DNA of 64,000 bases, taken from positions 2,733,501 to 2,797,500 of the forward strand of contig WAEK01000004.1 of NCBI GenBank assembly GCA_011634665.1, given 5' to 3'. Source of the DNA: Mortierella sp. BCC40632 (taxonomy: Eukaryota > Mortierellomycota > Mortierellomycetes > Mortierellales > Mortierellaceae). The notes under the pieces are model-generated. The model saw only the letters and a list, made by a program, of their open reading frames with translations. It made no database searches and had not been told where the DNA came from. Below are positions 1-64,000 of this stretch, one piece after another. Positions within the stretch are counted from its first letter, which is position 1. The number at the start of each line of letters is the position of its first letter. The position numbers and the translations under genes are program-made.

Positions 1-318
1 AGGCTATTATTTAACCAAGTCTTGTTCAGACGATAATCTATACAATGCAATGCTCTAACTAACATCTCTCAATCTGTCAAAAAAAAGGCCAGTCTTTATC
101 CGCGCCAGGCGGTTCAGGTATACTCGGCAAGCTCGTATGTGTGTGCGAATGTGGGGAGGGGGGGGGTTGTCCTTCTTTTTTTTTGTTGTTGTTGTTGTTG
201 TTGCCATCATTATGTTTTGACCTTTTCTTTTCTTTTCCTTTTTTTTTTTTTTTTTTTTGTCGATTACAATCCCTTGGAGGGGGAAAGTGTCTTCTTTTTT
301 TTTTTTTTTTTTTTTTGC
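1..318. other. Left-edge spacer, 3' flank of the PH-domain gene
   Basis: No gene is supported here. The stretch holds several poly-T runs (about 241-258 and 296-316) and a short GTT/TTG repeat near 184-201. Because the neighbouring gene is on the minus strand and stops at 319, these T runs are A runs on its sense strand, in the position of its 3' UTR or terminator. Confidence 0.6.
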
Positions 319-3300
319 TTAGGCTGTTGTCTGCTTTCCTATTCTCGAGGCATCCTGCGACTGAGAATGGTTGCTCTCTTCACCAAAGCTGCACAAGGCC
401 GTCATCTCTCTTCGATTCAGAAACTCTAGGCTATGCTTGGTCACGGGCATGGATCTCCTGTGAAGTTGTTGTTGCTGAGTCTTTTGTCGGTTCCCATAGC
501 CTTGATGTCCACTCCAATCCCTTCCCCCCAACTGTCGCGAGAACCGACCAAATGCATTTCTGGAACCTGGTTTACTCAAACTTCCAGAGTCGATTGCTGG
601 ATTGGAATTCGATCCTCCCATACTTCCAGTCGAGGACGGACTCTCTGTTCCCATTCGGAGCATAGCAGCTGCAGTCGCGGCGGCTGCAGCGGCCGTCAGT
701 TTGTCTCGCGCCGCCAAAAAGTTTTGAGCCTTTTCAGAAAGCCGGACTTCAGGCAATCGGGGGGCATGGTACGAAGGGATCAGGGTATCCTCTGGAGGCA
801 GAGCAAATCTCTGATCCTTGATCGGTCCATCTAAAAGTAAGTGTCCAAAAATGAAGTCAATAAAAGTTAGAATAGGAAAGAGGCAATAGTTGTCGCTTTC
901 ACCAAACGACTAGATGCTATTGCAAATGGCACTTCATGTGGACAACTTACCAATGAATTGCTCAAGGGCTCCCTGGAGAGATTTCCACGCATCCTCCGTC
1001 TCCGTATACCCTTTCAGTGTCACATAGCCTCGACCTTGTCCGTCCACTACTTCTATCTTCTCCAAGAAAGGACACATCTTCATAATGCTCTCTATAGTGT
1101 TTTTCGAGCACACAACAGTCTTTTCCTCGTCCTTTACTCCTTGCTCCACCCCAACTCGTTTGCCTTCAACAGGACCTTCATTCTCGCTTTCCATGGTCGT
1201 TGCCAGTGGTGTAGATCGCTTGTGCTGCAATCCCCCTCGGTAACTAAAGTAATCCTCTGCTCCACTGGTTCCACGACTGCGACCGTGGACCAGCTGATAC
1301 CTCGACTGTTCCCGACTCGCTAGAATGGCCGCTGCTGCAGAAGCAGCATTTGATTCGGTCAGAGTCGCTCGCTTGGCGGCCATCGTCTCAGACAAGCTCA
1401 TCTTTGGTTTTCTAGCATTCCATCCACTATCACTTCCGCAGGGGGATGACAATGAAGAAGAAGATAGATTTTTGGAGAGCTGGCTGTCGTCAGTGGCGAT
1501 GCTAGAGCTCGAGTCGCTGGAGGAAAGTGTGAGCTGACGACTCATCAAGGCATTCCTGAGTCCCTCTGCCAAGCTGAGAACGTTTGAGGTTGTGGGGGAT
1601 GTTGGAGAAGGTACAGAGAATGGAACTGGGGGCGATGTTGGAAGATTGGTAGTTGAGATGGATATGTCTGGGCTGGGTGAACAGGCACCATTTCTTCTCA
1701 GGTCAAGACTGTTTCTACTCCTTGGTTCGATAGAAGGCGATGATGCGATGGATTGGATCCCCTTGGAGGCAAAATTGAGCGATCGCTGTGAAGAAATCGA
1801 GGCTGTTCTTGTCAGTGGTAAAGGTCGCATCGGAGGCGTAGGACGCTGAGGAATAATAGATCCCGGTGGTGCGGACCGAATTCGATTTTCCGCAAAAAGT
1901 GTTGCTGCCTTGATAAAACTAGCTCTAGGAGAATTTGATTTTAGTTGAACCTTTGCCAATGCCTGCGAAAGTCGTTCCTGGGACATTCCTGGGGAAGCCG
2001 TTGGCGGCTGTCGCTCGTTGAAAGGCGACATGGAGGGCCATTGGGGCTGATTCAAAAATCCACTCGGAAAAGTTCCAGACAAGGTTCGGGTTTTAGCAGG
2101 GGTAGAAGCTCCTGATGATGAGAGCTGAAGCATAGTTACTGGTCGAGGCGCTAGGGGTGCTGAAATTCGGTTCCGGGCCTTGATTTCGGTTCTTTTGTCA
2201 GGCCGAGGTTTTACGGCCGTTTCTTTGTCCAGGATCTCGGTTTTCTCGAGCATGACCTCAGGCAAAGATGAGGTTGCGATCTTGATACAGAAAAAGTAAA
2301 GCCTTAGTTTGTGCGCCATTGAGGCCTGAATGCTTCGCTCATGCTGTAACCAACTATCACTTCCATTGTGTGTGACGGACTGATAATCGTCGCTAGGAGT
2401 GCTTTTTTCTGGATAGTATTGACTATTTCTTGTTGTCGATGATCCTAGATTTTTGAAGGGCGCAGAAGCATCCAGCGAAAGACTGAAGCATGAGCGAGAT
2501 CCAGTACCTCTACAGCTCTCTAGACGCCCGACCGCCTCCTCGTCATTGGCAGCTTCCACCCAGTGCAGCTGCCCCTCGCTATTAATAACAGAAAAGCATT
2601 TGATATAACGGCCGGTTGCTTTCTTCATGCTGATATTGCCTGCCCTTGATGTCGACCTTGAGAGTCCCTGGCTTGGAAGGCGGGGAATTCGAGGCTCATC
2701 TATCACGCCTTCCTGTGGTGAATCCATGCTATTGTTGCTGACGGGTGGAGCGCCAGTATTGGGAATATATAACCAGATATATCCCCAAAACAACGGTGGG
2801 AGTGAATTTTCCGCGCAGACTCGTTCCAACAGCTGTTTACTTGGTGCATCTAAATGCTCTGTTCCTGGGATCTGCTGTTTCGATTCCTGAGATGGCTCGT
2901 TGGGTGTGACAGCAGAGCTCCCTTTAGGCACTTCATCTTCTGGCGTTGATACTATGATTACAGTGAGACATGTTTCGAGTCATTAGGAATCTGTAGTACA
3001 AGATAGATGTCTTGTTTTCTGCGTGTTGAGCGCGATCTTTACCTTTCGAACGTTGCTTAAAGTGATCTTGAAGGCTCATACGAGATCTGATCCCAGGCTC
3101 TGTGTATGTACGTTGGCGCCGTTCGTCGTCTCGGCTCCATGAACCAGAGCCCTCGATGAGTTGCTGGTTATCCGGAAGAGGAGTGGGATCGCAACTAGGC
3201 AGACCGAGCCCAGCTTGAGCAGAGGATTGGCTATCTGAGCGGAGATGATTCTTTGGAGATGCGTCGCCCTGGACACTGCTATTGCAGCTGTTGAGATTGG

Positions 3301-6300
3301 AGAGGGCGGCAGCGGCACTGGAAATGAGAATAGGGTTAATCGCTGGCAATAGAGCGGCAGCTGGAGTGGTGCTTTGGGTTGTATGGGACCGCTTCCTATC
3401 CGAGGCATAGGCTGCGGCCTCTTTGATGACTCCAGCGAGGCGACCGGCGCACATTAACGAGCGGTGTCGCTGGTGAACCCTGTTTTTTTTGGTGAGAGAC
3501 TCGTCAATGGACGGCGGTGGTGTTAGAGGCGGTGGGGGAATGGGGAATCCCGCATTATTAAAAGAAGGAAGACCATGAGTTGGGTGGCAATTGAGTGAGT
3601 TGAAAATTCTATTCCAGTGATTCAGCTCCTAGATGTGGGAGAACACAAGGGAAAAAGGGAAAACGAAAAACGAAAGAAAGTGCAGTCAGTCACCCCATAC
3701 GACAGCCCAGGTGGGTCTCAAAGATGACCCTTTTTCCTCCTCACTCCTCATTTCGTTCAAAAGGCAGAACCCCTCGGGGCTGTCCTTACACTTTCGCTGG
3801 TGGCCCTGAAGCAGAGCTTGGGAGCATTTGGGTCAGAGGTGGTGATAGTGAGCATGGTCGAGGACATGACAGGCGAAGGGGTCAGCTTGAAACTGTGGCG
3901 CGGGTCCTGCGGGAGCGTCGTTGTGACGACGGTCAAAGGCACGGTGAGATCTATTGTTTTTTTGGTGGTGTCCTATGAAACGCAGGGACCGACATGGAGC
4001 ACAACTTAGATTTCCAGGGGCGGGGAGAGAAAAAAAGCAAAGAAAGAAAGGACGTTGCATGACTGCAGGCGCGTGGGGGTGGGGGTGGGGGCGGGCTCAC
4101 GCCAGGAGTGCAGATGCAGGATTCTGTTGCACCGTCATACCTTGCGCTTGTGGTAGAGGAACAGCCGCGAGCCTTGCAATACTACCCACTGCTCTTTCCA
4201 CATCCCGGAGCAGTCGCGGGTCAGCCTGCTCACCGGCCTGCTCTTCTTAGATAGCTTGAACAATATGCCCTCTGCATAATGGTCGTAGTAATTCAGCGAG
4301 CCTCCTGGAGGTGGCAGCTGTATATAGTTGTTGCGAAGCTGCAACTCTAGGAGACAGTAAGGTTGCAAGCTATACGAACTCACCAGTCGTGAGTGGTCCA
4401 GCCAATGGCCCTGTCATTTCAGAGACGGAGAAAAAAAAAAAAAAAAAAAAAAAAGGAGGAAAATAAAGGAAATGCTTGTCAGCTCAACATATCGTAATGA
4501 GCTGCTCACCGAGTCAGAGATGCCTTTTTAGACCGTTAGACTGTTGCTTCAGAACCTACCGCAGCGACCCAGAAAAGTCCAAAGCATGCTTTCCATGCCA
4601 CACAATCGGATCGTGTCTCCTCCAAGTCCAGCGTCTCTTCTCCGCCCATACTGTCCGCAAGCGTCCCGCCATGATCAAGGACATCACGCTCTAATAGCCG
4701 TCCATTACTACTGCTCTGACGACTCCGATAATGGTTCCAGCCAGGAAGATTACTGAACCGATCTCTGCTTGTCCTGGCCGAACATGCTCCCGAATCGCCA
4801 TGGCCATCCTTGTGAAGGGATGAATACGTAAGAAGCTGCTTCATCTGGTGTTGTGTCAACGAACCTTCACCAGCAGCAAACGAGGTATTGATGACAGATG
4901 TCGTGTTGCTCCCATAGCTCTGCTGTCGCAACCTCTGAGATGTGAATGCAGCGCCTTGGAGGCTCTGAGTTACAGTCTCGGAAAGTCCCGGCGTCTCTTC
5001 GGATGGGGGCGTGAACAGATCCTCGTCAGCCATCAGCTCCTCTGCACGAAGCTCGGCCTCGTCGTCACCGATGCTTTCTTGCTCCATTAGACTATCATCG
5101 TCATTGCACACACGACTGGGGCGTCGCGTTCTTGAGGTAGGGTCATCTGACCTGGGCGAGTTAGGACCTGAGTCTCTGTGTTCTGATCCCAAAGGACTCT
5201 TTTCCTTATCGCCCGCCCCCGCATTTGGACTTCTTAAGCTGCAAGCAGCCTGAGGCGAGACTCTAGAGAACGTTGGTGAGTGTACAACATCCCTTGCAGG
5301 CGACCCTAGTTGCATGCTATCGGACACGGAGGCTTGAGCAGATGGCTCGTGGCCGGGTAAGCTAGTAAGGCGGCACTTGGTCAAGATAAGGTCGCGCGCT
5401 TTGTGGACAGAGATATTACGCGGTAACTCAATCTGGATCCAAAGGTCTTTGGGCACATATCGAACATTTACAGGAATAGTAGTCGGGTCATGACCATGGC
5501 CATCCTTCCAGCCACGGATGCTGCTTGTCAATAGACCATGACGAAGCCGTTGGCCGTGATCAAAACCGCTACCGTCATTTCCGGTGCTTCGGATGCCTGC
5601 AACGCCGACTGCACCAGCAGCGGTCTGGACGCGCCTTCGCGGGACGGGCGGAGTAGCCGGTTGGGGCTGGAAGGAGCGTGGCGAAGGGACGGTGCTAAAG
5701 GAGACCTCGGACTTGGCTGTAGAATAGGCACGCCTACGACGCGAATTCTTTCTAGTGTGGAGATCCTCTTCAGGACCCACACTGGTATGCAAACGTTGAC
5801 GGTGGAGGCGTTCATAGTAGGAGGAGAAAGTGGCGTTCGTCGGCTTGGAATGACGAGGAGGAGAGAAAGTCCAGCTGAATGGACTTGCGGGACTAGGTGG
5901 ACTCGTCGGGGTGACCGGGAGAGAGAACGGGAGCGTGGATGGTGGTGGGGTCGAAGGCAGAGGTGGGGGTGGACCGAGGATGGCAGCGACACGCGGTTGG
6001 GGAGACGGGCGGATGAGTCGAACTGGACGTGACGCGCAAGGGCGCAAAAGGTCCGGATCTGCTGTTACTCTTCGCGCAGAACGTGGCGGCCGCCTCGGGC
6101 TGCGGTCAGCTTCATAGGGTCCAAGAGCGCTTGGCTCTAGTGTATAAGTCATCCCAGAGCTAGACACGGAAGACAGCGAAGTCGGACGAGATGGACCAAG
6201 AGTCGAATGAGTTGCTGTCGAGAGTCGGTGTGCGGCTGAGGCGGAATTGGCCATGATCTGACGGTGCAGCTGCATTGTGCTCTGGAGGAGCGAGTCGAGT

Positions 6301-6509
6301 GTGTGCGGATCGAGCTGCGGGGCAGCGACGGCGCGTGTGTCGGTCATGGCGCGAGCTGCAGGGGATGTGGGCGGCAAGGAGGCCGCGGGTGCAGTCAAGG
6401 CAGGCAGGGTGCAGAGAGGAACAGCGGCGACAGTGGACGAGGCCGTAGAAGTAGTCTGCAGCCGCCGGACGGGCCGAGGCAAAGAGAGAGAAATGAACGC
6501 GGAAGACAA
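319..6509 (-). CDS. RA-like and tandem PH-domain scaffold protein, multi-exon
   Basis: Likely membrane or small-GTPase signalling adaptor. Exons I can place on the minus strand are about 4555-6509, 4386-4412, 4141-4344, 3790-3950, 3052-3634, 952-2950 and 319-831. The first exon is Ser/Pro-rich and carries a ubiquitin-like/Ras-association-like strand pattern (VNVRYVPKDLWIQIELP, then a helix) near residues 345-385. The first PH domain starts at AEGILFKLSKK, includes WKEQWVVLQGSRLFLYHKRK, and closes in the next exons with HSFKLTP and ELNHWNRIFNSL. A second PH-like domain (FWGYIWLYIPN, GRYIKCFSVINSEGQLHWVE, RLYFFCIKI) lies in the large 952-2950 exon, followed by a long Ser-rich linker and a short C-terminal module (FLEKIEVVDGQGRGYVTLKG). 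The RA-then-PH order resembles the Grb7/lamellipodin layout. I do not recognise a named fungal orthologue. The start may instead be the ATG at MTDTRAV, about 50 codons downstream. Confidence 0.75.
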
Positions 6510-7530
6510 ATATTAGCGCGGGGAAGAGAAGGAAGTGAAAAAAAGGAGAGTGCTGGCAGGGAAGAGTCGAGGCAGCAAGGAAGGATAGGGGCAAGAGAGT
6601 ACGGAGATGCGGGCGCGGATCTCTGCAACGTCTCTTGGCGGGTGTGAGATGTGAGAAAGAGAAAGGGAGAGAGGAGAGAGTTGTTTGTGTGCGTGGGATA
6701 GGAGTTGGGCGGGAAGACGAGCTAAACAGAGCGAATGCGGAGGTCAGAGGTGGGAGCAGGAGGCGGAGGTGGAGGTGGATTCAGAGGAGGAGGTCGATGT
6801 GGATGCTAATGCGGATGCCGGGAGAGAGTAAGAATGCGAGAGCAAGAGCGGATGTAAGAGCGAATGCCAGAGGTGAATGAATAATTGAATGCAGATGAGG
6901 ATGTGAATTGAAGAAAGAAGAAAGAGTAAGAAAGAGAGAGAGAGAAAAAAGGAAAGAAAAAGAGAAAGAGAGCAGGAATGGTGATTGCAACAGGAATGAA
7001 CGGAGTGCGAGAACGGAGGATGCAAAGGACGGAGAGCATTCAGACCATGGGCCAAATGACAAGGACGCGTGCATCAGTTGGACTTGGTCTGTGCCTATTT
7101 AAAGCAAGAGCAAAAGAGAGAGAGAGAAAGAGAAAGAAAGAAAGAGAGCACGCGCGAGCAAGGAGAGACCGAGGGGGTTGTCTGTGGCGGGATACACAGG
7201 CCCCGGCGGGGCAGCCATGAGGTCGGATCAATGCGTCGATGGGCTGAATACAATCCTCTCAGACTCTCTCTCTCTCTCTCTCTCTCATTTCTTTTTTGGG
7301 TCACACAAGCCAATGTGTATGCATGGGCCCTGTTGCTGAAAATAATAATAATAATAATTCTCATGTCTGTCATTCTCGCCATGCCTCTTCCATGCCCCAT
7401 GCCCCACAGCACAGATTCATGCTTCAGTAGAAGGAGTGAATTAGAAAAAAAAAAAAGGCGATGCGTTCGCCGGGAATGGGAATGGAAGGAGAAATGAGCA
7501 TTTGATTTTGGACCTTTTTCTCTTTTCTCT

Positions 7531-7539
7531 CTTTCTCTC

Positions 7540-7611
<72 letters not shown>
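7531..7611. repeat. (CT)n microsatellite
   Basis: About 80 bp of nearly pure CT dinucleotide, interrupted only in its first 20 bases. It lies between two genes and is one of the longest such tracts in the window. Confidence 0.95.
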
Positions 7612-7614
<3 letters not shown>

Positions 7615-8422
7615 GACAATTCAGTGCATCCTGCCCAATCCTGGGTAGCAGCAGCAGCAGCAGCCAGCTCCCTTCCTCCCTTCCAAACTTTGCTCAAAAA
7701 GACTGCAGCTACACCGTGTGTCCCAAAAAGTCGAGGGCTCTCCTGATTACTGCCTGCTCTGTGCACGGTGCATGGTCCGTTCTGTCGGGCAAAGCAGAAC
7801 GCCCGCATGCCCGTTAGCTGCAAGCACCGTCCCGTCCGACAGTCGCCAGGTACCGAGATGTGACGATGATGAGAAGGACGCCGACCATGGCCCCGTCGCC
7901 TGAGCCTCTGGTCCCGTAAGCAACCAATGCCAATCCGTTTCGGCACCATGTCCTCTTTCGTCAGCAACATGTCCCAATTCACCCAGCGATCACCTTTCTC
8001 CAATCTGAAGCCTGCAGTCGATCGGCCAGAGACCCGCCTGTTGTCACCTGGTTGGTCGAACATTAGCAGTGGCGGTGTTTGGCGAGGAGTAAGAAGGGGT
8101 GAGGAACTGCGTTTGGAGCAGGGGAGTATAGAGAAGAGGCGCGTCGAGTGGACGACGATCGGGTGCGCGGTGCAGGGCCCGGGCAGGCCACATGGTGAGG
8201 TGAATGACTATGATGATGAATAGAAGGAGAAGGACCGGCCCCGTCCCTATACAACAATCGCATGACTACATGCCCCCGAGCGGACGGGCGGAAAGGGTTG
8301 GAGCTTGGGGGACGGGGGAGGGCTGGGAGGATACCACTGCTCATCTGATATCAAGAAGGCAAAGGAGTGTAATAGGGATGGGGAGAGAACACAGGAATGA
8401 GAGAGATAGAGAGAAGGAGAGA

Positions 8423-8426
<4 letters not shown>

Positions 8427-8472
<46 letters not shown>

Positions 8473-8575
8473 AGCATGCTTGCTTACACCCTCGGCGTGA
8501 ATGTGGGTTATTGGATTGGCCCCCGAGTCTGTCAACACAAATGGCCACACACCAGTCAGGGTGGAAAGGGAGAGA

Positions 8576-8616
<41 letters not shown>
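8427..8616. repeat. Paired (GA)n microsatellites
   Basis: Two (GA)n tracts of about 40 bp each lie at about 8427-8470 and 8577-8616, separated by roughly 105 bp of unique sequence. Both have the purines on the plus strand. Confidence 0.9.
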
Positions 8617-8624
<8 letters not shown>

Positions 8625-10266
8625 AGCAAGGAAGTGAGTGAGGGTAGAAAGAAAGGCAATCGGGTGGTGAGAACCAGCCGTGTGGCCATCCACATGGGGT
8701 TTGGTAATATACTGGGCATACGCGTAGAAAGCAGGCCATGTGTCTGTCTACGTGTCGTTTTGGACCTGGCAACGTGCGTGCAGAGAAGGAACCGGAGCCA
8801 GAGATACCCGCTTCCTCATATACTCCTTCCTGCCTGGTCTGGCGTTATTTTTAACATGCGCTCACTCGGTCTCCATTTGCAATCTGCAGACATGTATTAA
8901 GAAATGGATGTGCCTGAACGATCCTTGTGTTGTTACGGGTCTTTTCAGTTGTGACCGACTCTTGGCGGCCAAGGCTCTTTGCTGTGGGTCGGATCTCGTC
9001 CGAAAGCCAAGTAACGACAAGGAGCAATAGTGTCGCTGCTGCTGCTGCTGCCTGTTCGAATGCATCTGGCTCAGAAGCGTATCCACCTATTGCTTCCCTA
9101 TCCATCGGCCTCTTTTAACACAGCGGCAGTGACCGGATCTTGACCTCTAATTCACGCACGCGCGCCCTCCCCTTTCCTCGCCCCTCGCCAACCTCACCCC
9201 TACACATCCACACATCTTCGTAGGTCTGTCCGTCCTCTTTCCTGCGTTCAACCCAAATGGAACGCAGAGGCTGACACAAAAAATTCACTCCCAACCCCCT
9301 CTCTGTGCCTCGATTGGGTTGCATCCTCTATCCGTAGTGGAGCTCCTGCGGACTGAGGACAGTAGAGACAAATTGCAAAGCAGACTGCCAAGCTGCCAAT
9401 GATCCCAGGCCCCTGCTCCCTGCTTTTACTTTTTATTATTTGTGTGTGTGTGTGTGTTTGGATCATTGTAGTGCACTGCTGACGTTGACATGGGTCTCGG
9501 TTGCCATGCAACGCCATGGGTAGTTGCCAAGCGCGCTGTACTTTTCCGCGGGAGATGGCTGTGGCACTCATCTTTGGGACAATGGCTAATTGGGGACATT
9601 TGGGACCATGCTGGCTCCTCGGCGGCACAACGTGCATTGTGGCTAATGCTCCTTGTGGGTCCATCAATGCGATGAATATTAACTGAGGACAGCCTGGCAG
9701 GATTCGTTTCAGTCTCCTGTCTGAAGAAGGAAAGAAAGAAAGAAAGAAAGAAAGAATACCATCGTCAACCTCAGGCCGCTCTCTTGCTCTTCCTATGCGT
9801 TTCGGCGACTTGTTGGCAATGATAGAACAGAACGGTAGGTAACATGGACAGACAGCCCGTTATGGCAGCAGTGCCTCAGGATTGGTCAGTTCTGAACGAT
9901 TTGACCCGTTCCTGGACTCCTTTCCTTCCCGCCCCTTGTCTCCTGGTGCACTTGCCAGAGCGGGGTGCAGAGCAGAGCAGAACAGGCAGGCAGAGCGACG
10001 GGCAGACAGGCAGGAGATGAGGATGAAGTTGAATCTTGATCCTGAATGACATTAGTTCTGCCATTCCCATCAGTTCATCCTTTTTTCTCTCTTTCTCTCT
10101 TTCTGTATCCCCCTTCTCTGGGAGGAGAAGGAGAGGGAGTTGTCGTGTGACCCGATGTACTGGCTGCCCTTTTCCAGGCAAGCCGAGAAAGAGAGAAAGA
10201 GAGAGAAGAGAGAAGAGATAGAAAGAAAGAGAGCAGCAGCCCAGCAATTGTCCAATTCCTGCATAA

Positions 10267-10307
<41 letters not shown>

Positions 10308-11037
10308 GGTACCTTCAGGCAAACTCGTCGTGCTCCGCCCACAAAGAGAACAGTCCCATGTCACATTGGCTGTTCATACACATCCATTCCCAATCCATCC
10401 AATCCATCCTTTCATCCATCCCACCATCCACTCACATTGCTCGGCCGCTGGAATGGTCGCACGGCTTGTGCGTCTGCCCCACTTGCGGCAGACAGACAGG
10501 CAGGCAGGCCTCAATTGCGCAACGGTATTGTGTGGGTGCATTAAAGAGCGAGTGCGTGTGTATGTATGTGTTGTGTTGGGCGTGCGTTGCGAGCGGGATG
10601 CGTCGTGTGTGTGTATGTGTGTGTGCACGGTTTTACACACAAAGCGTGGGGACAGACAGACAGGCAAGAAGAGACGGGGGGGCAGCCAGGGCCAAAAAAA
10701 AAAAAAAAAAAAAAAAACGAACGCGGCCCAAAAGGGGAGACGAGACCAGCAGAGGAATAGAAAGTCGCAACAGTAGACAGCAATTCCTGACGCTTGCTTC
10801 TCACCCCAGAGGCGCGTGCGGGCCCACGGCGAATACGAGATGAAAGAACCCCATTCTCACGCTCATCCTTTCCTCATCTGCTCCATCCGCTCCATCGTCT
10901 ACCTTCTCTCCATCTCCATCTTTCATCGCGTTTAGTTTGTCTACATTCACCTTCACCCCTGCCTTTCCTCTTCCTCAGAAGAAAATAAATAAAGAAACCC
11001 CCCCTCCCTCCCCTTCTCTATAAAAAAAAAAAGTACG

Positions 11038-13281
11038 ATGGCTCCAATCGCCCTGGAACTGCCCGAGGTCCTCCGCCATGTCCGCTGGTTCCTTGCGCGA
11101 CAGGATGCACTTGCATGTGTGCTCGTGTGTAGGCAATGGCAGGCAGTATTCCAGCCATTGCTGTGGGAGCATTTCGAGACTGCGAATGCCATTGCACCTG
11201 AGAACATGGAGAAGAACGCTCAATACATTCGAACTTTATCCCTGGCGACTATGGCGGGCCTTGAAACCCCGCTCAGGAGGTGCACCCGTCTCCACTCGCT
11301 TATTCTCTGGCCAGACGCGTTCGAGGACGAGTATGGCGATGATGATGACGATGACGATGATGACAGCGACTGTGAGGGCAAGGACGCCAGAGACAGCGAC
11401 GTTGATATGGAGTTTGGACTAGGCGCCAGCAGCAGCCTGAAGGGGGATGGCAATGAAAACCACGTTGGTCACGCGCCTGCACTTGGAATTAATCCAAAGA
11501 GCACTCGACCCAACGCTTTTGGAGCTCGCGCGACCAGTCTCCTTCTAGACATGGACAACAGCAGTGACAGCAACATCCGCATCAACAGTATCAGCAGCAA
11601 CAATAATGACGGCAGTGCCGTCAGCACCGTCCCAGGCTTCCATCCATCCCCGATGCCTGTTAAACATCGTCACGGTCTTCGATGCTCCGGATGTGGGTTC
11701 AGGCACCCTTTTGGCCTTGCTGACCATAGTGGAAACACTGGCCACCCCCATGGCAGTATGGACGACCAGCCTCCACAAGAGCTGACTCGGCTTCTCCTCC
11801 GGAACCAGGACTTGAGCCGCATTGAGGTCTATATCGAACAAAAGTCGCCATCGAGCGCCTTCTGGCAGGCATTGGCTTGTGCAAAAGTCAGCCCACGTTT
11901 GTCCTCGTTCCAGTCTCTCCTCAATCTCCAAGTCCACCGTCATGTTAAAACTTTTTGGCGCATGTGTACCCGGCTCATGTCCCTGGACCTGGAGCGTTGT
12001 TCCCTGAGTCAACTCGACCAGCACGAATATGAACAGTTGTCGTTCCCACGGATGCGTGAAGTCCGCTTTGGCCGGATCCGGTATATGAGCCTGGGCGCAC
12101 AACTGCAGGTCATGGAGCAATGTCCTGAATTGAGAACACTCGAGTGGCGTGTTCCCCGACTAGGCTTACCCCTCGAGAGTTTCTGTCGCGCATTATCGAC
12201 CAAATGGACAAGACTGTCGGCATTGATACTACCCGAGTCTAGACTGACAGATACTGAATTGGCTCTGATTCTTGCGGCTGCCGCACCACTATCGACACTT
12301 TCCATCCGAAGGAGTGAGTTTGGAAGGCGAGCATACGAATCGCTGAAACGGCACTTCAAGACACTCAAGACTCTTGACTTGTGCCAATGCTACGGCTTGA
12401 CAAGCACCATGACCCAGGAAATCTTCTCATCCTGCTCTAATCTAGAGAGCTTTGATGGATACCGACTCCACGTCCGAGATATGATCTCAGGCTCCGCCTG
12501 GAGATGTCTTGGAATGAAATACCTTGACCTACACATCGTTGTCGGCGCTGAGTGCTGGCTTCACAGTTCACCGTCATCGATGAGTGCGTTGCAGCGGATT
12601 GCCTTTCAACAACTCGCCCAATTGGAAAAACTGGTTCATCTCTCTGTAGGCTGCAAGGGCTCTCGCCCCTTAGCTGTCGGGACAATGTCAAGTACACAGG
12701 TCGACCCTACAGCTCCAAACACATCTATTCTCGAAACGTTAGCATTCTCGACATCCCCTTCGACGAACTCCATTCAGGAGGCTGGTGCACGGAGGGGTAG
12801 TGGCAGTAGCATCCTCAGCAACAGTAGCAGTAATAGAAGCGGTAGTCGGAGCAACTCGGTGGATATGGCATCCACATTCTCCGAAACTTCGACTGGATGT
12901 CACCACTGCGACTCTCTTCCGCTTAGCTGCCAGGGTCTAAACCTAACACTAAAATCAGGTTTGGATGAGCTAAAGACACTCAAACGCCTTCGAATGGTTC
13001 GTTTCACGGGAACAGAGCAGCTCCTTTGTAAGGATGATGTTGAGTGGATGGTCGAACACTGGCGGGAGCTTCGGGTGCTACAAGGTCGCCTCCACAACAA
13101 CACAGAGGAAGAGGCAGCGCTGGAACAGCTGCTAGGACAACACAAGATTGCGGCATGGACTTTGTACAACGAAGAAAGGTCTCCATACCAAAGCTACAAG
13201 ACTAGTCAGGCCACACAGGCTCAAGACCCGACCTTTGTTGAATCAAAGCAGTCTGCCATCCAATGCTCAGTTGTCTCCTGA
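11038..13281 (+). CDS. F-box and leucine-rich-repeat-like protein
   Basis: Single-exon gene of 747 codons. The N-terminus MAPIALELPEVLRHVRWF followed by DALACVLVCRQWQAVFQPLLW is a classic fungal F-box (residues about 3-45), the part that binds Skp1 in SCF ubiquitin ligases. The rest contains irregular LRR-like stretches (LTRLLLRNQDL, LMSLDLERCSL, LKTLDLCQCYGL, LSALILPESRL) that would form the substrate-binding face. An acidic Asp-rich run (residues about 100-120) and Ser/Asn-rich inserts interrupt it, including two low-complexity linkers near residues 175-200 and 580-610. The ATG follows a TATAAAA-plus-poly-A leader by a few bases and is the first in frame. Target unknown. Confidence 0.88.
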   Translation: MAPIALELPEVLRHVRWFLARQDALACVLVCRQWQAVFQPLLWEHFETANAIAPENMEKNAQYIRTLSLATMAGLETPLRRCTRLHSLILWPDAFEDEYGDDDDDDDDDSDCEGKDARDSDVDMEFGLGASSSLKGDGNENHVGHAPALGINPKSTRPNAFGARATSLLLDMDNSSDSNIRINSISSNNNDGSAVSTVPGFHPSPMPVKHRHGLRCSGCGFRHPFGLADHSGNTGHPHGSMDDQPPQELTRLLLRNQDLSRIEVYIEQKSPSSAFWQALACAKVSPRLSSFQSLLNLQVHRHVKTFWRMCTRLMSLDLERCSLSQLDQHEYEQLSFPRMREVRFGRIRYMSLGAQLQVMEQCPELRTLEWRVPRLGLPLESFCRALSTKWTRLSALILPESRLTDTELALILAAAAPLSTLSIRRSEFGRRAYESLKRHFKTLKTLDLCQCYGLTSTMTQEIFSSCSNLESFDGYRLHVRDMISGSAWRCLGMKYLDLHIVVGAECWLHSSPSSMSALQRIAFQQLAQLEKLVHLSVGCKGSRPLAVGTMSSTQVDPTAPNTSILETLAFSTSPSTNSIQEAGARRGSGSSILSNSSSNRSGSRSNSVDMASTFSETSTGCHHCDSLPLSCQGLNLTLKSGLDELKTLKRLRMVRFTGTEQLLCKDDVEWMVEHWRELRVLQGRLHNNTEEEAALEQLLGQHKIAAWTLYNEERSPYQSYKTSQATQAQDPTFVESKQSAIQCSVVS

Positions 13282-13414
13282 GCCACTTGGTACTGCACAT
13301 TACGAGCCACATTAAAATGTAAAATCATAGTAGGATGAACCACATCGCGCGATTTTTTTTCTCTCTTTAATTGTTTCGTAAGAGGCTACTTCGGCCAATT
13401 GTAGAATAGCACTT

Positions 13415-15697
13415 TCAAACAATTACAGGATCCACTCTCTCGCCTGAGGGCTTTTCTTTCTCAGCTTGGAGTCTCTTGCATGGTCTCTGGGGTATCACTT
13501 CACCTGCACCTCGGTTCTCCACCTGAGGCAAAAAGTAAGCCTGGGGGCGATAAGCAGCCGTCTTGGCAAAGCCCTTGGCCATGAAAGACTCGGGCAGGTA
13601 ATTGAACACCAGTTGGCGGAAGAGCTTTTCCGTCCAAGTCTATTCCCAGTTATTCAACGCAACGATAGTAGTCATGATTGAGTACATTTTTTTCTTTCTC
13701 TCTCTCTGCAGGGGTGTGGATTGACATAGTGGTTTAAAATAGAGGCGACAAGACGTACCTGACCGTAAATGAGCTTGGCAGACCTGTGGCTACCTTCACA
13801 GCTATTCTTTGCTTGAGGGTACCGTTCATCTTTGTAGTCATTGAAAGCCTCCTTGATCCTCTCGAGAGAATAATTGCCATTCATCTCGTAGATACAGTTT
13901 GCAAGGACAACGGAATCCAGCAGAGCATTCACAGCGCCTATTTTGTAGGTATTGGTTGAATGTTAGTCATTCCAGAAACCTGATAATGTCTCGGAAAGTC
14001 AAGGGACTCGAATATAACATACCCTGTCCTCCAGCAGGCAGCATCTATCAATACATGGACCAATATATGGAGTAAATGTGTCAGAAACCGCTGCAACTCT
14101 TTGTCAAGTTGTATCCAGTACCTTTTCTTCCCTATTGTTTTCTTTCTTTCTAAATATGCGCTCTTACCTTGTGGCATGCTACGGGTGGCAAGTTTTTTGA
14201 CCCAAAGAGAGCAGGATTTAGAAACAATATTAGAAAGAAGAAGAAAAAAAAGATGTTACTAGACGAATCACTTGGTCAATAACGCACCATTGCATACTCT
14301 TTCACATTCACATTACCATCACCAATGAGGACGGTTCTCCCATAGTGCCAGGTCTCAAAGAGCTTCTCCTCTAGGTAGACCTTCGAGATCAAGTCTCGGG
14401 GCGTTGCGTCAATCATATCTCCAAGTTTACCGCCGATAGGCAGGCGGCGATCGCGGAATTCCTTAATCATCGCATCGTTCGCTTCAGGTCCCCACTCAGA
14501 GTTCCTGAATTGCTGTTCCTTTGATGTCGAGGACGAAGTCATTTGGACTCTAACTGACCAGCAGAACCTGTTCTCGGGAATCGAAATGGTGTTCCACTAA
14601 GTTGTCCCACCGAAAAACCAAGATTAGAACATGAGATCGTGCATTTTACTCGGTATGTAGCCAGCCGCTTTTGCTCCTTTTACTTACTGACTGGTATTTG
14701 CCTCCGATGACCAACGAAAAGTCGACGCGAGGTTCCTTCAGGACAGGGTATTTTTCAGGATCCATGGGTTGGGTAATTCCAACCATTGTCTGATAACAAA
14801 CATCCAAATTCTTCTTGTCCTCCTCTGGGAGCAGCTTTTTCTTGTCCAAGTACCTAAAAAGGGACTGACGAACTCCAGAGTAAGCGCCATCGGCGCCGAC
14901 AATGATATCACCGTGGTAAGTGGAGCCGTCCGAGCACCGAATCATCGCGCCCAGCTGGTTCTGCTCCAAGGACATGATCTTCTTGTTGTACAGGATTTTC
15001 TCAGCTGGAACCCTTTTCAACATCAGCTCGTACAGCTTTGGACGGGCAAACACCACTGCCTTGTAGCCAGTCCTGATTTCAGTAGATGATAAAAAGTTCC
15101 ATAACAATGTCAACATGATATTCCAGTGCATGAGCTAGACACTGTCTGAATCAGTCAGACGAACGAACAGGCTTTCGATTTGCAAGAACTCGCCTACTTA
15201 CACATGGTAGTATTGATTGTATGTAAGAGCTGCGATCCTGTTGCAGTCGACATCGTGCAAGACTTGCTCATGACAATCTAACGACATGTCCATAATCTCA
15301 TCTAGCATCCCCAATTGCTCAAAGACTGGCAAGATGTTGGCATTCAGGGACAATGCAGAGCCTATAAACGAGAAGTATGCGAGAAACGAAGGAAGGTCAG
15401 TCTCTAGCTACCACTTGGTGCTATGAAGCCCTGTAAACTTAATGCACTTGTCTTTTTTTTCTATTTTATCAGCGTACCCAAGGGTCGGACATGGCTAGAC
15501 CTCTCAAAGATCATATAGGGAACATTAATCTTTTCAAGGAGGATGGCGAGCATCATGCCAGCAAGGCCAGCACCAACGATCAAGACCATGGTTGGTCGCT
15601 CCACGTTCGAACCCTCCATGGTGCAAGCGCTGCTTGTGCCGATGCCCCCTGGTGCCTGGGCTTGCGACCCGGCAGTCTGCTGTTCCTCGATAGTCAT
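13415..15697 (-). CDS. FAD-dependent monooxygenase (PHBH-like fold)
   Basis: Flavoprotein hydroxylase of the UbiH/PHBH superfamily, probably NAD(P)H-dependent. Eight exons are placed at 15478-15697, 15202-15361, 14688-15072, 14317-14596, 14168-14178, 14023-14044, 13759-13937 and 13415-13639, together 1482 nt (493 aa) with every phase matching. The Rossmann motif VLIVGAGLAGMMLAILLEK binds FAD ADP. GADGAYSGVRQ is the DG motif. LIGDACHKMLPAGGQG is the GD motif that contacts FAD ribose, and it appears only after two micro-exons of 11 and 22 nt are spliced in. The N-terminal 40 residues before the Rossmann strand are Gly/Ser-rich and low in complexity. Substrate cannot be read from sequence. Related fungal enzymes act on aromatic or secondary-metabolite substrates. 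Confidence 0.9.
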
Positions 15698-15869
15698 TTT
15701 CTTGCTTTTTTCTTGCTGTTCTAGTAAGGAGTGTGAGTATGTCTTTCCGATGTGGAATGGACAGGAGGCAATGAACCGAATGAATAAATGAATGAGAATG
15801 AAGAGACGAGATGAGACAAGCTGAAGAATCGGATGGAGGTGAACTGGGGGGCAAGGGCGAGAGGAAAGA

Positions 15870-15905
<36 letters not shown>

Positions 15906-17297
15906 AAAAAAAGAATAGGCGAATTTTCTGATTCCGCGCCCGGTCTTGTGTAACGGCCAAATTGGTTGTTAACGGAAGGCCAACGAGTCCATTTCCAGTG
16001 GCACACAACATGTCTGGCGTCAAAAAAGATCAATGCATACAGCTCAGAATGAGAGCAGCCAAAAAAACCTTGTGCATGTGCCCGCCCGCACGACTAAAGA
16101 AGGCAGCAGCAGCAGAGAGCAGGCTTAGTGGTGAGCTCCGCACTTTCCGTTCGCTCTTCTTGACCCAGTCTGCCCACCGGATTTGAATCGAGACCTGAGG
16201 TGGTGGTTTGGGTAAGGTAACTGGTTCCCTCTGTCTATCTATCTATTTTTTTTTCCATGCAATCCGAAATGAAGATGCAAATGCATCCAGGTGCCATGCG
16301 TTTGCCCTTCAACACCAGCAGATGCAACACCTTTGAAAGCTGATTCGACCAAAAAGAAAAAAAATATAAAGCAACAGGTCTATTGTTCACACGCAGGTGG
16401 ACTGCATCGTATTTTTTTTTTCTTGGTACCTCACCAGTTTGACCCAGGGTCACACCAAAGACAATACATTCTTGGTGCGACCGCTGTTGGCGAATGGGAA
16501 GCAATCAATTTCTATGCCAATGAAAAAAAAGATCGCCTTCAGTAGCTGTAGCAGTATACATTTTTACCGATGGTTTTCTTGAAGTTAGTCCAGAAAGAGA
16601 CGATTGCAACTCTAGAAGTATAGCCTGTCTACTCAATATGCGTAACTCGAAGGAACGTTTTTCAAGAATATTATCCGCGTCATAGATCTATGCGTGGGTA
16701 TGCTCGATCCAAAACTCGGAACAGTAACATTCAATGTGCTTCCAAGAAAAAGTTACAAGCTTAACGGGGAATGCTAACCATAACCAGGAGAGAAGAGTCG
16801 CCTAGAAACTCATTCATCTCTACTTTCAGCCCGAACTACCTGAACAGAACAACAGACATGATTTTTACCCAAAGAGCAAAGTCATTTGAGGAGGCGATAG
16901 TATTTCTATCTGCGCATTTTAACCCTTTCAGCTGTACTCTATGACTTTGGGCAACTTTTTCCCAATCTTACTCTGAAAGCTTGAGTAGGTACCACACCGT
17001 TAGTCCTCGATCGCGTTGTTTGCAGACGCTCAACATGGGGCAAAGTGGGTTGCTTTTATGCGAATGAGCCCCCAATTGTCGGGCAAGAGGATGGCTACAA
17101 AAGATATGGATTTCTGCCACAATGTGAGCAGTCGAATTGAGTTTTTTTCTTCCGAGGACCCAATTGTCTATAGCACAGCTATTGTTTGAGATGTTGCGAG
17201 TGCTCAAGTCGGATAGTTTATCAAAGGTGCTAATGCCTAAAACCCTCTTTGAGCACCGAGATTTGGAGGTCGGCTGGACCTTTGCTTTGTGGAGAAT

Positions 17298-17381
<84 letters not shown>

Positions 17382-18275
17382 GGCGACTTATGGATCAAGA
17401 AGGCGGAGTATGCCAACGAACCCTTTGCTGAATGTAAATCGGTCATGTGAGAATGCGTCCACATGAATGGGCCGCCTATCGAGATTCTGCACAGAACCCC
17501 AGGGATACTCACTGACTTTATCCTTAGCGACCATCTGCGTTCAAATTTTCTAGCAGGGATCTCTATATTTCACGTTGGAACAGGTAGATGAACGGCATAT
17601 TAGTAAAAGTTGTATAGAACATCCTGCAAGCGTTAGACAGAGTTCAAAAAAGAGAGACGAAAGGAGGCGATTTGCTTGTGTCAGGCGCATCTCCAGACTC
17701 GTAAGTAATACATGGTAGAGTTGCAGACTGGGCGAAGCCGCAAGATCTACTGACTAATGTGATTGCGAATGTAAACAGCAAGTCCTTCTGTGGAGCTTTC
17801 TCCTATGCATATTTGGTTCCTCGAGTTCCGGGCCTCCAGAATATCCAGGGAAACTTTGGGTTCCATAGCTGAGGATGTTGTTTAGCGTGGCACAACGTCT
17901 ATGCAGCTGGGCTACAAGCAAAAACCAGGATCTGTCTTTGGGTCCCTGTGACATGATTGAAACCATGCTAGAAAGGCTTGGTAGGGTCACAGACACCAGA
18001 AGGAGAGAAAAGAGGGGCGATTAAGAGAGCCTCAACCACCTTTGGACTGTGAACCGTGCTTGAGATCGATCCCTTCTAAATTCATGTGAGAGAGAGAGAC
18101 AGGGGCCTCAACTATTTGAACCCTCCCTTATTGGATGCTGGCCCTATTTTTTTTTTTTTTTTTTTTTTTTAAAGAGCTCCTCGTGCTATTTCTCCGCATT
18201 ACAAAAACTCGACTCTCTTCTCTCCACACTCCTCTCCATTCTTCTTTTTTTCTTCAACTCTCCAACTCCATCACC
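15698..18275. other. Spacer between divergent FAD monooxygenase and SDR genes
   Basis: No coding potential is supported over 2.6 kb. Notable contents are a (GA)n at about 15866-15902 just upstream of the monooxygenase, a compound (CT)n(T)n tract at about 17297-17381 and a T24 run near 18147-18170, about 105 bp before the SDR start. Short open frames here have no domain, and those around 17300 are microsatellite translations. Confidence 0.55.
17297..17381. repeat. Compound (CT)n-(T)n tract
   Basis: About 57 bp of CT dinucleotides run directly into about 28 T. The same compound structure in the opposite orientation, (A)n(GA)n, occurs at 54744-54824. Confidence 0.95.
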
Positions 18276-20044
18276 ATGTCTTCCGTTGCTGCCAACCGCG
18301 TCTCTCTCCTCGTTAACCACCTCTCCTCTGCCTCTTCGGCCGTCCACCCCGCAGGTCTCCTTGCTGGTCAGGTTGCCATTGTCACCGGTGCTGGGTAAGT
18401 GGATGAATGCATTTCTCTCGTGTGATTGAACATGCGCAACTCTTTCGACAGGTCATCTGTCGGAGGGACGCGCCTCCACAAAGGCAATAGCTGCACACAC
18501 AAGAGACACTCTTTCAGCGTGTTTTCAATGCGTAGTTGTGCAAGCTGGGATAAAGACGAGGAACGAGAAGACTGTGAGAGATGTTGGTGTGAGTGTGTGA
18601 ATAATAATGTGTGTTGTGTGTGTGCGTGTGTGTTCAATATAATCAGTACCGAGCCGAGCGGACGGATGTTTGTGAGTTCGTGTATGTGAGAATGCGTGTG
18701 TGTGTGTGTGTGTGTGTGTTCTTTTCCCATGGGCCGGGGAGAGGAGGAGGAGGTGATGGTGTGGGAGAAGGAAGGGAAGGGACGGTCCGGCAATCCAGCC
18801 TATCATCTTGACTGCCGTCCACGGCACTTCTGCCTCCAGACGGAGGGGAAAACTCTAAAACCCGATCAAGGACTCTTCACCAACAGGACTTGATTCCGCA
18901 CTGCTCACACTTCCTTTCTACCTGCTCCATCCTTTCATCTCCACAGACAGGGAATTGGCGGTGCCACCGCTATCCTCTTTGGCAAGGAAGGCGCTAAGGT
19001 CGTCGTCAGCGACCTTGATGATGGTAAGTCGCGCCGTCGGCTTCTCGTGCCTTAGATCGACCGGATAAATACTTTCCGAGCCCTTGTCCCCCAACTCCAT
19101 CCTCAACCGAACCTTTCTTAATTCTTCTCTAGTCAAGGGTAAGGCCGTTGCCGAGCAGATCAACCAGGCCGGAGGAAAGGCCATCGCCATCAACGGAGAT
19201 GTCACCGACCCTGCCTTCCCCGAGCGTCTTGTTGAGGAGACCGTCAAGTATGTCAACCCTTTGCTCTTGCATCAATTGTCTCCACTATGGGCCTTCTACT
19301 ATACATTACATGATCCCTGACCCTCACTCCTCTTTCACAACAGGGCTTTCGGCAAGATCAACATCATTGTGAACAATGCCGGATACACCTTTGACGCAAT
19401 GCTCCACAAGACCACTGACAAGCAGTTCCAGATGATGCTCGATGTTCACAACCTTGCTCCCTTCCGCATCGTCCGTGCAGCTGCCAAGTACATGCGAGTC
19501 AAGGATGGCGAGTCCCGCTCGATCGTTAACGTATGTTGTCTATTGCCTCTTCGTCTACCATGTGGAATCTGCTCATTGATCACTCGGACAAGATGAAGCT
19601 TGATGTCGGACAAGTCACTGAATGCTTTGTGACCCTTTGCTCCTCTAGATTTCATCTACCTCCGGTATTCACGGAAACGTTGGTCAGGCCAACTATGCAA
19701 CCGCAAAGGCAGGAGTTACTGGCTTCACAAAGACCATCGCCAAGGAGTGGGGCAGTTTCGGTGTCCGCTGCAACGCCATTGCCTATGGTTACATCGACAC
19801 CCGTCTGACCCGTGCCAAGGAGAACGGCGAGACCATGGTTGTGGATGGACAAAAGATTTCTCTTGGAATCCCTATGGGCTCCAAGAAGGAGGCTCCCCCA
19901 CCAGCTGTTGTCTTTGCTGATACTCCCTTGAAGCGTGCCGGCAATGTTGATGAGGCAGCTGGTTCGATCTTGTTGCTCTGCAGCCCCTTTGCTTCCTATA
20001 TCACTGGCCACACCCTTGAGGTCACTGGTGGAAAGGGTATCTAA
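18276..20044 (+). CDS. Short-chain dehydrogenase/reductase (FabG-like)
   Basis: NAD(P)-dependent oxidoreductase of the classical SDR family. Five exons at 18276-18394, 18947-19023, 19133-19247, 19344-19530 and 19649-20044 give 894 nt, 297 aa. Cofactor motif TGAGQGIGG is split by intron 1. NNAG stabilises the central sheet. The active site is Ser in ISSTSGIHG followed by YATAK (Tyr and Lys). The C-terminus TGHTLEVTGGKGI is typical of 3-oxoacyl-ACP reductase-like members. A 24-residue N-terminal extension rich in Ser and Ala could be a weak mitochondrial or peroxisomal leader. Intron 1 is unusually long (552 nt) and contains a (TG)n run near 18696-18719. The protein has an insert of about 30 residues (SLGIPMGSKKEAPPP) before the substrate-loop region, so the substrate is not predictable. 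Confidence 0.92.
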
Positions 20045-20132
20045 AAAAAAAAAAATACACATGGTGGGATGTATATAGCTCTAGCATTGTCCCTTGGATA
20101 ATGAACCAAATCCCTGGTTGTCGAATAATAAT

Positions 20133-20168
<36 letters not shown>

Positions 20169-20234
20169 GCCTTTTTAATTATATCTAGAGAGTGAGTGGG
20201 TGGAGAGTAGTGGGTGATCGTTGAGACTTGTTTT

Positions 20235-21026
20235 CTACTCTCCATGTTTGAGCACTCGAGCAAACTCTCTGTAGTTAAAAAACCCATCTCGGTCCATTGT
20301 AGCGCCCTTGAACATGATATCCACCTATGGAGATAAAACAGAACAAACCACACGGTATGAATGAGCACATGGCATAGGCCGGAGGAACAGAAGCAGTCTT
20401 AGAGGCAGAGCACCATCCCCCTATGCAAGGTCACGCGTCTCTGCAGTTTACTCACCTCTTCATCCGTGAATCGGTCTCCCATGGTTGTCATCCACTCTCT
20501 CAGCTCTTCACTATTACATATCCCTGTCATGGGTCCTCCGTTTGCGGCCCCTTCGTCAAAGCACTCAAACGCCTGTAGGATCTCATGTTCGGGATCTGTT
20601 CCGCTGAGCTTCTCGCCCATCAGTGTCAAGAACATGGTAAAGTTGATGCTTCCAGGAGCCTCAGAGATCATGTCATCGATATACTCCTCTGTAGGGGACA
20701 GACCTAAGGAAGCCAACATATCTTTGAGGTCTTCACGATCGATAAAGCCGTCTGTGTCGTGGTCGATAAGAGAGAAGGCCTCTTTGAGCTCGACGATTTG
20801 CTTCTGGTCAAACATGGCAAAGACATTAGAGTTTTGGCGGATGGCTCTCTTGGCCTTCTTTTGGCGGCGGACAGACTAGAGTGGTAGAGATAGAACGAGT
20901 GTAGTGAGTATCGACGTTGTTTTTATTGCCAGAATCCGGCTCAAAGAGCCAAACTGAAAGCCTGTCAGGACTCCCTAGGAAAGGACAGCGCCGACTTGCG
21001 TTTGCTCATCCAGCTGTCTTTACCAT
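20235..21026 (-). CDS. Myosin II regulatory light chain
   Basis: EF-hand protein that binds the neck of conventional myosin. Exons at 21024-21026, 20456-20875 and 20235-20324 total 513 nt, 170 aa, which is the usual length. The basic N-terminus [20 protein letters not shown] matches the phosphorylation-site region of non-muscle light chains (Ser after RQN). EF-hand 1 is [13 protein letters not shown], with a complete Ca/Mg loop. The other hands are degenerate, as is normal for this family, and the last is [11 protein letters not shown]. The ATG at 21024-21026 directly abuts a GTAAAG donor, so exon 1 contributes only the initiator Met. The neighbour on the right (21612, +) is divergent and shares a promoter of about 585 bp. 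Confidence 0.92.
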
Positions 21027-21611
21027 ATTGGGCTAAGAGTGTATGGGGAGGGTGAGTGTTGGTTGCTGGGTTGTTCCTTGTTGCTTGGTGCTTTCTACGT
21101 TGTCCAAGTGATATTGCCTGTTCAGGTGTCTCGAGGTCGGGATGCAGTACACAGGTGAGAATGGCGAGGAAGGGAATGGATGCGAATGAAGTTACTCCGT
21201 TCCACACTTTGTAATGTGGCCTTTTTATACGACAAAGACTGGTCTGGTCCTGACCCAAGTTTCCATTCTACTCTGCCGCACACACAGACGCACACACTCT
21301 CTCTCTCGTCAACCAGGCACGTTTCGCCCCCATCACCCCCTTTTTTTTAGGCTGCTGACTTGGACATTGGATCGCTGGGCTTTGCGGTGCAACCCTTAAC
21401 GAGTCAACCGTAAACTTCCTTTCACAGAAGGTTATTCTGCTCATTGGATCTGCTCGAGACTTGATCACTGGATGTTCAAGAACAGAAGATCAAGTTCGTT
21501 CATCCCCAGGACTCGACTCGCGTATTTCATCTAGATTGTGATTGTGGCACGAGCAGCAAGGCTAGCCATTTCGTACCTCACTCAGGAAGATAAAGGATCA
21601 AGTCACCCAGA

Positions 21612-22667
21612 ATGTCAAATCTTGGAACTTGCTTAACCAGGCAGATTGCTCGCCATGCTCGGAGCAACGGTCAAACTCATCCAACACGTTGGATGCATCA
21701 TACTAGTTCTGTATCGGTACCAAAGAAGCATAACGCGATCCCCACTCAGCTGTCTCCTTTCCACTCGCTCTCCACCTCAAATTATGCTCCAGTAACGACC
21801 CAGATCCGTCAGTCCATTCCAACACGGATAGCAAGATTCTCAACTTCGTCCTCGACCCACAAGGATCCAAAGGATCAACCAGATCGAGCCGAGACTCACT
21901 TTGCCTCGGATCTCTTTAAACGACCCCCAGAAGATGTTGGCAATGCCACGGGCGCGAACCAGTCGAAATCTTCTGCATCAACTCCCGTCTCTGCCTCGGA
22001 TCCATCTTCTTCACAAATGCCTTCACGCCCATCAATAGAGTCCAATACGGCTGAAAACATTCAGTCTATCCAACAGATCATTGCAGAACTTAATCTCGAT
22101 CCTAAGACTATCCAAGCATTGAACGCAATGGAAAGCCAGGCAGGTTCCTCGCCCACATCCGATTCTTCTTCCTCTTCCTCGACTACCGATGGTGATGCCA
22201 CAGATCAACAAGGCGAATCTCAGAAGCCCCAGAAGCCCCAGAAGCCTAGCCGATTCTGGTTCTATTTAATGCAGGTCCTCTTCTGGTCTGCACTCGGCTC
22301 CTTGCCTGTCCAAATGTTACTCCAGAAGGGTGAGAACAAGGAACTCCGCGACAAGCAAGAATGGAAGATTGCTGTGCTGACGGATATGCGAGACAAGCTA
22401 AGACGAGGCGAAAGCATTGAGGAAGAAGAAGCCATGTTGAGCGTGGGTATGGACCGAGCCAAGAGAGAGGAACATGTGGATGATCGCTATTTTGAAGAGC
22501 TTCTCAAGGATGCTGAGCGTCAGGATTTTATTTTCACAAAGGAGTCGACTTCCAAGTCTTCACCATCACCATCACCCCTAGCCTCTTCTCCACCAGCAGC
22601 TCCTTCGCCACCAGTCATCATCACAAGGAAGCCACCACCTCCCAAGTCAGAAAATAGCTATCTCTAA
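21612..22667 (+). CDS. Probable mitochondrial single-pass membrane protein
   Basis: Single exon of 351 codons; family not recognised. The first 40 residues (MSNLGTCLTRQIARHARSNG and onward) are Arg/His/Thr-rich with no acidic residue, as in mitochondrial presequences. A Ser/Thr/Pro-rich linker occupies residues about 60-215. One clear membrane segment follows (FWFYLMQVLFWSALGSLPVQ, about 215-240), then a charged coiled-coil-like tail (NKELRDKQEWKIAVLTDMRD, RRGESIEEEEAMLS) and a Pro/Ser-rich end. The layout resembles small inner-membrane assembly factors of the respiratory chain or ATP synthase, but that is only inference. Poly-T follows the stop closely (22682-22700). Confidence 0.75.
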   Translation: MSNLGTCLTRQIARHARSNGQTHPTRWMHHTSSVSVPKKHNAIPTQLSPFHSLSTSNYAPVTTQIRQSIPTRIARFSTSSSTHKDPKDQPDRAETHFASDLFKRPPEDVGNATGANQSKSSASTPVSASDPSSSQMPSRPSIESNTAENIQSIQQIIAELNLDPKTIQALNAMESQAGSSPTSDSSSSSSTTDGDATDQQGESQKPQKPQKPSRFWFYLMQVLFWSALGSLPVQMLLQKGENKELRDKQEWKIAVLTDMRDKLRRGESIEEEEAMLSVGMDRAKREEHVDDRYFEELLKDAERQDFIFTKESTSKSSPSPSPLASSPPAAPSPPVIITRKPPPPKSENSYL

Positions 22668-23403
22668 ACATTTCTTGGAGATTTTTTTTTTTTTTTTTTT
22701 TCTCGGTGAACAAGTACTACTAATAGACTCGAGTCTAACTCAATAAAAGAAGACTGCACCCATCATAGACGAACACGAAGCTGTGAGCTAATGAATAAGA
22801 AACGGAAGAATAGACAACTAACGAAATGAAGGCAACGTGCTATTTAAGTAGGCGAGAAATACAAAGAGACGAAACGCTCCTCAGTAAAGTGGCAAATGAG
22901 GTCATTGGAAACTTGTTAGAATGAATACGGCTCCAAGCACCGACTTTCTTCATGACTGTTGCGCATCCTTTGTGTTGTAGTATTGGCCTGTATTTTTTTT
23001 TTTTTTTTTTTTTTTTAGTGTCAATGATTTTGGTTTGTCTGCTTTCAGCGGAAACTGACAAAATTATGCGCCTGTCCATGGCCAGAGATGACAGCTCATT
23101 ATGAGTCCTCGAGGACACATTTGCGTTACATAGAACTCGGTTATACTCCTTTGCGTAAACTAGAAAAAGTTTTTTTTTTTTTTTTTTTTTTTGGGAACAT
23201 GTATTCATCACTGAAAGAGAACATTAAAAGGAAGAGATTTACTGATCAACTAAGGACCGGTATTCTGTTAAAGAATTTGGCAAGCACTCTGCTAGTATAT
23301 GGATCTGAAAAATATAAACGTTCTATATAAAAAAAAATAAAAGAAATATCTTGATTCTTCATGCCCTCCTTGCCTATTCCCTTCGTCCTCCAATCAAGGT
23401 TTT
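22668..23403. other. Spacer with two long poly-T runs
   Basis: This gap separates two convergent genes. It contains T-runs at about 22682-22700, 22994-23016 and 23170-23192. No gene is supported. Confidence 0.6.
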
Positions 23404-26233
23404 TCACTGGCGACGAATGTCGTTGATACGGACAGCGACAGCGTTCCTGTGAGCCTCCAAACCTTCAATCTCTGCAAGACGCATGACCGTGTCACCAATG
23501 GCATCCAATCCTTCACGCGTAAGTTGCTGAGAAGTAATGTGCTTCAGGAACGTATCCGTGTTCACACCCGAGTACATGCGTGCATATCCATAGGTGGGCA
23601 GTGTGTGGTTGGTACCAGAGGCATAGTCTCCACAAGATTCGGGTGACCAGTGGCCAACAAAGACCGAACCTGCATTCATCACTTCACTCACATAGCGCTC
23701 CGCCTGCTCAAGGTGCAAAATCAAATGCTCCGGTGCATACTCATTCGAGAACCGCATTGCCTCTGCCATGTCTTCCACCTCAATGATATACGACTTGGGG
23801 ATCGACTCGCGAACAATATCAACTCGGGGCAAGCGGCTGGCCTGCTCGTGGACCTGATCCTCAATAGCAGCAAGGTGTTCTGGAGTAAGTCCAACAGCGA
23901 TCAAGACGACTTGGGAATCTGTGCCGTGCTCAGCTTGCGACAATAGATCTGAGGCGACATAGGCTGGTACACTGGTCATATCTGCAATCACAAGCAACTC
24001 TGAAGGTCCCGCTGGCATATCAATGGAAACAAGAGATGAACTGTCGATCTGGGGGTATTGAGCAAAAAAATTGCATCGAGTTAAAACCATTTGTCCTGCG
24101 CAGATTGATTCATAAGACTTGAATGAAACAATAGAAAAGCACAATTGTCCTTACCTGTGTCAACATCTTGGCAGCAGTGACATACTGGTTTCCTGGTCCA
24201 CAAATCTTGTCTACCTTGGGGCATGTTTCCGTTCCATAAGCCATGGCAGCCACAGCCTGTGCGCCTCCAGCCATTAACACCTTGGAAGCACCAATCTTGT
24301 GCGCAACATACATGACCTCAGGTACAATTGAGCCGTCCTTACGAGGCGGTGTTGCTACCACAATCTCACTACAGCCCGCAACCTTGGCGGGAATACCAAG
24401 CATAAGGGTTGTGGATGGCAACACAGCCGTGCCTCCAGGAACATAAAGACCAACTCGCTCAATCGGGCGGGCAAATCGTGTGCAAACAACTCCTGGCATC
24501 GTCTCTACGACCAAGGCCTTATCCTGTAATTGCGCAGCATGGAACTTTTCAATGTTGTCATAAGCCTGGTCAATAGCCTTCTTGGTCTGTTCGTCAAGGA
24601 TCATGGACTCTGGACTAAAAGGAGCAGAGATGACAGTGCTCTCGAGCTTCACTCCATCAAACTTGGCCGTCAACTCCAACAAGGCTGCATCTCCACGCTC
24701 ACGAACACCATCCACAATGGGTTTGACACGAGCCATAATATCGTTCGACTGGATAATAGGGCGGAGGAGGAGCTTCTTTTGTTCATCGGCAGAAAGGGCA
24801 TTCATTTTGTATGACTTCATGGCAATACGACCCGACTTTTCGATCTGGGCAGCAATGGGCGCAGGGACCGCGGCAGCAGGAGCAGGAGCGGCAGCGGCAC
24901 TCTCCTTGGCACTAAAGTCCCATCTAGGCTTGGCATGTCCAGGACGACGAGTAATCTTGCGGGAGCGGTTCTCAAGCTGTTGTTCGACATCCCTGAGACT
25001 CACACCACTAGCAACACATCGGACGAGTGCAAAGTAAACCAGATCGGCGGTCTCCCAGGCAATTTGATCAGGTGTTGTGGCTTCACACAACTCCTCGGCC
25101 TCTTCCATGATCTTGGACTTGACCAAGTTGCTGTCTTGGAACAGGCGCTGGGTATAAGAGCCAGCAGGCGCTGAAAGCTTGCGGCTTTGAAGCGTCTGGT
25201 TAAGGTGAGCCAAGCCAGTCGAGGGACCAAAGCATCCACGGACGTTGTTGTGGCAGAATCCTAGAGAACGAGCATGAGTTAGATCGATCGTTCATCCCTA
25301 TCCCATCAATCCTTTGTGTATGACAACACTTTTCTCAGCTATCTTACCTGATCCATGCTGGTGAACAGTGAACTGGAGCGCATCGCTATCGCAATCGACA
25401 TGGATCTTGACCAGATCCTGGGTGGCGCCGGAGGTAGCGCCCTTGTACCAGAGACCCTTTCTTGATCGTGAGAAATAGACGCCCTTTCGGGTCCTGAACG
25501 ACTCAACAACGCTCTCCAACGAAGAATAAACCAAGCCGAGAGAAACACCCTGCTCATCGACAACAATTGTTGGGAACAAACCGTCGGTGCGATCTGAAAC
25601 AATGGTGGCCATGAAAGCTTCGCCCAGGTTCAACTTGCCATCCTGGTGATCGACCGAGAGTACGTCGCTTCCAAGCTCGGTATCAACGCCGAGACGACCG
25701 AGCTCCTGGATAGCAAGCAACCCAGGAGTCAGATCCTGACCAGAAAAGTCGGCAACAATCCGTTTAATACCTCCACGAGGAAGAAGACCGCCCTTCTGCA
25801 CCTTCTGGGCAACGCCCTTGATTGCCTGAAGGCTGTCAGCAGAAGTGTTGACGGAAAGGATAAAGACCGAGACGGTGGAGAGCAAACGCTCAACCTGATC
25901 AAACTCGGCCTGGCTGGCAAGGGCAACACCGAGACGCTCCTGGGGAATGTGCGAAAACGACTCGTCAAAGTTGGTGGAGGCAAAGGCGGCAAAGGGAAGG
26001 ATGACCTTATCAGCACCAGCATCAAGGAGCATGTGGATCTGGGCGAGAGGGTCCTGGGAGTCGAACGATTGCGGTTGAACCCAGTAGGCATCCTTGTTCT
26101 GGACCTGCAGAACTGCAGCAAGGGTTGGATCGTCGGCTGTAGGAGCGATAAGGACTTGGTTGGGTAGGACCGAAAAGCTGCGAAGGCTATCGGCATAGCC
26201 GGCAGCAGTGAGATTGATGCGTGGGATGATCAT
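23404..26233 (-). CDS. HIS4: Trifunctional histidine biosynthesis protein
   Basis: Catalyses steps 2, 3 and the last two steps of histidine synthesis. Exons 25348-26233, 24155-25260 and 23404-24048 total 2637 nt, 878 aa, similar to yeast HIS4. Order: an N-terminal HIS4-type region (1-200); phosphoribosyl-AMP cyclohydrolase with SRKGLWYKG and HVDCDSDALQF and the Zn ligands of HGSGFCHNN (the latter across intron 1); phosphoribosyl-ATP pyrophosphohydrolase with VKSKIMEEAEELCEA and WETADLVYF; then histidinol dehydrogenase with VGLYVPGGTAVLPST, CGPGNQYV, IDMPAGPSELLVIAD, SQAEHGTDSQVVL and the C-terminal GVNTDTFLKH. An Ala/Pro-rich linker (AAAAPAPAAAVPAP) joins the second and third enzymes. All catalytic blocks look intact. 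Confidence 0.97.
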
Positions 26234-26639
26234 TGCGGCGAATCTCTCGATCGTTCTCTGGCACTCGCAGTCGAATGGCGATGTGGATGTCGAGAAGGGG
26301 TGTGGGAGAGAAGAAAGAGAAGAAAGAAAAAAGAAGAAAAGGCTAAAGAGGTGAAATCCGAACTGCGAGATTCAAGATCAGTTCTGGGTATCTCTCTTTC
26401 TCTCTCTCTCGAGTCTAGGTGAGTCAGGGCAACTTGGCTGCAGACCTCCCTCCATTTGATACGCAGTCACCACCATTGAAAAAAAAAAACTCTCCGAACT
26501 CAGCCGTATTTTATTGAACGCTGAACCCTCACGGACACCAGATCTGGGTCCCATCCTCGTCCTTCTCCGAAAATATGGGGATTGTCCGTGGCTAATTCTT
26601 CTTCGACTTTTTGCTCCCTCATTTTATACTCTGCGGTTA

Positions 26640-27805
26640 CTAATCCTTCACAATTGGGCTCTCGGGTCTTGACGCATATTCAGTCCAACTACCATCAAAC
26701 ACTGCCAGGCGCTTCAAGCCCAATCTCTCCAGGGCAAAATAAAGAACACTTGCAGTGACTCCACTTCCGCAGCTCAGGACGACTTCGCTTTGACTACCCG
26801 ATGCGAGCTCCTGTCTTTTCAGCTCCTCAACATCAACACCGGCACGCTTGAAAACTTCAGCCAAATGCTCATCGTTATAAATCTCGCCTGTATTGGGGTC
26901 GGAGAGATCACCAAATGGCACATTCTTGGCGCCAGGCATGTGACCAGAAGAGAGACCCTTGCGAGGCTCAGGCGAAGCACCCGAGAACCGGGGCTTGCCG
27001 CGTGCATCAATGATAGTAGTAGACTTGTTCGAAGGGTCTGTGACGATCTTGAGGACTTGGTCATAGTATCTGATAAGGGACTCATCCAACTTTGCCTCGC
27101 CATATGTCTTGGGCTATTAAGCAGACAAATTGAAAGATTCAGTACGTCTCGCAAAGGTCTGGCAAAAGTCTTGAAAGTCACTGATAAGATCATACCTGGA
27201 TGGCAGCCTCGCCGGACTCGGTTGGATACCCAGCAGCCTTCCACGCCTTTAGCCCACCATTAAGGACGGACACCTTGTTGTGACCGAACGCCTATGGAGC
27301 CAATCTAGGTGTCAGTATATCGCTCCTGATTTCTTGCGGGCAAGGATGAGAGCCACTCCCACTCTTGTCGATTCATACCTTAAACATCCAATACACGCGA
27401 GGTGCCGTCATGAGGCCGATCGAGTCATAGACAACGACATGATCATCTCTGGAGATACCCAACTCTCCGACTTGTCGCGCAAATTGCCCTTCTGATGGCA
27501 TCATGTGTGGCAGCGGGTTACTCATATCCTTGACTGCCTCGATGTCAAAATAGCGTGCTGGAAGGATAAAAGCAATCTCAGAGTGTCAAGGCAGTTGAAC
27601 AGCAAGTGATAGCAATAGACTCTTGTAAGGGTAGATAATAGCTTAGCGCGAGTAGACATTCAATACCTCCAGGAATATGGTCTTGGATAAATTCCTTGTA
27701 GGGATCGCGATTGGCAGCGGGCATATGCCAGCTTCCGTCGAGGACAACGGGTGCACCAAGTTGGCGTTTGAGGTCAGAACAGGAAAGCAAAGTAGGAACG
27801 GTCAT
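26640..27805 (-). CDS. 3-mercaptopyruvate/thiosulfate sulfurtransferase
   Basis: Tandem-rhodanese enzyme that moves sulfur from mercaptopyruvate or thiosulfate to a thiol or cyanide acceptor. Exons 27667-27805, 27379-27557, 27196-27291 and 26640-27113 total 888 nt, 295 aa. The inactive N-terminal rhodanese domain shows VVLDGSWHMP, DHIPGGARYFDIE and NGGLKAWKAAGYP. The catalytic C-terminal domain shows IIDARGKPRFSG, SSGHMPGAKNVPF and the active loop VVLSCGSGVTASV. The CGSGVTA form of the loop favours mercaptopyruvate over thiosulfate as donor. It lies in the same orientation as HIS4, 406 bp upstream, and is divergent from the RING gene. Confidence 0.95.
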
Positions 27806-28019
27806 GGCTGGGATGGATGAAAGATTAATGTTAGACAATTGAGCGGATGGTGAAAAAGGTTCAAGAACGTTTGTGCTCGGAGCTGAGTCAGGGGGCAAGG
27901 GGAAGTACCCTTTGTGGACTGCGCGCGAAAGAAGAGCGAAGGCCGAGAGAAAACGCGTGCTGAGTGAGGAAGGAGGATACGCATAGCCATTAGGAAATGT
28001 GGAACAGTGGAAGAGCAAG

Positions 28020-28046
28020 TTGGATGGATGGATGGATGGATGGATG
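28020..28046. repeat. (TGGA)n short tandem repeat
   Basis: About six copies of a TGGA tetranucleotide lie in the shared upstream region of the divergent sulfurtransferase and RING genes. Confidence 0.85.
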
Positions 28047-28623
28047 AATGGATGAGAAGGATGGCGCGTCTTGTTCGTGTGAACGGGGTCCTTGGTTCAT
28101 GCGCGGTTGAAAGGCGTGGATCACAAGAAGGGCGAGCTTGTTGCAGCGAGAAAAGCAGTCCCATTACCTTCAAGCTCAAAAAGGATCCAGACCAATGACT
28201 GCGGCCACTCAAGCTCGCCACGAACTACTGCGACGCGCTCTTGTTCATTCCTCTTGGATCCATCATCGCACTCACATCCAGCATTCACCGCTTCTGGTCT
28301 GCTCTAGACAGTTGACCACCGTGGCTCATGGGCGTGCCTACTTTGCTAATCCAGACCATTTTACATCGATCGTGAAACCAGGGACTCTGAGGCACAAGAC
28401 GTCAAGATCATTTCCCTCTCCTAATACTCAAAAGTACTTTCAAGAGCCTGACAGAAACACAACATCCGGCTATAGCGCAAAGTCTCTCTGTCACTCCAAG
28501 AAAAACCTGAGAGCGGTCATTCAACCAGACTTAACACACACCTACATCAACACCAACATTTCCTTTGCCCGTCTTTACATTGACTCATTGTACTGAAGGA
28601 CCTGCCTCTTTTCTGCAGACTCG

Positions 28624-31600
28624 ATGGAGCCAAGAGTGACCACACGGCTTGCTCGTCCCAACTGTTTCTGCGGATTTGTTGCTTGCTCAGTGTACCCGAC
28701 CTCCGCCCTCGCTCCGCCGTCAGGTGCTTCGTCACTCAATGCTTCCCAAGGCGATGGCACTGCCACCTCACCACACTTTTACCAGGAGCAACAGTACCAA
28801 CAGTGGCAGACAGGCTCAAGTGCTCCTGGACCATTCCCAAAATCTCGCAAACATAATTCACAGCAGGGTTCATGGACTTCCCAGGGCACTATCTTCAAAA
28901 CCAACTGGGTATACGAATGTCACTACACTCCTAGACAACGAGGCATGGCTGATTCGGAAGCTTCGGGGAACTGTATCGGCTGCAAGTTTGAGAAGAAACT
29001 GGCGCTGTTCAGAGAACGTGATAATGGACTCGAGCATTTCAAGGTATTTTTGGCCCTTGTCTTTGAAGGACCCATGTAATGTTTTGTCCGCTGTCCATCT
29101 AACTCGTCAACAATTTGTCCGCATGTTAAACCTTCTTAGAAACAAGTTATGGAGAAGCGAAACGCGCGAATGGATCAACATAATTATGACGAATATCAGG
29201 ACCTTTCTGCTGCTGCATCCCAACATCAGTCTTCAGGAAGACATCAAGATTACTACAGTCCTAGCCATAACCACGCCCAGACAGCTTCAATACAGAGGCC
29301 GCCAGGACATCATGCCAACTACCCCCTGGACCGTGAGACAAGGGATGATACCCAGTGGAATAGACCGAGTGACCAGGGACACTGGGAGACGCCGTCCCAC
29401 CGGACTACCTGCCCAAGGGCCGACACACCTCCCTTTAGAAAGGCTCAGACTTCGTCCTCATCCTTGACGTTACAAGGCTCCTGTAATCCATCAGCAAATA
29501 GAGCCACGTCTTCGCCTCTGCTCAACTCTCGCTTTTCCGGAGATACGGGTGGTACTCAACATCCCACGTCTGAGAAAACCAAGGTCTGCGGTTTTCACAT
29601 GCATGCCTTGGAATGGCATATCATTCAGGCACTCCCGTCCGACCCGTCTGCCACTGCAACAAAACTTGCAATTGCCAGACGAGCCAACTGTCCAGTGTTC
29701 AACCTCTCGATTACATGTTGGCTTGATTCGGGACCGAACGATCTGACCCTCAAACCCTACGCTGATGTTTATTGTTTTTGCAGGAAACCGATGGTTGTCT
29801 CGACAGAACTGAGCATGCTTCCAAATCAACATGAGCGAATTGACCTCGTTTGTGCAAACCGATCGCCCTTCCTCTCAAGGACACAGGATTGCGATATACC
29901 AAATACTCTATCTGAACAACTACAAACAAAGTCCACTGAGCGGGAAGGAACAAAATTTACAAACACAAACTCTGGTAGCACACTGGGTCGTTCAAAGAAA
30001 AGCGTTGGGTATGACATGGTAATTTCGGCCCAAGGACAGTCGTGCTCTCAAGTTTTTAGGTTGAGTTCAAATTTTCGATACCGCCCACGAATGGAGCCAG
30101 TTCATAAGCTGATGGAGTCGGACCCTTGGCTGGACCAATGGATTCGACCAGAACGCTCCAGTAGTAGCTACTACCACTCAAATCTTGGAAGCATCAGGAA
30201 ATTGGACACTGCAAGTATCCACTCTTCATCCTCCCATCACATTAATCAGCCTGGATCCAGAGTCGCCAGACCCGACTCTTACCCCATACGCTCGATTCTG
30301 AACAAGAAATCGTCACGGTATCCGATTGATTATTCATCAGTACCCAAAAAATGGAATTCGACAAAGAGAACTCTTTTCCGTGAACAGGTATCTGTGGATA
30401 TTATGCCTAGGATTTATGATAAGAACCAGAATGGCAATCATCTGGAGCCACCTCGTCGTGCTGAAAAATCCTGGAATGCGAATGGTCAAATGTCAGACAG
30501 CAGCAGGACAATCTCGAAAGACGACAGGGTGCGAGGTCCAAACGACACATCGCCGGTGAAACGAGAACAAGGAAAATCTCATCTGAAAGATGAGTTTTCG
30601 GCACTTTCACTTTTGTATTCTGATGATCCCGTCCGGCACTCATTAGAAAATGTATGGAGCGACCTTGCACTACCGGGACCAAGCGCTAGACATTACTCTA
30701 AACCAAGGGTTTCACGCCACATTCCACGCACCCTTTTCATGAGCTGGATGACAGAGTTTGGCGTCTATGGATTGGATGATCTAGAGTCACCAGACACTGA
30801 TAGTGAAGACGAAGGCATTCAGAATCATAACTACCATCCTGGGTCATCCTATCTTCAGAATAGACATCACCCCCACCAGTACCCACAGCCCCATAAACAC
30901 CACAGCCGCCCGTCGACTCAGTCGCAAAGCAGCCTGATTCATTTTGCGGTAAAGGAAGCCATCTTTCATGCGAAATTGACGCTCTCCAAAACATCCGATC
31001 ACCAACAGGAGCTACTCCGCTCAAGCGAAAGACTCTTGGCCGAAAAACATTCAGAGTTTGAGAAAATGGAGACAAGGCACGCCTCGCTTGTGAAGCGGAT
31101 CAATTTGATGAAGGACTTTTCTGACAGTGAACGTTGGCAGCCTGGTGCGGACCCAGACACCATCTCTGAACCAACTTCAGGACCCAGCCCTACCACGGTC
31201 GCCTCCGCACCATCCAGGACCGTTAGTCCAATGTCCGAGTTGGAGCGCCATGTCGAGGACGAAAGAATGGTTTTTATCCCACAGTCGTTTGATCGAAGCA
31301 ACTCTACCAACTCTTTCAACAGATCCTCAAGTCCAGAGGCATTGGCAGAAGAAGGACTGGCTCCAAACGGAGTCCCTACTCCCTCGGATAGTAGATCGAC
31401 GCGCCCCTATACGGTTCGCTTGCATGGAGGGTTTTCCGGCATCAATCTCGACAGAAATGATGACTCTAGTGGCTTTAGCAGTCCCCGTTTAAGCGAGAAA
31501 AATACCGGCAGTGTTCAAGTCAAACTCGTTCCAATGCCCCATCAGGAGGATGAGTCTATGCAAGAGCCAGTCTCGACTCCTATCGAAACATCATCGATCC

Positions 31601-31806
31601 AACCCACGACAAGGACTAATTCGGCCCCTCCTCAGTTGACTGCCATGAGTCGAGGCAAGTGTAGGGTCTGTTATGAGGGTAACATGACTCATGCCATTGT
31701 CCCATGCTTCCACCTTGTCCTGTGTGAAGAATGTGCCAATATTATCAACGACTGTATTGTTTGCAGAACACCCAAGGAAAGAGTCCAGCAAATCCGATGG
31801 GGATAG
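28624..31806 (+). CDS. RING-finger protein with extra Cys/His-rich modules
   Basis: Probable E3 ubiquitin ligase. Exon 1 (28624-29043) and exon 2 (29140-31806) join in phase and give about 1028 aa. The C-terminal RING is CRVCYEGNMTHAIVPCFH followed by LCEECANI and CIVCRTPKE, a full C3HC4 set of the compact type found in IAP/mahogunin-like ligases. Two other Cys/His-rich areas lie upstream: CFCG, WVYECHYTPRQRG and CIGCKFEKKL in exon 1, and CGFHMHALEWH, ITCWL and CFCRKPM around residues 280-350. They look like two related zinc-binding modules of unknown family. Residues about 630-760 are His/Gln-rich and then predicted coiled coil (LLRSSERLLAEKHSEFEKME). A further in-frame intron ending at the CAG near 29783 cannot be excluded. 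Confidence 0.8.
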
Positions 31807-32136
31807 CATGGAATAAAAAAAAAAAAAAAAAAAAAATGGCCAAGCTATAGAGCGGAAGCTATTTTTTTTTTTTTATCTCTATAATTTAACAACCAACGAA
31901 CCCAAAAACCATTGTTCATGTGATTCTTTTTTCTTTTTTTGCGTCTGCTTTCATATTTAGTTTTTTTTTTTTTTTTTTTGTCTTTTGCATACCGATGATG
32001 ATGAGCGTTCCATACAACCACCTCTGCACACACACACACATCCTTCATTATAAACTTTGAAACTACTACTTAGTCTCTAATGAATTTACTCCGCATGCTT
32101 CCTTGTGAAAAAAAAAAAAAAAATTATTTTGTACGA

Positions 32137-34628
32137 TTACCACTTGCCCTTGCCCTTGCCCTTCTTCTTCTTGTTGGCATTCGAAGATCCACCCGAAGCC
32201 TTGGGCTTGGCTGTCTCTACCTTGGCAGGCTGCTCAACTACAACCGGTGCAGGAACAGGAGCAGCAGCTGGCTTCAAATGCTCACGTCCAGCAATTCTGG
32301 CCGAACCAGTGCCACCAATGCCACCACCCTCAAGGTTCATTCCTTGACTACCCTTGGCCATATCCTTTCGAGAACCAGCACCCGCCTTACGAGTACGGGC
32401 CAATCTCGCTGCAGCTCGGTCGCGGAGAGGCAACCATCTCTCTGGATCAGGTGTATAAGGCGCAGTCGCATCAAGGCTCTTTGGCAAACGAGGCTTTCTC
32501 TTGTTGGGCTTCTTGGCTCCTGACCGACGAGGGCGCGAACCAGGTCCACGACGGCGACCAAGACCAAGCCCCAATCCTGAGACGGGTTCAGCAGACACAT
32601 ACTCGCGCTTCAATCCTGGCACCACCTTCTCCAACGCCTCGACATCTAGATCCATTCCATGTTGCATTTCAGGAAGAGCATCTCCATACTTTTCAGCCTC
32701 AGCAGGTGCAAAATAAGAGTAGGCCATGATCAAGCCCGCAATGCTGGCAGGATCAGAAGGATCAGCCTGAACCAATTCCTCATAATCCTTGGCAGCATCT
32801 CGGTAACGATGCGATCGCAACTTGAAGGCAGCGGTTTGACGCAAGAGTGCCAGAGGCATGGTCTTGGGAGCACCCTTGACCTGATTTTGTTTCGCCCAAA
32901 TGGCACTCGATTCACTCAACAGCTCAACACCCTTCTCACCCTGACCAGCTTGATCATAAAGCCAGACCAACAGAGCCACGAATCCTGGCTGATGTCTTTC
33001 AGACTCGGGCAAGTGAGACAAGAACTTGGTCAGGGACTCGATAGCTGCCGTGTAATCACGAGCACCATCCATAAGCATCAACTGAATAATCGCAAATTCG
33101 ATAGCCACGGATTGAGGTCTCTGCTTTGCATAATCCTGCAACTCTTCGATTGCCTTGGCAGTCTTCTTTTGGCTGAGAGTGATGGCAGCGAGGATCAAGT
33201 AAAGGGCATCATTGTCTGGGTGTGACTTGAGCAACTGGCGCGCGGAATCACGACAAGCTGCATACTTGCTCTGGTAAAGGTTCAACAAGAGCTCGTTCAT
33301 GGCAATTGTACGCTTCTGAGAATCAAAGAACTTGGCGCTCAAAGCCTTGGTCGAGGCCGATTTGATCTTCTTGGCCGAGTCAAAAATATCCTCATCTTTT
33401 TGAATGGCAACCAAGTTGTTAGCGGCGACAGCAGGAACGGTCACCTCCAAAGCCCTATTAAGAGAAAGAGAGAGAGAGAGAGAGAAAAAACGGATGAGTT
33501 TGTTTCTCCATTAGTAATCCAGGAAACGAATTAAAATAGTGGCTCTTGTAGAGAGAGAGAGAAAGAAGCATAACCATTCTCTATGATTGATGAAGGGTGA
33601 GCATACTTGGTTTTGAGGACCGATTGATAAATCTCACGAGCCTGGTCAGTACGTCCGAGCAACTGATAGACATATGCAGTCTGGACACGGATAATGGCGA
33701 GTTCCTGTTCGATCTCTTCCTCCTCATACTCCTGAAGAGTCTCCCGACAGATTTCTTTGGCTTCCTCGAGGAGCTTGAGTGCCTGAGTATAATCACCGGT
33801 CGAAATACGTGCGCATGCCGAGTTGAAAGACAACTCGTACGTGGTCTTGACCACATCCTCGACCTTCCACTAAGAGATCGTTAAAAAAGAAAAAGAAAAA
33901 AAATTCCAAAGATGTCATAGGTTAAAAATTACAAGTTCACAGAAACAAGTATAAAAAAAGATGTGATATAGGCCACGCGCTCAGGATCGATCAAGATTCT
34001 CTCTGTTGTTCAAAATACCTTGTCATCGAGAGGACGTCCCGCATAGAGAATGGCTGCCTTGCAGGCATTAAAGTTGGTCAGAATATCATTGTAGCCATCA
34101 TCGCCCTTGTTGGTATCCTTGAGCATTCCATGATACAACTCCAAGCAATCCTCATAGCGTTCCATGCGGTACAACATCTGAGCCTCGAGGTGTCGAAGAT
34201 CCCATCCGAGCTTTTGTCCTTGAGCAGCCAACTCCTCACGCTTGGTCTGGATCAAGCTCGATCCTTCCGAGAGTTGGTTGGTTCGGTAAAGGCAATAGGC
34301 CTTTTCAAAGATAAAAGCAGACTTGTCGGCACCTAGGTGTTGACGGCCAGTGAGGATTGATAGAGCGTCTGCATAACGCTCGAGGCGGATAAGAGTAATG
34401 GCTTTGCAGTGGAGAGCGTCCTTGTCCTTGGGGCCTTGAGCCAGGACTATTTGCGGATGAGATGAACACGGGTGTTAATGTTTACATTGAATCGAAGGAT
34501 CCCAGATGATGAGGCTAGATGAAAAGGCTCGTGAAATTACTCTTGTCGACGACATTCAAGGCTTTTTCGTATTCCTCTCGCTTGATGTGGCGCTCCAGGT
34601 CGCCATAGAGCACTTGAATGGTTGCCAT
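32137..34628 (-). CDS. SRP72: Signal recognition particle subunit SRP72
   Basis: Core subunit of the cytosolic ribonucleoprotein that targets secretory proteins to the ER. It binds SRP68 and 7S RNA. Exons 34541-34628, 34019-34446, 33607-33869 and 32137-33454 total 2097 nt, 698 aa, in phase. The N-terminal two thirds are TPR-like helical pairs (YEKALNVVDK, ERYADALSILTGRQ, ERYEDCLELYHGMLKD, ALKLLEEAKEICRETL). The RNA-binding motif KRKPRLPKSLDATAPYTPDP then PERWLPLRDR is the family signature, followed by a Lys-rich tail (NKKKKGKGKGKW). Its start codon is only about 220 bp from the 3' end of the Fanzor gene, so most of its promoter must lie in that gap or within transposon DNA. Confidence 0.96.
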
Positions 34629-34846
34629 CGTTCGATGCGTTTGTGGATGAAGGAGGACGTTCTTTAGTCGCCAGGGCAATAGACGCTCGACGGCCGCGCA
34701 TCGGACTACGATTACGTCACCGGATGGAGACGCGCTCGGCCTGCGCAGCAATCAAGATCTACTCAATAGTAGACAAAGGTGTTGACGAACACCCCAAGGT
34801 AAAAAAAAAATAAATGCTATCTAGCTATCAATCTGCATACTGCTTG
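34629..34846 (-). other. Gap between Fanzor stop and SRP72 start
   Basis: Short interval that serves as SRP72 promoter region and Fanzor 3' flank. It contains a CRE/ATF-like TTACGTCA (34712-34719), a GC-rich stretch (34681-34745) and an A-run near 34801. In TnpB/Fanzor loci the guide (omega) RNA is usually encoded at or just beyond the 3' end of the nuclease gene, so this is where one would look. I cannot prove an RNA fold by eye. The 12-mer GGACTACGATTA at 34703-34714 recurs inverted at 42536-42547. Confidence 0.4.
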
Positions 34847-36857
34847 TTACGTTGCCAACCCTTGCTCAGTTGCTGTTGTCTTGGAACTCGTGGTGTTGGA
34901 CGACTTTTTCTTGACATTGGTTGCCTTGTTCCGCTTGCTACTCTTCTCCTGATCGGCTTCGCCGATCTCCTTTGCCTGGCGCTTGCTACCACCACCTCCA
35001 CGACTGTCTGGAGTTGGGTCAGAGTCGCTGGATTTATCAAGCCATGGATAATTGCCTTCAGCATCTACAGGTTGCAAATACAGTGGTCGTTTTTGTTGTT
35101 CCACATGCCTCTTGAGGACGGTGCACATATTGTGTGCTGCCATTATGTCCCTGTGGAGGAACTTATGGCATCGATAACAGTACAGGCGTCTCATACTGCC
35201 CGCCTCACCGACAAATTGTTCGCATGTTGGGCACTTTTTTGAGGTATAAAACTCGTTAATTCCAACCAAGACATAGCCGAGCGCTCGAACCTATACCATT
35301 GAAAGAGGGGAGAGAGAGTCAATCCAACAGCTATCAGTAGCAGGATTGGAAAGAAATCACTGCAACTTACAATAAAATGTTACCTTCTGAACGAAAAATG
35401 CCTCGAATGATCCATGTAAGGATGTCAGTCGGGAAGTAGAGGTGAATTGGCCCATGCCAATGCCAATGACAACCTTGGCATTCTCTTTCCTCCTTTCGCC
35501 CAAAGAACCGCCAACCATGCGCAGTAGCGAGTCTGCAAGCTGACAAAACTCCTTCTTCCTTGCCCTTTTTGCCATCTGCGTGTACTTCTTGACTTTGAAT
35601 TGACGGCCATTGTAAAACGTGTCCAGGTGGTCTTTGTTCGCTTGTCGCTGCTGCACATGTGTGGAAAAGTCGGCATCTGGACCACACAGAGGAGTAAGCG
35701 ATGATTCGATCAAGCTAATCGAAAGGAGGTCAGACACCGTTGGACTGACACAAGAGGTGGAAGACTGAAGTGTCAATGAAGTCGTTGCGTCTGTGCTGAC
35801 GGTCGGTACAACTAATGACTCGGGTTTGGAGGGGGGGCGCGTCAGGCCGGCCGACTTTTGATTTTCAAGCCAGGTTCTGTGAGCGAGAGTTGGTCGCGCA
35901 ACGGCCTTTTGATTGGCTGCGAGATTGATGTACCGCTCACGGCCCTCCCGGCTGGCTATCTTCCTTCCCTTGCCGCTACCTCTCGGGCGCCGGCCCCGGC
36001 TGCCTCGTTTCTTTTTTTGCCGGTGTCGCCGTCGCTTACCGACTCGGATGGTCATACCCTCCGGGAGAATCGCACTCGCCCCTACCACAAAGGCCTGGCC
36101 CAGATCTATTCCTAGGTACGACACACTATCTGTTTCGCCTGGAGTGCACCCAAGCAAACGCTCGACATCAGCAGTCGACTTGAAGACATTATGCACCTCG
36201 GTGAGATGGTCGCTTGTGCCGGCTGTAGTTGAGAGGAGACGGTCGGGTAGAACCTCGGTCTTGTAACGCTTGAACTTGACCGAGTTGAGCTCACGTAATT
36301 TATATGCCAGCAACTGGAGGCTGTATCCATCAGTTTTTATGGAGCCACGCAGGAAATATCCCCTCTTTTCGTAAGCTGTTGGGTCAAATCCGTCTCGGCG
36401 AAGATCATTGATGTGGTCCCGGATGTCATCTGGATCAACAATCTTGACTGCGGCAGAGACACCGGCTTCCTTCTTCTCACGACCGCGAACACGATCACCA
36501 GTCAAAGTCTTGGGGTCCACAGGAGCTATGATGTGCTGGATGAACAGGCCTGGCGTCTGGTGTGGGATCCAGTCACGAGTCAGCTCTGTCTGAGTTAGAT
36601 CTCTCTGTCGGTCCTCAGATCCAATAATCCTCGCCAGGATGGGATGCAATGTTTTCCTCTTGTGTAGAAATGCGGCCAGCTCTAGCTCGGTAAACGTCAT
36701 GTATCCATGCTCTTCTGGCGACAGCGGTGAGAGTCGCCAAGGCCGGCCAGCCGTAGCATTTGCTCGTACAAAGATCTGGATCGCTGGCTCGTTAGAGGAC
36801 AAATCGATTGCTTGATTGTTTGGCAATCGGCCCTTTCTGATCATCATCATTTCGGAT
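34847..36857 (-). CDS. Fanzor (eukaryotic TnpB-like) nuclease module
   Basis: RNA-guided DNA endonuclease family, the eukaryotic relative of TnpB and Cas12. Exons 35384-36857 and 34847-35290 join as FFVQK then VRALGYVLVGINEFYTS, in phase; the intron is 93 nt. RuvC-I is VSYLGIDLGQAFVVGAS (Asp of GIDLG). The RuvC-II strand is KVVIGIGMGQF, without the acidic residue at the usual place. INEFYTSKKCP supplies a nearby Glu. The zinc ribbon is CPTC with a later CYRC pair. RuvC-III is LHRDIMAAHNMC (Asp of RD). An Arg/Lys-rich patch KRRRHRQKKKRGSRGRR lies after RuvC-I and could contact nucleic acid. The first exon can begin at ATG 36850 or be spliced from 36938, making it the C-terminal half of a fusion with the XPG-type nuclease. 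No stop or frameshift breaks the Fanzor half. Confidence 0.9.
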
Positions 36858-36937
36858 CTATTGTGACATATACAGAAAAACGATTATTTAACTTTGAATT
36901 GTTTGTCTCCATTTTGACAAAATTGGAAATAACTAAC

Positions 36938-39160
36938 ATTGACGGGCGTATTACCATTTCCAACAGCTTTTTCGTTCCTTGCCTATAGTGTCGCATGAGC
37001 TCTACCGAAAGCTGTGAAGCTACCGAACGGACCAACAGCGTTGGTGTGTACTCCTTGACATTCTGGATCATGACTGCGTTGGTGAGGTTCGATGTGTCTA
37101 AATGGCCCAACTCTTCCAGTCGATTAATGAAGGAGTTGACGACTGTTTTTTTTTTTTCTTAGTATCTGGCGGATTGCCGGATACTAAGATTTTCCTTTCA
37201 CGAGGCGGGTTGCCGGAGTACAGAAAGCTGATGAAAGAATGGAGAAAGCGCACATTAGATGGATCGTCTTCACCATCCCCTATAGAGCTGACGGGGTCGT
37301 CGTCAGCTATCTCCTTGGATGTTAGAGAAGGGCACAAGTTTCAAGGATCTCACGATCTTGTGGAGTGATGCTTGTCACTGGTGCCGCAGGTCGAGGGGCG
37401 CCAGGGTGTGGCCGAGGATAGAAAACAGACTCCAGATATAGACCAATCAAAATCTGACAGCGCCGTTTACAACTCCACGCAGCGCGGACAGCTCCACGGA
37501 TGCACTCGATGACTTCCTTGGCGGCCCCATCGTCATTGACGGCGGCATGAATACTAGGGGCCAGGCGGCCAAGATCCAGACATACGATTGGGTGCTCGAA
37601 CGATAGGGCGTTTAAAATTTGCTTACGCCCAAAGCTGTCATTCTCTTTGATCTCGGCTTTGATGTCCGCAGGCTTCGTTTTGTTGGGTTTTGGCGTATGT
37701 GTCCCCACCGACGGCTTCTCAGGTGCCTGCTTCCATGGCTTTAGTTGGTATTCTTTGGAGATCGCAGGGGCAGGATGTTCTTTCATAGGTTCATACCGGA
37801 CCTTGGGGCTGAATCTTGGTCGAAATTGATGGTTTTTGGCAGGATTCGGCTGGTCAGTCGTAAAAAAGATGTTAGCTTGCTCGGGTTCTGCTCCTCCGGT
37901 TCTCGACTGTTTATCACGCACCGCTCTGTTGACAGCAAATACGTAAGGTGTAGAAACATTGAGACGGTTAGTGTTCACTAGTAATCGTTTTGATTTGTAG
38001 CCAAGGCCTGTTAAATGCGAGGACGGGCGCCTGATACCTCTTGGCCACGCGTTCTTCATACGCTTTCTTCTTGGACGCCATAAACTCAACCAGGAATCGA
38101 TCCAACCGCTGGCATAGAGTAGCATACGAAGGTGATGGGCTGTTCGTAGCCGAAGAGGACGGAAAGGCTGTGTCTGATACTCTGTCCTGTTTCATCTCCA
38201 CGAAGACTTTGAGAGCATTGTTATAAGTCTCAACAGTCCAATCTCCGCACCCTTTGTCCGTGCGTCGCTTTACTTCTGGGCGAGTAAGGTACTGCTGGAC
38301 AATACTTCTCTCATCTAAAGACGGACGGTAGAGACAATATTAGCTGTCAGAGCACTAAGAACAAGTAGGTCAATATCAAAATCGCCTGCCTTCTTACCAC
38401 CTTCCAAAGACTTGATTATCTTGTAATTGGTCATAAGTCCAAGGTAGGGAATATTTGGGACGTAATCATTGCCGCTTAATACAGCAAGAGCGGTCATCTG
38501 GCTTGGAGACAATTCGAGTGCCTCGAGAAGGGCACCTTTCTCGTACGGGACAAAGCGGCGTGCTTTGTATGACCCGATAGGACGCCAAACAACGCGAATG
38601 GTCTTGTAAAACAGGAGATCACTATCGCAGGATACAACTGCATCTTGTGGTTGGCATTCTGCTGCGATGAGCGTGTCTGCCTCGGTTACGCACAACACGA
38701 TGTTATGGCCCTTATTGCTCATGTACTCTACAAAACCCGGCGCTGCTCCACGGCCAATAGAATGACTGACGCAGGAATTTGCGTGCGTTGCTTATATGGT
38801 GCTTGCGAATCCGAGCCTTTTTAACGAGACGTGATTCGAGGATTGAAATGGCAGCGGCAGCCCTCGATAGAGATTGTTGACGGTGTCGACGGCGACCGGC
38901 ATGAACATCCATCTTTTCTTGTGCCGGTTCACCATCAACATAGAAACGCAGCTGATCCTTGCTCCCCAGTCTTGTGAGCCACCATTCGAGCTTGGCATGT
39001 GCAGCATTTAAGTCTGTGGCGTTCTCAAATGATTTTTATCAGGACGTTGTGGGTCGAGCAGACATCAACGCGGATGACGCCGGTTGACGAGATTGTGTGT
39101 TGTGGGTTTGGAAAACCCCCCCTTCTTGCCTGGTAGTTGCCACGCGCGTTTCACGCCCAT
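36938..39160 (-). CDS. FEN1/XPG-type 5'-nuclease module upstream of Fanzor
   Basis: PIN-fold structure-specific nuclease module. Recognisable acidic motifs in order: GVIRVDV, RFYVDGEP, TEADTLIAAE, VVSCDSDLLFY and LSGNDYVPNIPYLG, matching the XPG-N and XPG-I metal-binding residues. After this come helical regions including SIVQQYLTRPEVKRR, then CLDLGRLAPSIHAAV and EYTPTLLVRSVASQL. Exons 38398 to about 38722, 38038-38314, 37354-37925, 37202-37306 and 36938-37142 splice in matching phase, and the last joins Fanzor exon 36857 through a GTTAGT..TAG intron of 80 nt. The part before 38722 is not clean: frame changes occur at a C7 run (39116-39122), near T5 (39033-39037) and at A4 (38732-38735). Start proposed at 39160 (MGVKRAW). 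The intron at 37926-38037 is the least certain. Confidence 0.72.
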
Positions 39161-39802
39161 GGCGGGGAGATGAGGTGAAGCAATCAAAATCAAACGCGAA
39201 ACAGAACGCGTTCTTAAAGAATATGTGGCTTAGATTGAAGCGGGAAGAGGAGGTTCTATACTGGTGCGACCTGCAGCCGGCATTGGGCTGTCATGGAAAG
39301 AAAGGAAATGCGGAGGAGAGGAATGCAATACCGGCATCTCTTCCCTGCATCAGTTCGGCAGAGAAAGGGCAGTGGATTCTATGAACATGTGGGTTGAGGT
39401 GGTACGTGCAATATTTTTTTCCTCTTTTCCGCTTTTTGCTCCCTCTCATCCTCCCCTTCTCTTCCGCAGTCTTATCTCCCTCAAACAGACACATACACAC
39501 GCGCCACTCCACATACACATCTACACTCACTCCTATCCGCTTGCCTGTCAATACCATCGCCAGCATTATTTTGGTTTTTGATGGCCTTTCCCCTCATCCC
39601 TGGCCCTCTGTCACGTTTCTGTGAGCCTACTGCAACAACTCCCCACAATCGGCTGCTCCAAAAATGTCTGGTCTCAAATGGAGGATGTACTTATCATCAT
39701 TGCTCACAACTACGACCCCAGAAACAACATCAAACCTCAACAATTTCATCAAACGACACTAGCACCAAGGAATTCACTTTTAAGATGCGACGAATTTCGT
39801 AG
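39161..39802. promoter_or_regulatory. Divergent spacer between nuclease-Fanzor and MULE genes
   Basis: About 0.64 kb between two head-to-head transposon genes, presumably holding both promoters. The plus-strand part (39415-39560) is pyrimidine-rich and leads into an open frame (39578-39799) whose end, KEFTFKMRRIS, is in frame with the MULE coding region and separated from it only by a TAG at 39800-39802. That frame may be the true N-terminus of the transposase. Confidence 0.5.
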
Positions 39803-42433
39803 ATGGTGGGCGGAAGAGCGGCAAACTGGTATGTGTGGGTTCATAGACCCAATCAGTACTCAACCTTCTATAATCAAAAGGACGATCCGAGCACTCCACT
39901 TCCATTTAAAACATCTGAACAAGTTGCAGGCACAAGGACCATGTACTCTTGGAGACTCACGTTTGCCTGCCGTCGCCACCGCAAGAAAAAAGATATCTCT
40001 CTCCCACGTGAATCAGTGGGTCAACGTTGCAGGGCACAGGTCTTCATGGCACAACCTGTTGGAGAGGAGGACAAGGTTGTGGTCAGGTACACATGGAGGC
40101 ACAATCATGATGATGATCGCGCACAACTGCCTCTTGGTCAAAATGAACGCAGCTGGGTTCGGCGTCTGGCGGAAAAGGGTTATGATTGGTATTCTCTGTC
40201 GAGCAGGCTCATCCCTGATGAGCAGAGCCTTCAAGCGGTAAGAGTGTTGGCTTTTGTCCTATTTCCTGAACAGTGTAGTTTTGTGTCTAATGTCTTCAAA
40301 CGTACCATGTAGATGGAGGACGCGGCCCATGATCACTCCAAAGGAATTGTTTCTGGCAACCTATTCATTGACCCTGGTTACATTCGACAAATTATCTCCA
40401 AGAGAAAAAGAATGGAATATCAGAAGGATAGGTGCGTTGCCAACAGCGTCAAACTGTGGTTCAAAGAAATCGAAAACAAGGGTGGCAAGACCATGTTCGT
40501 TGAGGATGCAGCACTGACAGGATTTGCGTATGGATGGTGCACGAGCTTTCAGCTGATGGTAAACTACAGATAGCATGCGTTCGAGCTTCTCAGTCATGCA
40601 TGTGCCAACTATCAATGTCTTTTAATATGTCCATGTAGGTCATGTCTGGAAACTCCAGCTGCTACTGTATGGATTCGACTCACAAGACTATAAGGGACAT
40701 TACACCGACCGAAGAGGGCAGCAATGTCCACGGCTCAGCATATTTGTTTACTCTACTTGTCAATGACAAAGATATCCATCAAGGAATCCCTGTCGCCTAC
40801 ATGGCGTGCAAGTCTGAATCTCGGTATGATTCCCATTTTATTTCTGTGCATCTGCATCGTTACCTGTGCCACATGTAATTAGATGGACTTGTATTTACAT
40901 TTGTGCTTTAAACCCATTAGCTATCCTATCATTCGGTGGCTGCAATGGCTAAAGAACGAATGTGTTCTGAAAACGGATTCATTCATGGTGGACTGTGCAG
41001 AAGCCGAGTCCCACGCCATCGGGGCTGTTTTCCCCGAGTCAAAGATCTATTATTGCGATTTCCATGTCGGACAGCTGTGGGAGAAACAGCTGTTCAAGTT
41101 CTCGGTAGGCATTTCTCTCTCTCTCTTCTCTTTGAACTGAAACTACAGAGTATTCTTAGACGTATACTCATATGTTGCACTCATTCGACAGGAAGGGCGG
41201 AAAAAACAGATGCGGCCACTTTTGAATGAGGTTCGCAGAGCCAGGTCACCCGAGTTACAGCAGACACTCTGGATTAGGTTCAAAGAGCTTTATTCAGCTG
41301 CATCGCCAGTGATTAATTACATCCAGAAGAACTGGTTCGACAAGAAGGGAAGGCTGGAGAGATGGGCATTTTTCCACAGAGAGGTAAGAGAGGTAAAGTG
41401 TATCTCAATTCCTTTCCACGTCGATCGTCATGATTATCACCAGTTAAATAATACACTCGTCTCATTTAATTAGGACGGGCAAGTTGTCACAACCAATAAT
41501 TGGATAGAGTCGTGGCATGCTCGTTTGAAGGGCTACCACCTTGATGGTGAACGGAATCTCCGCGTCGATCGAGTTGTTTATTTATTACAGGGCCGAGTCA
41601 ATAGAGAGTTTCGATTCGCATACTTCAAGACTAAGAGAGGCTTCCTGCCCATACCTTGGAGGAAAGAGGATAAGGTGAGGAAGCAGAAGGCAGACGAAGT
41701 TTCGTTCGACGAAGCACAGCGCAAGATCAGCTTCAACAAAGATCAACCCTGCAATGATGGACATCTACAAGTATGGTTTGATGACCATGAGGCAGTTGAT
41801 AACCATTCCGGATTCGTTTGCTCAGTCGAATGTCACTTATAATGGATTTTATCTATCTTTCTTCCGCTTCTCGGGTAGATTTTCATACATTCATTGGACC
41901 CCACCACTCCAGATAAACTTTACACTATTGTTGTAATTGCCAGATCCGGGCAGCTAGTCTCATGTTCATGCCGACTTTTTTTTTTTCAGGCGCAAGCCCC
42001 TTCCGTGCAAACACCTCTTTCTTGTCGAGCGTGTTTTTCACGACCTATGGCTCAGTCGCTTTCTTTCGCCTATGTCATCCGATAGCATAGACAAAGAAAA
42101 CGACAGTATCAACAGCAACAGCAGCATCAGCGGCATCAGCAGCATCAGCAGCATCAAAATGATTCACTCAGAGACCAGTTAGCCATACACAGCCCACTGG
42201 CCTACACCCAGCTCGAATACTTGAGAGCCACGGACGAAGAGGAAGAGAGATATCGACGGAAGGAGCAGAGGAAGAGGGTCTTTGAAGATGTAGAAAAGGA
42301 ACTCTTTAGCAATGGGTGTTCGATTGCCAAGTTGATAAACAAAAAGCCAAAAACCTGTAGCTTGGAGGACCTCCAGGCTGCAGTGAATTCCTCTAAAACT
42401 TTACTGCAACAACTTCAAGAGTGTAATAAATGA
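39803..42433 (+). mobile_element. MULE (Mutator-like) transposase gene
   Basis: Cut-and-paste DNA transposase. Exons placed: 39803-40237, 40313-40558, 40639-40823, 40921-41104, 41192-41383 and 41474-41770, with phases matching, then less certain exons to 42433. An N-terminal WRKY/GCM1-like DNA-binding region shows TWRHNHDDD. The catalytic core is CMDSTHKTI (first Asp), FMVDCAEAESHAIGAVFP (second Asp), CDFHVGQLWEKQ (C/H motif) and NNWIESWHARLKGY (Glu). A SWIM finger, CSC followed by CKHLFLVERVFHDLW, lies near 41960-42040. The C-terminal end is acidic/basic helical (EEERYRRKEQRKRVFEDV). Likely breaks: in-frame TAG at 39800-39802, a frame change near 41745-41755 and another near 42095-42110. I see no clear long TIR. 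Confidence 0.85.
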
Positions 42434-42481
42434 TATTTACTAAGAATAACAGACTAGTGATGGCAACCCTCCACTATCATG

Positions 42482-42600
42482 GCATCGTCAGGGCAATTGG
42501 GCAAATAAATCTGTTGCCCTTTTACCTTTTTTAGTTAATCGTAGTCCATTTTGCCCCCCCCAGACGCTCTAATTACGTCACAGAAAAAAGGGGGGAATCC
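42482..42600. other. Junction between MULE and Crypton genes
   Basis: Short convergent gap. It contains GGGCAA and TTGCCC half-sites (42491-42518), the 12-mer TAATCGTAGTCC (42536-42547, inverted copy at 34703-34714), an AGACGCTC (42562-42569, direct copy at 34681) and ATTACGTCAC (42572-42581, direct copy at 34711). These shared words make it a candidate right end of the Fanzor-MULE unit. Confidence 0.35.
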
Positions 42601-42623
42601 TAGGATGTGAAGTTTATGCGTGT

Positions 42624-45600
42624 TTATTCACAGCTGGTCAGACCAGGCTTTGGCTGCTCTGACTGCTCCTGCTCGTTCTCGTGCTGGTTACGTGCCCGAA
42701 CAATGTCCTTAACATACTTGTTCAAAGACGTATTAGACAGGATCTGCTCAGTTTCTAGTAGAGCAGCCTCCTGTCTCTCCATCAATGTCCCTGGCTTATC
42801 CAGCATTCTTTCCAAGACTGAAAAGATGATATCCTTTTTGAACTTGTACCTCCGGGCCAACTCGTTCCCTTTCTTGCCTTGAACGGAGCGCCATTTGGTT
42901 CCTCGGTGTTTGTTTAGCCTCCAGATAGATGGTTGCTCCTTGAACCCAAAAAACCATTCTTGCCAATGCTCTCTGAGTGAACATTTTTGTGGGATCATTT
43001 CATAGATGTCATTTGAAACAACTCCATGCTTTGGTATCGCCAACTCTTCTTCAAGCTTCCGCAGCATATTGTCCATGGAACGCTGTGGTACTTGAGGTTC
43101 TTGTTGAGGTTCTTGTTGAGGTTCTGGCTGAGGTACATGTTGAGGCACTTGCTCTTGTTGAAGCTCTTGTTGAGGTTCCTGTTGAGCATCGGGTTCTTGT
43201 TCATAACTTTGACTCAACTCGGGTTCGTAAGCGCGCTGCCGTCTTCTCAGTAATGGCTCTTCCGGTCCCACTGACTCCTCTTGTTCTTCTGATGGCCTCT
43301 CCTGCCGCTCAATTGGTGATCGTGGATATAGATGTTGCTCACGTCCTAGTTCAAGCCGCTGCTGACTCAGGTTTCGTCCTTGTTGTTGTTCAAGCGGTAC
43401 GATCAAACTCTGCATTCGCTGTATTTCGTCTCCCAACCTCTGTACTTGAATATTCAGCTCATTTAGTTGCTCACTCTCATTTAAAGGCAGATAACTATCC
43501 AGATCTACAGTAGATCCGGAACGGAAGCCCCGTTTAGCATAGTTGCCGAAAAGTGTTGAAAGATCACTAAAAATCCTCGTAGTTATACGCTCCGTTTCAT
43601 CTATGACAACATTTGCTTGTGCTGCGTTGCTTTGCTGCGTGTCACGGTGTAGCTCTTGCCTCAAAACATACGAATTGCCATTAACTCGCTGTATTGAGTT
43701 TTCCGCCGTGTCCAAAGCCCGCTGGTTCGCCTCGCCCAAACTTGCCTGGATTGGCTGACAACTCTTTTCAAATCGGGTCCCAAATCCTCGCAGTTCATTG
43801 ACAATGGAAGGCGTATTAGCGAGAAGACTGTCTGAAGTAGGCGATATTGCGTTCGCTACTCTATCTTGAAATTCGGTGCGATACTTCCTGTATAACTCGC
43901 TCCTGAACACTGTATGATTGAAGATTCGGTGACGCCCATACTCTGCAAGATGGTCATGCTCTCTAATATCCATAAGAGCCGCTGCATCCTGAATGATTAC
44001 TTTCCGCAAGTGCGCCAAAAGCGACAAGATTGATATCAAGGGTTTAGATTCTTGATCCACCTTTAGTAATGTATGAGCTGGTCTCCCGTGCAGCAGGGGG
44101 TTATCCAGCATGATGTTATCCAAACGTTTCACCCAATCCGGATGATTGCCGAAATATTCTTCAATGAATGGAAACACCATCCTTTGAAGCTCAACAGGTG
44201 GGATACTGACATTTCTTGTGTACCATGGACGCTCGTTGGAGTTCTTGAACCCAGCCATTTTGAATGGTACAACACTAGGGGCCATTTCCAAATAGTACGA
44301 CATAAGGCGATTCATGTCCCAGTGAGCGTGTCGTTCAATGTCCTTGATATCACTGCCGGAATTATGGGCATGCCGTGCACCAGCGCCACGATAGTAATGA
44401 GTTGGATTGTTGGCTCTAACTCCCGCCACCTCTAACAGACGTGGTTGATCTTCATAGTGAGCAGAGCTGGATAACTCTTGTTTGATGCCGTCGTTACTTG
44501 CCCACAGATGTCGATCCTGCCAGTCTTCATAATTGTCAAAGTCGGGTGCTCTTCCTGAAACCTAAAGCCCCCAAGCCACAGCATTTTGACTTGAGTACAG
44601 CGTCCTCGTCGCATTCGTTTGTCGATGTTAAATGTCAGCTACATACCTGCCAGAGCTCAAACAGGTAGAAACCAAGGCTACCAATTGGACACATCTCGAC
44701 GTCCTTGTGTCGTATGACTGCCGTCATACACTCTTTGCCATCTTGGTTTGCTTTCCCTTGAAGCATTGTTAGAACTATGCCGAGCACGTATTGCCCTCCG
44801 TCCTGCTCGCATTTGTGTGCAAATGATACTGGTTGGATGTCAGGAAGCATGATCTTCCTCATATTTTCTCCGCGCGTCATCATGAAGAACGACCAGCTTG
44901 CAATGGCCCAATCTCGAAGACCAACAATTTTGCGACTACGCTGTCCTTTCGATATCAAGTAGTTGTGTCTCCAGCCTTGTTTCATCATTGCCTTGGTAGT
45001 ATTCACTTCTTCTCCTTGATCAACACAATGTGTCCTGAGTTTCATGGCCGTTTTCATTAGCCCAAGTCTGCGCTTGTAACCTTCCATAAGAGTACTTACG
45101 CCTTGTGATCTTGGGTGTGGTTCATTAGCCATGTCCAAGTCAGACTGACATTTCTGAAAGTTGTACAAATCACATGCGGCCTTGACGTACATATCGGCAG
45201 TTTCAAACGCAACAGGTTCAGCACCTGGATTGTATTCGTTCTCAACGTGGCTTGTCGCACCCTTTGTTCTCGGGTTAATACGCAAAGGCAGGACGGCATT
45301 GTGCGAGTGCGGGTTACCATCTGGCAAATATGCTTCTGTTGCTAGGTTCTCTTGCATATACAAAAAGAACTTGCGAGATCTGACAGTGAAATCGTTACCA
45401 TAGCCTTTGCGGAGGCACCAGCGCTACGGACAAAAAAAGTAATCGCTATTGTTAGTGACAAAACAAGACAGAGCTTGCTGCATATTATGATACCACAACT
45501 TTGTCTAAAATCGACATCCGCCATCTTTCTCGGAAGCTATACCTACTTTCCAATGATCTTGGTAGCGAGCATATGATTTTTGCGTACTCACAGCTAGTTG

Positions 45601-46353
45601 ACCACTCTGTTGCTCTTGTCCAAGGTACTGATTTTCATTCTCTAGCTCAAGCACGTTCTCTTGATCTTTTTATAATGTTCGAGTTCGAGTATTGGGATAG
45701 TCAGGATCTTGGGGGTGCTGGTTTGCCTTCCTTTTGCTCCTGCAAAACTCTCGTTCTATAGTTGACTGCTCTTGTGTTGGTAGCGTCCTTGTATCTGCTG
45801 ATCCATGTCCTTGCAACTCTTGAAGTTCGTGTTGTGATTGATTATGCGAGTGTTCCTCTTGCGCCTCCGCTAAACTCTGTCGTTCTTCTTCTAAACGCAC
45901 CTGTTCCCGAATGTTACATTCCTGGAACTGCGTATCATATGCACTGAAAAGTCCAGGCCATGGAGCTTTTATTTGGTTTTCAAGGGTTAAACCTGAAAAA
46001 AAAAAAAAAAAAGGGGGAGAGAGAGAGCATTTGAGGACAAGTTTGAGAGCAAAAGACCTTTTTTTTTTTTTTTTGCAAGAGTGCGTGCCCAACTTGCCTC
46101 TGTGGTCTGTGTCTGGGTTCGAATCGGGGACAGGGATTGCGCCAACCACTGATGAGTGATACCAGATGTTAATGTTTCCATCACTCTCTGAATCCATTGC
46201 GTCCTGTAAATGTAGCAGTAGGCGACGGGTGATGGCGATGGCGATGGTGAAGAGTGGTGAGTTGAAAAATGGAGGCTTGTCCAGGTCATAAATCGCACCA
46301 CGATAGACTACAAATGACTGTCGTCTCCGCCTATCTGCCATAGGAGATATCAT
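42624..46353 (-). mobile_element. Crypton-type tyrosine recombinase gene
   Basis: Integrates circular DNA by site-specific recombination. Exons 42624-44561, 44647-45423 and 45547 to about 45998 join in phase, with a further N-terminal frame to 46353. The core-binding domain starts at STQKSYARYQDHWK/RWCLRKGYGND. Catalytic features are MTRGENMRKIMLPDI (Arg), LQGKANQDGKE (Lys), then THYYRGAGARHAHNSG and IERHAHWDMNRLMSYYLEMA (His, Arg, Trp and nucleophile Tyr). The C-terminus WRLNKHRGTKWRSVQGKKG is a GCR1_C-like DNA-binding domain, a hallmark of fungal Cryptons. A Gln/Glu-Pro repeat region (QEPQQEPQ) and coiled coil lie between. An in-frame TAA at 45670-45672 interrupts the N-terminal part, so this copy is either mutated or has an additional intron there. 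Confidence 0.85.
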
Positions 46354-46774
46354 TAGATATCTTGGTCTCCCTACTCTTGAGAAATTCGTTTATTCCAACG
46401 AAGGTCTGTCCCTGTTTGAGTGTGTAGGGAGGGGGGGTCCAAAGAGGGATAGATAGTGGATCATCCGATAGAAATACTAGAGTAGCATTTCCTTGCAGAA
46501 GATCATTCAGTCACGACTACATTTGCTCTTCTGTGTGTATTGGAAGATAGACGGTCTCTGGCGACTGTTTGATATCCCCCAGTGACGCTAGGAGAGACTT
46601 GAACTGAACTTACAGGTAAAGCAAACGGAAGAGCAACTCCAGGAGAGGCACCACTCCTAAAACCGGTAAAAGTCGATTTTCCGAGAGGGTGAGTTTTTTT
46701 TTTTGACTGGACGTACCGGTAGGAGGATTCCTATTTGCCACCGTTTACGTTTGAGCTTCATTCCAAGTCGATGG

Positions 46775-46812
<38 letters not shown>
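46775..46812. repeat. Poly-A run of 38
   Basis: Uninterrupted A38 at the left boundary of the repeat block, just before the left direct repeat. Whether it is a retrotransposition tail cannot be told. Confidence 0.95.
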
Positions 46813-46814
<2 letters not shown>

Positions 46815-46861
46815 AGAATAAGAAACAGTAAAAGGAGGAGAGGAAGAAAAACTAAGAAGTT

Positions 46862-47178
46862 GTTTTGTCCACAAGAATGGCATCCTGTTCCTCATCGATA
46901 TCTTGCTCAACATCAATCCGCTCTTCCAGCTCGCTCATTAGGTGTAGCGTTGCTTTGAGTGAATCCTCATCGCCAGTATTGATGTGTTTTTTGTCCATGA
47001 GGAGGAAGGTAGTAAGGCTCATCAAATGTATAGTGGGGACGGAGTCATGCTTGGGCCTTGATTGGTGTCACTCTTTGGATCATGCTGGAGGTGACCTGAT
47101 GTTTCGCAGGAGTGACTTTGACCACGGAGTAGCACAGCCATGATCAGAGGCTGTGCTGGCGGGATAGAACCTTGCTGC

Positions 47179-47227
<49 letters not shown>

Positions 47228-47488
47228 GTCTGAAGATGCTGAATATGGGCACAATGGAAGATAAGAGACGGGAAGGCTATCCTTGAGGACAGCACTCGCC
47301 CCAGATACTGTAGTTGGTGTTGTTGGTGCTGCTGTTGTTGCTAGGGGCCTCAGCCTTTGTTGTTGTAGTTTTTACTATTGCTGAGAGTGACCAGACTCTT
47401 TTTCTGTTGTTGTTGTTGCTCCTCATGTCCTTACTCCTGTTGCCGCTCTGGTCTCTTGATAGAGGTTAATACTTTACACAAATCACCC

Positions 47489-47490
<2 letters not shown>
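46862..47490 (+). repeat. Diverged direct repeat, left copy
   Basis: Aligns by eye with 55178-55912 in the same orientation. Shared islands include CAAGAA..CCTCATCGATATC at the start, the TCAGAGGCTGTG block (47138 and 55474), and the CAGCCTTTGTTGTTGT block (47350 and 55768), which is followed by GAGAGTGACCAGA. Divergence is visible at many positions, so this pair is older than the inverted arms. No coding function is supported; a (CT)n tract lies inside at about 47181-47222. Confidence 0.75.
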
Positions 47491-47523
<33 letters not shown>

Positions 47524-47849
47524 TAGGAAAGAGAGATAGGAGACTACCCACTGCTGCTGTTTCTTGAAGCCGTGTTGATTGCTCTCCGAGGAACTAGAGC
47601 TTTGTCCGTTGGTCGGATCATTCTCTGTTCTCCCTGTATCCTCTTCTTGATTAAGCTACTCTCCTTTGAATGCCACTCTGATTTCTATATCTGCCGAAGA
47701 GAAATGTGTGCGCCACACTGCTGTGCACAGCATGTTTGTGCCCTCTGTGTGCTGTGTGTTTCGTTCTCCGAGATGACAGCAGAACACTCCTCGGAACACT
47801 TCTCCATCCCTGTCGACTAGAGAGAGACAGTAAGAACAGGTCGAAGAGA

Positions 47850-47850
<1 letters not shown>

Positions 47851-47936
<86 letters not shown>
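47851..47936. repeat. (GA)n microsatellite in left arm
   Basis: About 86 bp of GA dinucleotides. The partner tract in the right arm is (CT)n at about 57953-58033, slightly shorter and with a different end, a useful clock for arm divergence. Confidence 0.95.
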
Positions 47937-47941
<5 letters not shown>

Positions 47942-48394
47942 ACCATAATGAGAAAAGTCCACAGAGCACAGTCGCATGGTTGTCGGAGAGAACGAGTCGC
48001 ATGGCGGATACTGACGTTTTTCAAAAAGCAGCTGTAAATGAAGAGTGGCGAGTGGCGGATGGCGGATGGCAAATGGGAAATGGCGAACAGCAAATGGAAA
48101 ATGGTGATTGGCGAATGACAAATGGGGAGCGGCAAATGGCAAATGGTTGGTTGGTTGGTTGGTTGTAATGAGGACGGGAACTCTCTCGGTGACTTGTTGA
48201 CTCGCCTAAACAGGTGCCGAGCCCAGTGCCGGGTCCAGTGCCGAGCCCAGTGCCGATTCCAGTGTTGGTACCAGTGGTGCTGACTGTGGCCATAGCCTGG
48301 TGGGAGCCAAGGCCTTGGTTTACTCCTACGCCAAGCGTACACCTCAGACTGGCTCCCTGCCCATGGCCCACATGCCAGCCACTCAACCAGTGTG

Positions 48395-48410
48395 CACTAT
48401 AAAAGACTCG
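48395..48410 (+). promoter_or_regulatory. TATA box in inverted-repeat arm
   Basis: A TATAAAA (48400-48406) is followed about 15 bp later by a long pyrimidine tract (CT-rich, about 180 bp) and then a GGTAAGCT splice-donor-like site at 48626. This layout looks like a core promoter with pyrimidine initiator region. The right arm carries the same box inverted at about 57486-57492. Confidence 0.5.
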
Positions 48411-49898
48411 CACTTTTTTCTCTCCTCTCTCTTCTCTCTTCCTCCTCTCTCCTCCACTCCACTCCCTCCTCCCTCCCTCCTCCCTCCTCCTCTCCACTCC
48501 CTCCTCCCTTCTCCCTCCCTCCTCCTCCTCTCCTCTCCTCCTCTCCCCTCCCTCCTCCTCTCCCTCTTCTCCACCCTTCCTCCTCTTCTTCCCCTTTTTT
48601 TGCCACCACTGACAGGGTGAACAACAAGGTAAGCTCTCTTCCCACTCTCACTCTCACTCTCACCCCTACTCCTCTTCTCACTTTCACTCCTACCCCCGCC
48701 ACCAACCTCCACCACCAACCTCCAGCATAGTAGTCTCCAGAACAGTGGTCTCCACCGGTAAACCTTCAGCTCACAGCCCTGGCAGGTGTCTTGTGGTTCC
48801 AGTCGCGACATAAACCTGGACTCTATGTCATCAGTCGCGACATAAACCTGAAACTGTGACCTCAGTCGTCACCCTGCCTAGACCTGCTCAGCTCAAGCGT
48901 CCTACCGAGAGATAATCCCACTTGTGCTGGCTTACTTCGACCAATGTGCACCACTCTTTTTACTGCTCCTATTGACTCGGGAGCAGCACCCTTACTCTTT
49001 CCCATGTTCCCTACAACGACTTCTTGTGCCTGATTCCAGCGTAGCCTTGTCGAGGAGCAGTATCTGGGTTTAACGATAACTTTAGGGTCTATGTATGGGG
49101 CGCCACTACATAGGCTCTATGACCTTTGACTCTCGGGTGCTGTGTTGATACCTTCAAGGTGAAACTGGTTTTACTTACGTTGGAACGGTTTGGAACTATT
49201 GTTTATCGAGGGGAATCATGGGAAGACTATGACTCCAAGGGTCGCCACGATAAGTGGGTACCCTGAATAGGACAGCCTTCTCACCCTCGATGGCAAGGAT
49301 CATTCTAGGAAGGTGGGTCATCGGCTTGCCGGTGACTTCCTCCTAGAAGGTCCCTGGGACTCTATCGGGTGTGACTTCTAGAGAATAAAGAACAAGTCAG
49401 AATGATGAGAACGGGGTGCCATGGTTTGCAGCCTGCTCGAGGCGCACCCTGCATAGACCCTAGCAAAGAGGAGAGAAGGCTAGGTGAACTGATGGCAAAC
49501 CAATCGATGAGAATCAAAGGTAGAGGAGAGAGAGAGAGTGTGTGTGTGTGTGAGTGTGAGAGAGAGAAAGTGAGTGAGAGTGAAGCGAAAGAATAGTGTG
49601 AAGCATGGACATAGACATGGAGCTCGACTTTAGCCTGAGTAGTACCCGGAAGACATTTAATAAACATATAATGGAGAAATCACAACTCGCCATTCTATCG
49701 TCTTGTGTAGAGCCTTTGGATGCTTTGGTCCAAGAGATTCTGACTCGAAACACGCAAGGTTATTCATCCAAGTATAGCAACTGCATCTGCAAGCGCATTC
49801 TTCACACCAATGTACAAACCGCCGCACACGGATGGGCAAAGCACACATGGATAGGCAAAGCACGCCCAGCACAGACATAACTTTCCAACATCCATGCA

Positions 49899-49940
<42 letters not shown>

Positions 49941-49943
<3 letters not shown>

Positions 49944-51595
49944 ATCTGCTTGAACTAAAGATCGATCAAAATACCAATCTCGGGAGTGCTTTCTCTCAAC
50001 CACGCTCAGGAACAGGACCAGGAACAGGACCAGGAACAGGACCAGGATTAGGAACATAAACTGGGGCGACTCTGTCCTTGACCCCTTCCAATGACTCCAC
50101 GCCATCGTCAAATTGCTCTCACTGCTCTACAGAACTCAATCCTTTGTAGATCTGTCCTAGCTTATTGGCCAGATCATCCGAGCAGTACAAGGCACAGCCT
50201 CACAGGAGAATCACCACCAGTCTGCGGACAAGTCAGACAAGTCGGACACGCCTTGGTCGGTTACACCTCCAGCTGCCAATCGAATTTGCATCCAAGGACA
50301 CGGACACGTTTACAACTCTCTTTCGTCTTCCCATTTCTGATCAATGAAACTGGGCATGGCTAATGTTAAACACATTTGGGGCAACTCTCTCGACTCTGGG
50401 TAGAGCTTTCCTCCATTTTTTTTTTTTCGAAAACGGTACGACCTGTTCAAAATTGCTGCTCTCTCAATTCTGTCATGGCCGTTTGCATGCGCCCATATGC
50501 CGAGAAAAGTAATGAACGTGAGAAGGTTATCCTGTTGATTTCATCGGTTTCCTTCACATTCAATGAGTCAGTCTAGCATTAGGATTAAATCTTCTTCATA
50601 CCGTCCAAACCAATCTAGGTCTTTCGGATATCGCCAAAAACCTGTGACGAGAAAGATAAACGCGCGCTAAAGGTAGATATCTAAGGCGTCTTTAGCTACT
50701 GGTATGAGCTGCTCTCTACTAGCTCTAACTTTCTTTTAAAGCTACCGCAGAATGCTTCTTGGGGGTAGTCGATTGTGAAAAAACTAGAAAAGACTCCAGG
50801 GGGGTACGCGCTAGGATTCAGAGTACCATAACTCTGTAGTTGTGGATTAAGAAGGATGCTACACTGAGCTGTATGGTAGCCAAAGACCGCTCAAGTATTT
50901 ATTACATCTAACCACTGGGATTTACTTTCTGGTAATATCTTATCTGTTTGAAAAAAAAATTAGAAAGACAACACTCGTTGCACGCGAATGGTTGCTAGTG
51001 CTGTAAACCTTGCATTTGAAAAAAGTATGATTTTGTTCATGATGGAAAATTCCAGACTAAATAATTTAAAGTTGCACGCTGCTCATTTAAAGTTGTGCGC
51101 TGTTCACTTGACTCCGCCATGACAACTCAGACACGCTGTTCTTTCTCTCACCTCAAGCACAGGACATCTTAGATGTAGTTTGGATGTCAAGGCCTCTCTT
51201 TGACACTTTCACCATCCTGTGAGAATAGTGGACGCAAGGATACATGCTTCGATGACGAAAAACATACCAACAAAGTTGCAAAAATGATTGGTGTAACGAA
51301 TCTCCAATGAAAACAGTCAGAAAACAAAGGGATGCTTTGCCTGTTGTTCGACGCACAGGTTCCCTTCCTTAGGTTCCCTGAAATTTTCTCTGTACACATG
51401 CATGCAACACATGATGGGATGCTCCGCCACAGATTCAAGAAAAATCTCGGCCCAACTTTTTGAGCTCTTCTTCCGTTTTCCTCATCCATCACACTCACTC
51501 CCTCTTTACTTTCACTCACCCCTTCTCTCTTTTAACCCACACATTCAAGCATCACTCTTCCCTCCACCTACAACACGGTTTTCTAGAAAGAAAAA
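49941..51595. other. Loop DNA left of the Crinkler gene
   Basis: No gene is supported. A 12-nt tandem repeat (AGGAACAGGACC units) lies near 50008-50052. The 51400-51595 part is pyrimidine-rich and AT-poor, ending with GAAAGAAAAA just before the ATG, and is probably the promoter and 5' UTR of the Crinkler-type gene. Confidence 0.5.
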
Positions 51596-54525
51596 ATGGG
51601 AGAGTCTCAATCGTTTCGCATCTTTGGGACAGATGACATCAAAACCATCGAAGTTGATATTATCGATGGACAGAAGATTATTTATTGGGACGACATCACA
51701 GAAGTCTTTCCAAATGTTCAGTACCTCCAAAACAGCGGTTCCCTAATAAAAAAGCTTAGAGACTCGAACCAAGCCAGGTAATAGAAGGCCGTGTTAGTGT
51801 TGACTCAAATCATGGATAGAGTTAGAGAAGAGTAACCAAGCTGATCATCGCGACTTATTCTTACAGAATTGAACCTCCACGTATCAAGTACTACCCAGGT
51901 GTAGTTCTGGACGTTCTTTTGTCTTCCGCCACCAATCATACTAATGTCGACACTCTGGCTGTCTCAAGAGCTCCAGCTGGATCAAATTGTCATGGCCCTA
52001 ATGATTTTAATCGCAACCCTCTACCAACCTCTGTCACAATACCAGCTGAGCCTGTATCTAGCTACACCGACGCCACAGGGCTACACACACCCATTGAGCC
52101 ACGTCAAAGAACCCTGGCCAGAGGAAACACCATTCTGATCCAGGACCAGTTCATTTCTGTAGCCGCCACCATCGAGAAGGCTCGCAACTCTGGAACGCCA
52201 TTGACACATGAGACTCTCTCGTCACTGATTTCTTCAAAGTCGACTCTGAAATGGGGGCCATGCGGACCTACCGTTAGCTTCCAGAAATCAGATAGTGATA
52301 TGTTACAACGAATTTACGATCAAGGCGCGTCAACTCAACAGAATGTCCAGGAGATAGCTGAATTGTTAAAACTGATGAACGACCGATTGATTCTGATCCA
52401 GAGCAAGGCAGAGGCTATCCTGACACAACAGTTAGAGCTGGCCGAATATCCAATTCCTCGACTGTTTATCGTGTTGCCTGACCCTGAAGAAACAACACAG
52501 TTCAATCCTGCCAGCTGGTTCAGAACAAAGTTCCGACTTTATTTCATTTGTGAGTGCGGTGAGCATACCGAGACCAAAAACAGCAAGATGAAGATGCCGC
52601 ACCACCCTCATCTATCCAAACACGATGGATATGTTCTCCGTGAGCCAACCAAGTTTTTCACGAAATATGGTCCGTTCCTCTTGTTGATGTTGGAGATGAT
52701 CAAGTTTGCTACAAGTATCGCTGGTCATGTCGTGCCAGCCTTGGATAATCTTAAGATCGCCGATCTGGCTGACAATATTAATCAGTCTGTCGAGACAGTT
52801 ACAGCAGGGATCAACTACTCGCTCGAGTGCATCAACAGTCAAGTCACCAAACTCCAGGAATCTTCTTCCGAGCAGCTCATCGGCACTCCATCGCAAGCAG
52901 AACTGACACATCAAACTCTGATCAACTATCTGAGAGATGCCAAAGGTCTGGAGGGAGTCGAGCTACGCCAGCTGAGATCATTCTTGAGTGTCTCCGAGGA
53001 TGAGAACCTCCTTGGGAATCTTTATCGAATGACAACCTCTGAGGGCCATGTCAAATGGGTCTGTCGCGACCACTACCAATCCAGCTATCAAGAGATGTAT
53101 TCCAAGAATCTCCGTAATGTGATCGAGGAAAATTTGATGAGCAACTGGGAAGAGTCGAGATTGTTCTGAAATCTAGGATCTCGTCTGAGGAGTTTTACAA
53201 GGCCCTCCGCAACGTCACAGGAGTCTTCGAACTAAAGGTGACATTCGACTGGGAGTGTACGAAACGCGATCTGGACGAATTAGAGAATGCACTTCGGAAC
53301 GCAACAGTGTGGAATCTTCGACTCTATATCCTAGATTTCCGAACCGGCACCACTGACAAGCTATTTCGGACATCCACAACAAACGACACCTTTTCCCGCA
53401 TCAGAGATCTCCCATTTATGAAACAATTTCATATTGTACTTTCAACTAAGTGCACAGATCTTCTCAGGTCTCCTTGGGAAAACACAGCTAGTGCATGCAA
53501 CATGTCCTGCGAGTTACAAGGCAGTGCGATGCGAGTGATGAAATCTGGACTATTAACAGAAGCAATCAAATCCGACTCGATCCTGACCACTTTGACCGTG
53601 TTGCACAAATTGATCGGTGACAACAGAGCTCGAGCACTCTCTGAGGCACTCTCTGAGGCACTCAAATCCAACAAGACTCTGACCACTTTGAACCTGATAG
53701 ATAACTCAATCGGCGACAACGGAGTTCAGGCACTCTCTGAGGCACTCAAATTCAACAAGACTCTGACCACTTTGACTTTGTGTTATACCTTGATCGGTGA
53801 CAACGGAGCCCAGTCACTATCTGAGGCACTCAAATCCAACAAAACTCTTACCACTTTGGACGTGAGGAGTAACTCGATCGGTGACAATGGAGCCCAGTCA
53901 CTATCTGAGGCACTCAAATCCAACAAAACTCTGACCACTTTGGACTTGGGGAGGAATTTGATCGGTGACAATGGAGCTCAGTCGCTGTCTGAGGCACTCA
54001 AATCCAACAAAACTCTGACCACTTTGAACTTGATGGATAACCCGATCGGTGACAATGGAGCTCAGTCACTGTCTGAGGCACTCAAATCCAACAAAACTCT
54101 GACCACTTTGAACTTGGAGAAGAACTCGATCAGTGACAATGGAGCTCAGTCACTGTCTGAGGCACTCAAATCCAACAAAACTCTGACCACTTTGGACTTG
54201 GGGAGGAATTCGATCGGTGACAATGGAGCTCAGTCGCTGTCTGAAGCACTCAAATCCAACTCGACTCTGACCACTTTGAACTTGATGGATAACCTGATCG
54301 GTGACAATGGAGCTCAGTCGCCTGTCTGAGGCACTCAAATCCAACAAAACTCTTACCACTTTGAACTTGATGGATAACCCGATCGGTGACAATGGAGCTT
54401 AGTCACTGTCTGAGGCACTCAAATCCAACTCGACTCCGATCATTTTGAACTTGAAGAGGAACTCGATCGGTGACAACTGGGTTCAGGCACTGTCTAATCT
54501 TCAAGATCGGATTTCTATGTGATCA
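51596..54525 (+). pseudogene. Crinkler (CRN)-headed LRR protein, broken
   Basis: Effector-like architecture: CRN ubiquitin-like header, a middle region, then NLR-type leucine-rich repeats. Exon 1 (51596-51777) and exon 2 (from 51867) join in phase; the header motifs are IIDGQKIIYWDDI, FPNV and RIEPPRIKYYPGVVLDVLL. The middle has a helical region (SSLVTHQ-like elements are absent) and WVCRDHYQSSY before the first break. Breaks: one base missing relative to the pattern in the G-run near 53126-53129, so the frame changes and stops at 53167-53169; one extra C at 54321-54322 inside an LRR unit; and a TAG at 54400-54402. From about 53547 the LRR units (LTTLNL or LTTLDL, then IGDNGAQ) repeat every 84 nt. 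CRN headers are known from oomycetes and early-diverging fungi; the function of this one is unknown. Confidence 0.8.
53640..54490 (+). repeat. 84-nt tandem repeat encoding LRR units
   Basis: About ten units of 28 codons each, with consensus fragments ALKSNKTLTTL and IGDNGAQSLSE. Internal units are almost identical at the nucleotide level, differing mainly in the four to six variable positions between LTTL and IGDNG. The first unit carries a 12-nt duplication (ALSEALSEALK). The last units are decaying, with an indel, a stop codon and changed motif residues. Confidence 0.92.
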
Positions 54526-54740
54526 AAAGACGTTAATGCTATTATTCGCACGAATTTGATTTAACTGAGGAACTCAAAAGTCTACACTTCATGTCCATTG
54601 CTGAAAATCTCTTGCTGTGAATTATTATGTCCATTTCATCTGATTTTTGTTATTTTTCGCATATTTGTTCCGGACAACAAACTTTATGCTTATTATGAGG
54701 CTTTTTTTCAATAAAGGAAAAGTGCCCTGATAGGCAGGCC

Positions 54741-54828
<88 letters not shown>

Positions 54829-55177
54829 TTGGTCACGATCTGAAAGAGTCATTTGCGCATGTGTTGCCTGCCAAGTCAGGTTCTCCTATGGAGAAATCCA
54901 ATTAAATACAACCCTATTGTCGAAGGCTACACTTTAAACAACGAAATACAGGTCAAATGCACCATATCTCGGACAAGTCAATGCGCATGATATTGCCGGT
55001 ATGGGATATGGCACCGTCTAGTTATCGCCGTTGTTTTTGAGCATCAGTGTGAGTCGCTAGAAAAAAAAAAAGCCAGAGAAACAGAGAAACAGAGTGAGAA
55101 ACATTAGAAGGAAGAGATGAAGAAGGAATGAAGGAATGAAGGAATAAATGAAAAAGAGGAATAAAGATCAAGAAAGC
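54526..55177. other. Loop DNA right of the Crinkler gene
   Basis: No gene is supported. It contains an AATAAA-like ATAAAGG near 54711 and the compound (A)n(GA)n tract at 54744-54824. Repeated AGGAATGA units appear near 55120-55160. Confidence 0.5.
54744..54824. repeat. Compound (A)n-(GA)n tract
   Basis: About 28 A directly followed by about 54 bp of GA. Same structure, inverted, as 17297-17381. Confidence 0.95.
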
Positions 55178-55912
55178 GTTTGTCTACAAGAACGACCACT
55201 GGTCCTCATCGATATCCTGCTCGACATCGGTCCGTCTTCCGATTTACTCGGTCGAAATTGCTTTCTTGTGAGCGAGTCCCCATCGCCAGTGTTAAGTGTC
55301 GTTTATCCATCAGGAGAAAGGTAGTGCAATCCATCAGATGTACAATGGGGGATGGGGTCATTCCTGGAGTCATACTTGGAGTCACACTTAGTGCCATGGC
55401 TAGAGGCATCCTTGGAGGTGACTTGTGATGCTTCACAGGGGTGGATGTGACAACAGGATCGCGCAACCATAATCAGAGGCTGTGTTGGTGGATTAGGACC
55501 TCACTGCAACTGAAGGTAGCTCTCTCCGTCTTGTCTGAAGGTGGTGAAGATGGAGCACGATAGAAGATGAGGGGTGGGTTTCAGCGCTCAAACGATCCTG
55601 AGGCCGAGGGAAGCTGACCAAGGAAGAGGACGAAGAGGAGCTGTTCGACTCGGACCCATCTGCATCCCTTCAACCGGAAAACTGTGGACAAAGAGATATT
55701 CGGGTAAGGGCAAGGACTTAAGTTGTTGACACTTCAGTATGTGTTGTTGATGCTGTTGCTGTTGCTAGGGGTCACAGCCTTTGTTGTTGTGGTTTTTACT
55801 TGGTTGAGAGTGACCAGATCCCGTTTATGTTGTTGTTTCTCCTCTCGTTCTTGCTCCTGTTGCTGCTCTTGCCTCTTGGTAGAGTACTATACTTCACACA
55901 AACCATCCAGCA
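55178..55912 (+). repeat. Diverged direct repeat, right copy
   Basis: Partner of 46862-47490, same strand. It lacks the (CT)n tract of the left copy and has a longer middle (55500-55730). It ends near ACACAAACCATCCAGC, directly before the right inverted arm, just as the left copy (ACACAAATCACCCTG) ends directly before the left arm. Confidence 0.75.
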
Positions 55913-55938
55913 AAGAAGAAAAATCGTACGGGTGTGTG

Positions 55939-55940
<2 letters not shown>

Positions 55941-55983
<43 letters not shown>

Positions 55984-57947
55984 TGCATGGATGTTGGAAA
56001 GTTATGTCTGTGCTGGGCGTGCTTTGCCTATCCATGTGTGCTTTGCCCATCCGTGTGCGGCGGTTTGTACATTGGTGTGAAGAATGCGCTTGCAGATGCA
56101 GTTGCTATACTTGGATGAATAACCTTGCGTGTTTCGAGTCAGAATCTCTTGGACCAAAGCATCCAAAGGCTCTACACAAGACGATAGAATGGCGAGTTGT
56201 GATTTCTCCATTATATGTTTATTAAATGTCTTCCGGGTACTACTCAGGCTAAAGTCGAGCTCCATGTCTATGTCCATGCTTCACACTATTCTTTCGCTTC
56301 ACTCTCACTCACTTTCTCTCTCTCACACTCACACACACACACACTCTCTCTCTCTCCTCTACCTTTGATTCTCATCGATTGGTTTGCCATCAGTTCACCT
56401 AGCCTTCTCTCCTCTTTGCTAGGGTCTATGCAGGGTGCGCCTCGAGCAGGCTGCAAACCATGGCACCCCGTTCTCATCATTCTGACTTGTTCTTTATTCT
56501 CTAGAAGTCACACCCGATAGAGTCCCAGGGACCTTCTAGGAGGAAGTCACCGGCAAGCCGATGACCCACCTTCCTAGAATGATCCTTGCCATCGAGGGGT
56601 GAGAAGGCTGTCCTATTCAGGGTACCCACTTATCGTGGCGACCCTTGGAGTCATAGTCTTCCCATGATTCCCCTCGATAAACAATAGTTCCAAACCGTTC
56701 CAACGTAAGTAAAACCAGTTTCACCTTGAAGGTATCAACACAGCACCCGAGAGTCAAAGGTCATAGAGCCTATGTAGTGGCGCCCCATACATAGACCCTA
56801 AAGTTATCGTTAAACCCAGATACTGCTCCTCGACAAGGCTACGCTGGAATCAGGCACAAGAAGTCGTTGTAGGGAACATGGGAAAGAGTAAGGGTGCTGC
56901 TCCCGAGTCAATAGGAGCAGTAAAAAGAGTGGTGCACATTGGTCGAAGTAAGCCAGCACAAGTGGGATTATCTCTCGGTAGGACGCTTGAGCTGAGCAGG
57001 TCTAGGCAGGGTGACGACTGAGGTCACAGTTTCAGGTTTATGTCGCGACTGATGACATAGAGTCCAGGTTTATGTCGCGACTGGAACCACAAGACACCTG
57101 CCAGGGCTGTGAGCTGAAGGTTTACCGGTGGAGACCACTGTTCTGGAGACTACTATGCTGGAGGTTGGTGGTGGAGGTTGGTGGCGGGGGTAGGAGTGAA
57201 AGTGAGAAGAGGAGTAGGGGTGAGAGTGAGAGTGAGAGTGGGAAGAGAGCTTACCTTGTTGTTCACCCTGTCAGTGGTGGCAAGTGGGGAGGGGTGAAGA
57301 GGAGGAAGGGTGGAGAAGAGTGGAGAGGAGGAGTGGAGTGGAGAGGAGGAGGAGTGGGAGAGGAGGAGTGGAGTGGAGAGGAGGAGTGGAGTGGAGAGGA
57401 GGAGTGGAGTGGAGTGGAGGAGTGGAGTGGAGTGGAGGAGAGAGGAGGAAGAGAGAAGAGAGAGGAGAGAAAAAAGTGCGAGTCTTTTATAGTGCACACT
57501 GGTTGAGTGGCTGGCATGTGGGCCATGGGCAGGGAGCCAGTCTGAGGTGTACGCTTGGCGTAGGAGTAAACCAAGGCCTTGGCTCCCACCAGGCTATGGC
57601 CACAGTCAGCACCACTGGTACCAACACTGGAATCGGCACTGGGCTCGGCACTGGACCCGGCACTGGGCTCGGCACCTGTTTAGGCGAGTCAACAAGTCAC
57701 CGAGAGAGTTCCCGTCCTCATTACAACCAACCAACCAACCAACCATTTGCCATTTGCCGCTCCCCATTTGTCAGTCGCCAATCACCATTTTCCATTTGCT
57801 GTTCGCCATTTCCCATTTGCCATCCGCCATCCGCCACTCGCCACTCTTCATTTACAGCTGCTTTTTGAAAAACGTCAGTATCCGCCATGCGACTCGTTCT
57901 CTCCGACAACCATGCGACTGTGCTCTGTGGACTTTTCTCATTATGGT

Positions 57948-58035
<88 letters not shown>

Positions 58036-58332
58036 TCTCTTACGACCTGTTCTTACTGTCTCTCTCTAGTCGACAGGGATGGAGAAGTGTTCCGAGGAGT
58101 GTTCTGCTGTCATCTCGGAGAACGAAACACACAGCACACAGAGGGCACAAACATGCTGTGCACAGCAGTGTGGCGCACACATTTCTCTTCGGCAGATATA
58201 GAAATCAGAGTGGCATTCAAAGGAGAGTAGCTTAATCAAGAAGAGGATACAGGGAGAACAGAGAATGATCCGACCAACGGACAAAGCTCTAGTTCCTCGG
58301 AGAGCAATCAACACGGCTTCAAGAAACAGCAG
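55941..58332 (-). repeat. Large inverted repeat, right arm
   Basis: Reverse complement of 47554-49940. Inner edge: (GA)n at 55941-55980 followed by GATGCATGGATGTTGG. Outer edge: CAAGAAACAGCAG near 58320-58332. Small differences include a single base in the ATTTGTCAGTCGCC stretch (right) against ATTTGTCATTCGCC (left, reverse complement), one extra C in the ACCCCTCGATGG stretch relative to the left, and rearranged short repeats in the pyrimidine tract at about 57285-57475. Confidence 0.93.
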
Positions 58333-60404
58333 AGGAGAACTGTCTCCTCTCTTTCTCCCTCTCAATACTAAAGTATGGGAAACAACTGGTAGCATGTCGT
58401 TCAGTAATCATTCGCCGGCAAGAGATCGATATAGAGGACTCGCAATAGTCGGCAGACAAACTTGTCAGCTAAGGATTACAGAGCTTATAGTTTTGGGACC
58501 GGACAAGTACGACACCTCGCCCTGCTTGTCAGCTAGCGCAGAGCCACTATTGCAAAGTTGCGTGCTAGTGACTACCACAATGTCTGGAACACATGAGTCA
58601 ATGCGATCCCTCAGCGGAAGACCAGCATCTGACTAAAATTTAACTTCTAAAGCAATAAGTCAAGCTTTCTGCCCATTTAATACTCCTGACAAATTGCAGG
58701 GACTTAAATATTCTTTAGAGATCGCCATACAAAAACCATCGAGGACAAGGCTAGCACAATTGCCCAAGGACTTCCCAACCCGCGGTATTTTAAAGATACC
58801 CATCCTAACTATTATAACACCGGTGCATATCCTGTCTCGTGCGGGAAGGCGTCATTAGATGGAGAACTTGAACAAGAGTAGGTATTTGTTCTCACTTTTC
58901 AGCTGAAAGAAAGTAACATAAGATTCTTTCAAGAGGCTGCCACAAGGCTCAAGAAAGCATGGAAGACGCAGAAAATTGCAAGGTAAACCAAGCGGTTTGA
59001 GAACTATATGCACCGTAGCTTGCGGAAAATTGTAGGCAAAGCTAAACTTGAGCATAGAGCAATCACTCTTAATCATTTTAACCGAACCCTCTCAAAGGAT
59101 TTGGAAACTTTTGGTGGGTTGCTAAATTTTCTTTCCATTTCAGCATTGCTTGCTTTGTTGACCCTCGAGATCCTGATGGATATCATTTGGCCTAGATCTT
59201 CACCCTCCGCTTGTCGCCGAGCACATTGCCCCATCAAATGTGTCAGTTAATGCGAATCTACAGTAGGATGAAGCAATCCGAGGCCAGGCAACTTCTTGCC
59301 ATCAGGCGAAGTAACTTCCTATGTCAGCTTCAATAAACTTGCTTTTTTCATCCCACAATGACTGAATATGCCAGAACACCACTCCGCTGCTGGCGTTTTC
59401 TCACTTTGGACAAGTCTTTTTCACAGGTTGGGGAAGGGTTCGTTTTTGTGCCTGAGCCCCTTGCGGTTTATTGCAAATGAAAAGGGAAGGGGGATAATTG
59501 ATATTCTGAGCTTATCTAGAGGGAGCGCCTCGATTTGGATAGACAAGCAACAACAGTGGTGACAGCAAAGCGATGATAAAAATCGGCGAGAAAAAGACAT
59601 GCCTAGACACTTGATCCTGATATTAGTTTTCTATTCCGGTAGGGAAGAAAGCTAGGTCTAAAGTAAAACTGAAAGGTGGCTCGTGCACTGCTCATCATCT
59701 GTACTCAGAGTCGCCAGGGGAGATCTGCGAACCAATAATCTCTGAACCACTAACTCGACAGGCTCTGATATCTAATGCGTGCTTCCATGAAGTGTCCAGC
59801 GTGGCACCATTGCCTAAACGTCTACAGCAGCACATTCAGGGACCTGAGAACCGACGTTGTTTTTTTTTTTTTTTTTTTTTTTCATTTATTTATTTATTTA
59901 GACGTGTCCGTTCGGGTAATTTAATGGACGACGAGATTGGAGCTGAAGAAACCGAAGGGATTGAAACATCCAAAGCTCGGTTGCACTCGCTGGCTGCAGG
60001 CCATAATGAAGACATTCTTTGTGTCGCCTTTCATTGAAGAGAAGATCGGACCGGAAAAGTGAACTCCTTTTTGATACTTCACCAAGATTGCGGTCAATTT
60101 CGATAGTCATTCCTTGATCCCGCCTCACAATACACAACAATGGCACTTGAAGGGAGGGCAGGTAAAAAAAAAAAATTTAAAAAATTAGAGGGCAAAGCCT
60201 TAGCTTGATTTCTATCGCAATACATAAAGTCGTACTTCAGCTTTTCTCCTGCCCTTGTCCTTACTCTTTTCTCCCGCCAAAGTCCCCTCCCATAACTCAG
60301 TCAGGCAAGGCGACTGGTGTTGCTTAAAAATTTCAGGATAGCCACAACTGCTTGGTCCAAAGAGCACTCAAATGTGAACGCACAGGACATTGAGACATTG
60401 AACA
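58333..60404. other. Spacer between repeat block and F-box gene
   Basis: About 2.1 kb without a supported gene. A T23 run lies at about 59860-59882 followed by (TTTA)n to 59900. The region near 60250-60400 is pyrimidine-rich and probably the promoter of the F-box gene. Confidence 0.5.
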
Positions 60405-62414
60405 ATGCGGGGAAAAGCAGTCCTCCCCTCTTCTCCCATCTCCCTTTCTGTGGACACCTCATTCCTCCCTATCCTTTCCTCATTCTTTGCAATTGAATCT
60501 AATCGTCGTCGTTCAAGTTCCGGTCCATTGCATTCATCGACTACCTCTGGGCGCCTTCTGTCTCGACCACTCATCGCTCCGAGTTGCCCAAGACGCACTA
60601 CTGGCCAGAGAGACAGGATGGTGATGCTTACTAAGGACCAGGGCAATCCCTCTACCAACGCCACCAGTTCCCTGGTGCCCTCTTCCAGAAAGGCGCTCGC
60701 CCCGATCCAGGCCAAGGATGCCATCCATATACCCGAAATCACGGTCATTATCGCCCGAGACCTCAGGAAAACTGATCTATCTGCCTCCTGCCGTGTCTCG
60801 AAGGCATGGTCACGGACTTTTCTTCCTCTACTATGGGAATCTATTGATACTCGTCTCGGGAGCTCTCATCGGTCCGACTTGAGCGTTCCAGTATTAATGG
60901 CCAAGTATGGCCAGTGGATCAAGACACTAACGGTCATAGAAGCGTCGGGGTGGGAGATATCTAGAAAAGCAAAGGAGTATCAGAGAACCATCAATACTAC
61001 CACGACCCCTTCCTCCTTATCATCCTTATCATCCCTATCTCTCTCTAGAACTGCTCTGGATACGATGCTTGCCTTCGACTGCCCATCTTTAAGAAACATC
61101 ACTCGATTATCGATCCATGTAGGCGTGAACAGGATTCAGGGCTACCAGAACTTAATTCACCGAAACCAGGAGACGCTCCGATTCCTTGTTCTAGCCATCA
61201 CAGAGACTTCCATCTTTAGACAAATGCCGGCCCAACCACCCATCATGAGCAAATATCGCCATAAAGAAGATGACGAAAGCCGCTTCTACATGCTTCTTTT
61301 TGATTTCCCGAAAGCTTATTCACTCCATACCCTGTATCTGGAACACTGGAAGATTTCACGCGAAGAACTTGGATGGATTTTGGAAGGATGCCCCAATTTG
61401 AAGGTGTTGTCACTGGAGGATATTTTGATTCTGGACATTGATGAGGATTCAGCTGATAACGATAGCAGTACCGACTCGTTTGATGACATCCTAAAAATGA
61501 CCTCACTTAGTCAGTACGGTCCTATCCCTCAAGAGCAGCAGGAACAGAAGAAGTTCGCAGGAAGACAACCTCAATCAATCTTCCAGCATACTAGTTTGGA
61601 GACGTTCCGGATGTGTTCCAAGATCTACAATATTATCGATCATTTCCCCAATCTCAAGTCGATTGAATTCTATCGATTTGATCGACCAATCCATGAACAG
61701 ACACTGAATCAGTTTTGCAACTCCCTTGCTCAATCATGTCCAAAGGTTCAAGAAATTCACGCCAATGGATTTGAGTGCTCCATGCTCCCGGCCGTCCTTT
61801 CTTCTATTCAAAAGCTAGTCATATTTCGTGGCTCCAGTGATCTTCCCACAGTGACCAAGATCTTGACTAGCGATCTTCGAGAGACTTTGGAGGAGGCTCT
61901 TCTCTCGGATTACTGTAAACGAACCCACTTGCCGCTAGCCTTTCTAGAAAGATGTCCAAGACTTCAAATCTATCAGACGGGTCTGACGGAAACGACGTTG
62001 GCGGAAGTAATCGAATCCATCCATAGGCCTGGTGGAGGTTGGATCTGTCACGATCTGAAAGAGTTGCGATTGAGTATTATGGGCCTGTCCCCCGCAATGA
62101 TCGAGGCCATTATGTCGGATCTAAAAGCAAAACGAGTAGTGGAACCCAAGGCCGTCCATCGGGGACTGATTGGTCTCAGCCTTAGGAACGACTGTGAAGG
62201 AGGAAAAAGAAATGGCTTGACCAATGTCCAACTTGGAGAACAAGAAGGATCCCTGTCCAACAGTGATCTCCTGGCCATGGTCCTGAGAGAGTCTTTGATG
62301 ACCCCTGTCCAGAAGAACTTTCATCGAGAATTTTCAGCCTTTCTGAAGAAGTTCAGGTCTTTAAGGAGACTTAATCTAGGCACTGGCTGGTATAGGATTC
62401 CACGATCGAAATGA
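60405..62414 (+). CDS. F-box and leucine-rich-repeat-like protein
   Basis: Single-exon frame of 669 codons. The F-box is IHIPEITVIIARDLRKTDL followed by SASCRVSKAWSRTFLPLLW (residues about 107-147), placed unusually far from the first ATG. The Ser/Arg-rich leader before it may be untranslated, and an ATG at 60618 (MVMLTKDQGN) is an alternative start that puts the F-box near the N-terminus as in 11038-13281. LRR-like elements follow (LHTLYLEHWKISREELGW, LKVLSLEDILIL, LKELRLSIMGLS, LRRLNLGTGWY). It would act as the substrate receptor of an SCF ubiquitin ligase. Large fungal families of such genes are common in this lineage. Confidence 0.82.
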   Translation: MRGKAVLPSSPISLSVDTSFLPILSSFFAIESNRRRSSSGPLHSSTTSGRLLSRPLIAPSCPRRTTGQRDRMVMLTKDQGNPSTNATSSLVPSSRKALAPIQAKDAIHIPEITVIIARDLRKTDLSASCRVSKAWSRTFLPLLWESIDTRLGSSHRSDLSVPVLMAKYGQWIKTLTVIEASGWEISRKAKEYQRTINTTTTPSSLSSLSSLSLSRTALDTMLAFDCPSLRNITRLSIHVGVNRIQGYQNLIHRNQETLRFLVLAITETSIFRQMPAQPPIMSKYRHKEDDESRFYMLLFDFPKAYSLHTLYLEHWKISREELGWILEGCPNLKVLSLEDILILDIDEDSADNDSSTDSFDDILKMTSLSQYGPIPQEQQEQKKFAGRQPQSIFQHTSLETFRMCSKIYNIIDHFPNLKSIEFYRFDRPIHEQTLNQFCNSLAQSCPKVQEIHANGFECSMLPAVLSSIQKLVIFRGSSDLPTVTKILTSDLRETLEEALLSDYCKRTHLPLAFLERCPRLQIYQTGLTETTLAEVIESIHRPGGGWICHDLKELRLSIMGLSPAMIEAIMSDLKAKRVVEPKAVHRGLIGLSLRNDCEGGKRNGLTNVQLGEQEGSLSNSDLLAMVLRESLMTPVQKNFHREFSAFLKKFRSLRRLNLGTGWYRIPRSK

Positions 62415-62609
62415 CTTGTAGTTCAAGGAGAGAACAGTAAAAAAAAAAAAAAAAAAGCAGGGCGCACAATGTAAAAACCCATTTTCGGCCCAGATGCTGA
62501 CACTTTGTGAAGGTAATGTATCTGTATTTGTTTATTGCTACGGTCTGCAACCCCAAACACATGGTGGATGTCGCCTCAACAAGCCTAGTCAGTACCCGGT
62601 ATGGTTTTC

Positions 62610-63131
62610 TTAAAAACCAATTATCTCAATATTTTTTTTAGCCAAGTCCTTGTAGACATCGGTCTCTCTCCATGCAACATATGACGGAATATCCTCCACG
62701 GATTTCTTGAGCTTCCAAAGCGCGGGTGTCTTTGTCTCAGAGACCACATCTTTACCCGAGAAAAAAGCGACGGCGTTCAAGATATTGGCGGTCCTAATAT
62801 CGGCCAGCGTGATCTTGTCACCCAGGTAATGACCATTGGAGCCATTGGAGACTAGTAAGGCTTCGTGATACTTGGCCCACTTAGGGACAATAGTTGTGGC
62901 GAATAACTGAATGATCTCTGCCTGAGTTGCGGGGTCCTTCACGCCAAAGTACTTGAAGTGGATTTGTTCGAGAAAGGCGTTGGTATTGGCAAGGACCTGA
63001 TCAATGACAGTCTCTTCAAACAAATTGGTACCATAGAGTCCAAACTTTTTGGCCAGATATCGCTCAATCGCATCCGACTCTGCGATGGATAAAACCTAGA
63101 AGGGCCGAAAACTATGTTACTACAAGAAAAC

Positions 63132-63170
<39 letters not shown>

Positions 63171-63450
63171 GTTGAAAGCCAAGCTGGAGGAGATTCCTTC
63201 TTACCGTGCCATTTGCGGTAGTCTCTCGTAAAACAGGTAGGAAGCCAAAAGTAGAATTTTGCTTGACCTCGTCCGAATTTTCCGGATGAACGTACTTGAA
63301 GGGCGCACCCACAATGGAAAGGAGAGTCAAGGCATTCTGAGCGACACCAAGGACGCCAACATATTGGATCTCAAAGGTGCTAGTGATGGCAGACGAGTTG
63401 TAGGCGCCAGCGTGGGCGGGGTCAAAGTGTTTGGTCAAAGAGTAAACCAT
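62610..63450 (-). CDS. Glutathione S-transferase-like protein
   Basis: Exons 63205-63450 and 62610-63095 total 732 nt, 243 aa, phase 0 at the junction. The N-terminal thioredoxin-like domain shows FEIQYVGVLGVAQNALTLL, GAPFKYVHPE, STFGFLPVL (cis-Pro) and, after splicing, LSIAESDAIERYLAKKFGLY (the ES pair that holds the gamma-Glu of GSH). The C-terminal helical domain shows HYLGDKITLADIRTANIL, the N-capping box and hydrophobic staple of GSTs. It resembles the N-terminal part of elongation factor 1-gamma and similar fungal GSTs. The single intron (63096-63204) contains an A36 run. Confidence 0.9.
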
Positions 63451-64000
63451 GGCTGCTGTGTGTCTATTGAGGGATAGTGCCTTGATTGCGATTGATGAGA
63501 AGATGAATGGGAGGAGTGGTGTTCACAACTTGTGAAGAGCGGGTGAGGTATTTATAAGAAACTCATGGACCTTGGCAAGATGGTGGACCAAGGTGCGGTT
63601 CGTGAAAGGGATTGATGGACTGCAGTCATCAATAGAGATTACTAAAAAATTGCCTTGTGGAAAGGTACTCAACCTCATCAACGGCGAGAGAATCTCAAGG
63701 GAATACGATCATGGCGAAAGAAAAAAAATTGATCGAAGCTAATTGAACTCGTCGACCAGATTGGGAAAGAGGGAGGGAGACTCTATCAAGACTAAAGTTG
63801 AACTCTCGATCTCTGACAAATCCAACAGGACGCGAAGTCACCTTTTTAACTCACTCATCTTCCTTAGTTTTTCTCGATCAGTAGCTGAGGAGTGTATGCC
63901 AGGTGGTTTCCAAAGATAATATTCTGGGCGATTGAGGCAGCAAGAAGCACAGAGAACATTTGTCATCAAACACCTTTGGTATACGATCGATTGCATAAAC
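63451..64000. other. Right-edge spacer, upstream of the GST gene
   Basis: Presumed promoter of the GST-like gene at its left end; a TATTTATAAG lies near 63549-63558. No further gene is supported up to the window edge. Confidence 0.5.

Follow-up and report, generated by a model that had tools for sequence, protein, structure and literature searches.

Fanzor1 nucleases have been described in the MuDR-type elements ROr-4, PBl-3 and MCi-4 of Mucorales (Bao and Jurka 2013, PMC3627910), which, in the sections of that account concerned with them, are given as lacking a MuDR transposase and having 9-bp target duplications and MuDR-like inverted repeats, with no mention of an XPG part. SpuFz1 (Saito et al. 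2023, PMC10432273) has a C-terminal RuvC nuclease with a zinc ribbon, and its RNA sits between the stop codon and the right-end repeat; it is much shorter than the protein considered here, and the relevant part of that report describes no XPG part. The locus analysed here lies in a 64,000-nt stretch of Mortierella sp. BCC40632 (GCA_011634665.1, contig WAEK01000004.1, positions 2,733,501-2,797,500), referred to below as the window. It resembles the Mucorales elements in having a Fanzor within an element with a short target duplication in an early-diverging fungus, but differs from them in its adjacent MULE-like transposase, its 8-bp duplications and an XPG-type nuclease fused to the Fanzor-type one. 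With SpuFz1 it shares the RuvC nuclease, the zinc ribbon and a candidate RNA between stop and right end. The literature searches made found no report of a Fanzor and an XPG-type nuclease in one protein.

On sequence comparison, the XPG-MID-Fanzor fusion was found to be a conserved predicted gene, and it is the family, not the window copy, that carries the case. The family layout, seen in single predicted proteins, is an N-terminal Rad2/XPG/FEN1-type nuclease, an unnamed middle region of ~300 aa (MID) and a C-terminal Fanzor-type RuvC nuclease (FZ), an architecture that is well supported at the level of gene models. The sequence-only reading had suggested similar long proteins in other Mortierella genomes, and single predicted proteins with both nucleases were indeed found in other Mortierellaceae: four full-length relatives match the window model at 51-57% over 99-100% of its length, and of 163 homologues gathered, 35 carry all three parts in one model, P0001-P0004 (1,185-1,327 aa) being among these 35. 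Umbelopsis ramanniana P0115 (791 aa) likewise has MID and FZ, with the zinc ribbon and the repositioned glutamate, in a model without the XPG part. In one scan for viral relatives, 50 stretches fitted a search pattern and none encoded a relative.

Within the Mortierella sp. BCC40632 genome, 39 XPG-like loci were counted, and at 22 of these a Fanzor lies 1.3-2.5 kb downstream on the same strand; since chance would give only ~0.0024 such pairings per locus, the association is not accidental. The distances between proteins in the XPG and FZ parts are correlated (r=0.76, p=1e-4, 16 proteins). It is very improbable that the fused models are two adjacent element genes merged by predictors, whose proteins act apart or as a complex. 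Every full-length fusion is a prediction, an intron separates MID and FZ in the own-genome copies read, and Mortierella claussenii has consecutive models EDD11_009077 (XPG+MID) and EDD11_009078 (FZ) (P0135 and P0039). The claussenii split, however, falls between MID and FZ and not after the XPG part; where copies in this genome lack an intron at that point, a single unbroken ORF spans the XPG tail and MID (5 ORFs at 3 places: C1, C7 and C17); full-length fusions occur in several genera; and order and strand are constant at all 22 paired loci. Among 53 transcript-like proteins bearing lgn, ena or jgi names, not one combined two of the three parts. In P0009 the XPG part groups with P0021 and the FZ part with P0008; this could reflect a chimeric gene model and was not taken as a swap.

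The window copy had been proposed to encode the fusion in frame across seven minus-strand segments. Their total of 3402 nt, or 1134 codons including the stop, was reproduced, with no internal stop and with GT...AG at all six gaps, but homology to relatives and sister copies led to a different exon model (Table 1). Two of the proposed introns were rejected: 37353-37307 corresponds to a stretch in which sister copy C2 is homologous to P0001 and stop-free (37861-37280), the window having a private indel at 37342, and 37201-37143 is stop-free in C2 (37280-36952) and C11, with a private indel at 37151. For the intron that precedes the main Fanzor exon the donor had been mis-set, and 36954-36858 is the best reading; the earlier donor, after 36938, offset a 4-nt insertion private to this copy (36846-36849). 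The coding start was moved from 38722 to 39160, where MGVKRAW corresponds to MGVKNAW in P0001. Exon 1 is stop-free in C2, matching P0001 1-267, whereas in the window copy it shifts between several frames owing to indels, private to this copy, at 39122, 39028, 38751 and 38737. The acidic XPG motifs are present at the locus as claimed, although YVDG falls outside the 1134-codon model, and RuvC-I, RuvC-III and the zinc ribbon were all located on the Fanzor side. With seven private indels disrupting its frame, the assembled window copy has no intact reading frame for the fusion, which fits decay as well as misassembly of a repeat. The in-frame fusion thus stands for the family, and not for this copy.

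Table 1. Coordinates of the features of the element in the window.
Feature	Positions	Strand	Remarks
Target duplication (8 bp), right side	34681..34688	.	AGACGCTC on +; identical 8 bp at 42562
Mobile element, 7,873 bp	34689..42561	.	Ends common to other copies, flanks differ
22 nt between CGGTGACGTAAT and element right end	34689..34710	-	Possible guide portion
3' tail, Fanzor stop to CGGTGACGTAAT	34711..34846	-	Candidate guide (omega) RNA; covarying hairpin
Exon 5: repositioned glutamate (NEFYTSKKC), C4 zinc ribbon, RuvC-III (HRD), stop	34847..35290	-	
Exon 4: Fanzor-type part, RuvC-I (GIDLGQ)	35384..36857	-	Private 4-nt insertion
Exon 3: middle region (MID), without Pfam name	36955..37925	-	Two private indels; donor ATG|GTAATA
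Exon 2: XPG-like tail	38038..38314	-	
Exon 1: XPG-like nuclease (MGVKRAW, D/YVDG/TEAD/SCDSD/GNDY)	38398..39160	-	tblastn with P0001-P0003; frame broken, private indels
MULE-like transposase pieces	40313..41842	+	Divergent from fusion gene; recurrent neighbour across family
Target duplication (8 bp), left side	42562..42569	.	AGACGCTC on +; identical 8 bp at 34681

Across the family, the acidic catalytic residues of both predicted active sites are retained. In a 23-row alignment, counting only proteins with a residue at the position, the seven XPG acidic positions are kept in 10/11, 12/12, 15/15, 16/16, 15/16, 16/16 and 18/19; one acidic residue is missing in each of P0026, P0029 and P0006. The MG(V/I) N-terminus and the seven metal-binding acidic residues (in FEN1 numbering) are those of Rad2/XPG/FEN1 nucleases, and a profile comparison gave Rad2 first (2.8e-11), followed by chains of XPG, FEN1 and EXO1, in which the acidic motifs line up. 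The suggested search with the Pfam XPG_I profile gave a divided result: the window model scored 19.7 bits against a cut-off of 24.9, as XPG-like parts mostly fall below it, while P0108 exceeded it (26.7). The XPG half is like Rad2, XPG, FEN1 and EXO1 in its start, its N and I regions and its seven acidic positions, and unlike them in being transposon-borne, fused to a Fanzor-type nuclease and remote in sequence.

On the Fanzor side, the RuvC aspartates are kept in 23/23 and 18/18 proteins of the same alignment, counted in the same way. The published pattern D-x(125,275)-[TS][TS]xx-C4 zinc finger-x(5,50)-RD (given in PMC3627910), searched with our own regular expression, fits the window model and, of the 46 proteins whose zinc ribbon could be read, 44. 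The RuvC-II glutamate that in Fanzors lies six residues before the zinc finger (according to PMC10711439) is found in the window and in 42/46 proteins. According to the same source, Fanzors have DPG in RuvC-I almost without exception; the window has DLG, and the middle residue among the 46 proteins is L in 18, P in 7, A in 4, M in 1 and not read in 16. Because of this DLG the term 'Fanzor-type' is used and strict membership is left aside. NCBIfam TnpB models match below cut-off, and a PDB profile search matched LaTranC, Cas-phi, TnpB and Cas12m, with no chain named Fanzor among the matches.

That the family has decayed and has no functional member left in this genome is unlikely. Besides the private indels of the window copy, four young copies compared over 4,751 columns have 59 indel columns and 27 substitutions, each with its own indels, and the frames of C2, C7 and C11 are broken at differing places. 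An excess of indels over substitutions, however, is also compatible with misassembled repeats; exon frames are open and motifs intact in the C9 lineage, other species have intact proteins, and between lineages pN is low against pS (0.32-0.36 versus 0.75-0.97 for the listed pairs of diverged XPG exons). Values of dN/dS from near-identical copies (0.7-1.4 in several pairs) were not used, there being too few changes.

Read on the minus strand, the element begins GGGGGGGGCAAAATGGACTACGATTA and finishes ...GATGCGCGGCCGTC. Its right end is common to copies C2, C7 and C11 and its left end to C7, C11 and C2, in each case with differing flanks. The target duplication measures 8 bp in the window, C7, C11 and the B-type copy C3, a length within the ~8-11 bp of MULEs. 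A search for terminal inverted repeats yielded no more than GGACTACGATTA, at a distance of 14 nt from each end. A neighbouring Crypton-type recombinase was ruled out as the carrier, as the element stops at 42561 and the Crypton pieces start at 42627. One transposase piece (40883-41140) matches PF10551 at 22.4 bits (E=1.7e-4) against a cut-off of 27.6, and the joined pieces score 20.1 bits, also below cut-off; the gene is therefore named MULE-like only. Such a gene was found upstream at 15 of the 39 XPG-like loci and is divergent in all 15 pairs; it was not found within 9 kb upstream of the other 24. Of 36 PF10551 matches in the genome, one adjoins an XPG-Fanzor locus, below cut-off. The MULE-like transposase probably moves the element, leaving the 8-bp duplications, and the slightly favoured overall explanation is that the fusion gene belongs to a Mutator-like DNA transposon family of Mortierellaceae.

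The stretch from the Fanzor stop to the end of the element contains a partly covarying predicted structure, conserved in part of the lineages: its hairpin shows compensatory changes, and its covariation score was matched by none of 500 shuffles. The CGGTGACGTAAT box was found at 49 sites and its reversed control at 7; of the 49, 18 share the strand of a Fanzor locus and lie no more than 1.2 kb 3' of it, with none on the opposite strand (0.035 expected). Exact CGGTGACGTAAT is absent from 6 of 18 loci whose 3' tails were inspected. Rfam gave nothing at gathering score in 34400-43000. The perfect identity of the 158-nt tail with that of copy C15 was dropped as proof of selection, as the adjoining last kilobase is already 98-100% identical, which fits recombination. 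As in known Fanzor loci, the tail is probably the guide RNA that directs the Fanzor half to the DNA it cuts. Hairpin and box might instead be DNA signals, a site for the transposase or a host bZIP factor at element ends and targets. This is rather unlikely: 31 of the 49 sites are far from Fanzor loci, longer context is shared at 7 of 40 distinct sites, and the left flanks of the window, C7, C11 and C3 carry TGACGTAAT or TGACGTCAC 2 bases before the duplication, but the uniform strand of the 18 nearby sites, the compensatory changes and the location like that of the SpuFz1 RNA (as placed in PMC10432273) argue against it.

As a whole, the explanation given a narrow preference combines a transposon-borne fusion, guided cutting and XPG processing. 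The element carries two head-to-head genes, for the MULE-like transposase and the long XPG-MID-Fanzor protein, and the Fanzor half, guided by the 3'-tail RNA, would cut DNA. The XPG half may, more tentatively, have this DNA as its substrate too, and would then cleave the displaced strand at its flap or bubble junction or trim break ends. Repair of a break at an empty site could in that case reinstate the element by copying, or the junctions of a new insertion could be completed, and either outcome would help the element to be kept and to spread. Enzymes of the FEN1 type remove 5' flaps, and insertion by cut-and-paste results in gaps and short flaps. It is accordingly conceivable, if less likely, that guided breaks are not where the XPG half acts and that it instead processes element RNA or trims transposase-made flaps and gaps, with a separate Fanzor activity on the same chain; the transposase, where found, is always fusion-linked and divergent, but most XPG-like loci (24/39) are those where none was found. 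A self-contained RNA-guided homing machine is more doubtful still. The 3'-end RNA and recurrent promoter-like host sites would carry the same CGGTGACGTAAT box, the Fanzor half would open or cut these sites, the flap or bubble would be shaped by the XPG half, and insertion of the element at a fixed distance would fall to the divergent transposase; if true, this would account for the stacking of elements at a single site and for the duplication they have in common.

Should both halves prove active, the fusion would be a natural programmable nuclease with an attached structure-specific nuclease, altering how breaks are processed and repaired. The long-open puzzle of why eukaryotic transposons retain Fanzors would then become testable, because a single compact element, whose ends and target sites can be read, contains transposase, fusion and candidate guide RNA.

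The sequence-only reading had joined seven minus-strand segments into one gene of 1134 codons including the stop, and this was borne out by splicing, with GT...AG at all gaps. The spliced protein matched PF07282 (Cas12f1-like_TNB; E=4.6e-11) in Pfam, and XPG_I at E=0.0012, below the Pfam cut-off. The exon boundaries were changed because of homologues and sister copies. The alignment of the homologous protein P0001 begins with MGVKRAW at 39160, and in C2, one of three sister copies of the window element (C2, C7 and C11; 99% identity to the window copy over 4.7 kb), homology to P0001 was stop-free through the whole first exon and across 37353-37307 and 37201-37143. C11 was also stop-free across 37201-37143, so that neither of the two introns previously placed there was upheld: C2 reads through both and C11 through the second. 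The frames of C7 and C11 are themselves broken elsewhere.

Features of the window element and its surroundings
Feature	Coordinates	Strand	Basis
Exon	39160-38398	-	Homologues and sister copies
Exon	38314-38038	-	Homologues and sister copies
Exon	37925-36955	-	Homologues and sister copies
Exon	36857-35384	-	Homologues and sister copies
Exon	35290-34847	-	Homologues and sister copies
Element	34689-42561		Bounds defined by sister copies
SRP72-like gene	34688-32137	-	PF08492, SRP_TPR_like, TPR
Crypton-type tyrosine recombinase pieces	42627-45423	-	NDC10_II (1.2e-8), GCR1_C (1.7e-7)

The window copy, as assembled, is broken, with private indels at 39122, 39028, 38751, 38737, 37342, 37151 and 36846-36849. 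Comparison of the four young copies (window 34689-39400, C2, C7 and C11) over an alignment of 4,751 columns gave 27 substitutions versus indels in 59 columns, and assembly error in repeats is therefore as possible a cause of the breakage as decay.

A search with the spliced protein (8,000 candidates scored) found 36 proteins, and the names given among its matches were genera of Mortierellaceae throughout. Similar long proteins, which the sequence-only reading had expected in other Mortierella genomes, were indeed present in relatives: P0001-P0004 (Linnemannia, Gryganskiella, Podila and Actinomortierella) are full-length single predicted proteins with 51-57% identity and 99-100% of the query covered. 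The set was enlarged to 163 proteins by profile searches with the Fanzor and XPG parts, and scored with three profiles, built from the first 36, for the N-terminal Rad2/XPG/FEN1-type part (XPG), the middle region (MID) and the C-terminal Fanzor-type RuvC part (FZ). All three parts were held by 35 single predicted proteins; the others were XPG+FZ (1), MID+FZ (21), XPG+MID (11), FZ only (60) and XPG only (35). Single-part proteins were expected because the profile searches had length limits, and many lay on short contigs. In M. claussenii two consecutive models carry XPG+MID and then FZ, while P0115 of Umbelopsis ramanniana, the sole named protein outside Mortierellaceae among the 163, has MID and FZ with XPG absent. 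XPG and FZ distances were correlated among 16 proteins (r=0.76, p=1e-4), with P0009 (Linnemannia zychae) a supported exception. Its XPG half grouped with P0021 (100/99) and its Fanzor half with P0008 (98/93), which may reflect an exchange of halves or a chimeric gene model.

Judged from aligned residues, both nuclease halves seem to have complete catalytic sites. An alignment of 23 proteins showed the seven acidic positions of the XPG part conserved in 10/11, 12/12, 15/15, 16/16, 15/16, 16/16 and 18/19 proteins; for the RuvC aspartates the figures were 23/23 and 18/18 (denominators are proteins having a residue at that position). The repositioned RuvC-II glutamate was found in 42 of 46 proteins whose zinc ribbon could be read. 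RuvC-I among these 46 was DLG (18), DPG (7), DAG (4), DMG (1) or not read (16), whereas PMC10711439 describes Fanzor RuvC-I as near exclusively DPG. With the acidic motifs in register, the XPG profile matched chains of Rad2 (2.8e-11), XPG, FEN1 and EXO1. The Fanzor profile matched LaTranC (1.3e-4) and Cas-phi chains and gave weak matches to TnpB chains, with no chain named Fanzor among its matches.

Across the genome, the Fanzor exon gave 103 matches (59 loci) and the XPG exon 42 (39 loci). At 22 of the 39 XPG-like loci a Fanzor followed on the same strand, 1.3-2.5 kb downstream (approximately 0.0024 expected per locus); none was found by this criterion at the other 17, and 37 Fanzor loci had no XPG match. 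Profiles applied to eight XPG-only loci revealed MID or Fanzor pieces in five, which therefore look like truncated copies; the weak XPG-only loci (~27-29% identity) probably represent XPG-family genes of the host itself. One ORF was common to the XPG tail and MID at three places. Among listed pairs, diverged XPG exons had pN of 0.32-0.36 and pS of 0.75-0.97; near-identical pairs gave dN/dS of 0.7-1.4, on few changes. In the C9 lineage the exons are in open frames with motifs retained.

The window element lies directly upstream of the SRP72-like gene and contains plus-strand MULE-like pieces (PF10551, E=1.7e-4, below cut-off). A MULE-like probe gave 78 genome matches (28 loci), and a MULE-like locus was found upstream within 9 kb at 15 of 39 XPG loci, divergent in all 15, of which 13 belong to the 22 XPG+Fanzor pairs; 13 of the 28 MULE-like loci adjoined no XPG locus. 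PF10551 itself had 36 genome matches, one, below cut-off, adjoining an XPG-Fanzor locus. The Crypton-type pieces directly adjoin the element's left end, outside it.

Duplications of 8 bp were observed at the window (GAGCGTCT, minus-strand reading), C7 and C11, and coordinates indicated later insertions in the C2 (~4.8 kb) and C11 (~6 kb) copies. Ten A- and B-type copies were inspected, two of them truncated, and the left flank was evaluable in six. A target preference was evident, with TGACGTAAT or TGACGTCAC two bases ahead of the duplication at the window, C7, C11 and C3; C2 had TACGTCAT ahead of an A-run, and C4 had TGACATAAT with no matching duplication. Two B-type copies (C2, C15) sit directly at an A-type end with the duplication common to both, different element types thus being stacked at one site (L002, L003, L013, L101). 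At C11 (L021) the element abuts the end of another Fanzor locus.

Part of the lineages carry a conserved 3' structure, a candidate guide RNA of the Fanzor half. Seven tails were used from 18 printed (one per near-identical group, both of the D group); L015, with a weaker form of the motif, and L010, L018, L019, L020 and L028, whose tails did not show it, were excluded. The seven run 89-136 nt from Fanzor stop to motif, with a hairpin, and terminate in CGGTGACGTAAT (L008 variant CGGTGACGTCAT). In the hairpin 93.8% of cells were paired and 3/7 pairs were changed on both sides (reached by 28/500 shuffles); the number of cells with changes on both sides, six, and the covariation score, 0.469, were each reached by 0/500, in a test that favours this structure because it was derived from one of the compared sequences. 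Further pair types showed no excess over shuffles (353/500), slid versions scored lower, and RNAalifold recovered 6/7 pairs; folding z-scores were -1.31, -1.60, -3.26, -1.27, -1.42, -2.81 and -3.15. Genome-wide there were 49 motif sites versus 7 for a reversed control, and 18 of the 49 follow a Fanzor locus on its 3' side at no more than 1.2 kb and on its own strand, against 0 on the opposite strand. A- and B-type elements have 22-24 nt between motif and element end. Directly after the motif, TANNGCGYCCATTGTC was present at 4 of 40 distinct sites read and, with one mismatch, at three more, all seven away from Fanzor loci. The box CGGTGACGTAATTANNGCGYCCATTGTC at these four exact and three one-mismatch sites (G000, e.g. 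L085, L088, L096, L107) might represent a promoter element of the host and a favoured target for insertion.

Fanzors were reportedly studied by Jiang et al. 2023. Among 82 open papers mentioning Fanzor, none also mentioned XPG or Mortierella, and the claim of novelty for the fusion extends no further than these searches; one review mentions Fanzor and FEN1, once each. A term search in PMC3627910, PMC10711439, PMC10432273 and PMC11423790 gave no mention of XPG or Mortierella.

The sequence comparisons establish how the gene is built, its catalytic residues, the element with its ends, its target preference and, for some lineages, the conservation of the 3' structure. The Fanzor half is probably an RNA-guided, Fanzor-type nuclease. 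The XPG half would cut flaps or bubbles arising from guided cutting or transposition, and such cutting would bias repair towards retention or copying of the element.
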